Assembly: GCA_028700325.1 (NCBI GenBank)
Contig: JAQVSV010000016.1
Location: 1-35,720 of the forward strand
Direction: 5' to 3'
DNA: 35,720 nt
DNA from: Elusimicrobiaceae bacterium
GTDB taxonomy: Bacteria > Elusimicrobiota > Elusimicrobia > Elusimicrobiales > Elusimicrobiaceae
The translations under genes were made by a program, and so were the position numbers. Positions 1 to 35,720 of this stretch are shown piece after piece. Position 1 is the stretch's first letter; the number at the start of each line of letters is the position of its first letter. The notes beneath the pieces were generated by a model, which saw only the letters and a program-made list of their open reading frames with translations, was not told the origin of the DNA and did no database searches.

Positions 1-1
1 T

Positions 2-598
2 CAACTGATGCCGAAAACCCAGCTGCAGGCCGGATATACGTTCGCGCAGGTGAAATACAAAGACAATACCAGAAACAACTCCAACATTCATAAAGTGGAC
101 GGTGGCCTTATGGGGCAAGTCGCGCCCAAAGTGACCGGAGAAATAATAGCCGGAGTACAGTTCCGGGATTACTCGAACAACTTTAACACCGCATCCAACA
201 AAGCCACGACTTTCTCCTATGGAATTACGCTGGCCTGGACTCCGGGAGTCAATTCGACGCTTACGCTTAAAGGAATCCGGGACAATATCGAATCCATTTA
301 TGTGAACAGCCGCTACTACACCTCCACGCTCACCGATCTGGAATTCGAGCATAAGTTCGGCAAGCTGGTCGGCAACATGAGCATCGGCTACGAAAACGCG
401 CGCTATCCCGAAATCACCACCGGTTACACCGACAAACGCAGCGACGATTATCTGCATGTGTCAGCCGATCTGGACTACAATATCCAGAAATGGCTTAAAG
501 TCGGCGCGGGTTATATGTTCAGAAACCGCTCCTCCAACGAAAACACATATAACTACGACGATCACCAGGTCGCCTGCCAGATCAAAGCTACCTTTTAA
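2..598 (+). CDS. Outer-membrane beta-barrel protein, 3' part (5' end outside window)
   Basis: The frame is open from base 2, before the first in-frame ATG at base 8, so the gene very likely begins upstream of the window. About 198 codons remain. The product alternates polar and hydrophobic/aromatic residues in strand-sized runs (for example LEFEHKFGKLVGNMSIGYEN) and ends in a phenylalanine (QIKATF), the usual C-terminal signature recognised by the BAM machinery. Barrels of this kind (BBP2/DUF2320-like) often sit at the edge of exopolysaccharide loci, and here it lies beside a Wza/Wzc export system. The family assignment is inferred from pattern and context. It may help pass or anchor the polymer at the outer membrane. 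Confidence 0.72.
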   Translation, partial: QLMPKTQLQAGYTFAQVKYKDNTRNNSNIHKVDGGLMGQVAPKVTGEIIAGVQFRDYSNNFNTASNKATTFSYGITLAWTPGVNSTLTLKGIRDNIESIYVNSRYYTSTLTDLEFEHKFGKLVGNMSIGYENARYPEITTGYTDKRSDDYLHVSADLDYNIQKWLKVGAGYMFRNRSSNENTYNYDDHQVACQIKATF

Positions 599-614
599 AT
601 CTGCGTTTCCGTTG

Positions 615-646
615 AAAAAAGCCCCCGTGAAAACGGGGGCTTTTTT
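615..646 (+). terminator. Rho-independent terminator after the barrel gene
   Basis: A perfect stem pairs AAAAAAGCCCCCGT with ACGGGGGCTTTTTT around a GAAA tetraloop, and the stem ends in six T. It starts 17 bases after the barrel stop codon. The matching A-tract on the 5' side means it could also stop transcripts arriving from the opposite strand, such as that of the phosphatase gene at 892-1359. Confidence 0.93.
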
Positions 647-764
647 ATAAATCCCGCTCACAAAAGCCCGGGCGCCGGCCGGCACGACATGATGATTGCC
701 GGAATGTCATAGCGGAGTGTGTATCCCCTTCGCAAGCAGTGCAAACGATTTTTGAATAAAAGAT

Positions 765-779
765 CCCCCGGCTTGGGGG
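765..779 (-). terminator. Weak hairpin downstream of the phosphatase gene; otherwise empty intergenic region
   Basis: CCCCC and GGGGG pair around a GGCTT loop. Read on the minus strand the stem is followed by ATCTTTTATT, a modest T-rich tract, so this could end the phosphatase transcript about 110 bases after its stop. Apart from this and the strong terminator at 615-646, I see no credible gene or RNA in the 293-base gap at 599-891. Short ORFs here lack ribosome sites and family resemblance. Confidence 0.4.
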
Positions 780-891
780 CATTTCACAAACTGCCGAAAC
801 AAACCGGCTTCACGGTTTGGAAACATGGAATTATCCGGCGGATGCGATCCGGGCCGTTTGCCGCAAAACCGTTTCCGGCATAAGCGGAATG

Positions 892-1359
892 TTACGGATT
901 TAAAGGGGGAACCTGTTTTTGAAACAACTGGCAAGCCTGCAAGCCGGATTTTATAGCGTTAAACGCCGCCAGAAAAACCGCATCGCTTTTGCCCATGGGA
1001 TCCGGCAGCTCGCGGCCGGAGGTATTATGACAGTAATCGAGGAAAAGATGCATTTTCCGTATTGATTGCGGATATTTGTCAGCCAGAAACCCGTAATGAA
1101 CGTGTTCCATGACCAGAATCAGGTCGGCACGATTGACCAGTTCCTCGGTAACCAGTTTGGCGGTATGCCGCACGTCCGCGATGCCTGCGGCGGCCAGAAA
1201 TGCGCTCGCCTGGGGCGGTACACGGTAATAAGACTGCGCGGCAATCCCGGCGGAATCAACCGACACAGCCGCCCCGCCCGACCCGGCCAGAAACGCGGCG
1301 TATTTTTCCGCCACGAAACTGCGATTGACATTGCCGGTGCAGACAAACAATACGTTCAT
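892..1359 (-). CDS. Low-molecular-weight protein tyrosine phosphatase
   Basis: A 155-residue protein of normal length for the family. It carries the P-loop CTGNVNRS at residues 7-14 (C-x5-R, nucleophile Cys7, phosphate-binding Arg13) and the general-acid loop LPDP with Asp120. The commoner loop is CTGNICRS; Asn replaces the second Cys, which is not catalytic. Enzymes of this class (Wzb, Etp) dephosphorylate the tyrosine tail of bacterial BY-kinases that control polymer export. It is divergent from the polysaccharide operon and lies about 1.4 kb from the BY-kinase gene at 2769, the likely substrate. The ATG at 1359 has no Shine-Dalgarno sequence but a -10-like TAAAAT lies 8 bases upstream, so the mRNA may be leaderless. 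Confidence 0.9.
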   Translation of the reverse strand: MNVLFVCTGNVNRSFVAEKYAAFLAGSGGAAVSVDSAGIAAQSYYRVPPQASAFLAAAGIADVRHTAKLVTEELVNRADLILVMEHVHYGFLADKYPQSIRKMHLFLDYCHNTSGRELPDPMGKSDAVFLAAFNAIKSGLQACQLFQKQVPPLNP

Positions 1360-1367
1360 AGTTTAAA

Positions 1368-1373
1368 ATTTTA
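1368..1373 (-). promoter_or_regulatory. Putative -10 box for the phosphatase gene
   Basis: On the minus strand the sequence is TAAAAT (5 of 6 to TATAAT), ending 8 bases before the ATG at 1359. No convincing -35 box is visible. The predicted transcript start would fall at or next to the start codon. Confidence 0.4.
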
Positions 1374-1378
1374 CATAA

Positions 1379-1392
1379 TTTTGCGCGCAAAA
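1379..1392. promoter_or_regulatory. Palindrome in a divergent promoter region, possible operator
   Basis: TTTTGCGCGCAAAA is a perfect 14-base palindrome. It lies between the minus-strand phosphatase and the plus-strand phosphoheptose isomerase genes, overlapping the proposed -35 of the latter and just upstream of the proposed -10 of the former. This is the expected place for a shared operator. No regulator gene lies next to it. Confidence 0.35.
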
Positions 1393-1409
1393 CCCTATTT
1401 TGCTATTCT
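1381..1409 (+). promoter_or_regulatory. Putative promoter for gmhA
   Basis: TTGCGC (1381-1386) is separated by 17 bases from TATTCT (1404-1409), with TGC just before the -10 giving an extended element. Matches to consensus are partial (3/6 and 4/6). A leader of about 30 bases carrying GGAG at 1437-1440 precedes the ATG at 1446. Confidence 0.4.
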
Positions 1410-1445
1410 GTAAGAAACTATCAAGGCCGCTTTCACGGAGAAGCC

Positions 1446-2012
1446 ATGCACAGCGCAATCCGCCATACAGAAGAACTTATCGAACTGCTGACTAAAGTCA
1501 AAACAGAACTGGCTGATGAAATTGAGACACTCGCCCGGAAAATGTCGGAAACCCTGAAAACCGGCGGCAAAATCGTCACCATGGGCAACGGCGGCAGCGC
1601 GGCCGACGCGCAGCATATCGCGGCCGAATTCGTCGGCCGGTATAAACTGAACAGGCGGGCAATGCCCGCGCTGGCTCTCAATGTAAACACTTCCGCCATA
1701 ACCGCGATAGGCAACGATTTCGGCTATGACGAGGTTTTCGCCCGCCAGATCGAGGCGTTCGCGCAGCAGGGCGATCTGGTGCTTGCCATATCCACCTCCG
1801 GCAACAGCGCGAACATAATAAAAGCCGTAACGGCGGCGCGCGCGCGCCAGTGCTATATAGCGGGCCTGCTGGGCGGATCCGGCGGCAAGCTCAAGGAACT
1901 GGTTGACCTGCCGATTGTCATCCCTTCCGGCAACACGCCCCGCATACAGGAATGCCATATTCATATCGCGCATATCGCATGCGAAATAGCCGAGCGGGAA
2001 AACGCCTCCTGA
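1446..2012 (+). CDS. gmhA: Phosphoheptose isomerase (D-sedoheptulose 7-phosphate isomerase)
   Basis: A 188-residue single SIS-domain protein of typical GmhA length. It shows GNGGSAADAQH at residues 48-57, Glu61 following (AAEFVGR), the sugar-phosphate loop TSGNS near 117-121, and QECHIHIAH with Glu169/His171 near the C-terminus, matching the acid/base pair of the family. It converts sedoheptulose 7-phosphate to D-glycero-D-manno-heptose 7-phosphate in the cytoplasm, the first step to ADP- or GDP-heptose. GGAG lies 5 bases before the ATG. Being the first gene of the locus, it suggests heptose in the surface polymer. Other heptose genes (hldE/hddA, gmhB) are not in this window. Confidence 0.93.
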   Translation: MHSAIRHTEELIELLTKVKTELADEIETLARKMSETLKTGGKIVTMGNGGSAADAQHIAAEFVGRYKLNRRAMPALALNVNTSAITAIGNDFGYDEVFARQIEAFAQQGDLVLAISTSGNSANIIKAVTAARARQCYIAGLLGGSGGKLKELVDLPIVIPSGNTPRIQECHIHIAHIACEIAERENAS

Positions 2013-2041
2013 TCCGTCGGCAAAACAATCGTAATCCCATT

Positions 2042-2050
2042 TGCTATAAT
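2042..2050 (+). promoter_or_regulatory. Extended -10 promoter directly before the export lipoprotein gene
   Basis: TGCTATAAT contains a perfect TATAAT at 2045-2050 and the TGn extension. The ATG at 2062 begins 11 bases after the box and no Shine-Dalgarno sequence is present, so the transcript would have at most a few leader bases. Confidence 0.6.
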
Positions 2051-2061
2051 ATATACATATT

Positions 2062-2742
2062 ATGTCAAAGAGATTCAGTTTATCCGTATGTCTTACCCTG
2101 TTAATCGCGGGTTGCGCGCCAGCGCAACCGAAAATAACGGCCCGAACCGCTGCGGCGGAGGTCGCCGTATCCACTCAAACCGCCACCGACAAACTGGATG
2201 AAACGGCGCTGCTTTCGGTAATAGACAAATTCGACCAGACCACCAATTACGAAATCCAGCCCGGAGATCTGCTTGAAATAACGATCTATCAGGAGCCGGA
2301 GATGAACCGCACCGTCCGCGTGAGCGGACAGGGCACCGTCAACATCCCTCTGGCCGGCAACACCGCAATCGGCGGGATCACTGTGCCGAAAGCCGAAGAG
2401 CTGCTGTCCGAAAAACTCAGCCAGTACCTGAAGTTTCCGCAGGTAAGCGTACTGATCAAGGAATATTCGAACAAACAGGTATATGTGCTGGGCGAGGTGA
2501 AAAAACCCGGCTCCATAGAACTGCCGATGGAACGGAAACTGAGCGTGCTGGAAGCGATCACCCTGTCCGGCGGGTTCACGGAAATAGCCGCGCAGGACCG
2601 CACCCGGATCCTGCGCAAGAAAAACGGGAAAAGCGAATTCATCAGCGTGCAGATTTCACGAATAACCAAGGAAGGCGATAAAAACGCCGATATTCTGCTG
2701 GAACCGAGCGATGTCGTTTTCGTGCCGCAAAGTTTCTTTTAA
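2062..2742 (+). CDS. Wza-type polysaccharide export lipoprotein (short form)
   Basis: The N-terminus is a lipoprotein signal with lipobox LIAGC, giving Cys18 as the lipidated residue. A Poly_export domain starts near residue 59 (YEIQPGDLLEITIYQEPEMN), followed by an SLBB-like domain from about residue 134 (VYVLGEVKKPGSIELP). The protein ends at residue 226 (DVVFVPQSFF), so it is well short of E. coli Wza (379 residues) and lacks the extra SLBB domain and C-terminal amphipathic helix that line the outer-membrane pore. It may pair with a separate outer-membrane barrel, for which the gene ending at 598 is a candidate. Next is the Wzc-like kinase gene, its usual partner. The start is inferred to be leaderless. 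Confidence 0.9.
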   Translation: MSKRFSLSVCLTLLIAGCAPAQPKITARTAAAEVAVSTQTATDKLDETALLSVIDKFDQTTNYEIQPGDLLEITIYQEPEMNRTVRVSGQGTVNIPLAGNTAIGGITVPKAEELLSEKLSQYLKFPQVSVLIKEYSNKQVYVLGEVKKPGSIELPMERKLSVLEAITLSGGFTEIAAQDRTRILRKKNGKSEFISVQISRITKEGDKNADILLEPSDVVFVPQSFF

Positions 2743-2768
2743 CCCGGCCTGAGCCGTATGGGAATGTC

Positions 2769-4529
2769 ATGACTGAACAGGAAAATTTGCAGGAAATAGA
2801 TTTTCTTTATTACGGCGAAACTTTATTGCGCCGCAGGTGGATTCTGCTGTCTTGCTGGGCGGCGGTCGTTCTGCTGGTTCTGCTGGTAACGGTAAGAACA
2901 CGGCCCGTCTATCAGGCCTCCAGCCTCATTGTAATTGAACGGGAGAAAAATTCCGGCGCGACAATTCAATCCGGCCCGATGGTGGAGCGCGACAATCTGG
3001 ACTATTACCAGACGCAATACAAGCTCCTGCAAAGCCGCACTCTCCTGACAAAAGTTTATGACGCCTTGAAGCTGGGCCAATATGAGGATTTTGCCGAACC
3101 GAACGGAATTGAAAAGCTGTACCGCGCGATAACCATCTCGCCCGTTCAGAAAAGCCGGCTTGTGTACATACGGGCCAGTTCGCACGAGCCGAAACTGGCC
3201 GCCAGCATTTCAAACACGTTAAGCAACACCTACATACAGGGCAACATGAGCAACCAGCTGTTCATGTCGCAGGACGTGCTGAAGGCGCTGCAGGAACAGG
3301 AAGGCACAAAATCCTCGTCCGAATTATTCGATTCCCTGCCGGCCGTGGTGAACAATCCGCTTATACAGGAACTGAAGAAGGAGCGGGCGAACCGGCAGTC
3401 TGAAATAGCGTCTTTGTCGGGCCGCTACACGAAAGCGCATCCGACGGTGGTATCGCTGCAGGCCAATCTCGATTCCATCAGCCGCCAGATCGAACAGGAA
3501 ATCAAACGCATAATCACCAGCCTGAAAATAGACCTGTCGGGCCAATTGCTCAGCAACAATATCCGCATGATTGATCCGGCCATAGTGCCGCTCAAACCCA
3601 GCAAACCGAAAAAGCTGCTTAATCTGGTTATCGGTGTCATAACCGGGTTCATTTTCGGGGTGCTGGTGGTGTTTATAGTCGAGGCGATAGACCAGACCAT
3701 CCGCACTCAGGACGACGTGGAAACCAAACTGAAAATACCGTTTCTCACGCTGCTGCCCATAGACGAAGCCCACAAAAGCACCCAGACGAAAACACCCGCC
3801 TATCACACTTTGCTGGCGAAAGACCAGTCGCTCACCAGCGAAGCGGTGCGCAACCTGCGCACGATGATAGATTTCGCGGAAGTGACCGAACCGAACAAAT
3901 CTTTTCTGGTAACCAGTTCCATGCAGGGCGAAGGGAAAAGCTATGTCTGCGCCAACATAGCGTTTTCAATCGCGCAGGCGGGTGAAAAAGTGTTGATAAT
4001 AGACGGCGATCTGCGCCGTTCCAATATCCACAAGCTGTTCCGGATCTCCAACGCAAAAGGCGTAAGCGATTTTCTGGCGCGCGGGCGCGACGCACTGGAA
4101 CTGCGGGAGCTGGTGCAGAAATCCGAACTGGAAAATCTTGATATCCTGCCCTGCGGGCCCCGGCCGCCCAACCCGGCGGAACTGCTCAATACCCCGCGGG
4201 TGTCCGCGCTGATTGACTGGGCCATGTGCAATTACGACCGGGTGATAATAGACTGTCCGCCGGTGTTTCCGATAAGCGACATCATGCTCTGGGGCAAATA
4301 CATCGGCCGCTGCATCTTCATCGTGCGGCATGGCGAAACGCGCGTCAAACTGATCCAGAACGCGCTGGGCCAGCTTGAAAAAACCGGAGTGAAAATGCTG
4401 GGCGCGGTGGTGAACATGTCAAAACTGGGCGGTCTGTCCTACTCTTATTACGGCAGCTATTACAAATACAAGTACAATTACAATTATCAGGCCGACAGCG
4501 ACTCTTCCGACAAAAAAGAGGAAACCTGA
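2769..4529 (+). CDS. Chain-length determinant / BY-family tyrosine autokinase (Wzc-like)
   Basis: A 586-residue fusion of a Wzz domain and a BY-kinase. Membrane segments lie at about 24-42 and 285-306, with a periplasmic, partly coiled-coil region between. The cytoplasmic kinase has Walker A SSMQGEGKS (about 381-390), Walker A' LIIDGDLRRS (about 407-416) and Walker B VIIDCPP (about 492-498). The C-terminus is a dense cluster with nine tyrosines in about 17 residues (557-573), the autophosphorylation tail. It controls chain length and export with the Wza-like protein; the divergent phosphatase at 892-1359 probably resets the tail. It is shorter than E. coli Wzc (720), mainly in the periplasmic part. 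The gene follows the lipoprotein gene by 26 bases, with GGGA before the ATG. Confidence 0.94.
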   Translation: MTEQENLQEIDFLYYGETLLRRRWILLSCWAAVVLLVLLVTVRTRPVYQASSLIVIEREKNSGATIQSGPMVERDNLDYYQTQYKLLQSRTLLTKVYDALKLGQYEDFAEPNGIEKLYRAITISPVQKSRLVYIRASSHEPKLAASISNTLSNTYIQGNMSNQLFMSQDVLKALQEQEGTKSSSELFDSLPAVVNNPLIQELKKERANRQSEIASLSGRYTKAHPTVVSLQANLDSISRQIEQEIKRIITSLKIDLSGQLLSNNIRMIDPAIVPLKPSKPKKLLNLVIGVITGFIFGVLVVFIVEAIDQTIRTQDDVETKLKIPFLTLLPIDEAHKSTQTKTPAYHTLLAKDQSLTSEAVRNLRTMIDFAEVTEPNKSFLVTSSMQGEGKSYVCANIAFSIAQAGEKVLIIDGDLRRSNIHKLFRISNAKGVSDFLARGRDALELRELVQKSELENLDILPCGPRPPNPAELLNTPRVSALIDWAMCNYDRVIIDCPPVFPISDIMLWGKYIGRCIFIVRHGETRVKLIQNALGQLEKTGVKMLGAVVNMSKLGGLSYSYYGSYYKYKYNYNYQADSDSSDKKEET

Positions 4530-4585
4530 AACAAGGCGAGCCCGCGTTTATAACGCCGGATCGCGTTAATATTTTGATTGAACAC

Positions 4586-4608
4586 AAGGCCCGGAACAAC
4601 CGGGCCTT
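4586..4608. terminator. Hairpin without U-tract between the kinase and manC genes
   Basis: AAGGCCCGG pairs perfectly with CCGGGCCTT around an AACAA loop (9 bp). No T-run follows, so it may be a processing, stability or attenuation element rather than a full terminator. It ends 21 bases before the GTG start at 4630. Confidence 0.35.
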
Positions 4609-4629
4609 GCCCTGAAAAGGATAATCAGA

Positions 4630-5715
4630 GTGCCACAACAAACCACTATCGCGGCGGTCATACTGGCGGGCGGATACGGAACGCGGCTGTGGCCGCTGAG
4701 CCGGCGCAACCGTCCGAAGCAGTTTATCCGGTTCGACGGAGAACTCAGCCTGTTCGGCAACACCCTGGCCCGCGCGGCGGCTCTCACCGACAGGATTACC
4801 GTAGTCACCGCGCTTGAGTTAAAGCAACTCACATCCGCCGAACTGCAGGGCGAAAACGGAGTGCAAGTGCTGCTGGAACCCGTCGGCAGGCAGACCGCAC
4901 CGTCGGCGGGACTGGCGGCACTGTCATATCTGATAGCCGGATCTGATCCGATACTGCTTATTATGCCGGCGGACCACCATATCCGCAACACCCGGGATTT
5001 TACAGCCGCCATGCGTAACGCCGTTGCGCTTGCCGAAAGAGAGAACGCGCTAGTCTGCGCAGGCAAAAAAGCCGTTTCGCCCGAAACCGGCTTCGGCTAC
5101 CTGCGGGCCGAACCCGGCGGCCGAATCACTCGGTTTGTGGAAAAACCGCCGCGGACTCAGGCGGAGGAATTCGTCAAAACCGGGCAGTATCGCTGGAACA
5201 CGGGCATTTTCGCGGTTCGTGCTTCGGTTTTGCTTGACGAGATAAAAACCCGCCTGCCGGAAGTTTATTCCGTGCTTGAAAAAATAAAAACGGCATCGCG
5301 GGCCAGCCTGCTCAATACCGAAGCGGTGGCGCGGATGTTCGGGAAAATGCCGGCGGTTTCAATAGACGCCGGCCTGATGCAGCACAATCCGCGCGCGTTC
5401 GCCGTGGAAGCGCAGTTCGACTGGAACGACGTAGGCTCCTGGCAGGGCGTATACGAAATCAGCGCGAAAGACCGCGCCGGCAACGCCGCACTGGGCGACG
5501 TGCGGCACAACGGCTGCACCGATTGTCTTTTAATTTCGGAATCCGGCCTTTTAGCCGCGCAAGGGCTTGCCGGGATGGCCTTAATCCAAACGGCGGACGC
5601 GACTCTGGCATGCCCGTTGAGCCAGACGCAGGCGGTACGCGAAATCACACGGGAACTCGCCGAGCAAAACCGCCCGGAACTGGATTTCCCGTCAGACGGA
5701 GCTGCTCATGACTGA
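4630..5715 (+). CDS. manC: Mannose-1-phosphate guanylyltransferase
   Basis: The N-terminus has the nucleotidyltransferase signature LAGGYGTRLWPLSR followed by PKQF (about residues 12-32), diagnostic of GDP-mannose pyrophosphorylases. MPADHHI (about 114-120), FVEKP and WNTGIF follow in the expected order. The 361-residue length means only the guanylyltransferase domain (and a partial left-handed helix) is present; the C-terminal phosphomannose isomerase domain of bifunctional ManC/AlgA is absent. It makes GDP-mannose from mannose 1-phosphate and GTP. The start is the GTG at 4630, with AAAAGG about 8-14 bases upstream; no earlier in-frame start fits better. It overlaps galE by 8 bases. A GDP-heptose substrate cannot be excluded because gmhA lies upstream. 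Confidence 0.88.
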   Translation: MPQQTTIAAVILAGGYGTRLWPLSRRNRPKQFIRFDGELSLFGNTLARAAALTDRITVVTALELKQLTSAELQGENGVQVLLEPVGRQTAPSAGLAALSYLIAGSDPILLIMPADHHIRNTRDFTAAMRNAVALAERENALVCAGKKAVSPETGFGYLRAEPGGRITRFVEKPPRTQAEEFVKTGQYRWNTGIFAVRASVLLDEIKTRLPEVYSVLEKIKTASRASLLNTEAVARMFGKMPAVSIDAGLMQHNPRAFAVEAQFDWNDVGSWQGVYEISAKDRAGNAALGDVRHNGCTDCLLISESGLLAAQGLAGMALIQTADATLACPLSQTQAVREITRELAEQNRPELDFPSDGAAHD

Positions 5716-6694
5716 CAACTGGATTTTAGTGGCCGGAGGCGCGGGCTATATCGGCTCGCATGTGGCGAAAGAACTGACAAGACACGGGGTTCAGACGCTT
5801 ACGCTAGACAATTTCGTGCGCGGCCACCGCGAACTGGCCAGATGGGGCGCCGTTGAGGAATGTGATCTCGCCGACAAAACACGCCTGCGCGAAATTTTTG
5901 AAAAATACCGCATTGCCGCGGTTTTCCACCTGTGCGCGTTCACCTATGTGGGCGAGAGCGGGCAGAACCCCGCCATGTACTACGAAAACAACGTGGGCAA
6001 CACCATCAACCTGCTCAACGCGATGGCGGAAGGGGGAGTGCAACGTTTTGTTTTTTCGTCCACCTGCTCGACTTACGGCGAACCGCTTGAAATTCCCATT
6101 ACGGAAACCCATCCGCAGAACCCCGTCAACGTGTACGCGCGCACGAAACTGATGGTGGAAACCATGCTCAAGGATTACGAGCGAGCCTACGGCATGAAAC
6201 ACGTCAATCTGCGCTACTTCAACGCCGCCGGCGCCGACGAAGCCGCCGAAACCGGCGAGTGGCACGAACCGGAAACCCACCTTATCCCGCTTATTCTTGA
6301 CGCGGCGGCGGGTCTGCGCAAAGAAATCACCATTTTCGGAACCGACTACCCCACACCCGACGGCACCTGCGTGCGCGACTATATCCACGTCACCGACCTC
6401 GCGCGAGCGCACCTGCTTGCGCTAGATTACCTTGAGAAGGGGGGAGCAAGCGACGCGTTCAACCTGGGCAACGGCAAAGGTTTTTCAGTGCGCGAAGTTA
6501 TCAAGGCCACCGAAAAAGTGACCGGCAGAACCATTGCCGTAAAGGAAACCGGGCGGCGCGCGGGCGATCCCGCCCGACTGATCGGCAGCAGCGCAAAAGC
6601 CAAAAAAATGCTCGGCTGGGAACCGCGCTACCCGGAACTGGAAAAAATCATCGAAACCGCCTGGCGCTGGCACCGGAAATTTAACAAGAAATGA
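5708..6694 (+). CDS. galE: UDP-glucose 4-epimerase
   Basis: A 328-residue extended short-chain dehydrogenase. It has the NAD-binding GGAGYIGSH at residues 10-18, the SSTCSTYGEP segment (catalytic Ser/Thr) near 117-126, and YARTK with the catalytic Tyr-x3-Lys near 143-147. RYFNAAGAD and the C-terminal DGTCVRDYIHVTDLA are typical GalE signatures. It interconverts UDP-glucose and UDP-galactose, or the N-acetyl forms; the sequence alone does not settle which. It overlaps manC by 8 bases and the flippase gene by 4 (ATGA), indicating translational coupling. It is the last GC-rich gene before the AT-rich cassette. Confidence 0.93.
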   Translation: MTDNWILVAGGAGYIGSHVAKELTRHGVQTLTLDNFVRGHRELARWGAVEECDLADKTRLREIFEKYRIAAVFHLCAFTYVGESGQNPAMYYENNVGNTINLLNAMAEGGVQRFVFSSTCSTYGEPLEIPITETHPQNPVNVYARTKLMVETMLKDYERAYGMKHVNLRYFNAAGADEAAETGEWHEPETHLIPLILDAAAGLRKEITIFGTDYPTPDGTCVRDYIHVTDLARAHLLALDYLEKGGASDAFNLGNGKGFSVREVIKATEKVTGRTIAVKETGRRAGDPARLIGSSAKAKKMLGWEPRYPELEKIIETAWRWHRKFNKK

Positions 6695-7950
6695 AAGTAT
6701 TCGGCGTTAACATAAACCTAAGCCACACTTTCTGGCTGACTGCAGTAGTATTTGCTCGGGCAGGAATGAGCTTGGTCGGAAGTATTTTGATTGCACGGAT
6801 TGCCGGGGCAGAATTTTATGGCAAATACTTATATGTATTATCCCTAGCTGGTATTGGCGCATTGATAATGATACCCGGTTACAATAATGGGCTTATTAAT
6901 TCCGCTGCAAATAATACATATGGGGATTTTAAAATCGCAGAAAAAGAAAAACTGAAATTTTATCCATACTATCTGCTGTTTTTTTGCCTAATAGCAGTTC
7001 TTATGTATGCGGTGGGCAAAGGATTTGACATAGCATTTGGTTTTATAATTTTTGGTATCTTTGCGGGCTTACTGCAGGCTTTTAACGGATATGACAGCTA
7101 TTATGTCGGCTCAAAAAAGTATGTGGAATATTTTAAATGGAGCATGCTCGGTTCTTTTGCAACCATAATTCCAAGCATCACATACTTTGCTGCGCAACTA
7201 ATATTCACTGCCACCATTCCGGTATCAGTCATTGTATCGGTCACCGTACTATGGCAATTATCCTGTCAGTTGGTTCAAAGAGCCATAGTAAAAAAACAAT
7301 TAAACAATTCCATAACCAGTACGGGGTTGAAAAAATATGCCGCCAATCTCTCATATATGTCAATTGTTGGCAGTCTGCAAAGTTACATAGATCAATTTAT
7401 TGTAGGTTCATTAATCAATTACTCGGCATTGGCTTACTACTCTTTAGCAAAACGAATTCTGGATGCACTTATTGACCTCTGCGGCAGTATGCAGAAATAT
7501 CTCCAACCTCGCTTATTAAACAAAAGCCGGGAGATGGCGCGCATTTATTTCAAGACTTACCTTAAAGGATATCTGGCATTAATTCCTGCGCTAGGAATTA
7601 TCTATGCTGTGTTGCCGTATTTTTTCACATCCTTTTACGGTCAGGAATTTTGCATTTCAGCTTACTATGCTAGATTATTGTTAATTATTCCCGTGGTAGA
7701 CTTTCCTAACATTTATGTTGAAGCCTATCTCCGCGCAATCCAAAGTTATAAAGATATGTGGATGGCACGAATTATTGGTGTCATAATGCTTTTGACAATG
7801 GTACCATTAGTGGCGTTATTTCATATAGAAGGGCTGATAATATGCAAGATTGCCACTTATGCCATCACATCCGTTGCAATGATATATATTTTATATAAAG
7901 GTTCATTTAAGCACCGCTACACAAAACCAGTAAATCTAAAAATGCCATAG
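6691..7950 (+). CDS. Wzx-type polysaccharide flippase
   Basis: A 419-residue integral membrane protein with about 12 hydrophobic segments and the N-terminal pattern of the polysaccharide synthesis/MATE superfamily (FWLTAVVFARAGMSLVGSIL then IARIAGAEFYGKYLY). Proteins of this type flip undecaprenyl-diphosphate-linked repeat units across the inner membrane. The sequence SYIDQFIVGSLINYSALAYY resembles the family's segment 7-8 region. Its start overlaps the galE stop as ATGA. It begins the AT-rich block and its codons are visibly A/T-ending, unlike galE. Flippase sequences diverge strongly, so the substrate cannot be read. Confidence 0.85.
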   Translation: MKVFGVNINLSHTFWLTAVVFARAGMSLVGSILIARIAGAEFYGKYLYVLSLAGIGALIMIPGYNNGLINSAANNTYGDFKIAEKEKLKFYPYYLLFFCLIAVLMYAVGKGFDIAFGFIIFGIFAGLLQAFNGYDSYYVGSKKYVEYFKWSMLGSFATIIPSITYFAAQLIFTATIPVSVIVSVTVLWQLSCQLVQRAIVKKQLNNSITSTGLKKYAANLSYMSIVGSLQSYIDQFIVGSLINYSALAYYSLAKRILDALIDLCGSMQKYLQPRLLNKSREMARIYFKTYLKGYLALIPALGIIYAVLPYFFTSFYGQEFCISAYYARLLLIIPVVDFPNIYVEAYLRAIQSYKDMWMARIIGVIMLLTMVPLVALFHIEGLIICKIATYAITSVAMIYILYKGSFKHRYTKPVNLKMP

Positions 7951-7956
7951 AATGAT

Positions 7957-8925
7957 ATGAACAGATTACTTCTTATCGGTCCTGATTTTTATGGGTATAC
8001 AAACAACATTGCCGCTGTTTTTAAATCAAACGGATGGACAGTAACCGCCATACAGGTTAAACTCAAAACCGGCTCGTTTTACCGCCGGCAGGATGCGCAG
8101 TCAATATCCGCATATAATCTGCAAGTTACTGAAACTGCGCGGTCCGGCCGGTTCGATCACATTATTGTAGTCAAAGGCGAACATTTATTTGAAAGTACCC
8201 TTAAACATTTAAAACAAGCAGGAACAAGCGTTTTTTTGTTTTTGCAGGATTCCTGCCGCGGGTCAATCACCGGGCATTATTTAAAGTATTTTGACAAAAT
8301 ACTGACTTTTGAAGATACCGACACAAAATACCTGAAAAGTCTCGGATACAACGCCATATTTTTCGGGGCCGCAGTATCCCCTGATATCTATTACCCGCAG
8401 CCGGATATAATAAAAGATATCGATATTTGCTTCGTAGGGCATTTTTCCGAAGGACGTGAAGATATTCTATGGGCCATTATAAACCAGTTTCGGAATTTTA
8501 AGATCGCCATTGGCGGGCATTATTTAGGCAGACATCCCAAGTATTACCCCCGCTGGATAAAATACTATCTGCAAGGCGGGCATAAATACTTTTTGAACCG
8601 CGATATGACGCCTTCTGAAGTTTGCAATTTATATAACCGGACAAAGATTTGTCTCAACCTTATTCACACACAAAGCGTCGAAGGCTTTAACCCGAGGCTT
8701 TTGGAAATTGCAGCAACAAAATCTTTTCAATTATGTTCTGCTAACGCAATTCTTGAACGCGAATACAAAAGAATAGGTGTTGATATATTTCACAGCAATG
8801 CCGAAATGTATGAAAAAATTGAATTCTACCTTAACAATTCAAAAGAAAGTGAAAAATTAGCAGACCTCTCATATAAAATTGCATTGGAAAACACCTATAA
8901 CAAAAAAATCACACTTCTAACATGA
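7957..8925 (+). CDS. Glycosyltransferase, CgeB / Glyco_trans_1_2-like
   Basis: A 322-residue soluble protein. The C-terminal half contains ICFVGHFSEGRED (about 165-177) and VEGFNPRLLEIAATKSFQL (about 245-264). The latter is the nucleotide-sugar-binding E-x7-like region seen in CgeB-type GT-B proteins (PF13524: a conserved G-x-N-x-R-x-x-E block). The N-terminal half looks like a Rossmann acceptor domain. It starts 6 bases after the flippase stop. The C-terminus is a little short for the family but ends in a plausible position (ENTYNKK). Donor and acceptor sugars are unknown. Confidence 0.7.
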   Translation: MNRLLLIGPDFYGYTNNIAAVFKSNGWTVTAIQVKLKTGSFYRRQDAQSISAYNLQVTETARSGRFDHIIVVKGEHLFESTLKHLKQAGTSVFLFLQDSCRGSITGHYLKYFDKILTFEDTDTKYLKSLGYNAIFFGAAVSPDIYYPQPDIIKDIDICFVGHFSEGREDILWAIINQFRNFKIAIGGHYLGRHPKYYPRWIKYYLQGGHKYFLNRDMTPSEVCNLYNRTKICLNLIHTQSVEGFNPRLLEIAATKSFQLCSANAILEREYKRIGVDIFHSNAEMYEKIEFYLNNSKESEKLADLSYKIALENTYNKKITLLT

Positions 8926-8963
8926 TAAAACCATTAAAAGGATTATTTTGTGATTATCATAAT

Positions 8964-8972
8964 TGCTATATT
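8964..8972 (+). promoter_or_regulatory. Possible internal extended -10 promoter
   Basis: TGCTATATT in the 96-base gap before the methyltransferase gene resembles the extended -10 elements at 2042 (TGCTATAAT) and 1402 (TGCTATTCT). The next start codon, at 9022, has its own AGGA at 9010-9013. No good -35 box is visible. In AT-rich DNA a chance match is quite possible. Confidence 0.3.
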
Positions 8973-9021
8973 AAAGGAATCCATTAAAAAGCTTGTACAA
9001 AACCAATCTAGGACAATATAA

Positions 9022-9789
9022 ATGAGCAAACCATTTGTTGAACACCGTGGAGGAGGCAAAACTAGTTTAAAGTTTGAGAGCATGGCAAGCAGATGGGATT
9101 CTGAATGGGCTTCGTCACAGAATCATTCTTTAGAAAAATTAGCGGAAAACATCAGTTGGTCGTATATAAAAAAATACATTGACACAAACGGACGAATTTT
9201 AGAAGCCGGATGCGGGCTTGCGAAATGGGTGGCGTTTTTGGAACAAAATGGTTATGAGGCATATGGTCTGGACTATTCTTCCGTTGCAATAGAAAATTCT
9301 CTCAAAATATGGCCGCAATTGCGATTAACACATGGAGATTTAAGGACTACCCCATACGAAAGTAACTTTTTTTCGGGTATAGTCAGTTTTGGAGCAATCG
9401 AACACGATATAAACGGACCTGAAAAAATGTTAGTGGAACTTTATAGAATACTAAAATCTGGTGGAATAATGTTTTGCACTGTGCCTTGCATGAACTATTT
9501 TCGCAGAACCGGATGGATGGCGGCAAAAGACTGGCTTGTCTGCAACCCTTTCATTCGGAGATTATTTGGGCGAAATCCTGATGATATCCAATTTTATGAG
9601 TATGTATTTACACCCCGGCAGTATAAAACCGCACTGGAACAAGCAGGATTTACAATAGTAGCGTTATTTCCCTTAACACCTAATATTAACAGAAGTGATG
9701 GATGGTTAAAAAAAACCATCATTTCCGTAATTCATAAACACTGCCCGTGGTGCACAACTCACATGATGGGCGCGATTTGCAGAAAATAA
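9022..9789 (+). CDS. SAM-dependent methyltransferase (class I)
   Basis: A 255-residue protein with motif I ILEAGCGLAKWVAFLEQNG (about 59-77), an acidic motif II (YGLDYSS), motif-III-like THGDLR and the post-motif ILKSGGIMFCTVPC, all in the order of Methyltransf_11/12 proteins. Inside a glycan cassette such enzymes usually methylate a sugar hydroxyl or the growing chain, but the target is not evident. The ATG at 9022 follows AGGA by 8 bases. One base separates its stop from the next gene. Confidence 0.85.
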   Translation: MSKPFVEHRGGGKTSLKFESMASRWDSEWASSQNHSLEKLAENISWSYIKKYIDTNGRILEAGCGLAKWVAFLEQNGYEAYGLDYSSVAIENSLKIWPQLRLTHGDLRTTPYESNFFSGIVSFGAIEHDINGPEKMLVELYRILKSGGIMFCTVPCMNYFRRTGWMAAKDWLVCNPFIRRLFGRNPDDIQFYEYVFTPRQYKTALEQAGFTIVALFPLTPNINRSDGWLKKTIISVIHKHCPWCTTHMMGAICRK

Positions 9790-9790
9790 T

Positions 9791-10930
9791 ATGCAACCCT
9801 TAATACTCCATATCGCAGGATTTGCACCCGCATACGGAGGAAATTTCATTGCCTCTTTGGCGGTGGTTCGGGAGAACTGCAAAAACAATGGGCGGGATTT
9901 CGCACTTATATTACCACAAGAAGCGCAGGAGCGGCCTTGGTGCAAAGATTTGATATCAAAAGGCTGGGATATACATTTCATTACCAGGAAATCTATTGTT
10001 GGAAATGTTTACCAGCTAATAAAAATTTGTACGAGAAAAAAACCTAAAATATTGCATACACATTTCACCGAGTTCGATATAGCCGCATGGTTGACTGCGC
10101 ACATTATTAGCCTTGCCCAACGGAGAACAATTAGAACAATATGGCATATTCACTCAGATTTTCCGATCCAGAATACTTTCCTAAGAAAGCTCAAGGATCT
10201 CATTAAGTTCAGGGCTATGGGCAGGTCGGCTTATATCATTATAGTAAGCAATCATTTGAAGAATCGGCCGTTAGCAGCCGGATTTAATAAAAATAGAATA
10301 TTTGTTGTAGCAAACGGCATAAGCTTTGACAGATTATACAATCCCCAAAATAAGACAAGTATATTTAAAAAGCTGGGGCTAAAAAAGGATACTACTGTAC
10401 TTATGTTCGGCTGGCATCCTTTTATTAAAGGAGTGGATATAGCGCTCTCCGCTTTCGAAATTGTGCAAAAAACAAGACCGGATATCTCACTGGTAATTGT
10501 AGGCCTGGATAAAACAAAAACCGAACTCGCGCGCAGATACACCAAATACCCTGCATGGTTATATTTAATACCACCCACGCAAAACGTAACGGAATATTTT
10601 GCAAATGCCAATATATTTCTTTCTGCCAGCAGACGTGAAGGGTTTCCATATTCAGTTGCGGAGGCCATTGCCTGTGGCTGCTTGATAATTTCCAGTAATA
10701 TTCCCGCATTGGAATGGATGAAAAATAATATTAACTGTTTATGGCATGAACCTGAAAATACGCATGAATTGGCAAGCAATATTCTTTCCTATATGGCACT
10801 ACATGGTGAAGATACAATAATTAAAATTGTCAAACCAAACATAGATTTTATAAAAGAAAGGTATTCAGCAGAAAGATACGCTCGAAACCTTGTGAAAATA
10901 TATAACGATATAACTTTCAAACAGATATGA
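9791..10930 (+). CDS. Glycosyltransferase, GT4 family
   Basis: A 379-residue GT-B protein. The donor-binding C-terminal half carries VANGISFD (about 174-181), TVLMFGWHPFIKGVDIALSA (about 201-220) and SASRREGFPYSVAEAIACG (about 280-298), the last being the E-x7-E retaining-GT signature of GT4. It is cytoplasmic and probably adds one sugar of the repeat unit. HPFIKGVDIA takes the place of the more usual G-R-L-x-x-x-K-G. It is coupled to the next gene by a 4-base ATGA overlap. The sugar donor cannot be inferred. Confidence 0.87.
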   Translation: MQPLILHIAGFAPAYGGNFIASLAVVRENCKNNGRDFALILPQEAQERPWCKDLISKGWDIHFITRKSIVGNVYQLIKICTRKKPKILHTHFTEFDIAAWLTAHIISLAQRRTIRTIWHIHSDFPIQNTFLRKLKDLIKFRAMGRSAYIIIVSNHLKNRPLAAGFNKNRIFVVANGISFDRLYNPQNKTSIFKKLGLKKDTTVLMFGWHPFIKGVDIALSAFEIVQKTRPDISLVIVGLDKTKTELARRYTKYPAWLYLIPPTQNVTEYFANANIFLSASRREGFPYSVAEAIACGCLIISSNIPALEWMKNNINCLWHEPENTHELASNILSYMALHGEDTIIKIVKPNIDFIKERYSAERYARNLVKIYNDITFKQI

Positions 10931-12168
10931 ATCATTACAAATCCCAGATTAACAAAGCAGTTTCCGGAGAACATCTCCTGCATCTGGCATTTTATGCCTT
11001 TCTTCTATGGATACCCATTGAAACACTTTTCGTCATAACTAGCGAATCTGGCGATAATCTTACAATTTCAAGACTGTTAGGCTATTTTCTATTCATAATG
11101 GCACTGGCTAACTACAAAATATGTTTCAATAGATTTCCATTGGTTTTTTGGTTGACATTCTTTTTCATCACAACCTATATCGTTTCGATACTCTGGATCC
11201 CGGCCAACATGACAGAAGAAGCGGTACAAAGCATAGCTACACTCATGCAAATGTTTGTCCTCTTCATAATTTCACTTAACCTTTTTCGAAAGGCAAGCTT
11301 TAGAGAATCCGTTTTTCGCATTTACGGCTGGTGGACAACTATCGTGGCTGCCGCCATGTTATGGGGCGATTTGGGAATCGATTATTCAGATTCCGGCCGA
11401 TTGTCAATGGGGTTGGAAAACCCTAATGTTTTAGCCGGAACATTTGCAATAGGCGTTGCATGTATTGTGAATGACAAAAAATTATTTGTGGCAAAACTCT
11501 TTATACTTCGTCTATGCCTAAACTTGATGGCATTTACTGTGCTAATGCTGGCAATAATAAAAACAGGATCGCGTGGAGGATTAATTGCCGCACTTGCAGG
11601 TATTATTGCACTGGGCCTTTGCGGAGGCAAAACAAACCGCACTGCAAAAAATTTATTTATCTCAGCGGTAAGTATTGGCGTTTTAGGCTATCTCATTTTG
11701 CAAGAATTTGGCAGTGGAGGATTAACCGCCATAAGATTGATTAACACATGGGACACCGGTGATACCGCCGGGCGAACAATCATATGGAAAGCCGCTTGGG
11801 ATATGATTTTATCAAAACCATTGCTCGGCTACGGTTGCTATAATAATTTTGTGGAATTAGGAAATAATTTAGGGTTGTACACTGGCAGGGATACTCACAA
11901 TCTTTTTCTGGCGGTATTAACTTCTGTGGGATTAATCGGCGGTTTGCCATTTATATACGCCATATTACTTACTTGGTTTAAATCATGGCGTTTTGGCAGA
12001 ATGGAAAGCAATTCAATATATTTTGCAACAATGAGCACAGTAATTGCAATAAATACATCTGGAACGGGGTATCACCAAAAGATATTCTGGGTGGTTTTGG
12101 CAGCTGCTGTTGCCAGTGGGCTTGAATATGATTCAGTAAAATCCAATCCGAGGAAAATTAGCGGATGA
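10927..12168 (+). CDS. O-antigen/exopolysaccharide polymerase (Wzy-like, Wzy_C domain)
   Basis: A 413-residue polytopic protein with about 10-12 membrane segments. TGSRGGLIAALAGIIAL (about 213-229) is the periplasmic-loop start typical of the Wzy_C/WaaL family, and the large loop continues with GYGCYNNFVEL and DTHNLFLAVLTSVGLIGGLP, including the conserved His. Because it sits inside the AT-rich cassette beside the flippase and glycosyltransferases, polymerisation of the repeat unit is the more likely role. Ligase activity cannot be ruled out. ATGA overlaps couple it on both sides. Confidence 0.83.
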   Translation: MNHYKSQINKAVSGEHLLHLAFYAFLLWIPIETLFVITSESGDNLTISRLLGYFLFIMALANYKICFNRFPLVFWLTFFFITTYIVSILWIPANMTEEAVQSIATLMQMFVLFIISLNLFRKASFRESVFRIYGWWTTIVAAAMLWGDLGIDYSDSGRLSMGLENPNVLAGTFAIGVACIVNDKKLFVAKLFILRLCLNLMAFTVLMLAIIKTGSRGGLIAALAGIIALGLCGGKTNRTAKNLFISAVSIGVLGYLILQEFGSGGLTAIRLINTWDTGDTAGRTIIWKAAWDMILSKPLLGYGCYNNFVELGNNLGLYTGRDTHNLFLAVLTSVGLIGGLPFIYAILLTWFKSWRFGRMESNSIYFATMSTVIAINTSGTGYHQKIFWVVLAAAVASGLEYDSVKSNPRKISG

Positions 12169-13301
12169 ATCAACGGAAAATACTTTTTATTATTGAAAGC
12201 ATGGGAGGCGGCGGAGCGGAACGCTCTGCCCATAGTATCGCCAGTAGTTTAACAAAAGATTTTATCGTTGAATTCCTGCTTCTCAACAATGCATGGAATT
12301 ATTCTAAAATAAACAATATTAAAGTATCTGTTATTTCCAGTGTAAACCTTATCGTACAGATAGTCGCAATCGCACACCATATAAAAAAAACAAAACCAGA
12401 TATGGTTGTTTCAGTTTTACCATCAGCAGCCTTGCGGGTCTTGGTGATTCGGCGACTTTGCAGAAGCTTGAATTTCCGATGGATAGTAAGGTTAGCCACC
12501 GTGTATACAAAGCAGCAAAAAAACCACAACCTTATAACAAAAATACGAAACAAGTTTTTCGAACAGATATCTAACTACGCTGACAGGATATTAATCATAT
12601 CTGAAGAATCGAAATCAGATTTGATAACAAACCTTTCATTTAAACCCAATAAAATTACCGTCATCGCAAATGGAACAGACAAACAAAAAATTATCACAAA
12701 CAGCATTGAACCCATTGAAACACCATTATCATTCAAAGAAATCCCGCTCATAATTTCGGCAGGCAGGATGAGTGAGGAAAAAAATCATAGCCTGCTTATT
12801 TCGGCTTTCAATGAAGTTCAGAAGCAAAAAGCGTGTCGGCTTGCCCTGCTGGGTAACGGTCCACTAAGAGACGACCTTAGGAAACAGGCAAAAAACCTAA
12901 ATCTTGGAGGAAGTGTAATATTATTACCATTCCAGAAAAATCCATGGAAATATATTGCCGCGGCTGATGTTTTTGTTTTACCATCTATCTACGAGGGATA
13001 TCCCAATATATTGATTGAAGCAATGTTATGTAAAACTCCAATTATTACAACGAACTGGGGCGCGGGGCTTGCTGAAATAACCATGGGCAAAGAAGTTTGC
13101 GTTACAGTGGAAAAGAACAATCCCATGGAAATGAGCAAAGCCATACTGACCCTTTTAAACAATCCCGCATATGCGGACAAACTTCGCCAGCAGGCTTTCC
13201 AGCACGCCATGAAAAATCTGTACGATATAAAAGATGCCGTCCGCCTCTATGAAACTGAAATAAAAACCGTTTTAAATGACGCGGAGAAACGGCATGATTA
13301 A
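12165..13301 (+). CDS. Glycosyltransferase, GT4 family
   Basis: A 378-residue GT-B protein. The N-terminus IIESMGGGGAERSAHSIAS has the G-G-A-E-R motif common to GT4 enzymes of this type. The C-terminal domain has VIANGTDK, IISAGRMSEEKNHSLLISAF (about 191-210), LALLGNGPLRDDL and PSIYEGYPNILIEAMLCKTP (about 274-293, with the E-x7-E pair). It probably transfers a hexose or N-acetylhexosamine within the repeat unit. It overlaps the polymerase gene by ATGA and the following glycosyltransferase by 8 bases. It is still AT-rich. Confidence 0.9.
   Translation: MNQRKILFIIESMGGGGAERSAHSIASSLTKDFIVEFLLLNNAWNYSKINNIKVSVISSVNLIVQIVAIAHHIKKTKPDMVVSVLPSAALRVLVIRRLCRSLNFRWIVRLATVYTKQQKNHNLITKIRNKFFEQISNYADRILIISEESKSDLITNLSFKPNKITVIANGTDKQKIITNSIEPIETPLSFKEIPLIISAGRMSEEKNHSLLISAFNEVQKQKACRLALLGNGPLRDDLRKQAKNLNLGGSVILLPFQKNPWKYIAAADVFVLPSIYEGYPNILIEAMLCKTPIITTNWGAGLAEITMGKEVCVTVEKNNPMEMSKAILTLLNNPAYADKLRQQAFQHAMKNLYDIKDAVRLYETEIKTVLNDAEKRHD
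13283..13286 (+). promoter_or_regulatory. Shine-Dalgarno that sets the start of the third GT4 gene
   Basis: GGAG lies 7 bases before the ATG at 13294. An upstream in-frame ATG at 13276 has no ribosome site, so the later start (MIKRILIITESLALGG) is preferred. Confidence 0.7.
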
Positions 13302-14388
13302 ACGAATCCTGATAATAACCGAATCACTCGCTTTGGGTGGAGCCGAGACGATTGCGGTTAACCTGGCAAACGCGCTTTGCAAAAATGGCTATACGGCAGG
13401 CCTTGCCGCGCATCCCGGTCCTCTAGCCGAAAAGCTAGACAAAACCGTTTCGTTTTTTTATTTGCCGAAGTACAGCTTTGCCGCAATTGTCGAAATCTTA
13501 AGAACCCTTGAGAAAACTATTTTAACGTTCCGCCCTGACATCATACACTGCAATAACGCCACACATTGCCTGCTGGTAAAATTACTGCTTAAGCTACTGG
13601 GAACCAAAGAAACGACGCTGATTCTTACTTATCATTCCAACAAAACAACACGGATGCCCAATTGTATCTCCGGCCCAATATTCAACCGGATGACAGACAG
13701 AATTATTGCCATTGCCGGACATCGGAAAAAAACACTGCTGGCGTTGGGAGTAGAAAAAGAAAAATTATTTTCCATCCCTAACTTTATTGACCTTGAACAA
13801 TGGAACATAAAACGCACGACTTTCAGCAAAAAACAATTCAGAAAGGCCCTGGGGCTTGATGAGGATGCTCCCGTCCTGCTCACTGCCGGACGGCTTATAC
13901 AGTCAAAACGGATTAATCTGTTCCTGGAAATTACCGCCGCCATAATACAAACAGTTCCCGCGACAAGGGCAATTGTTGTCGGCGACGGACCGGAATTGAA
14001 TAAGCTTAAAAACTTTGCCGTACGCCTGGGCATTGGCGAGCGGGTCGTTTTTGCCGGTTTGCAGCAGGATATGGCATCTTTTTATCTGGGGGCGGATGTC
14101 TTTGTGTTTCCATCGGAACATGAAGTGCTGCCGATGGTGCTGATTGAAGCCGGCACGGCGGGCCTGCCGGCAGTGGCTTCCAATATCCCCGGCAATGATG
14201 AAATTGTAATTGACGGCAAAACCGGATTTCTGATTTCAGGCACAGCAGAGGATTACACACATAAAATCAAAATGTTGTTGGATAATCCTGATATGCGTGC
14301 GAAGTTTTCCGCAAACGCGCTGGCCGAAGCGGGCCGGTTCGATGACGAAGTCTGCGTTAAGAAAATCTTGGAAATTTATGATCGATAG
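13294..14388 (+). CDS. Glycosyltransferase, GT4 family
   Basis: From the preferred ATG the product has 364 residues. It begins MIKRILIITESLALGGAET, the typical GT4 N-terminal strand and G-G-A-E loop. LLTAGRLIQSKRINLFLEIT (about 192-211), AIVVGDGPELNKLK and FPSEHEVLPMVLIEAGTAGL (about 271-290) form the donor site with E-x7-E. Base composition here is intermediate between the AT-rich cassette and the GC-rich flank, so this may be the boundary zone. It overlaps the preceding gene by 8 bases and the next by 11. The substrate is unknown. Confidence 0.9.
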   Translation: MIKRILIITESLALGGAETIAVNLANALCKNGYTAGLAAHPGPLAEKLDKTVSFFYLPKYSFAAIVEILRTLEKTILTFRPDIIHCNNATHCLLVKLLLKLLGTKETTLILTYHSNKTTRMPNCISGPIFNRMTDRIIAIAGHRKKTLLALGVEKEKLFSIPNFIDLEQWNIKRTTFSKKQFRKALGLDEDAPVLLTAGRLIQSKRINLFLEITAAIIQTVPATRAIVVGDGPELNKLKNFAVRLGIGERVVFAGLQQDMASFYLGADVFVFPSEHEVLPMVLIEAGTAGLPAVASNIPGNDEIVIDGKTGFLISGTAEDYTHKIKMLLDNPDMRAKFSANALAEAGRFDDEVCVKKILEIYDR

Positions 14389-15400
14389 ACCTTTCGCAAG
14401 TATTATCATTCCGTGCAGAAACGAAGAACGGCATATCGCCTCCTGCCTTGATGCCGTGCTGGCGTTCGACTGGCCGAAAGGTAAACTGGAAATACTGCTT
14501 GTAGACGGCATGAGCACCGACAAGACTGCCGCCATTATCTCCGAATACGCCGGAAAACATCCATTTATCAAATTACTGACAAACCCGGCCATGATTGCTC
14601 CGCCCGCGATGAATATCGGGATAAAAGCGGCAAAAGGAGAAATTATAGTACGGCTGGACGCACATTCCGAATATCCTGCTGACTATTTATCCCGCTGTAT
14701 AGACCTTTTGCAATCCACAAATGCCGCCAACGCGGGAGGTCGTTTTATTAACATAAAAAACGGCGACAGCGTTTGGGCTGAAGCAGTGCAATTTGTTACA
14801 GGGCATAAATTCGGCGTGGGAAACGGTGTCTTCCGCACCGGTGCAAAACCCGGCTTTGTGGATACGGTGCCGTTCGGAACATTCCACCGGGATATTTTTG
14901 ACAAAGTCGGGTATTTCGACGAGCGGTTGACCCGCAACCAGGACAATGAATTCAATGAGCGCCTGATCCGGGCCGGTTACAAAATAGCGTTCGACCCGGA
15001 AATTAAAATTTATTACAAAAATCAGGCGACGCTGGGCGGCCTGCTCAAACAGGCATTCTCGACCGCCGCGTGGAACGTTTACACTCTAAAACTGTTTCCC
15101 TATACCTTCCGCTGGCGACGTTTTATACCTGCGGTATTTACGCTTTATCTGGTGTCCATTATGTGCATTGCTCCGTGGCTTGACGGTTTTGTCTGGCTTT
15201 ATACCGTGCCTGGAGCCATCTACGCTGTAGCCTGCGTTATAATATCGTTTTCAGCAGGTTTAAACATAGAAACTCGGCTTGCGATATTTATCACTTTCCC
15301 GGCCTATCACCTGATCTATGGTGCAGGCACACTTTTTGGAATATTAGATTTGGTAAGCGGGCACTGGCGACGGAAACTAGGCCAGCCTCTGAAACGCTGA
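14378..15400 (+). CDS. Glycosyltransferase, GT2 family (ExoA-like)
   Basis: The start is set at the ATG at 14378 (MIDRPFASIIIPCRNEE), because the frame upstream lies inside the previous gene and adds 27 residues with no homology; GGA precedes it. The 340-residue product has a GT-A N-terminal domain with SIIIPCRNEERHI, LLVDGMSTDKT, a DxD-like RLDAHSEYP and a later NQDNEFNERL (E/Q-D acid motif). The C-terminal third carries two or three membrane segments (about 255-335). The DAHSEYP block and the C-terminal helices resemble ExoA of succinoglycan synthesis, which adds glucose in a beta linkage. That specificity is only suggestive. It acts at the cytoplasmic face. Confidence 0.87.
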   Translation: MIDRPFASIIIPCRNEERHIASCLDAVLAFDWPKGKLEILLVDGMSTDKTAAIISEYAGKHPFIKLLTNPAMIAPPAMNIGIKAAKGEIIVRLDAHSEYPADYLSRCIDLLQSTNAANAGGRFINIKNGDSVWAEAVQFVTGHKFGVGNGVFRTGAKPGFVDTVPFGTFHRDIFDKVGYFDERLTRNQDNEFNERLIRAGYKIAFDPEIKIYYKNQATLGGLLKQAFSTAAWNVYTLKLFPYTFRWRRFIPAVFTLYLVSIMCIAPWLDGFVWLYTVPGAIYAVACVIISFSAGLNIETRLAIFITFPAYHLIYGAGTLFGILDLVSGHWRRKLGQPLKR

Positions 15401-15426
15401 GATAAAAAAGGTAAAATCAGATATAA

Positions 15427-16118
15427 ATGGAAAATTCGGGGAAAAGGCTGAAAAAAGCCTACGAAAAACGTAAAGCGATACCGAAAAACCGGTATTCGCT
15501 TCTTAATCCGGCACACCTGTCCATGCTGCAGTCGCGCGAGCGGGCCATGTGGGAGGTTTTCGCCGAACTCAACCTGCATGACTTCAAAAATCTGAAAATT
15601 CTGGATATCGGGTGCGGTAGCGGCAGTCAGCTGCTCAATTTCCTGCACCATGGCGCAATTCCGCACAAAATCTCTGCGGCATTGACCTTTTGCCGGAACG
15701 CGTTTCCAGCGCAAAAAACATACTGTCATCAAGCGATATCAGGCTTGGCAACGCTACAAAGTTGCCATGGCAGGACGACGTATTTGATATTACTGTACAA
15801 TTCACGGTGTTCACTTCCATTCTTGAGCCGGAAACTAAAAAACGGGTGGCGGCGGAAATTTTACGGGTGCTTAAACCCGGCGGAATATTAATCTGGTACG
15901 ACTTTCACATGGACAATCCGGCTAATCACGATGTGAAAGGGGTAAAAAAAGCTGAAATCATGGCCTTGTTCCCAGGCTGTGAAATAAGACTTAAACGCAT
16001 CACGCTTGCGCCTCCATTAACCCGTATTATTGCGCCATGCTCGGTCATATGCTGCCAACTTCTGGAAACACTGGCTTTGTTAAATACCCATTATATGGGT
16101 TACATAAGGAAACCGTAA
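15427..16118 (+). pseudogene. SAM-dependent methyltransferase interrupted by a frameshift
   Basis: Two overlapping frames together make one class I methyltransferase. Frame 1 (15427 to about 15672) gives the N-terminus and motif I, ILDIGCGSGSQLLNFL. Frame 3 (about 15675-16118) continues with CGIDLLPERV, LPWQDDVFDITVQFTVFTSI and LRVLKPGGILIWYDF. The break lies at about 15670-15680, in AAAATCTCTGCGGC, where restoring one base joins PHKIS to CGIDLLPERV and gives about 230 residues. As written, frame 1 runs on to 15891 with unrelated residues. Either a recent inactivating deletion or a sequencing error would explain it; all motifs on both sides are intact. It follows the ExoA-like gene and ends 2 bases before the aminotransferase start. 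Confidence 0.82.
16106..16110 (+). promoter_or_regulatory. Shine-Dalgarno that sets the aminotransferase start
   Basis: AAGGA lies 10 bases before the ATG at 16121. The open frame extends back to 16037, but those 28 residues overlap the methyltransferase and do not resemble the family, whose members start near MQIPFHKSYIT. Confidence 0.65.
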
Positions 16119-16120
16119 CC

Positions 16121-17263
16121 ATGCAGATTCCATTTCACAAATCCTATATCACAGAAGACGAAATTAACGCCGTAGTCGAGGCCATGAAGTCCGGCTGGAT
16201 AACCATGGGCCCAAAAACCATCGAATTCGAGAACAAATTCCGCGATTACATTTTTGAAGACTCGAACGTTGCCCCGGAAAACAGGTTCGCCGTTTCCGTA
16301 AACTCGGCCACAGCCGCTTTGCACCTCGCGCTCAAGGCCATCGGCCTGCAGCGCGGCGACGAGGTCATCATGCCCACCTGCACCTTCATCGCCACCGCCG
16401 AAGTGGTAACCTATTTCGGCGCAATACCGGTGCTGTGCGACATTGAATACGACACCCATAACATTGACGCCTCCAAAATCGAGCCGCTTGTTACCGCCAG
16501 AACCAAAGCCATTATGCCGGTACACTACGGCGGACAGATGTGCGATATGGACGCAATCGCCGCCATCGCAAAAAAACACGGACTGAAAGTTATCGAGGAC
16601 GCCGCGCACTGCCTGCCGTCCTCTTACAAAAACCGCCGGGCCGGCACGCTCAGCGACATAACCTGCTTCAGCTTTTACGCGACAAAAACCCTCGCCTGCG
16701 GAGAGGGGGGAATGCTTGTCACAACCAATCCCGACTACGCGAAAACCGCGAAAATCAACCGGCTGCACGGCATAAGCCGCGACGCATGGGACCGCTATAC
16801 CGCCCAAGGCAGCTGGTTTTATGAAGTGGTGGACAACGGCAACAAATACAACACCACCGACATTAACGCCGCAATCGGGCTTGCCCAGCTGGACAAGCTC
16901 GATTACATGCACAGCCGCCGCGCGGCAATCGCCGCGAGATACGACAGGACGTTCGCCGGGTCCGCTGTCATCCGGCCGGTTATAAAAGCCGGCCGTGAAA
17001 CCTCCTGGCACCTTTACGCCATCAAGGTTAATAACCGTGACGAAGTGATGGCGAAACTGAAAGGGAACGGCATTTCAACGTCGCTTCATTTCATTCCGGT
17101 GCACCGGCAGCCATACTACATGAAAGAATACGGATACCGGCTGGAAAAGTACCCGATCGCGGAAAAGGTATACGCCCAAACCATATCGCTGCCGATTTTC
17201 ACGGCCATGACGGAAGAGGAAGCGGACTTCACGGCCAAGGAAACACTCCGGCATGCCCGCTAG
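16121..17263 (+). CDS. DegT/DnrJ/EryC1/StrS family sugar aminotransferase
   Basis: A 380-residue PLP enzyme of fold type I. IPFHKSYITEDEINAVVEAM opens the protein, NSATAALHLALKA (about 63-75) binds the PLP phosphate, IEDAAHC (about 157-163) holds the cofactor aspartate, and SFYATKTLACGEGG places the Schiff-base lysine at about residue 189. Such enzymes aminate keto-sugars made by NDP-sugar 4,6-dehydratases, and a candidate dehydratase lies at 19660-21534. Together with the small phosphoglycosyl transferase that follows (11-base overlap), this suggests a 4-amino-4,6-dideoxy sugar as the first sugar of the repeat unit. This is inference from gene content. Confidence 0.92.
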   Translation: MQIPFHKSYITEDEINAVVEAMKSGWITMGPKTIEFENKFRDYIFEDSNVAPENRFAVSVNSATAALHLALKAIGLQRGDEVIMPTCTFIATAEVVTYFGAIPVLCDIEYDTHNIDASKIEPLVTARTKAIMPVHYGGQMCDMDAIAAIAKKHGLKVIEDAAHCLPSSYKNRRAGTLSDITCFSFYATKTLACGEGGMLVTTNPDYAKTAKINRLHGISRDAWDRYTAQGSWFYEVVDNGNKYNTTDINAAIGLAQLDKLDYMHSRRAAIAARYDRTFAGSAVIRPVIKAGRETSWHLYAIKVNNRDEVMAKLKGNGISTSLHFIPVHRQPYYMKEYGYRLEKYPIAEKVYAQTISLPIFTAMTEEEADFTAKETLRHAR

Positions 17264-17870
17264 ACTTTATGTCCCGGCAGGCAAACGCATGCTGGACATG
17301 ACGCTGATAATATTCGCGCTGCCGCTGGTTATTCCGCTTTTCATTGCCGCGGCGCTCGCGGTTAAAGCCGGGGATGGCGGGCCGGTATTTTTCAGGCAGA
17401 AGCGCGCCGGCCTTGCTTTCCAGCCTTTTTTTATCCTGAAATTTCGCACGATGACGGAAAACGCCGAACGGCAGGGCGCCCAGATAACGGCCGGAGGCGA
17501 CACCCGGATAACGCCGGTCGGAAAATTCCTGCGCGCCGCAAAGCTCGACGAGCTGCCCCAGCTTTTTAACGTGCTGAAAGGCGAGATGAGCCTTGTGGGG
17601 CCGCGCCCGGAGGTGGCCCGCTATGTGGAGCTGTTTCGCCAGGATTATGAAACCGTGCTGTCCGTGCGGCCCGGAATAACCGACTATGCCGCCATCGCAT
17701 TTCGCAACGAAGAGGAACTGCTCGCCCGCTGCCAGCGCCCGCGGGACGCTTATGTTAACGAGATTCTGCCCGCCAAAATCGCGCTTTACAAAAAATATGT
17801 CGCGGAAATTTCTTTTTTGACAGATGTCAAAATACTTGCAAAAACTGCCGTGGCGGTGTTTTGCAGATGA
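17253..17870 (+). CDS. Undecaprenyl-phosphate sugar phosphotransferase (small monotopic PGT)
   Basis: A 205-residue member of the bacterial sugar transferase family (PF02397). A single re-entrant hydrophobic segment lies at about 12-36, followed by GPVFFRQKRAG, FRTMT, KLDELPQLFNVLKGEMSLVG and PRPE (about 92-128), then VRPGITDYAAIAFRNEEELL. The catalytic Asp-Glu pair lies in KLDELPQ. At this length it is the minimal type (PglC/EpsL-like), without the multi-helix WbaP N-terminal domain. It loads the first phospho-sugar onto undecaprenyl phosphate at the inner membrane and so initiates repeat-unit synthesis. It overlaps both neighbours (11 bases upstream, ATGA downstream). Confidence 0.92.
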   Translation: MPARLYVPAGKRMLDMTLIIFALPLVIPLFIAAALAVKAGDGGPVFFRQKRAGLAFQPFFILKFRTMTENAERQGAQITAGGDTRITPVGKFLRAAKLDELPQLFNVLKGEMSLVGPRPEVARYVELFRQDYETVLSVRPGITDYAAIAFRNEEELLARCQRPRDAYVNEILPAKIALYKKYVAEISFLTDVKILAKTAVAVFCR

Positions 17871-19594
17871 ACCTCGCGCTTATTGCCGCGCTTTCGGTGT
17901 TTGCGCCGCTCGCGTTCGCAAGCGTTGAGCCGTGGGCCAGGGCTCTGCTTGAAACCGGCATGCTGCTTGCCGCCGTTTTAACGGTTACCCGCAGCCGTTA
18001 CCTTTACCCCTCGCGCGCCAGCACCACTATCGTTGCGGGCGCGCTGGCGGTGGCTTTGACAGGTCTGCTTCAGTCAGCCTCGGCGCACCCGGTGAACGCG
18101 CATGCCGGCTGGCTGCCGTTCACGGTCTGGCGGCCCGGCACCAGGGACGGCATTGTGCTGTGGTGCTGTTATGCGGCGTTTGCGTTCGCCGTGACGCAGG
18201 CGGTGGAACGGAAAATTCACCTGAAAATCGCCATGTGGTCAGTTTTCCTGACCGGCCTTGTGGTGGCATTCACCGGCATCTTCCAGAAAACCGGCAACGA
18301 AGTATACATCTACGGGCTGAGGAAGATATCCGGGACGGGTATGCCGCCATTCGGCCCGTTTATCAACCGCGACAACGCCGCCAGTTATCTGGTGATGAGC
18401 GCGCTTTGCGGGCTGGGCCTTTTTCTGTCCGGATTCGCCGCTTATGACAAATTCGCCGGGCGCGGCAAAAAACTGGATTTTTTCGCCCGGCAGGCCGTTA
18501 TGGCGTTAATGCTCGGCATCAATATTTACGCGATCATATTCACCGGCTCGCGGGGAGGCATCCATTCATTCGCGGCGGCGCTGTTTATCGTGGCGGTGCT
18601 GGCGGCCTTTAAATTTTTGAAAGCCGGCCGGCGGACACTCGCGCTCGGCGGCGCCGGCCTGCTCGCCTGCGGATACCTGACCTTGATCCATTTCACGCCG
18701 GACCTGCTGGCCCGCAACTCCGAAGGATTCACGAGCACGGTGCTTATCCGCCTGTCCATGTACAAAAGCGGATTCGTGATGTTCAGGGATTTCCCGCTGT
18801 GGGGCGCGGGCCTTGATTCGCTGATCCACGCTTTCCCGTACTATCAGAATTACGCGGTCGTGCCGGGCACGGTTGAACATGTCCACTCCGACTGGCTGGA
18901 ACTGGTTCTTACCGCAGGGCTTGCCGGCGCGCTGGCGTTCATGGCAGGACTAACGGCATTCATGTTCTACGCCGTGCGGACTGTAATGAAAAGCATGTCG
19001 CCGCAAAAAACCATCGCGGGGATCTGCCTGCTCGCCGCGGCAGTTGCTTTCTGCCTGCACGCCTGTTTTGATTTCCCGCTTCAGATTCCCGGCAACGCGC
19101 TGACCTTTTTCCTTATACTGGGGCTGTTAGGCACCAAAACCTTTGAAAAAGCGCGTGCGGATTTCGATGCAACCCGCAAACTGAAAACCCGATCCTCCCG
19201 TTACCGGGCGGCACTGGTTCCGGCCGCCGCCATATTGGGAATACTGGCATTGCCGCCGGGACTGGCGAACATATGCCGGCTGGACGCCGCCGGACTCGAT
19301 CCCGCAGGCAAAGCGGTTCTGCTTGAAAAATCGCTGCTGTGGCAGGCCGACCCACGCACAGCGCGCAGCGCCGCCATAAATTATTACAACATGGCGGTCC
19401 GCGAACCGGAGAAAAGACGTTTTTATCTCAACAAAGCCGCGGAAACATATATGCCCTATCTAAAGCTGACACCGCTTAACATTCCGTTGAAAAAAACCGC
19501 CGCCAAAACAGCGGATTTCATGGCCTCCGACCGTCATGATTCCGGCAGCAAAAACAAATCCCGCCAGCCTGGTCGGCAAACTACTGTCAATTAA
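17867..19594 (+). CDS. O-antigen ligase family membrane protein with C-terminal extension
   Basis: The ATG at 17867 overlaps the previous stop as ATGA and follows GGCGG by 10 bases; the in-frame TTG at 17861 is less likely. The 575-residue product has about 10-12 membrane segments. FTGSRGGIHSFAAALFIV (about 225-242) and the loop GAGLDSLIHAFPYYQNY ... VEHVHSDWLELVLTAGLAG (about 308-348, conserved His) are Wzy_C/WaaL features. The last 150 residues are soluble and helical, TPR-like in appearance (AVLLEKSLLWQADPRTARSA). It is GC-rich, unlike the Wzy at 10927, so it probably belongs to the stable part of the locus and may be a ligase or a second polymerase. Confidence 0.82.
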   Translation: MNLALIAALSVFAPLAFASVEPWARALLETGMLLAAVLTVTRSRYLYPSRASTTIVAGALAVALTGLLQSASAHPVNAHAGWLPFTVWRPGTRDGIVLWCCYAAFAFAVTQAVERKIHLKIAMWSVFLTGLVVAFTGIFQKTGNEVYIYGLRKISGTGMPPFGPFINRDNAASYLVMSALCGLGLFLSGFAAYDKFAGRGKKLDFFARQAVMALMLGINIYAIIFTGSRGGIHSFAAALFIVAVLAAFKFLKAGRRTLALGGAGLLACGYLTLIHFTPDLLARNSEGFTSTVLIRLSMYKSGFVMFRDFPLWGAGLDSLIHAFPYYQNYAVVPGTVEHVHSDWLELVLTAGLAGALAFMAGLTAFMFYAVRTVMKSMSPQKTIAGICLLAAAVAFCLHACFDFPLQIPGNALTFFLILGLLGTKTFEKARADFDATRKLKTRSSRYRAALVPAAAILGILALPPGLANICRLDAAGLDPAGKAVLLEKSLLWQADPRTARSAAINYYNMAVREPEKRRFYLNKAAETYMPYLKLTPLNIPLKKTAAKTADFMASDRHDSGSKNKSRQPGRQTTVN

Positions 19595-19604
19595 GACGCT
19601 GTGC

Positions 19605-19645
19605 CAAAAGTCACGACAGATCTAGTGCTTTTGCCTTAGTTTTTT
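19605..19645 (+). terminator. Possible terminator before the dehydratase gene
   Basis: CAAAAG-T-CAC (19605-19614) pairs with GTGCTTTTG (19625-19633), with one bulged T and a 10-base loop. After CCTTAG a run of T follows (about 19640-19645). The T-run is set back from the stem, so this is a weak candidate. It lies between the ligase stop and a likely promoter at 19645-19653. Confidence 0.35.
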
Positions 19646-19653
19646 GTTATCAT
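19645..19653 (+). promoter_or_regulatory. Extended -10 promoter before the 4,6-dehydratase gene
   Basis: TGTTATCAT combines the TGn extension with TATCAT at 19648-19653. The ATG at 19660 lies 6 bases beyond it and there is no Shine-Dalgarno sequence, so the transcript would start at or next to the start codon. Confidence 0.5.
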
Positions 19654-19659
19654 TGAGAT

Positions 19660-21534
19660 ATGCCGCATCGTTTTTCGAGATACAATAGATTAATTATCCT
19701 GACCGCAGATGCCGGTTCGGTAGCATTGTCGTTTCTGCTGGCGTTTCTGCTGCGCTTTGATTTTCACATACCGGCTGTTCAGATGGATTCCATGCTTATG
19801 GCTATCCCGCTGGCTGTCGGGATACGCATAGGCGCGCTGGAATTTTTCGAAATCTACAAAGGTCTTTCGCGCTACGCAAGCATCAGGGAACTGGGCAATA
19901 TTCTAAAAGCGGTGCTCATTGCCCAGTTGGGCATAGCGGCGCTGCTGCCGTTTTTAAGGCCCGGGTTTCCGCGCTCGATACTCATTCTGGAACCATTGCT
20001 GACGCTTCTGCTTATAGGAGGCTCGCGTTACTTTATCCGGCTGACCCGTAACTGGCGTTACGGAACAAAACATACCTCCGATACTCTGCCGAAAATGCTG
20101 ATCTTCGGCGCGGGCGATATGGGAGAAGCGTTGCTCAGAAGCATGCTGGACTCGGAACACCCGACCGCGCGCATTGTGGGGTTTCTTGACGACAATCCCA
20201 GCAAATGGGGCCGCCACATTCACGGCATAACCATTTTCGGAGGCAAGAACAAACTCACGAAAATCATCAAAGACTGCGAGGTGGACGAAGTGGTGGTCGC
20301 CATATCCGCCTCCAAGGGCAGGATCATCCGCGAACTGATCGAAATCTACTCCCGGAATATTGACAGGAAAGTGCTGTTTAAAACCGTTCCGGCAATGGAA
20401 GATGTTATAAAAGGGATGTCGCCGTCCACGCATCTGCGCAACATCAAGCTGTCGGATCTGCTGCAGCGCAAACCGGTTACGCTTGATATGGAAGCGGTTA
20501 TCGGACTGCTGTCCGGGAAAACCATACTGATAACCGGCGCGGGCGGTACTATCGGCAGCGAGGTGTGCAGGCAGATCCTGTCCTATAATCCGAAACGGAT
20601 TATCCTGCTGGAAAACAACAATACCGCGCTGTTTAACATTGACCGAGAATTGAACGACAAACATCCGGCCGCGAAGTTCGTGTCGGTCGCGGGCGATATC
20701 CGCGACCGGGAAACCTTGAAAAACATTTTTGAGACCTACAGTCCGACAGTAATATTTCACGCCGCGGCGCACAAACATGTCCCGCTGATGGAGCATAACC
20801 CTCAGGAAGCCGTAAAAAACAACGTGCTGGGCACACGGCTGGTCGCGGAAACCGCGGCTCAATACGGGGCGGAACGGTTTCTGTTCATCTCGACCGACAA
20901 GGCAGTGCGCCCTTCAAGCGTAATGGGCGCGACAAAACAGCTCGCCGAACGGATGCTCAACTCTTTCGCTGCTAAACATCCCGGCACGCGGTTCATGTCG
21001 GTGCGGTTCGGCAACGTGCTGGGCAGCTCCGGCAGCGCGGTACAGATTTTCCAGGAACAGATCGCCGCCGGCGGGCCGGTTACAGTCACCGACGAAAACA
21101 CCACCCGCTATTTCATGACGACCGAGGAAGCCGTGCAGCTTATTCTGCAGGCCTGCTCCATGGGCAAGGGCGGAGAAGTGTTTGTGCTGAATATGGGCAC
21201 TTCGGTGAAAGTGCTTGATCTGGCAAAAAATCTCATTGCTTTAAACGGACTGGAACCCGGCCGCGACATCAAAATCAAGATCATCGGCCTGCGGCCCGGC
21301 GAAAAACTGCATGAGGAACTGTTCCGTGATTCCGACATACGAAAAGACACCGGGCACGGCGATATTTTCGCGGCTGTTCCTGACCATCTCGACGGCGACC
21401 TGCTTGACCGCCAGATGCGTCAGCTTATGGAAGCGGTAAAACTGCACGACCCTGTTCCGGCGCTTAAACTCATAGCTGAAGCGGTTCCGACCTACAAGGG
21501 ACACCCGCTGCTGAAAGCGGACCACGCCAAATGA
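19660..21534 (+). CDS. NDP-sugar 4,6-dehydratase, FlaA1/PglF/WbpM type (membrane form)
   Basis: A 624-residue protein with about four N-terminal membrane segments (to about residue 125), a first nucleotide-binding domain (IFGAGDMGEALLRSML from about 148), and the catalytic SDR domain with ILITGAGGTIGSEVCRQIL from about 288. The active-site block STDKAVRPSSVMGATK (411-426) has Met422 where ordinary SDRs have Tyr, with Lys426. This Ser-Met-Lys arrangement is known for WbpM/PglF dehydratases. It probably makes UDP-4-keto-6-deoxy-N-acetylglucosamine at the inner membrane, the substrate for an aminotransferase such as that at 16121. It has its own promoter and is coupled (ATGA) to the next gene. 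Confidence 0.93.
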   Translation: MPHRFSRYNRLIILTADAGSVALSFLLAFLLRFDFHIPAVQMDSMLMAIPLAVGIRIGALEFFEIYKGLSRYASIRELGNILKAVLIAQLGIAALLPFLRPGFPRSILILEPLLTLLLIGGSRYFIRLTRNWRYGTKHTSDTLPKMLIFGAGDMGEALLRSMLDSEHPTARIVGFLDDNPSKWGRHIHGITIFGGKNKLTKIIKDCEVDEVVVAISASKGRIIRELIEIYSRNIDRKVLFKTVPAMEDVIKGMSPSTHLRNIKLSDLLQRKPVTLDMEAVIGLLSGKTILITGAGGTIGSEVCRQILSYNPKRIILLENNNTALFNIDRELNDKHPAAKFVSVAGDIRDRETLKNIFETYSPTVIFHAAAHKHVPLMEHNPQEAVKNNVLGTRLVAETAAQYGAERFLFISTDKAVRPSSVMGATKQLAERMLNSFAAKHPGTRFMSVRFGNVLGSSGSAVQIFQEQIAAGGPVTVTDENTTRYFMTTEEAVQLILQACSMGKGGEVFVLNMGTSVKVLDLAKNLIALNGLEPGRDIKIKIIGLRPGEKLHEELFRDSDIRKDTGHGDIFAAVPDHLDGDLLDRQMRQLMEAVKLHDPVPALKLIAEAVPTYKGHPLLKADHAK

Positions 21535-22640
21535 ACATGCCAGCCGGCCTGAAAACCACGCTGACGGCCGCAGCTTACGCTCTCTTTTGCGGCACGGCCT
21601 CGGCCTGGCGGCTCATTCCCGGCATGGCGGAACAGCCGCCGGCCGAAAATTTTTTCCCGATCGGGATCTACGGAGTGCTTTCGCCGGACTCGGTGCCTTT
21701 GCTCAAGGAAGCGGGCTTTAACACAATCCAGACTTACACGCAGGCGCCTGATAAAATTGCCGCGCTTGCGACGGCCTGCCGCAAGAACGGAATGAAACTG
21801 GTGTCCTCGCCCTACCGGGTAATGGGTTCGCCTTATGCGAAAGAAGCGCGGAAAACATGGCCGATACTGGCGTGGTATCTGTATGATGAGCCGGAGGTGC
21901 ACAGCCTTACTCCGCCCGAACTGTTTTTGAAATATATGGAAGTGAAGAACTGGTCGCAGAACCAGCGGACGGTTTTCGTGACAGGCGAAGGGAAATGCGC
22001 CGTGGCATACGGAAAATCCGCCGACGCGCTGATGGTGGACTGGTATCCGGTTCCGCACCTGCCTCTTGAAAGCGCCGGCAGGCAGATTGACACCGCGCTC
22101 AAAGGCCTCGGGATCATCAACCAGCCGTTAAAACCGGTCTGGGCGGTGCTGCAGGCATTTAACTGGCTGTACTACCCGCAGCACAGCAGGAACCGGATCG
22201 GCCGCTATCCGACCGCCGCCGAACTGCGTTTTATGACCTACCATTCTGTTTTATCGGGCGCGAAAGGCGTGTTTTATTTCACTTTCACCAACAGCAGCAC
22301 CGGACTGCCGCTCACCGAATATCCGGAGCTCTGGCACAATCTCTCAAAAACGGTGAAAGAAATCGCCGGCTTGCGGAAAGTGCTTGAGTCCGGCACGGAA
22401 ACGGAATGCCCCGCGGCCTGCGCCGGACCGCTCGCCTGCCGGGCATGGAAATACGACGGGAAAACCTATCTTGTAGCCGCCAACACGGCCAATACCCATA
22501 CCGTCATGCCGAAAGCGCTGCGCGACGACAGAAAATGGACGGTGCTGTTTGAGCGGTCCGCCAAAATAGAAGACCTGACGGAAGAACGCAGACACCCCCG
22601 TTTCAGCCCTTACCGGGTATTCGTATTGCGCAGCCGCTGA
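21531..22640 (+). CDS. Secreted glycoside-hydrolase-like (TIM-barrel) protein
   Basis: A 369-residue protein with a signal peptide ending in the cleavage motif ASA (about residue 25). FPIGIYGVLSPDSVPLLKEA, GFNTIQTYT and KLVSSPYRVMG look like successive beta-alpha units of a barrel. AWYLYDEPEV (about 110-119) resembles the acidic strand end of many GH-A-type families, and SGAKGVFYFTFTNSS (about 242-256) a later strand. A small beta domain closes the protein. I cannot name the family; a polysaccharide lyase or hydrolase role, for length control or release of the polymer, is inferred from position. It overlaps the dehydratase gene by ATGA. A related gene follows. Confidence 0.62.
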   Translation: MNMPAGLKTTLTAAAYALFCGTASAWRLIPGMAEQPPAENFFPIGIYGVLSPDSVPLLKEAGFNTIQTYTQAPDKIAALATACRKNGMKLVSSPYRVMGSPYAKEARKTWPILAWYLYDEPEVHSLTPPELFLKYMEVKNWSQNQRTVFVTGEGKCAVAYGKSADALMVDWYPVPHLPLESAGRQIDTALKGLGIINQPLKPVWAVLQAFNWLYYPQHSRNRIGRYPTAAELRFMTYHSVLSGAKGVFYFTFTNSSTGLPLTEYPELWHNLSKTVKEIAGLRKVLESGTETECPAACAGPLACRAWKYDGKTYLVAANTANTHTVMPKALRDDRKWTVLFERSAKIEDLTEERRHPRFSPYRVFVLRSR

Positions 22641-22689
22641 CCGCGTGCCGGGCCGGCCCGGTGCCATGCCCGGAAACTTTTAAATCCGG

Positions 22690-22718
22690 TTCCCATATCC
22701 CAAGGTTTGATATATAAT
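22690..22718 (+). promoter_or_regulatory. Promoter directly before the second GH-like gene
   Basis: TTCCCA (22690-22695, 4 of 6 to TTGACA) is 17 bases from a perfect TATAAT at 22713-22718. The proposed GTG start at 22725 is only 6 bases further on, with no Shine-Dalgarno sequence, which predicts a leaderless mRNA. Confidence 0.55.
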
Positions 22719-22724
22719 ATACAT

Positions 22725-23663
22725 GTGAGCGGAAAACGTTTCAAAAGAGTCACTGCCGCCGTTTTGACCGCAACGGCTTTCTGCGCTGTATGCAGCGCAT
22801 TCTTTCCAATCTGTATGGACGGGCCCGCCGCGCCGGAAGAGTATCGGCTTTTGAAAACCGCGGGGTTTAACTGTGTGTCAGTTTCCTCCGCCGGAAGCGG
22901 CGCGATGCCGCAAATCATCAAATCCGCAAAAGCCGCGGGCCTGCGGCTTATCCTGCCGCAGGCCGCGCTTGACGAAAACACCGTGAAAAACGTCTGGGCC
23001 GCATACGGCGGCTCAAACGCCGGGACCAACAGCATTATCACGGTCGCCGGCAGCGCGGCAGCGGCTTTCAAACTTGTTGAAAAATACAGCTACATTCTGC
23101 TTGCTCCTGCCTCGCAGTCCGATCCGCTCGCCTGCTCAAGACAAACAGGCCTGCTTACCGGCGCCATCAAACTCGCGGGGAAGAAAAGCGTGACCGAAGG
23201 CGTGTTCTGCCGGGTTCCATCCGATTTTTCGGACACGGCGGGCTTTCCGGTTTTTGAAACGCTGCGGTTCGCCGCATGGAGCGCGGTTGCCTCCGGAGCA
23301 ACCGGAATTTTTTACGGGCCGGCCGCGCCCGCCAGGCTTTCCGAACTCGGAGATCTGCTCGCCTGCGCCGCGCGCGTGAACGCCGAACTGGCCGACATGG
23401 CTCCGGTCGTTTCAGCCGCCCGCGCCGAACAGCCGCCGCTGCGCGCGCCCGCGCCGCTGCGCGCCGCCGCCTGGCGACACCACGGCAGACTCTATACCGT
23501 TTTGATAAACACCGGCCCGTCCGCCATGGCCGCTCCGGCTGAACTGCTGAACGGGCGGTTCCGCCCGCTGTTCGAAACCAACAGGGACGTGCGCGCCAGC
23601 CTCGCGCTTTATAAAGGCCGATATTATATACAGGGGCACCGTGTTCTGGTGCTGGAAAGCTGA
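22725..23663 (+). CDS. Divergent paralogue of the GH-like protein, acidic motif lost
   Basis: I take GTG at 22725 as the start. The open frame reaches TTG at 22707, but that stretch contains the -10 box. The product has about 312 residues and a signal peptide-like start (KRFKRVTAAVLTATAFCAV). It parallels the preceding protein: FPICMDGPAAPEEYRLLKTA / FPIGIYGVLSPDSVPLLKEA; TLRFAAWSAVASGATGIFYG / ELRFMTYHSVLSGAKGVFYF; and both end in a similar small domain (HRVLVLES / YRVFVLRS). The stretch equivalent to AWYLYDEPE is YSYILLAPASQ and lacks the acids. It therefore may bind rather than cut a glycan, or be decaying. No known function is claimed. Confidence 0.68.
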   Translation: MSGKRFKRVTAAVLTATAFCAVCSAFFPICMDGPAAPEEYRLLKTAGFNCVSVSSAGSGAMPQIIKSAKAAGLRLILPQAALDENTVKNVWAAYGGSNAGTNSIITVAGSAAAAFKLVEKYSYILLAPASQSDPLACSRQTGLLTGAIKLAGKKSVTEGVFCRVPSDFSDTAGFPVFETLRFAAWSAVASGATGIFYGPAAPARLSELGDLLACAARVNAELADMAPVVSAARAEQPPLRAPAPLRAAAWRHHGRLYTVLINTGPSAMAAPAELLNGRFRPLFETNRDVRASLALYKGRYYIQGHRVLVLES

Positions 23664-23667
23664 CTTT

Positions 23668-24384
23668 ATGACCCCAAAACCGCTTAAAAAATATTTGACA
23701 GGCCCATTAGCGCGGGTTACCCGGTTCGCGGCGCTGCTTGCGCTGGCGGGCTGCGCCGGCGCGCCGAAACTGGAAGGCCCGCAGTTGCCGCCGGCCGAGC
23801 AGCCTGTTGCGCAGGCTCCCGCGGCAAAGGAACCGGGGCTGGTGTTCAGATCGCCGGGAAAAATCAAAATCTTTTCGCATTCGGAAACAAACTGGCGGTA
23901 CCGCGACCTGCCCGCCGGACTTGACGCAGGTGACCGCATCCGTGTCGCGCCGGACAGCGGTTTTGCGGAAATCTATCTGCACAGGAATATCCTGATCCGG
24001 CTCGGCGCGGCCAGCACGCTGGGCATCATAAGCACCGCTCCGGCGGCTTTTGAACTGATAGCTGGGCAGGTGGAAATCTGGAATAATTCAGGCGCCGGGC
24101 TAAGCATCATATCGGAAGGCGCGGCGATAACCGCGGGCAATGGCACGCTGCTGGCCCGCATCACCGGGAAAAACAGCATTGAGGCCTGGGCTTACAAAAA
24201 CAGCATCACGGTGAAAAAAGACGCCTCGACCCAATTGGTGCCGGAAATGAAAAAATTATTTCTCTCGGCGGAAGGAGCGTTTTACCTCTCGCCGATCGGA
24301 CGGTTTAACAAAATACCGCCCATGCCGGAGCCGGACGCGCAACTGGTCCGGCAGGTGGATTCGCTATTTGCGCCGGAACGCTGA
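23668..24384 (+). CDS. FecR-like domain lipoprotein
   Basis: The start at ATG 23668 gives 238 residues; an in-frame GTG at 23641 would lie inside the previous gene. The signal peptide carries lipobox LALAGC (lipidated Cys about 29), followed by a Pro/Ala-rich linker. From about residue 62 the pattern is FecR-like: a glycine-rich G-x-I-K-I start, GLDAGDRIRVAPDSGFAEIY, IRLGAASTLGI, FELIAGQVEIW and AAITAGNGTLLARI. Such domains occur in sigma-regulator FecR and in periplasmic or outer-membrane proteins without signalling roles. No sigma factor is adjacent, so a structural role is likelier. It sits at the end of the polysaccharide locus, 21 bases before rpiB. Confidence 0.66.
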   Translation: MTPKPLKKYLTGPLARVTRFAALLALAGCAGAPKLEGPQLPPAEQPVAQAPAAKEPGLVFRSPGKIKIFSHSETNWRYRDLPAGLDAGDRIRVAPDSGFAEIYLHRNILIRLGAASTLGIISTAPAAFELIAGQVEIWNNSGAGLSIISEGAAITAGNGTLLARITGKNSIEAWAYKNSITVKKDASTQLVPEMKKLFLSAEGAFYLSPIGRFNKIPPMPEPDAQLVRQVDSLFAPER

Positions 24385-24405
24385 CCCCGGAGGAGAATTT
24401 TCGCG

Positions 24406-24867
24406 ATGAAAAACAGAACTGTGGCGGTAGGCTGTGACCATGCGGGTTTCGCGCTGAAACAGACTGTGATAGACCGGATAATCAAAAACGGCGATACCGC
24501 GCTTGATCTGGGAACCTGCGGCACCGACTCGGTGGATTATCCGGATTTCGCCAGAGCGGTGGCCCTCAAAGTGGCCGGCGGCGAAGCCGGACTGGGCGTG
24601 TTGATCTGCGGCAGCGGCGTGGGGGTCTGCATCGCCGCCAACAAATTCAAAAACATACGGGCCGGGCTGTGCCATGACACCTATTCGGCTGCGCAGGGTG
24701 TGGAGCACGACCATATGAACGTGCTGTGCCTAGGCGCGCGGATAGTGGGTGCGGCGGTGGCGGAATCAATCGTGGACGCGTTCCTGAAAGCCCGGCAAAC
24801 CACCGAGGGCCGGCATTTGCGGCGGCTGGGCAAAATATCCGAGATTGAAAAAGAGAACATGAAATAA
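24406..24867 (+). CDS. rpiB: Ribose-5-phosphate isomerase B
   Basis: A 153-residue RpiB/LacAB protein. GCDHAGFALKQ (about 9-19) and LDLGTCGTDSVDYPDFA (about 34-50) form the substrate pocket, and ICGSGVGVCIAANKF (about 67-81) holds the catalytic cysteine and anion hole. HDTYSAAQGVEHDHMNVLCL (about 90-109) is the conserved late motif. It interconverts ribose and ribulose 5-phosphate. A strong Shine-Dalgarno sequence, GGAGGA, lies 10 bases before the ATG. It heads a small carbohydrate-metabolism group with transaldolase and glucose-6-phosphate isomerase. Confidence 0.95.
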   Translation: MKNRTVAVGCDHAGFALKQTVIDRIIKNGDTALDLGTCGTDSVDYPDFARAVALKVAGGEAGLGVLICGSGVGVCIAANKFKNIRAGLCHDTYSAAQGVEHDHMNVLCLGARIVGAAVAESIVDAFLKARQTTEGRHLRRLGKISEIEKENMK

Positions 24868-24898
24868 AGCAGAAACAGAACCTTGGGACAGGGGAACC

Positions 24899-26029
24899 AT
24901 GGCGGAAAACAAACTTCTTGGACTGAAGCGGCTGGGACAGAGCGTATGGCTCGACAACCTCACCCGTGATTATCTTGATTCCGGCCGGTTCGAACGCTGG
25001 ATCAGCGAAGACGGCGTTTGCGGAGTAACCTCCAACCCGACTATTTTCGAAAAAGCCATCACCTCCAGCGCGGCGTACGACAAGGATATCAAACGCCTGG
25101 CTCAAGCCGGCCTCTCGCCCGAGCGGATTTTCGAGGAACTGGCGGTTGAGGATATCCGCCGCGCGGCCGACATTTTCCGCCCGGTGCACGACAGATCCGG
25201 CGGGGCGGACGGGTTCATCAGCATCGAAGTGCCGCCCGCGCTCGCGCACGACGCCGACGCCACGTTGATAAAAGGCCGGGAACTGTTCAAAAAAATCGGC
25301 CGCCCCAACGTGATGATAAAAGTGCCCGCCACCCGCGCCGGCCTGCGCGCGGTCAAACTGCTGATTTTCGAAGGCGTCCATGTAAACGCGACGCTGCTTT
25401 TTTCGCCGCGCAGGTACGAGGAAACCGCGCTCGCCTATATTGAAGGGCTGGAATGGCGGTACCGGCGGGGCCTGCAGGTTGACTCGGTTAATTCCGTAGC
25501 GAGTTTCTTTGTCAGCCGCATTGACACCGAAATTGACGCGCTGCTCGACGAGGCGGCCGCCAACGCCTCCGATCCGGCCCGGAAAAACAGGCTGCTCGGC
25601 CTGAGGGGAAAAACCGCCATCGCCAACAGCAAGGAAGCGTACAAGGCGTTCTCGTCCATTTTCGCCACTTCGGAATCGTTTCTGCGCATGCGCGCCAACG
25701 GGGCGCGGGTGCAGCGTATTTTATGGGCGTCCACGGGCGCGAAAAACCCGGCCTATCCGCCCACCGTTTATGTGGACGGACTGATCGGCGCGGATACGGT
25801 AAACACCATGCCGGAAAAAACGCTCGACGCGTTTCGCGGCGCCGGAACACTTGCGGAAACTGTGGATAAAAACTATTGCACGGCCGCCGTACTGCTGGAA
25901 GAAATACGCGAACAGGGCGTGAAACTTGACGACGCGTATGACCGGCTTGAAAAAAACGGGATCGCCCAATTCGCCCGGTCATACGACCTGCTGACAGAGG
26001 CAATCGCGGCGAAAATAAAAACATTATAA
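24899..26029 (+). CDS. tal: Transaldolase
   Basis: A 376-residue protein of the longer transaldolase type (TalB-like families found in actinobacteria, cyanobacteria and Tal-PGI fusions). GQSVWLDNLTRDYLDSGR, VCGVTSNPTIFEKAI (about 40-54), ISIEVPPALAHD and VMIKVPATRAGLRAV with the Schiff-base Lys141 are diagnostic. It exchanges dihydroxyacetone units between sedoheptulose 7-phosphate and glyceraldehyde 3-phosphate. In several lineages this protein is fused to the isomerase encoded next; here the two genes are separate, 29 bases apart. GGGGA precedes the ATG. Its substrate is also the GmhA substrate made useful at 1446. Confidence 0.95.
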   Translation: MAENKLLGLKRLGQSVWLDNLTRDYLDSGRFERWISEDGVCGVTSNPTIFEKAITSSAAYDKDIKRLAQAGLSPERIFEELAVEDIRRAADIFRPVHDRSGGADGFISIEVPPALAHDADATLIKGRELFKKIGRPNVMIKVPATRAGLRAVKLLIFEGVHVNATLLFSPRRYEETALAYIEGLEWRYRRGLQVDSVNSVASFFVSRIDTEIDALLDEAAANASDPARKNRLLGLRGKTAIANSKEAYKAFSSIFATSESFLRMRANGARVQRILWASTGAKNPAYPPTVYVDGLIGADTVNTMPEKTLDAFRGAGTLAETVDKNYCTAAVLLEEIREQGVKLDDAYDRLEKNGIAQFARSYDLLTEAIAAKIKTL

Positions 26030-26058
26030 ACGACACGCAACGGAAAGGGGACTGGAAC

Positions 26059-28143
26059 ATGGCAACACTCAAACTGGGCAAAAAACTGGAAAAGAAAATT
26101 TCCCTCCGGACGCTGGAACAGAGCAATTTCGCGGCCAGGCTGTGGAAAAAAGACGCCACGCTCTGGCTGAACAGGCCCGACGAGGAAACCAAAAACCGCA
26201 TGGGCTGGCTGACCGTGCCCGGCTTCATGCTGCAAAACAGCGCGGAACTGGAAACTTTCGCGGCGGACGCGGCGAAAGAGTTTAAATTCGCCGTCGTGCT
26301 GGGCATGGGCGGCTCAAGCCTCGCGCCGGAAGTGTTTGCGCGTGTTTTTCCGGTAAAAAAAGGGTATCCGCGGCTGCTGGTGCTCGACAGCACCAACCCC
26401 GCGTGGGTAGAGGAAATCCGGAAAACGGTGGATCTTGGAAAAACGCTTTTTATCTATTCCAGCAAATCCGGCGGAACGGTGGAGCCAAACTCGTTTTACC
26501 GGTATTTCCGGGCGGAACTGGAGAAAATCACCAGAACCCCGGGGAAACATTTTGTCGCGATAACGGACAAGGGATCCGGCCTTGAAACTCTGGCAAAAGA
26601 GCAGGGTTTCAGGAAAATCTTTATCAATCCGTCCGACATAGGGGGCCGGTTCTCCGCGCTTTCCTATTTCGGACTGGTGCCCGCCGCACTGATGGGCATA
26701 GACGTGCGCAAACTGCTTGAGCGCGCGGCCCGCGCCGGTGAGAACTGCAGGCGGACAGAACTTAAAACCAACGACGGCGTGCTGCTCGGCGCGGCGCTGG
26801 GCCAGTGCGCGCTTAGCGGGGCCGACAAACTGACCGTCATCACCGGGCCGGAACTGGAAACTTTCGGCCTGTGGATAGAGCAGTTAACCGGCGAAAGCAC
26901 CGGAAAAAACGGCAAAGGGATAGTTCCCGTAGCGGGCGAAAAACCGCTGAAAAAACTCAATTACGGCAATGACCGGCTGTTCGTGGGAATAGGACTTGAA
27001 GCCGAATCCGTACTGGAAAAACTCGAAAAGGCGGGTCATTACACGGCGGCCCTTTCACTGGAGGACATCTATGATCTGGGCGCGCAGTTCATGCTTTGGG
27101 AAGTCGCAACAGCCGCGGCCGGCGCGGTGATGGGCATCAATCCCTACGACCAGCCCAACGTGCAGGAAGCTAAAAGCATGGCGCAGAAAGTGCTTTCCGC
27201 GTTCGATCCTAAAGCGCGGCCCGCACCGGTAAAAACCCCGCGGTTTTCGGCTTCGCAGGCCTATGCGGACAAAACCGTGACTGCCGCGAACTGGGCGGCA
27301 ACGCTGTGCGGCTCGGTAAAGATGGGTGATTATATCGGCATTCTGGCTTACACGCCCGGCGGAACAAAGGAAGAAGCTTCGCTGAAGAAACTGCGCGCGC
27401 TGCTTGTGGAAACCACCGGCTGCGCCACGCTGTTCGGCTACGGGCCGCGTTATCTGCATTCCACCGGGCAGCTCCACAAGGGCGGCGCGAACAACGCCAT
27501 ATTTCTCATGATCACCTGCGACCCGCGGCGTGACCTGCCTGTGCCGGGCCAGAAATTCAGCTTTGACGGACTGTGTTCCGCACAGGCCGAGGGAGATTTC
27601 AAGGCGCTTGAAGCCAAAGGCCGCCGCGTAATACGCGTGCACCTGCCGGCTCCCTGCGCGAAAGGGCTGGCGGCGCTTAACGCCGGCCTGCTTGAAATAA
27701 GCAAAAATAAACAAAATGTGAGGGAGACCATGCCAGTAAAAACAAAACCCGTAACCAACAAAACCGCCACCACAACCAGCACCGCCGCAAAAACAACCGT
27801 GAAACCCGCTGTTGCAAAAGCGACCACCGCCACAACCCGGAAAACGACAACCACGAAAAAAACCGGCACGACAGAAACCGTCAACACTACTTATGTGACC
27901 ATTGATTATCCCATTACCAACGAGACAATCAGCCAGTGCCACTATGTGTTCCGCATAGGCGCAAGTTCAAACGGCTATGTGGAACTGTGCCTCAACAACG
28001 GCGAATGGCTGCCATGCCGCCACTCGGTAGGCTACTGGTGGTACGACTGGAACGCGACGCCCGGCAATTACACCGCCACGGCGCGCATTACCACTCCCAC
28101 CGGGGTGGTGACCACTAAAACGAAACGTTTTAAAGTGGCCTGA
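26059..28143 (+). CDS. pgi: Glucose-6-phosphate isomerase with Thr/Lys linker and C-terminal Ig-like domain
   Basis: Residues 1 to about 548 form a glucose-6-phosphate isomerase of the type found in Tal-PGI fusions: LGMGGSSLAPEVFARVFP (about 76-93), YSSKSGGTVEPNSFYRYF (about 131-148) and HSTGQLHKGGANNAIFL (about 472-488). It interconverts glucose and fructose 6-phosphate. The frame then continues through SKNKQNVRET into a Thr/Lys/Ala-rich stretch (about 560-610) and an about 85-residue beta-rich domain (VTIDYPITNETISQCHYVFR, VGYWWYDWN) ending at 694. Known PGI proteins stop near the end of the first part. The extension has its own ATG and ribosome site at 27730, so the fusion may be partly or wholly an artefact of one base. 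Confidence 0.87.
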   Translation: MATLKLGKKLEKKISLRTLEQSNFAARLWKKDATLWLNRPDEETKNRMGWLTVPGFMLQNSAELETFAADAAKEFKFAVVLGMGGSSLAPEVFARVFPVKKGYPRLLVLDSTNPAWVEEIRKTVDLGKTLFIYSSKSGGTVEPNSFYRYFRAELEKITRTPGKHFVAITDKGSGLETLAKEQGFRKIFINPSDIGGRFSALSYFGLVPAALMGIDVRKLLERAARAGENCRRTELKTNDGVLLGAALGQCALSGADKLTVITGPELETFGLWIEQLTGESTGKNGKGIVPVAGEKPLKKLNYGNDRLFVGIGLEAESVLEKLEKAGHYTAALSLEDIYDLGAQFMLWEVATAAAGAVMGINPYDQPNVQEAKSMAQKVLSAFDPKARPAPVKTPRFSASQAYADKTVTAANWAATLCGSVKMGDYIGILAYTPGGTKEEASLKKLRALLVETTGCATLFGYGPRYLHSTGQLHKGGANNAIFLMITCDPRRDLPVPGQKFSFDGLCSAQAEGDFKALEAKGRRVIRVHLPAPCAKGLAALNAGLLEISKNKQNVRETMPVKTKPVTNKTATTTSTAAKTTVKPAVAKATTATTRKTTTTKKTGTTETVNTTYVTIDYPITNETISQCHYVFRIGASSNGYVELCLNNGEWLPCRHSVGYWWYDWNATPGNYTATARITTPTGVVTTKTKRFKVA
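27720..27726 (+). promoter_or_regulatory. Internal Shine-Dalgarno within the isomerase frame
   Basis: GAGGGAG lies 3 bases before an in-frame ATG at 27730, with the GAGG core 6 bases from it. Such a site is unexpected inside a coding region and looks like the leader of a separate gene. Confidence 0.6.
27730..28143 (+). CDS. Possible separate small protein: Thr/Lys-rich tail plus Ig-like domain
   Basis: Starting at the internal ATG, 137 residues would be made: a basic, Thr-rich N-terminal stretch of about 50 residues, then a beta-sandwich-like domain with a Cys pair and the aromatic motif VGYWWYDWN. No signal peptide is seen. The domain resembles Ig-like or carbohydrate-binding modules of surface proteins, but I do not recognise the family. 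It is in frame with the isomerase, so it is either an independent product, a fused domain, or both. Confidence 0.42.
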   Translation: MPVKTKPVTNKTATTTSTAAKTTVKPAVAKATTATTRKTTTTKKTGTTETVNTTYVTIDYPITNETISQCHYVFRIGASSNGYVELCLNNGEWLPCRHSVGYWWYDWNATPGNYTATARITTPTGVVTTKTKRFKVA

Positions 28144-28153
28144 AATTTGAAGT

Positions 28154-28200
28154 AAAAAACCATTAGCCGTCCGGGCGCTATTAACCCCGGACGGCAATGG
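28154..28200 (-). terminator. Strong inverted repeat shaped as a minus-strand terminator
   Basis: GCCGTCCGGG (28166-28175) pairs perfectly with CCCGGACGGC (28186-28195), and CCATT/AATGG extend the stem to 15 bp with one bulged base. On the plus strand no T-run follows. On the minus strand six T follow at once (the A-run 28154-28159). The 117-base gap between the isomerase and miaB genes holds nothing else obvious. As a plus-strand element it could still stabilise the upstream mRNA end. Confidence 0.6.
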
Positions 28201-28260
28201 TACCGCATACGGAAGGCTCAAAAACCTGCCCTGAGTGGATATTTGTTGTAAAAACACAGC

Positions 28261-29517
28261 ATGCAAGACACCGGCAAAAAACTTTTCATACGGACTTTCG
28301 GGTGCCAGATGAACGAGGCGGACTCCGACGAAATGTATCTCGCGCTGGCGCAGGCGGGATACCGGCTGACCGACGATATGGAAGACGCCGACGCCGTCCT
28401 GCTCAATACCTGCACCGTGCGGGAGCATGCGGAACACCGCGCGCTCTCGCTGGTGGGGCGGCTGAAGTTCTGGAAACAGCGCCGGACGGGAAGACTGATT
28501 ATCGTGGCCGGCTGCGCGGCACAGAGGCTGGGAAGCGAACTGCGCCGGCGGTTCCCGCATGTTGATCTGGCGGCTGGCGCAAAAGACCTTGACCGGTTCG
28601 CCGAATTGTTCGCGTTTGCGGCGGACACCGGCGCAAAGGCTTTCCCGGTTGCGCAACGGAACGCGCCGCTTGTCGCCTATTCCACCATCATGCGCGGGTG
28701 CAGCCACGCCTGCGCCTACTGTATCGTGCCGGCGGTGAGAGGGCCGGGTGTTTCGCGCGATCCCGGTGAAATACTTGCGGAAATAAAAGACAAGGCGGCG
28801 CGCGGCGCGCGCGAAATCGTGCTGCTTGGCCAGACCGTGAACTCCTATCGCCACGCCGGCGGCGAAACGGATTTTCCCGCGCTGCTCAGAAAAGCGCACG
28901 CCATCGAGAGTATACAGAGAATCCGTTTCATAAGCCCGCATCCGGGCTACATCAACGAAGACTTCGCGGAAACGCTCGAACGCTTTCCGAAAATAGCGCG
29001 CCACATGCACCTGCCGGTACAAAGCGGCTCGGACCGGATCCTCGCCCTTATGAAGCGCGGCTACACCCGAGCCGGCCTGCTGGAAAAAATTTCGCTTTTA
29101 AAAACCCGCGTGCCGGATATTGCCGTATCAACTGACTTTATTGTAGGATTTCCTTCAGAGCAGGAAACCGATTTCGCGGATACGCTGTCGCTTGTTCGGG
29201 AATGCGGGTTCTCGTTCGCTTACTGTTTCAAGTATTCGCCCCGCGCGGGCACGCCTGCCGCGGAGATGCCCGAACAGCCTGACGGCATTACTCTGGAAGA
29301 TCGGCTCGCAAGACTGCTGGCCGAAGTTAAGGAGACTGCGGCGCGGCGCTTTGAGGAACAGGTGGGCACAGTGCAGGAAACGCTTTTCGAAACACCTGAC
29401 AAAGGACGCACCTCTACCAATTACTGGGTGCGGACGAAGTCGCAACAAACGCCGGGAACGCTGGTAAAAACGAAAATAACAGGGCTGCAGGGCAATACAC
29501 TGCTGGCTGATCTATGA
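28261..29517 (+). CDS. miaB: tRNA-2-methylthio-N6-dimethylallyladenosine synthase
   Basis: A 418-residue methylthiotransferase. The UPF0004 domain starts FIRTFGCQMNEADSDEM with Cys15, then NTCTVREHAEHRAL and VAGCAAQRLG supply the other auxiliary-cluster cysteines. The radical-SAM motif is GCSHACAYCIVPAVRG, with Cys147, Cys151 and Cys154. A TRAM domain closes the protein (about 355-418). It methylthiolates i6A37 in tRNAs reading UNN codons; MiaA, which makes i6A37, is encoded two genes downstream. MQDTGKKLFIRTFG is a natural start, but no Shine-Dalgarno sequence is visible. A weak -10-like TGTAAA lies 8 bases upstream, again hinting at a leaderless message. Confidence 0.95.
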   Translation: MQDTGKKLFIRTFGCQMNEADSDEMYLALAQAGYRLTDDMEDADAVLLNTCTVREHAEHRALSLVGRLKFWKQRRTGRLIIVAGCAAQRLGSELRRRFPHVDLAAGAKDLDRFAELFAFAADTGAKAFPVAQRNAPLVAYSTIMRGCSHACAYCIVPAVRGPGVSRDPGEILAEIKDKAARGAREIVLLGQTVNSYRHAGGETDFPALLRKAHAIESIQRIRFISPHPGYINEDFAETLERFPKIARHMHLPVQSGSDRILALMKRGYTRAGLLEKISLLKTRVPDIAVSTDFIVGFPSEQETDFADTLSLVRECGFSFAYCFKYSPRAGTPAAEMPEQPDGITLEDRLARLLAEVKETAARRFEEQVGTVQETLFETPDKGRTSTNYWVRTKSQQTPGTLVKTKITGLQGNTLLADL

Positions 29518-29531
29518 CACCAAGGAACCAT

Positions 29532-30053
29532 ATGGAAAAGGAAAGCAAGTTTCAGGAGCGAAGAAAACATGTACGGCTGCCGATCATACACGGCGTGGTG
29601 GAACCGGTCAATCTGGCGTTTGAAGACAGTTCGGGCAATATGATAACGCAGCCCGCAATACTGTCGAATCTTTCGTCCGGCGGAATGCGGCTCATGACGT
29701 TTCTTGATCCTCCGAAAGGCAACCTGCTGGATATGTCGTTGGAACTGCCGGGCCTGGGCAAGATACCCGTGCAGGGCAGAATAGCCTGGGTGCGCGGCAA
29801 GGGCGGAGTGTTCATGACCGGCATAGCGTTCACCGAAATCGGCAAGACGGCCGTGGCCAGAATCAACGCGATGGCGGAAGATTACGAAGATTGCGAAACC
29901 CGCGTCACGCTCAAACTGCCGGAAGCCTGCGTAGGCAACTGCAAATGCCATTACCTGTGCAACAAGCCGCAGAAAGACGAAACCCTGTTTGAAACCAGGC
30001 CCGCCAGACCGGCCGGCAAAAAAACCGGCTCCGGCTCGCCGAAAAAGAAATAA
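29532..30053 (+). CDS. PilZ-domain protein with C-terminal cysteine cluster
   Basis: The ATG at 29532 follows AAGG by 6 bases and is preferred; an in-frame ATG at 29514 overlapping the miaB stop is possible. The 173-residue protein has the c-di-GMP motifs RRKHVR (10-15, RxxxR) and NLSSGG (about 45-50, N-x-S-x-x-G) in the proper spacing, plus the barrel strands GRIAWVRGKGGVFMTGIAFT. After the domain a cluster Cys133-x3-Cys137-x-Cys139-x3-Cys143 (VGNCKCHYLC) may bind metal. The tail is Lys/Pro-rich. It is presumably a cytoplasmic c-di-GMP receptor; its position between miaB and miaA gives no clear target, though polymer export upstream is a typical c-di-GMP output. Confidence 0.84.
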   Translation: MEKESKFQERRKHVRLPIIHGVVEPVNLAFEDSSGNMITQPAILSNLSSGGMRLMTFLDPPKGNLLDMSLELPGLGKIPVQGRIAWVRGKGGVFMTGIAFTEIGKTAVARINAMAEDYEDCETRVTLKLPEACVGNCKCHYLCNKPQKDETLFETRPARPAGKKTGSGSPKKK

Positions 30054-30064
30054 ACTTCCGGCAA

Positions 30065-31072
30065 ATGACAAGCCCCCGCAACCCCGATCTGCGCCCGATA
30101 GTGATAATGGGCCCCACCGCCTCCGGCAAAACCGAACTGGCGCTGGAAACCGCCCGGGAGTGCGGGGGCGAAGTTATTTCGGCCGACTCCCGGCAGGTAT
30201 ACCGGCTCCTGTCGGCCGGCACGGCCAAGCCGCCGGGGCAATGGCGCGACACGCCATACGGTCCGGTCTATTTTGTGCGCGACATTGCGTGCCATCTGGT
30301 GGATTTTCTAGATCCGCAATCCTCGTACGACACGATGACGTTTATTGCGCAGGCGAAAAAACTCGCGCAGGACATAACGGCACGGGGAAAAACTCCTATT
30401 TTCGCGGGCGGGACGGGCATGTATATCCAGGCCTACTGGAACGGGCTGGACGATCTGCCCGAGGCCTCCCCTGAAATCCGCGAACGCCTGCACAGGGAAA
30501 TACTGACCAGCGGCAACGCGACGGTGCATGCGCGGCTGGCAAGCGTTGATCCCGCCGCCGCAGCTAAAATACCTGCCGGCAACACGCAGCGCCTGATCCG
30601 CGCGCTGGAAGTGCATGAGCTGACGGGGCGTCCCATCTCGGCTATCTGGACGCGGGGCTATTACGGGGTATTGCCCACCCACGAGGCCGATTTTCTTGTC
30701 ATTGAATGGGACAAGGAAATACTGCACGCCCGCATTCACGGCCGCACGAAACAGATTTTCGAGCCGATGCTGGAAGAAACCGCCGCGCTTTTGAACTCAG
30801 GCTGCCCGGCGGACTGTCCGGCCCTCAAGAGTCTGGGCTACCCACAGGCGCTTGACTGCATAAACAACGGAGCCAGCAGGCCCGACGCAATCCACAAAAT
30901 CACCTCGCTCACCCAGTCCTACGCGAAACGGCAGATGACCTGGCTGAGAAGATATCAGAACGTGCCGCGCATCAGGCTCGCAAAACCGGAAGACTGGGAT
31001 CCCGCGCGGCTGGCGGCCAAAATCCGCGACAACCGCGAAAACCGGGCCGAGCACAGCGTTTCGCTGTTTTGA
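30065..31072 (+). CDS. miaA: tRNA dimethylallyltransferase
   Basis: A 335-residue protein. IVIMGPTASGKTELALE (P-loop, residues 16-23), SADSRQVYRLLSAGTAKP (about 40-57), HLVDFLDP, FAGGTGMYIQAY (about 118-129) and NTQRLIRALEVHELTGRP (about 178-195) are all present, and the protein ends with the conserved SYAKRQMTWLRR helix. It transfers dimethylallyl from DMAPP to A37 of tRNA, producing the substrate of MiaB. The gene is followed after 19 bases by hflX; in enterobacteria miaA and hflX are also neighbours, with hfq between them, which is absent here. Confidence 0.95.
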   Translation: MTSPRNPDLRPIVIMGPTASGKTELALETARECGGEVISADSRQVYRLLSAGTAKPPGQWRDTPYGPVYFVRDIACHLVDFLDPQSSYDTMTFIAQAKKLAQDITARGKTPIFAGGTGMYIQAYWNGLDDLPEASPEIRERLHREILTSGNATVHARLASVDPAAAAKIPAGNTQRLIRALEVHELTGRPISAIWTRGYYGVLPTHEADFLVIEWDKEILHARIHGRTKQIFEPMLEETAALLNSGCPADCPALKSLGYPQALDCINNGASRPDAIHKITSLTQSYAKRQMTWLRRYQNVPRIRLAKPEDWDPARLAAKIRDNRENRAEHSVSLF

Positions 31073-31091
31073 CACAGGACTCCCTAAATAA

Positions 31092-32342
31092 ATGGAAAAA
31101 GCCATACTGGTGGGCGCGGAACTCAAATCCGCGCAGGCAGGGATCGGAGAATCGCTCGCGGAACTTGAGCGGCTGGCCAATACGGCCGGAGCGGAAGCGC
31201 TTAAAACCGTCGCGGCGCGGCTGCAGGCCTATAACCCCGCCACGTTTATCGGCAAGGGCAAGGCCCTGGAAATAGCGGAACTGGCGGAACAGCTCGAGGC
31301 GGACGCCGTCATTTTTGATGACGATTTGAGCCCGGCCCAGCAGCGCAATCTCGACGAGCTGATGCCCGCGAAAGTAATTGACCGCACGAGGCTGATTCTG
31401 GATATTTTCGCCCAGCGCGCCCGCACCCGCGAAGGCGTGCTGCAGGTGGAACTGGCGCAGCTCACCTACAATCTGCCCCGGCTGACCGGGCGCGGCACCG
31501 CCATGATGCAGCAGACCGGCGGCATCGGCACACGCGGGCCGGGCGAACGCAAGCTGGAATATGACCGGCGGCGCATCAGGGAGCGGATCGCGCGGCTGCA
31601 AACCGATATTGACGCGATCACCCGCGAGCGGCGCACCCAGCGCAAGAACCGCGCCAATATTCCGATGCCGCAAATTGCGCTGGCAGGCTATACAAACGCG
31701 GGCAAATCAACCCTTCTGAACCGGCTGACGGGAGGAAAGTCGGAAGTCTATGTGGACGACATGCTGTTCGCCACGCTCGACCCGACCACCCGGCGCGTTA
31801 ACCTGCCAAGCGGCGGACAGGCGTTATTTTCGGATACCGTTGGTTTTATCCAGAAACTGCCGCACATGCTGGTGGCTTCGTTTCGGGCGACGCTTGAGGA
31901 AATCGCCGTGACCGACTGCGTAGTGCACGTCCGCAACGCCGCCAGCGAATTCGTGAACGAACAAAGCAAAACCGTGCAGGATACCCTCGCCGAAATCGGC
32001 GCGCAGGACGTGCCGGTGCTGGATGTTTTCAATAAAATTGACGCGGCCGACAAATTCACGCTCGCCGAACTGAAAACCCGATATCCGCAGGCGGTATTCA
32101 TCTCCGCCACCGAAAATACCGGCGTGACGGAAATGCTCGAACGGGTAGAAACGCTGCTGAGCGCGCGCTGGAAACCGCGGGTTCTTACCGTACCGGCCGG
32201 CAAAGAGGCGCTTGTTGACACTATCTACACCACTGCGCTGGTGACCGGGCGCGCGCACGATGCGCAAGGCCGGACAATGCTTCATTTCATGGCTACGGAC
32301 GGCAATTGGGCGCGCATACTCAAAAAATCCGGACAGCCCTGA
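31092..32342 (+). CDS. hflX: Ribosome-associated GTPase HflX
   Basis: A 416-residue protein with the HflX N-terminal domain ([34 protein letters not shown]) and the linker [20 protein letters not shown] (about 140-159). The G domain has G1 GYTNAGKS (about 198-206), [20 protein letters not shown] (about 252-271, G3) and NKID (about 315, G4). It binds the 50S subunit and helps split stalled ribosomes. AGGA lies about 12 bases before the ATG. The next gene has its own promoter, so hflX probably ends the miaB-miaA-hflX unit. Confidence 0.95.
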
Positions 32343-32393
32343 CGGCCCCGCTAACCCCGCCATCAAAGCACTGGCCCGGTGTTTCCGAATTTG

Positions 32394-32399
32394 TATAAT
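32394..32399 (+). promoter_or_regulatory. -10 box for the plsY-gpsA group
   Basis: A perfect TATAAT lies in the 112-base gap between hflX and plsY. A -35-like CTGGCC (32371-32376; 3 of 6) is 17 bases upstream. Unlike the leaderless cases, it is followed by a leader of about 50 bases with a hairpin and a Shine-Dalgarno sequence. Confidence 0.5.
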
Positions 32400-32417
32400 G
32401 TATATGTATATACACCT

Positions 32418-32433
32418 CGCGGGCTGACCCGCG
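32418..32433 (+). promoter_or_regulatory. Leader hairpin upstream of plsY
   Basis: CGCGGG pairs with CCCGCG around a CTGA loop. It lies in the predicted 5' leader, 9 bases before AGAGG (32443-32447), the ribosome site of the ATG at 32455. No T-run follows, so it is not a standard terminator; it may be structural or a small attenuation element. Confidence 0.35.
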
Positions 32434-32454
32434 ATACTCCCCAGAGGTATTGAA

Positions 32455-33090
32455 ATGACTGAAATAGTATTGCTTCTTGCGGCAAGCTACATTCTCGGCG
32501 GAATCCCCTCGGGCTATCTGATAGCCCGGTCCGTAAAAGGAATAGACATCAGGGAGCACGGCTCCGGCAATCCGGGCGCGGCGAACGTATATCGCATAGT
32601 AGGCAAATGGGCGGGATGGGGGACCATGCTGGGCGACTCGCTCAAAGGGTTTGTGCCGGTTACCCTGGCCATTCATTTTTACCCGGACAATTACTGGCTC
32701 GCCATAGCCTGCGGCATCATGGCGATTATCAGCCATATGTGGAGCATTTTCCTTAAATTCCGGGGCGGCAAAGGCGTTGCCACGTCACTCGGCGTGTTTG
32801 CGGCTTTGCTGCCGGTGCCTACGCTGATAGCGTTTGTGGTGTTTGTGGTGTCGGTGGCGCTGAGCGGGCATATTTCGGTCGGCTCGATTGTGGCGGGCGT
32901 GACACTGCCGATCGTCAGCTTCGCCATGGGCAAGTATCCGCTGCCGTTTCTGGTGACGGTATCGCTGGTGTCCGCTCTGATAATAGTGCGCCATATTCCC
33001 AACATCAAACGCCTCATTAAAAATCAGGAACTGGCTTTTGAAGACGGCACAAAACGAGACCCTAAAGAGCTTCCCGCCAAGAAAAACTGA
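32455..33090 (+). CDS. plsY: Acyl-phosphate:glycerol-3-phosphate acyltransferase
   Basis: A 211-residue inner-membrane protein with about five hydrophobic segments. Its three family motifs are visible: GGIPSGYLIAR then DIREHGSGNPGAANVYR (about 16-46), KFRGGKGVATSLGVFAAL (about 101-118), and the final RHIPNIKRLI (about 182-191). It acylates glycerol 3-phosphate using acyl phosphate, the first step of phospholipid synthesis. It lies 2 bases upstream of gpsA, which supplies the substrate. The C-terminal 20 residues are charged and cytoplasmic. Confidence 0.95.
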   Translation: MTEIVLLLAASYILGGIPSGYLIARSVKGIDIREHGSGNPGAANVYRIVGKWAGWGTMLGDSLKGFVPVTLAIHFYPDNYWLAIACGIMAIISHMWSIFLKFRGGKGVATSLGVFAALLPVPTLIAFVVFVVSVALSGHISVGSIVAGVTLPIVSFAMGKYPLPFLVTVSLVSALIIVRHIPNIKRLIKNQELAFEDGTKRDPKELPAKKN

Positions 33091-33092
33091 CA

Positions 33093-34076
33093 ATGATCAA
33101 CAAAGTCGCCGTTTTCGGAGCCGGAGTATGGGGCAGCGTACTCGCCCAGCACATAGCCAAACAGGGCCGCAGCGTGGTGGTGTGGGAATACTTCGAGCAT
33201 CTCGTAAATAAAATAGCAGAACACGGCGGCGCGCATCCGCATATCCCGGGCTTTCATTTCCGCCGCGATATCGTGATAACGCGCGATATGGACGCCGCGC
33301 TGGCCGATGCCGACCTGATCCTGATTGTCACGTCCTCCAAAAGCGTGCGCAGGCTGGCGCATGATATCGGCATCCGGCTCCGCGGCAAACGCATTCCCGT
33401 GGTAAGCGCGGCCAAAGGCATAGAAGACGAAAGCCTGCTGACCCTTACCGAAATCATCGAGCAGGAAATACCGGCCGAGAAAGATTGCGTAATGGCGTTT
33501 TCAGGCCCCAGTTTCGCGCTTGAAGTTGCGCACGCCATGCCGACAAAAATAGTGCTGGCGGGCCGCAACCGCAGACTGCTGGAGCGCACGGTTCCGGTTT
33601 TCAACAGTTATCCTATAAGCGTGGAGCTGTCGGACGATCCCACCGGAGTGCAGTGGGCGGGCGCGGCAAAAAACGTGCTGGCCATAGCCTGCGGCGTGGC
33701 GGAAGGGCTGGGCAAAACGATCAACACCAAGGCCGCGCTGGTGACTCTGGCCATGCGCGAAATGCACGACGTGGTGCTGGCCGCAGGCGGCACGGGTGAA
33801 ACCGTATACGGGCTGGCGGGACTGGGCGATTTCATCCTGACGGGCACCTCCACGCTTTCGCGCAACACCCGGCTCGGCATAAAACTCGGGCAGGGCAAGG
33901 CGCTGGCTCAGGCGCGGGGTGAAATAAACACCGTGACCGAAGGCGCGGATTCCGTGGAAAGCATTTACAGCTTCGCGTGCGCGAAGAAATTGAACGTGCC
34001 GCTGATCAACGCGGTTCATGATATAATCAGAAAAGGCAGTCCGGCGGAAACCGTGCTGCATGCGCTGGGATTTTAA
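33093..34076 (+). CDS. gpsA: NAD(P)-dependent glycerol-3-phosphate dehydrogenase
   Basis: A 327-residue protein of normal length. KVAVFGAGVWGSVLAQHIA (about 4-22) is the dinucleotide fold with the G-x-G-x-W-G loop; VVSAAKGIE, AFSGPSFALEVA (about 134-145), GAAKNVLAIACGVAEGLG (catalytic Lys, about 189-206) and GLGDFILTGTSTLSRN follow in order. It reduces dihydroxyacetone phosphate to glycerol 3-phosphate for PlsY. Only 2 bases separate it from plsY, and the Shine-Dalgarno sequence is weak, so coupled translation is likely. Confidence 0.96.
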   Translation: MINKVAVFGAGVWGSVLAQHIAKQGRSVVVWEYFEHLVNKIAEHGGAHPHIPGFHFRRDIVITRDMDAALADADLILIVTSSKSVRRLAHDIGIRLRGKRIPVVSAAKGIEDESLLTLTEIIEQEIPAEKDCVMAFSGPSFALEVAHAMPTKIVLAGRNRRLLERTVPVFNSYPISVELSDDPTGVQWAGAAKNVLAIACGVAEGLGKTINTKAALVTLAMREMHDVVLAAGGTGETVYGLAGLGDFILTGTSTLSRNTRLGIKLGQGKALAQARGEINTVTEGADSVESIYSFACAKKLNVPLINAVHDIIRKGSPAETVLHALGF

Positions 34077-34085
34077 AAAAGGGGC

Positions 34086-34097
34086 GGGGCGCGCCCC
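34086..34097. promoter_or_regulatory. GC palindrome overlapping a ribosome site
   Basis: GGGGCGCGCCCC is a perfect 12-base palindrome that could fold as G4/C4 around CGCG. Its GGGG is the best Shine-Dalgarno candidate for the GTG at 34098, so folding would hide the ribosome site. It lies 9 bases after the gpsA stop. Confidence 0.4.
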
Positions 34098-34658
34098 GTG
34101 ATTATGAACGGAAAAGAACTGGAAATCAGGATTTATTCTCTGGCGACGACCATGACCGACGCCATCGTGTTTCTGGAAGAGCTGAACGGCATACGCCTTC
34201 TGCCGATCTGGATAGGCCCGGTGGAAGGACAGGCAATCGCGATCAAATTTTCCGGGATACCGCTGCCGCGCCCGTTCACGCATGATTTATTGCTTTCTAT
34301 CATAACGGCGACCAAACGCAAAATCACCAGAATCGTCATAGACAAGGTGGTGGACAACACCTATTATTCCTCGATCTATATGGCCGACGAAGGAGGCGAA
34401 GTCACGGTGATAGATTCGCGTCCGTCCGACGCGATCGCGCTGGCAGTGCGGGCCGGGTGCCCCATGTACATAACCGAAACCGTGTTTGAAGCCTCGCAGG
34501 TGCTTAACAAACCCATCAGCGAGGATGAAGTGAAAGATTTCAAATCGAAGATCCAGCACATCACGCCGCAGGATATCTTCGGCGATTTGAAGAAAAAAGA
34601 GAACGGGAACCCGGACGGCCCCGGAACCGACGGTTCCGGCCCCGACCAGGCCAAATAA
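34098..34658 (+). CDS. DUF151 / bifunctional nuclease (BFN) family protein
   Basis: The first candidate start is GTG 34098 (8 bases after GGGG); ATG 34104 is an alternative, changing only two residues. The 186-residue protein matches the BFN family (PF02577): VFLEELNGIRLLPIWIGPVE (about 24-43), FTHDLLLSIITAT (about 60-72), VDNTYYSSIYM and the signature DSRPSDAIALAVRAGCPMYI (about 109-128). The domain fills residues 3-140; the last 40 residues are polar and Gly/Pro-rich. Plant members have DNase/RNase activity, and the bacterial role is poorly defined. It starts 21 bases after gpsA. Confidence 0.9.
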   Translation: MIMNGKELEIRIYSLATTMTDAIVFLEELNGIRLLPIWIGPVEGQAIAIKFSGIPLPRPFTHDLLLSIITATKRKITRIVIDKVVDNTYYSSIYMADEGGEVTVIDSRPSDAIALAVRAGCPMYITETVFEASQVLNKPISEDEVKDFKSKIQHITPQDIFGDLKKKENGNPDGPGTDGSGPDQAK

Positions 34659-34666
34659 CTCCGCGC

Positions 34667-34927
34667 ATGAACAGAACCGATATCGAAACCGAAGTGGCTA
34701 AACACTGCACCGACCGCGCGGAAGCGGCGCGGACGGTGCGCAAAACTTTCGAGATACTGGCTCAGGCGCTGAAAAACGGGGAACAGGTGACGGTATCGGG
34801 CTTCGGCTCTTTTCTGCCGCGCGTAAACAACGCGCGGCGGCGCAGACACCCCGCCACGGGCGAGATACTGGCGGTGCCGCCAAAAAAAACCGTGCGGTTC
34901 CGGGCTTCGCCCAAACTGCTGGAGTGA
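34667..34927 (+). CDS. HU/IHF family DNA-binding protein
   Basis: An 86-residue protein. MNRTDIETEVAKH starts the helical dimerisation part, VTVSGFGSFLPRVNNARRRR (about 41-60) gives the conserved G-F-G-S-F turn and the DNA-binding arm, and HPATGEILAVPPKKTVRF (about 61-78) completes it with the intercalating Pro region and the K-x-V-x-F strand. It compacts and bends DNA. The order HU/IHF-MerR-tRNA-Pro found here is, as far as I recall, also seen in several deltaproteobacteria, where the first gene is called ihfA. IHF versus HU cannot be decided here. No Shine-Dalgarno sequence is evident. Confidence 0.93.
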   Translation: MNRTDIETEVAKHCTDRAEAARTVRKTFEILAQALKNGEQVTVSGFGSFLPRVNNARRRRHPATGEILAVPPKKTVRFRASPKLLE

Positions 34928-34934
34928 TATTTTT

Positions 34935-35282
34935 ATGGATCTGCAAGCCCTCAGCGAAAACGATTACTTTTCCATCGGCGACGTAAGCCGCATCTGCGGC
35001 GTGCCGGAACACTCGCTGCGCTATTGGGAGAAGGAATTCGGCCTCATCCGCCCGGTGCGCAAGGACTCCGGGCACCGCCGCTACACCAAACGCGATATCA
35101 CCGTCGTGCTGGAAATCAAGGATCTTATTTACAAAGGCAAAATGACGCTCGAGGGCGCGAAAAAATTCCTGAGAGGGGGAGGTGTCGCGGCCAAGAACAA
35201 CACCCGCGCCCAAAGCGAGGAAACCCTCAAACTGCTCCGGGAGATCCATAAAGATATTTGCAACCTGGCAAAAGAATGCTAA
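34935..35282 (+). CDS. MerR-family transcriptional regulator
   Basis: A 115-residue protein with a winged helix-turn-helix: YFSIGDVSRICGVPEHSLRY (about 11-30), then WEKEFGLIRPVRKDSGHRRY (about 31-50) and TKRDITVVLEIKDLIYKGKM. After about residue 75 a short coiled-coil helix (SEETLKLLREIHKDICNLAK) probably forms the dimer. There is no effector domain or metal-binding cysteine set, as in the small MerR proteins coded beside ihfA. GGAG at 34921-34924 precedes the ATG by 10 bases. Its last codons overlap the tRNA promoter. Confidence 0.92.
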   Translation: MDLQALSENDYFSIGDVSRICGVPEHSLRYWEKEFGLIRPVRKDSGHRRYTKRDITVVLEIKDLIYKGKMTLEGAKKFLRGGGVAAKNNTRAQSEETLKLLREIHKDICNLAKEC

Positions 35283-35285
35283 AAT
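35258..35285 (+). promoter_or_regulatory. Promoter for the tRNA-Pro genes, inside the merR end
   Basis: TTGCAA (35258-35263) is 16 bases from TAAAAT (35280-35285), which is preceded by TGC to form an extended -10. The TAA stop codon of the MerR gene (35280-35282) forms the first half of the -10 box. The transcript would start about 34 bases before the first tRNA. Confidence 0.55.
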
Positions 35286-35325
35286 GTGACATACCCGGTT
35301 GGCAGCTGAACCAGTGCCGCGGTAT

Positions 35326-35397
35326 CGGGGAGTGGCTCAGTGGTAGAGCGCTCGCTTGGGGTGCGAGAGGTCGTGGGTTCAATTCCCACCTTCCCGA
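35326..35397 (+). tRNA. tRNA-Pro (GGG anticodon)
   Basis: A full cloverleaf. The acceptor stem CGGGGAG (35326-35332) pairs with CTTCCCG (35390-35396) with one G-U pair; the discriminator is A35397. The D-stem GCTC/GAGC, the anticodon stem CTCGC/GCGAG around TTGGGGT (anticodon GGG, 35358-35360) and the T-stem GTGGG/CCCAC with loop TTCAATT all form. CCA is not encoded (TTC follows). It reads CCC and CCU. Confidence 0.96.
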
Positions 35398-35424
35398 TTC
35401 GGCGGCACTGAACAAACAGTTTTT

Positions 35425-35501
35425 CGGGGCGTAGCGCAGCCCGGTAGCGCGCACGGTTCGGGTCCGTGATGTCGTGGGTTCAAATCCCACCGCCCCGACC
35501 A
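35425..35501 (+). tRNA. tRNA-Pro (CGG anticodon)
   Basis: The acceptor stem CGGGGCG (35425-35431) pairs with CGCCCCG (35491-35497), discriminator A35498, and an encoded CCA (35499-35501). The D-stem is GCGC/GCGC, the anticodon stem CACGG/CCGTG around TTCGGGT (anticodon CGG, 35459-35461), and the T-stem GTGGG/CCCAC with loop TTCAAAT. It reads CCG. It lies 27 bases after the first tRNA-Pro and probably shares its transcript. Confidence 0.97.
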
Positions 35502-35508
35502 GCTGAAT

Positions 35509-35542
35509 AAAACGGTTTTCCCTGACGGGAGAACCGTTTTTT
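35509..35542 (+). terminator. Rho-independent terminator after the tRNA genes
   Basis: AAAACGGTTTTCCC pairs with GGGAGAACCGTTTT (one U-G pair) around a TGAC loop, and the T-run continues to 35542. It begins 8 bases after the CCA of the second tRNA. Confidence 0.93.
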
Positions 35543-35568
35543 ATTTACTGATCGCGCCTGCAATTTAT

Positions 35569-35574
35569 TATAAT
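35569..35574 (+). promoter_or_regulatory. -10 box directly before the acylphosphatase gene
   Basis: A perfect TATAAT ends 8 bases before the ATG at 35583. There is no Shine-Dalgarno sequence between them, so the message would be leaderless or nearly so. No clear -35 box is visible. Confidence 0.5.
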
Positions 35575-35582
35575 AATATGGC

Positions 35583-35720
35583 ATGTCAACAGTGACAAGG
35601 AACTTTTTTAAACTCAACGGCAGGGTGCAGGGGATCGGATACCGCACTTTCGCGCGCGACACCGCACGGGAACTCGGCCTCTGCGGCTGGATATGCAATC
35701 TGCCCGGCGACGCGGTGGAG
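35583..35720 (+). CDS. Acylphosphatase, N-terminal part (3' end outside window)
   Basis: Forty-six codons from ATG 35583 to the window edge. KLNGRVQGIGYRTFARDTAR (about 10-29) is the acylphosphatase signature with the phosphate-binding arginine, followed by LGLCGWICNLPGDAVE, where the Asn of the usual W-V-x-N-L-x-D-G is the second catalytic residue. The full protein would be about 90 residues, so roughly half is seen. It hydrolyses acyl phosphates such as acetyl or carbamoyl phosphate in the cytoplasm. An earlier ATG at 35578 stops after five codons. Confidence 0.87.
   Translation, partial: MSTVTRNFFKLNGRVQGIGYRTFARDTARELGLCGWICNLPGDAVE

Follow-up and report, generated by a model that had tools for sequence, protein, structure and literature searches.

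Gene content of the locus

In this work, a window of 35,720 nt was analysed, which is the whole stretch of DNA studied and covers positions 1 to 35,720 of the forward strand of contig JAQVSV010000016.1 from an Elusimicrobiaceae bacterium (GCA_028700325.1). The window is a Wzx/Wzy exopolysaccharide locus, in which profile searches identified Wza, Wzc, Wzx, two Wzy_C proteins, glycosyltransferases, CapD, and a sugar transferase. Two adjacent genes in it, here P1 and P2, encode proteins resembling glycoside hydrolases (GH). The features discussed below are:

8..598, + strand: outer-membrane beta-barrel BBP2_2 (PF10082, 8e-15), cut by the contig end
2062..4529, + strand: short Wza-type OPX protein (226 aa) and Wzc/Wzz-type co-polymerase (PF02563, PF02706, PF13807)
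17861..19594, + strand: Wzy/O-antigen-ligase family protein (PF04932, 1.3e-16)
19660..21534, + strand: CapD-like NDP-sugar dehydratase, immediately 5' of P1 (PF02719, 2.5e-112)
21531..22640 including the stop (coding 21531-22637), + strand: P1, putatively secreted GH-like protein (open reading frame, AlphaFold2 model, homologues)
22690..22718, + strand: sigma70-like promoter match TTCCCA-17-TATAAT, 5' of P2 (consensus match only, 10/12)
22725..23663 including the stop (alternative start 22707), + strand: P2, pseudo-GH homologue (open reading frame, homology, AlphaFold2 model)
23668..24384, + strand: lipoprotein gene (sequence; 35 bits to FecRc of L049)

P1 and the CapD-like gene overlap in an ATGA, which contains the start of the former and the stop of the latter, and relatives of the Wzy/O-antigen-ligase protein share loci with P1 orthologues. 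The P2 frame is open from 22641 to 23663, and the likely start is GTG at 22725, with TTG at 22707, 18 bases upstream, as the alternative. The intact frame of 312 codons has a signal-peptide-like start, and P2 is predicted to be secreted. The original prediction gave the second gene a strong promoter of its own. A candidate is present and its -10 element (TATAAT) is perfect, but the -35 element (TTCCCA) agrees at only 4/6 positions, so the word "strong" is sustained only in part. The -10 element ends 6 bases 5' of the GTG, so a transcript from this promoter would have no leader, or almost none. The sequence between P1 and P2 had a folding energy no better than that of shuffled sequences (z=+1.05), giving no sign of a terminator there. 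The lipoprotein gene starts 4 bases past the P2 stop and is therefore probably co-transcribed with P2. Its product matched no family in the Pfam search and bears a weak resemblance to a FecR-like protein encoded in related exopolysaccharide loci.

The barrel of P1 and its counterpart in P2

The AlphaFold2 model of P1 (pLDDT 86.8, pTM 0.84) predicts a TIM barrel of eight strands and a C-terminal beta domain, with the DEP of the motif WYLYDEPE ending strand beta4. Residues E120, D170, W204, Q208, and W212 are invariant in 72/72 Elusimicrobiota homologues. The acid/base residue of clan GH-A, a Glu ending beta4 of a TIM barrel, is thus present in P1 (E120) and absent from P2. On the other hand, the P1 motif is DEP and not the NE(P) of clan GH-A, and by the strand count of the model the position ending beta7, where the clan has its nucleophile Glu, is occupied by the invariant Gln208; it is possible that the nucleophile of the modelled barrel lies at another position. 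E120 and D170 are putative catalytic residues. No Pfam or NCBIfam GH model scored above its curated cut-off for either protein, in agreement with the earlier remark that no named family was recognised. Of 16 P1 homologues, 6 gave weak GH42 profile matches, the best with E 8.9e-4, and there was one apiosidase match at 0.004. The only matches in a sequence search of solved structures were weak ones, to stretches of beta-galactosidase (E 0.013 and 0.023). Both models match GH structures consisting of a barrel and a beta domain. The overall fold is like that of GH42, GH30, GH13, and GH140 enzymes, but at about 10-13% identity, a TM of about 0.5, and below the Pfam cut-offs. P1 is probably an enzymatic GH-like protein, which would be secreted and would hydrolyse a polymer.

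The gene neighbourhood of P1 homologues varies among families. Within the stretches examined, those of the sister family f2 keep FecR-like, outer-membrane barrel, Wzy, Wza, and Wzc neighbours. The Wza/Wzc/Wzy neighbourhood is incomplete in f1 and parts of f15 and f21, and for several homologues in f1, f14, and f15 a sugar transferase or CapD is the sole recognised neighbour, or there is none. The WYLYDEPE motif also occurs in cyanobacterial and Lentisphaerae homologues, in loci that were partly chosen by that motif.

BLASTP aligned P1 and P2 at E=2e-8 (27% over 144 aa) and, in a further stretch of 51 aa, at 3e-6, and a profile of P1 orthologues matched two stretches of P2, at E=1.3e-20 and 2.8e-7. 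By sequence comparison, the two adjacent genes are true homologues, beyond chance. The original prediction had named both frames and three shared blocks (FPIGIYGV/FPICMDGP, SGAKGVFYF/SGATGIFYG, and YRVFVLRS/HRVLVLES), all of which are real, and had noted that the second protein misses the acidic motif. This holds as well: in the best family alignment the counterpart of WYLYDEPE in P2 is VWAAYGGSN, with D119 changed to G, E120 to G, and P121 to S. The P2 model (pTM 0.84, pLDDT 84.5) has the same fold and C-terminal domain as P1, and the VWAAYGGSN stretch in it is non-strand and of low confidence. Six of the 22 near-invariant family positions are kept in P2 and 16 are lost, all of the losses falling between beta4 and beta7, where a single proline is the sole near-invariant residue left. 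What P2 retains of the barrel is the beta8/beta1/beta2 side, and its C-terminal beta domain is also still present. With a homologous fold and without the putative catalytic residues, P2 is a probable pseudo-glycoside hydrolase.

The divergence of P2 is unevenly distributed. Its C-terminal domain has 25% identity to the family (P1, 26%), and its beta4-beta7 region has 11% (P1, 46%). Codon usage of P2 is equal to that of the neighbouring genes, and when random substitution of P1 was simulated, the fraction of frames still open was 0.005 at 0.25 substitutions per site. In the full-length tree the P2 branch is very long, at 3.3 changes per column, a length that is also consistent with a relaxed constraint on the barrel. 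Searches of 149 genomes from the order and 341 from the phylum found no close orthologue of P2, and its matches in the 149 genomes coincide with P1 homologues. The earlier view that this is not simple decay is supported by the open frame, the normal codon usage, the constrained C-terminal half, and the spacing that suggests co-transcription with the lipoprotein gene: P2 appears to be a pseudo-hydrolase whose remainder is constrained, and not a product of random decay.

Gutted homologues in the phylum and the origin of P2

Elsewhere in the phylum there are 10 short, gutted homologues of P1, plus one split across frames. Eight of these 10-11 short forms are housed in exopolysaccharide loci with a conserved Wza/Wzc/Wzy-type neighbourhood; L136, L137, and L138 carry theirs outside recognisable loci of this kind. 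The short forms of L131, L132, L134, and L139 lie directly behind a Wzy, that of L140 sits between Wzy and flippase, and in L141 the C-terminal domain is fused to Wzy (domain E=2.7e-16; Wzy PF04932). Among the short forms, dN/dS is <1. The unit kept in gutted forms comprises the adjacent strands beta8-beta1-beta2 and the C-terminal beta domain. Neither these parallel forms nor the exopolysaccharide context had been noticed in the original prediction. In most of the genomes with short forms (G199, G205, G206, G209, G227, G312, G319) no P1 was found, so a partnership of P1 and P2 is not general.

The hypothesis that all gutted forms, P2 among them, share one origin was rejected (AU p=2.9e-5), and gutted forms arose more than once in Elusimicrobiota. 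Grouping of P2 with the short forms of f15 was not rejected (p=0.73). In sequence, P2 is less similar to the adjacent P1 than to homologues of P1 in other families, and a sister pair of P1 and P2 was neither favoured nor rejected in two tests (AU p=0.65 and 0.135). Of the proposed duplication followed by loss of catalysis, the loss of the catalytic motif stands, and the local tandem duplication is left neither favoured nor rejected.

Proposed role of P2

We hypothesize, with a probability of about 0.6, that P1 is a hydrolase of the exopolysaccharide locus and that P2 is an old homologue turned pseudoenzyme, which acts without catalysis. P2 would be active at the outer membrane or in the periplasm. 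There its retained module may keep hold of the growing polymer or steer it, or may attach to the Wzy, OPX, or beta-barrel assembly, while P1 would trim the polymer. Binding of glycan by P2, as the original prediction suggested, is plausible from the locus and the retained domain, and P2 may bind the polymer or the assembly proteins. A broader and more tentative proposal is that gutted GH barrels in general serve as non-catalytic assembly or export factors for Wzy-dependent polysaccharides, with function largely in the C-terminal domain, which would contact the polymer or the polymerase.

Three other explanations were weighed. P2 could be a functionless paralogue in slow decay whose frame is not yet broken, as its very long branch, the 11% identity of its barrel core, and the lack of orthologues in the 149 and 341 genomes would suggest. 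This is unlikely, since the frame is intact and has a signal-peptide-like start, the codon usage is that of the neighbouring genes, the C-terminal domain has diverged no more than that of P1 in a protein still modelled at pTM 0.84, the lipoprotein gene follows at 4 bases, and independently gutted forms elsewhere are maintained. Still less probable is that P2 remains an enzyme with relocated acids, e.g., D32 following beta1, the pair D83-E84 of the beta3 loop, or D167/D170 following beta7. The adjacent pair D83-E84, located a few residues ahead of the WYLYDEPE counterpart, lies opposite DEP in one MAFFT alignment, and other acids of P2 are near strand ends. However, the best family alignment places this pair in the beta3-alpha3 loop, within a stretch of low confidence (pLDDT about 41-54), and the region that holds it is absent altogether from most short forms; moreover, the motif context WYxxDEP, DWYP, and WxVxQxFxW is gone from P2.

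It is also improbable, to about the same degree as slow decay, that neither protein is a hydrolase, so that P1 would be a binding or structural barrel and P2 would have lost a binding cleft and not catalysis. The invariant Q208 at the clan GH-A nucleophile position and the absence of a GH model above cut-off point in this direction. On the other hand, the invariant E-P ending beta4 and D170 at beta6, with aromatics around them, resemble an active site, and WYLYDEPE is shared with the partly motif-selected cyanobacterial and Lentisphaerae homologues. In addition, substrate-assisted families, of which GH20 and GH123 are examples, have a D-E pair at beta4, as P1 does. The reading of P1 as hydrolase and P2 as non-catalytic partner is preferred.

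PslG, PelA, and the C-terminal domain of PgaB are likewise GH-fold proteins encoded within polysaccharide biosynthesis or export loci (PMC9075953, PMC9894940, PMC5933820). In the searches run, P1 had no sequence match to their families, and unlike them P2 and the short forms lack catalytic residues. The GH domain of PgaB was initially described as a domain that binds polymer and is critical for export (PMC5933820). A short Wza-type protein (226 aa) and a BBP2_2 barrel in the window recall the short OPX/beta-barrel exporters of PMC9601211, the main text of which mentions neither "glycoside hydrolase" nor "Elusimicrob". The literature searched contained no direct precedent for an exopolysaccharide locus with a catalytically dead GH.

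Why polysaccharide loci encode their own hydrolases is an open question, as stated for PslG (PMC9075953). If the proposal is true, the repeated loss of the catalytic core beside Wzy, with the C-terminal domain kept, would be a natural experiment that tells a role in cutting apart from one in scaffolding or binding. The phylum concerned, the Elusimicrobiota, has almost no polysaccharide genetics.

Locus and gene pair

The P1 gene (a probably secreted GH-like protein) and its adjacent homologue P2 lie in an exopolysaccharide locus with the following features.

21531-22637, plus strand: P1, directly before P2
22725-23660, plus strand: P2, next after P1
892-1359, minus strand: protein resembling low-molecular-weight tyrosine phosphatases (MNVLFVCTGNVNRS; our own reading), probably a Wzb-type partner of Wzc
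10927-12168 and 17861-19594: two differing Wzy_C/O-antigen-ligase proteins in one locus
In the window: BBP2_2 outer-membrane barrel
In the window: Wza, then Wzc
In the window: nucleotidyl transferase and epimerase
In the window: Wzx-like protein
In the window: several glycosyltransferases
In the window: aminotransferase, bacterial sugar transferase and CapD
In the window: lipoprotein after P2, then sugar-phosphate enzymes

Two tRNA genes are located at the window end (35326-35498). Polysaccharide loci with their own hydrolases are well known (PMC9075953, PMC5933820, PMC9894940), and the short OPX protein and outer-membrane barrel of the window recall a composite exporter (PMC9601211). Among members of the sister family f2, the P1 gene is mostly divergent from a FecR/cupin-like gene, an outer-membrane barrel gene and Wzy; Wza and Wzc lie farther out where the fetched stretch extends that far.

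The window is one contig of a 2.2 Mb Elusimicrobiota genome, and the closest relatives of P1 were Elusimicrobia records. Two collinear segments of P1 and P2 were matched by BLASTP (E=2e-8 and 3e-6), and a profile of 16 P1 orthologues recovered P2 at E=1.3e-20 and 2.8e-7. These matches bear out the original prediction of a homologous pair, whose three named shared blocks are all seen in both proteins; their likeness is homology.

P1 fold and conserved residues

The AlphaFold2 model of P1 (16 alignment rows; pLDDT 86.8, pTM 0.84) has eight barrel strands (44-46, 65-67, 89-92, 112-118, 146-150, 166-170, 203-208, 247-250) followed by a C-terminal beta domain. WYLYDEPE is placed at the end of β4, DWYP at the end of β6 and WAVLQAF on β7. 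Y116, E120, P121, D170, Y172, P173, W204, Q208, W212 and G246 (P1 numbering) are invariant in 72 full-length Elusimicrobiota homologues, and D119 is changed once, to G. The sole homologue with GEP for DEP (L155:5664-6890, minus strand) retains the Glu. Genome G071 carries two full homologues on separate contigs (L123, L124), with DEP in both. In G318 the P1 homologue is in two overlapping frames (L142:7406-8628; frameshift or assembly error), and short-form fragments are found on other contigs of that genome.

Foldseek matched P1 to GH13, GH30 and GH140 enzymes at a TM of about 0.5 and 10-13% identity. P1 represents a GH-like family without classification, in line with the original prediction, which recognised no named family, and the Pfam and NCBIfam profile searches gave no model over cut-off. 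P1 has a Gln where β7 customarily carries the nucleophile, which speaks against the usual GH-A mechanism; substrate-assisted catalysis would suit the β4 D-E pair.

Divergence and possible maintenance of P2

The P2 model (26 alignment rows; pLDDT 84.5, pTM 0.84) keeps the element order of P1 for β1-β3, β5-β8 and the C-terminal domain, and residues 90-103, the expected β4 place, are low-confidence coil. Of the 22 near-invariant positions (family conservation of at least 95%), six are retained in P2 (G62, P173, P227, G243, G246, E277) and 16 are lost, including Y116, D119, E120, P121, D170, W171, Y172, H176, W204, Q208 and W212. The predicted loss of the catalytic motif is upheld by these positions, but the claimed lack of acids hinges on the alignment: the DEP counterpart is VWAAYGGSN in one alignment and LDENTV in another, and the latter would leave P2 a DE pair, which is the main caveat. 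Mean family identity over β1-β3, β4-β7, α7-β8 and the C-terminal domain is 26, 11, 37 and 25% for P2, and 41, 46, 56 and 26% for P1. The surplus loss in P2 is centred on β4-β7.

Simple decay of P2, already doubted in the original prediction, is not evident. The frame is open, and synonymous codon preference (0.182 per codon) equals that of the neighbours (0.18-0.23). When P1 was randomly substituted, the frame stayed open in 9% of trials at 0.1 substitutions/site and 0.5% at 0.25, in a simple simulation whose levels the actual P2 divergence far exceeds. The lipoprotein gene starts 4 bases past the P2 stop, and TATAAT with a weak -35 directly precedes the GTG start. Taken together, the open frame, codon use, simulation, gene spacing and promoter match argue against simple decay, short of proving selection; no close orthologue of P2 turned up in 341 genomes of the phylum.

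Shortened homologues and their possible role

The P1 profile also matches proteins aligning solely at its two ends. In ten short forms (about 200-240 aa) β1-β2 run straight into α7-β8 and the C-terminal domain; an eleventh (G203, L140) is divided between frames. The profiles of P1 and the ten short forms match at 99.8% probability across 132 columns. An LxxAC start resembling a lipobox is seen in most of the f15 short forms. Pairwise dN/dS values among the short forms, about 0.3-0.6 (NG86) and 0.17 and 0.22 (YN00, subset), are rough, with dS partly saturated.

In a tree built on the C-terminal region, the f21 short pair is nested within f21 P1 homologues and the f15 short forms are placed with f15. 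A single group of all short forms and P2 was rejected (p=2.9e-5). Because the f21 and f15 forms sit apart and the common grouping is rejected, the barrel was gutted at least twice. P2 still has the greater part of its barrel and could represent either an intermediate or a case of its own. Tandem duplication as its source and glycan binding as its role, both raised in the original prediction, remain proposals.

β8, β1 and β2 are adjacent to each other in a TIM barrel, and therefore the short forms could plausibly keep one barrel wall, with the C-terminal domain packed against it. The short gene directly follows Wzy in L131, L132, L134 and L139, and L133 has a Wzy fragment somewhere upstream; a flippase lies immediately before the short gene in L135 and L130, and one lies after it in L139 and L140. 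The short forms of L136, L137 and L138 are located elsewhere, beyond any recognisable exopolysaccharide locus. At L141:7835-10762 (minus strand), a Wzy_C protein is fused to a C-terminal domain homologous to that of P1 and P2. The neighbours of this fusion are a CapD gene and Wzc. Since short genes adjoin Wzy and the C-terminal domain is fused to Wzy, the simplest reading is that the short forms would act as a non-catalytic factor in polymer assembly or export.
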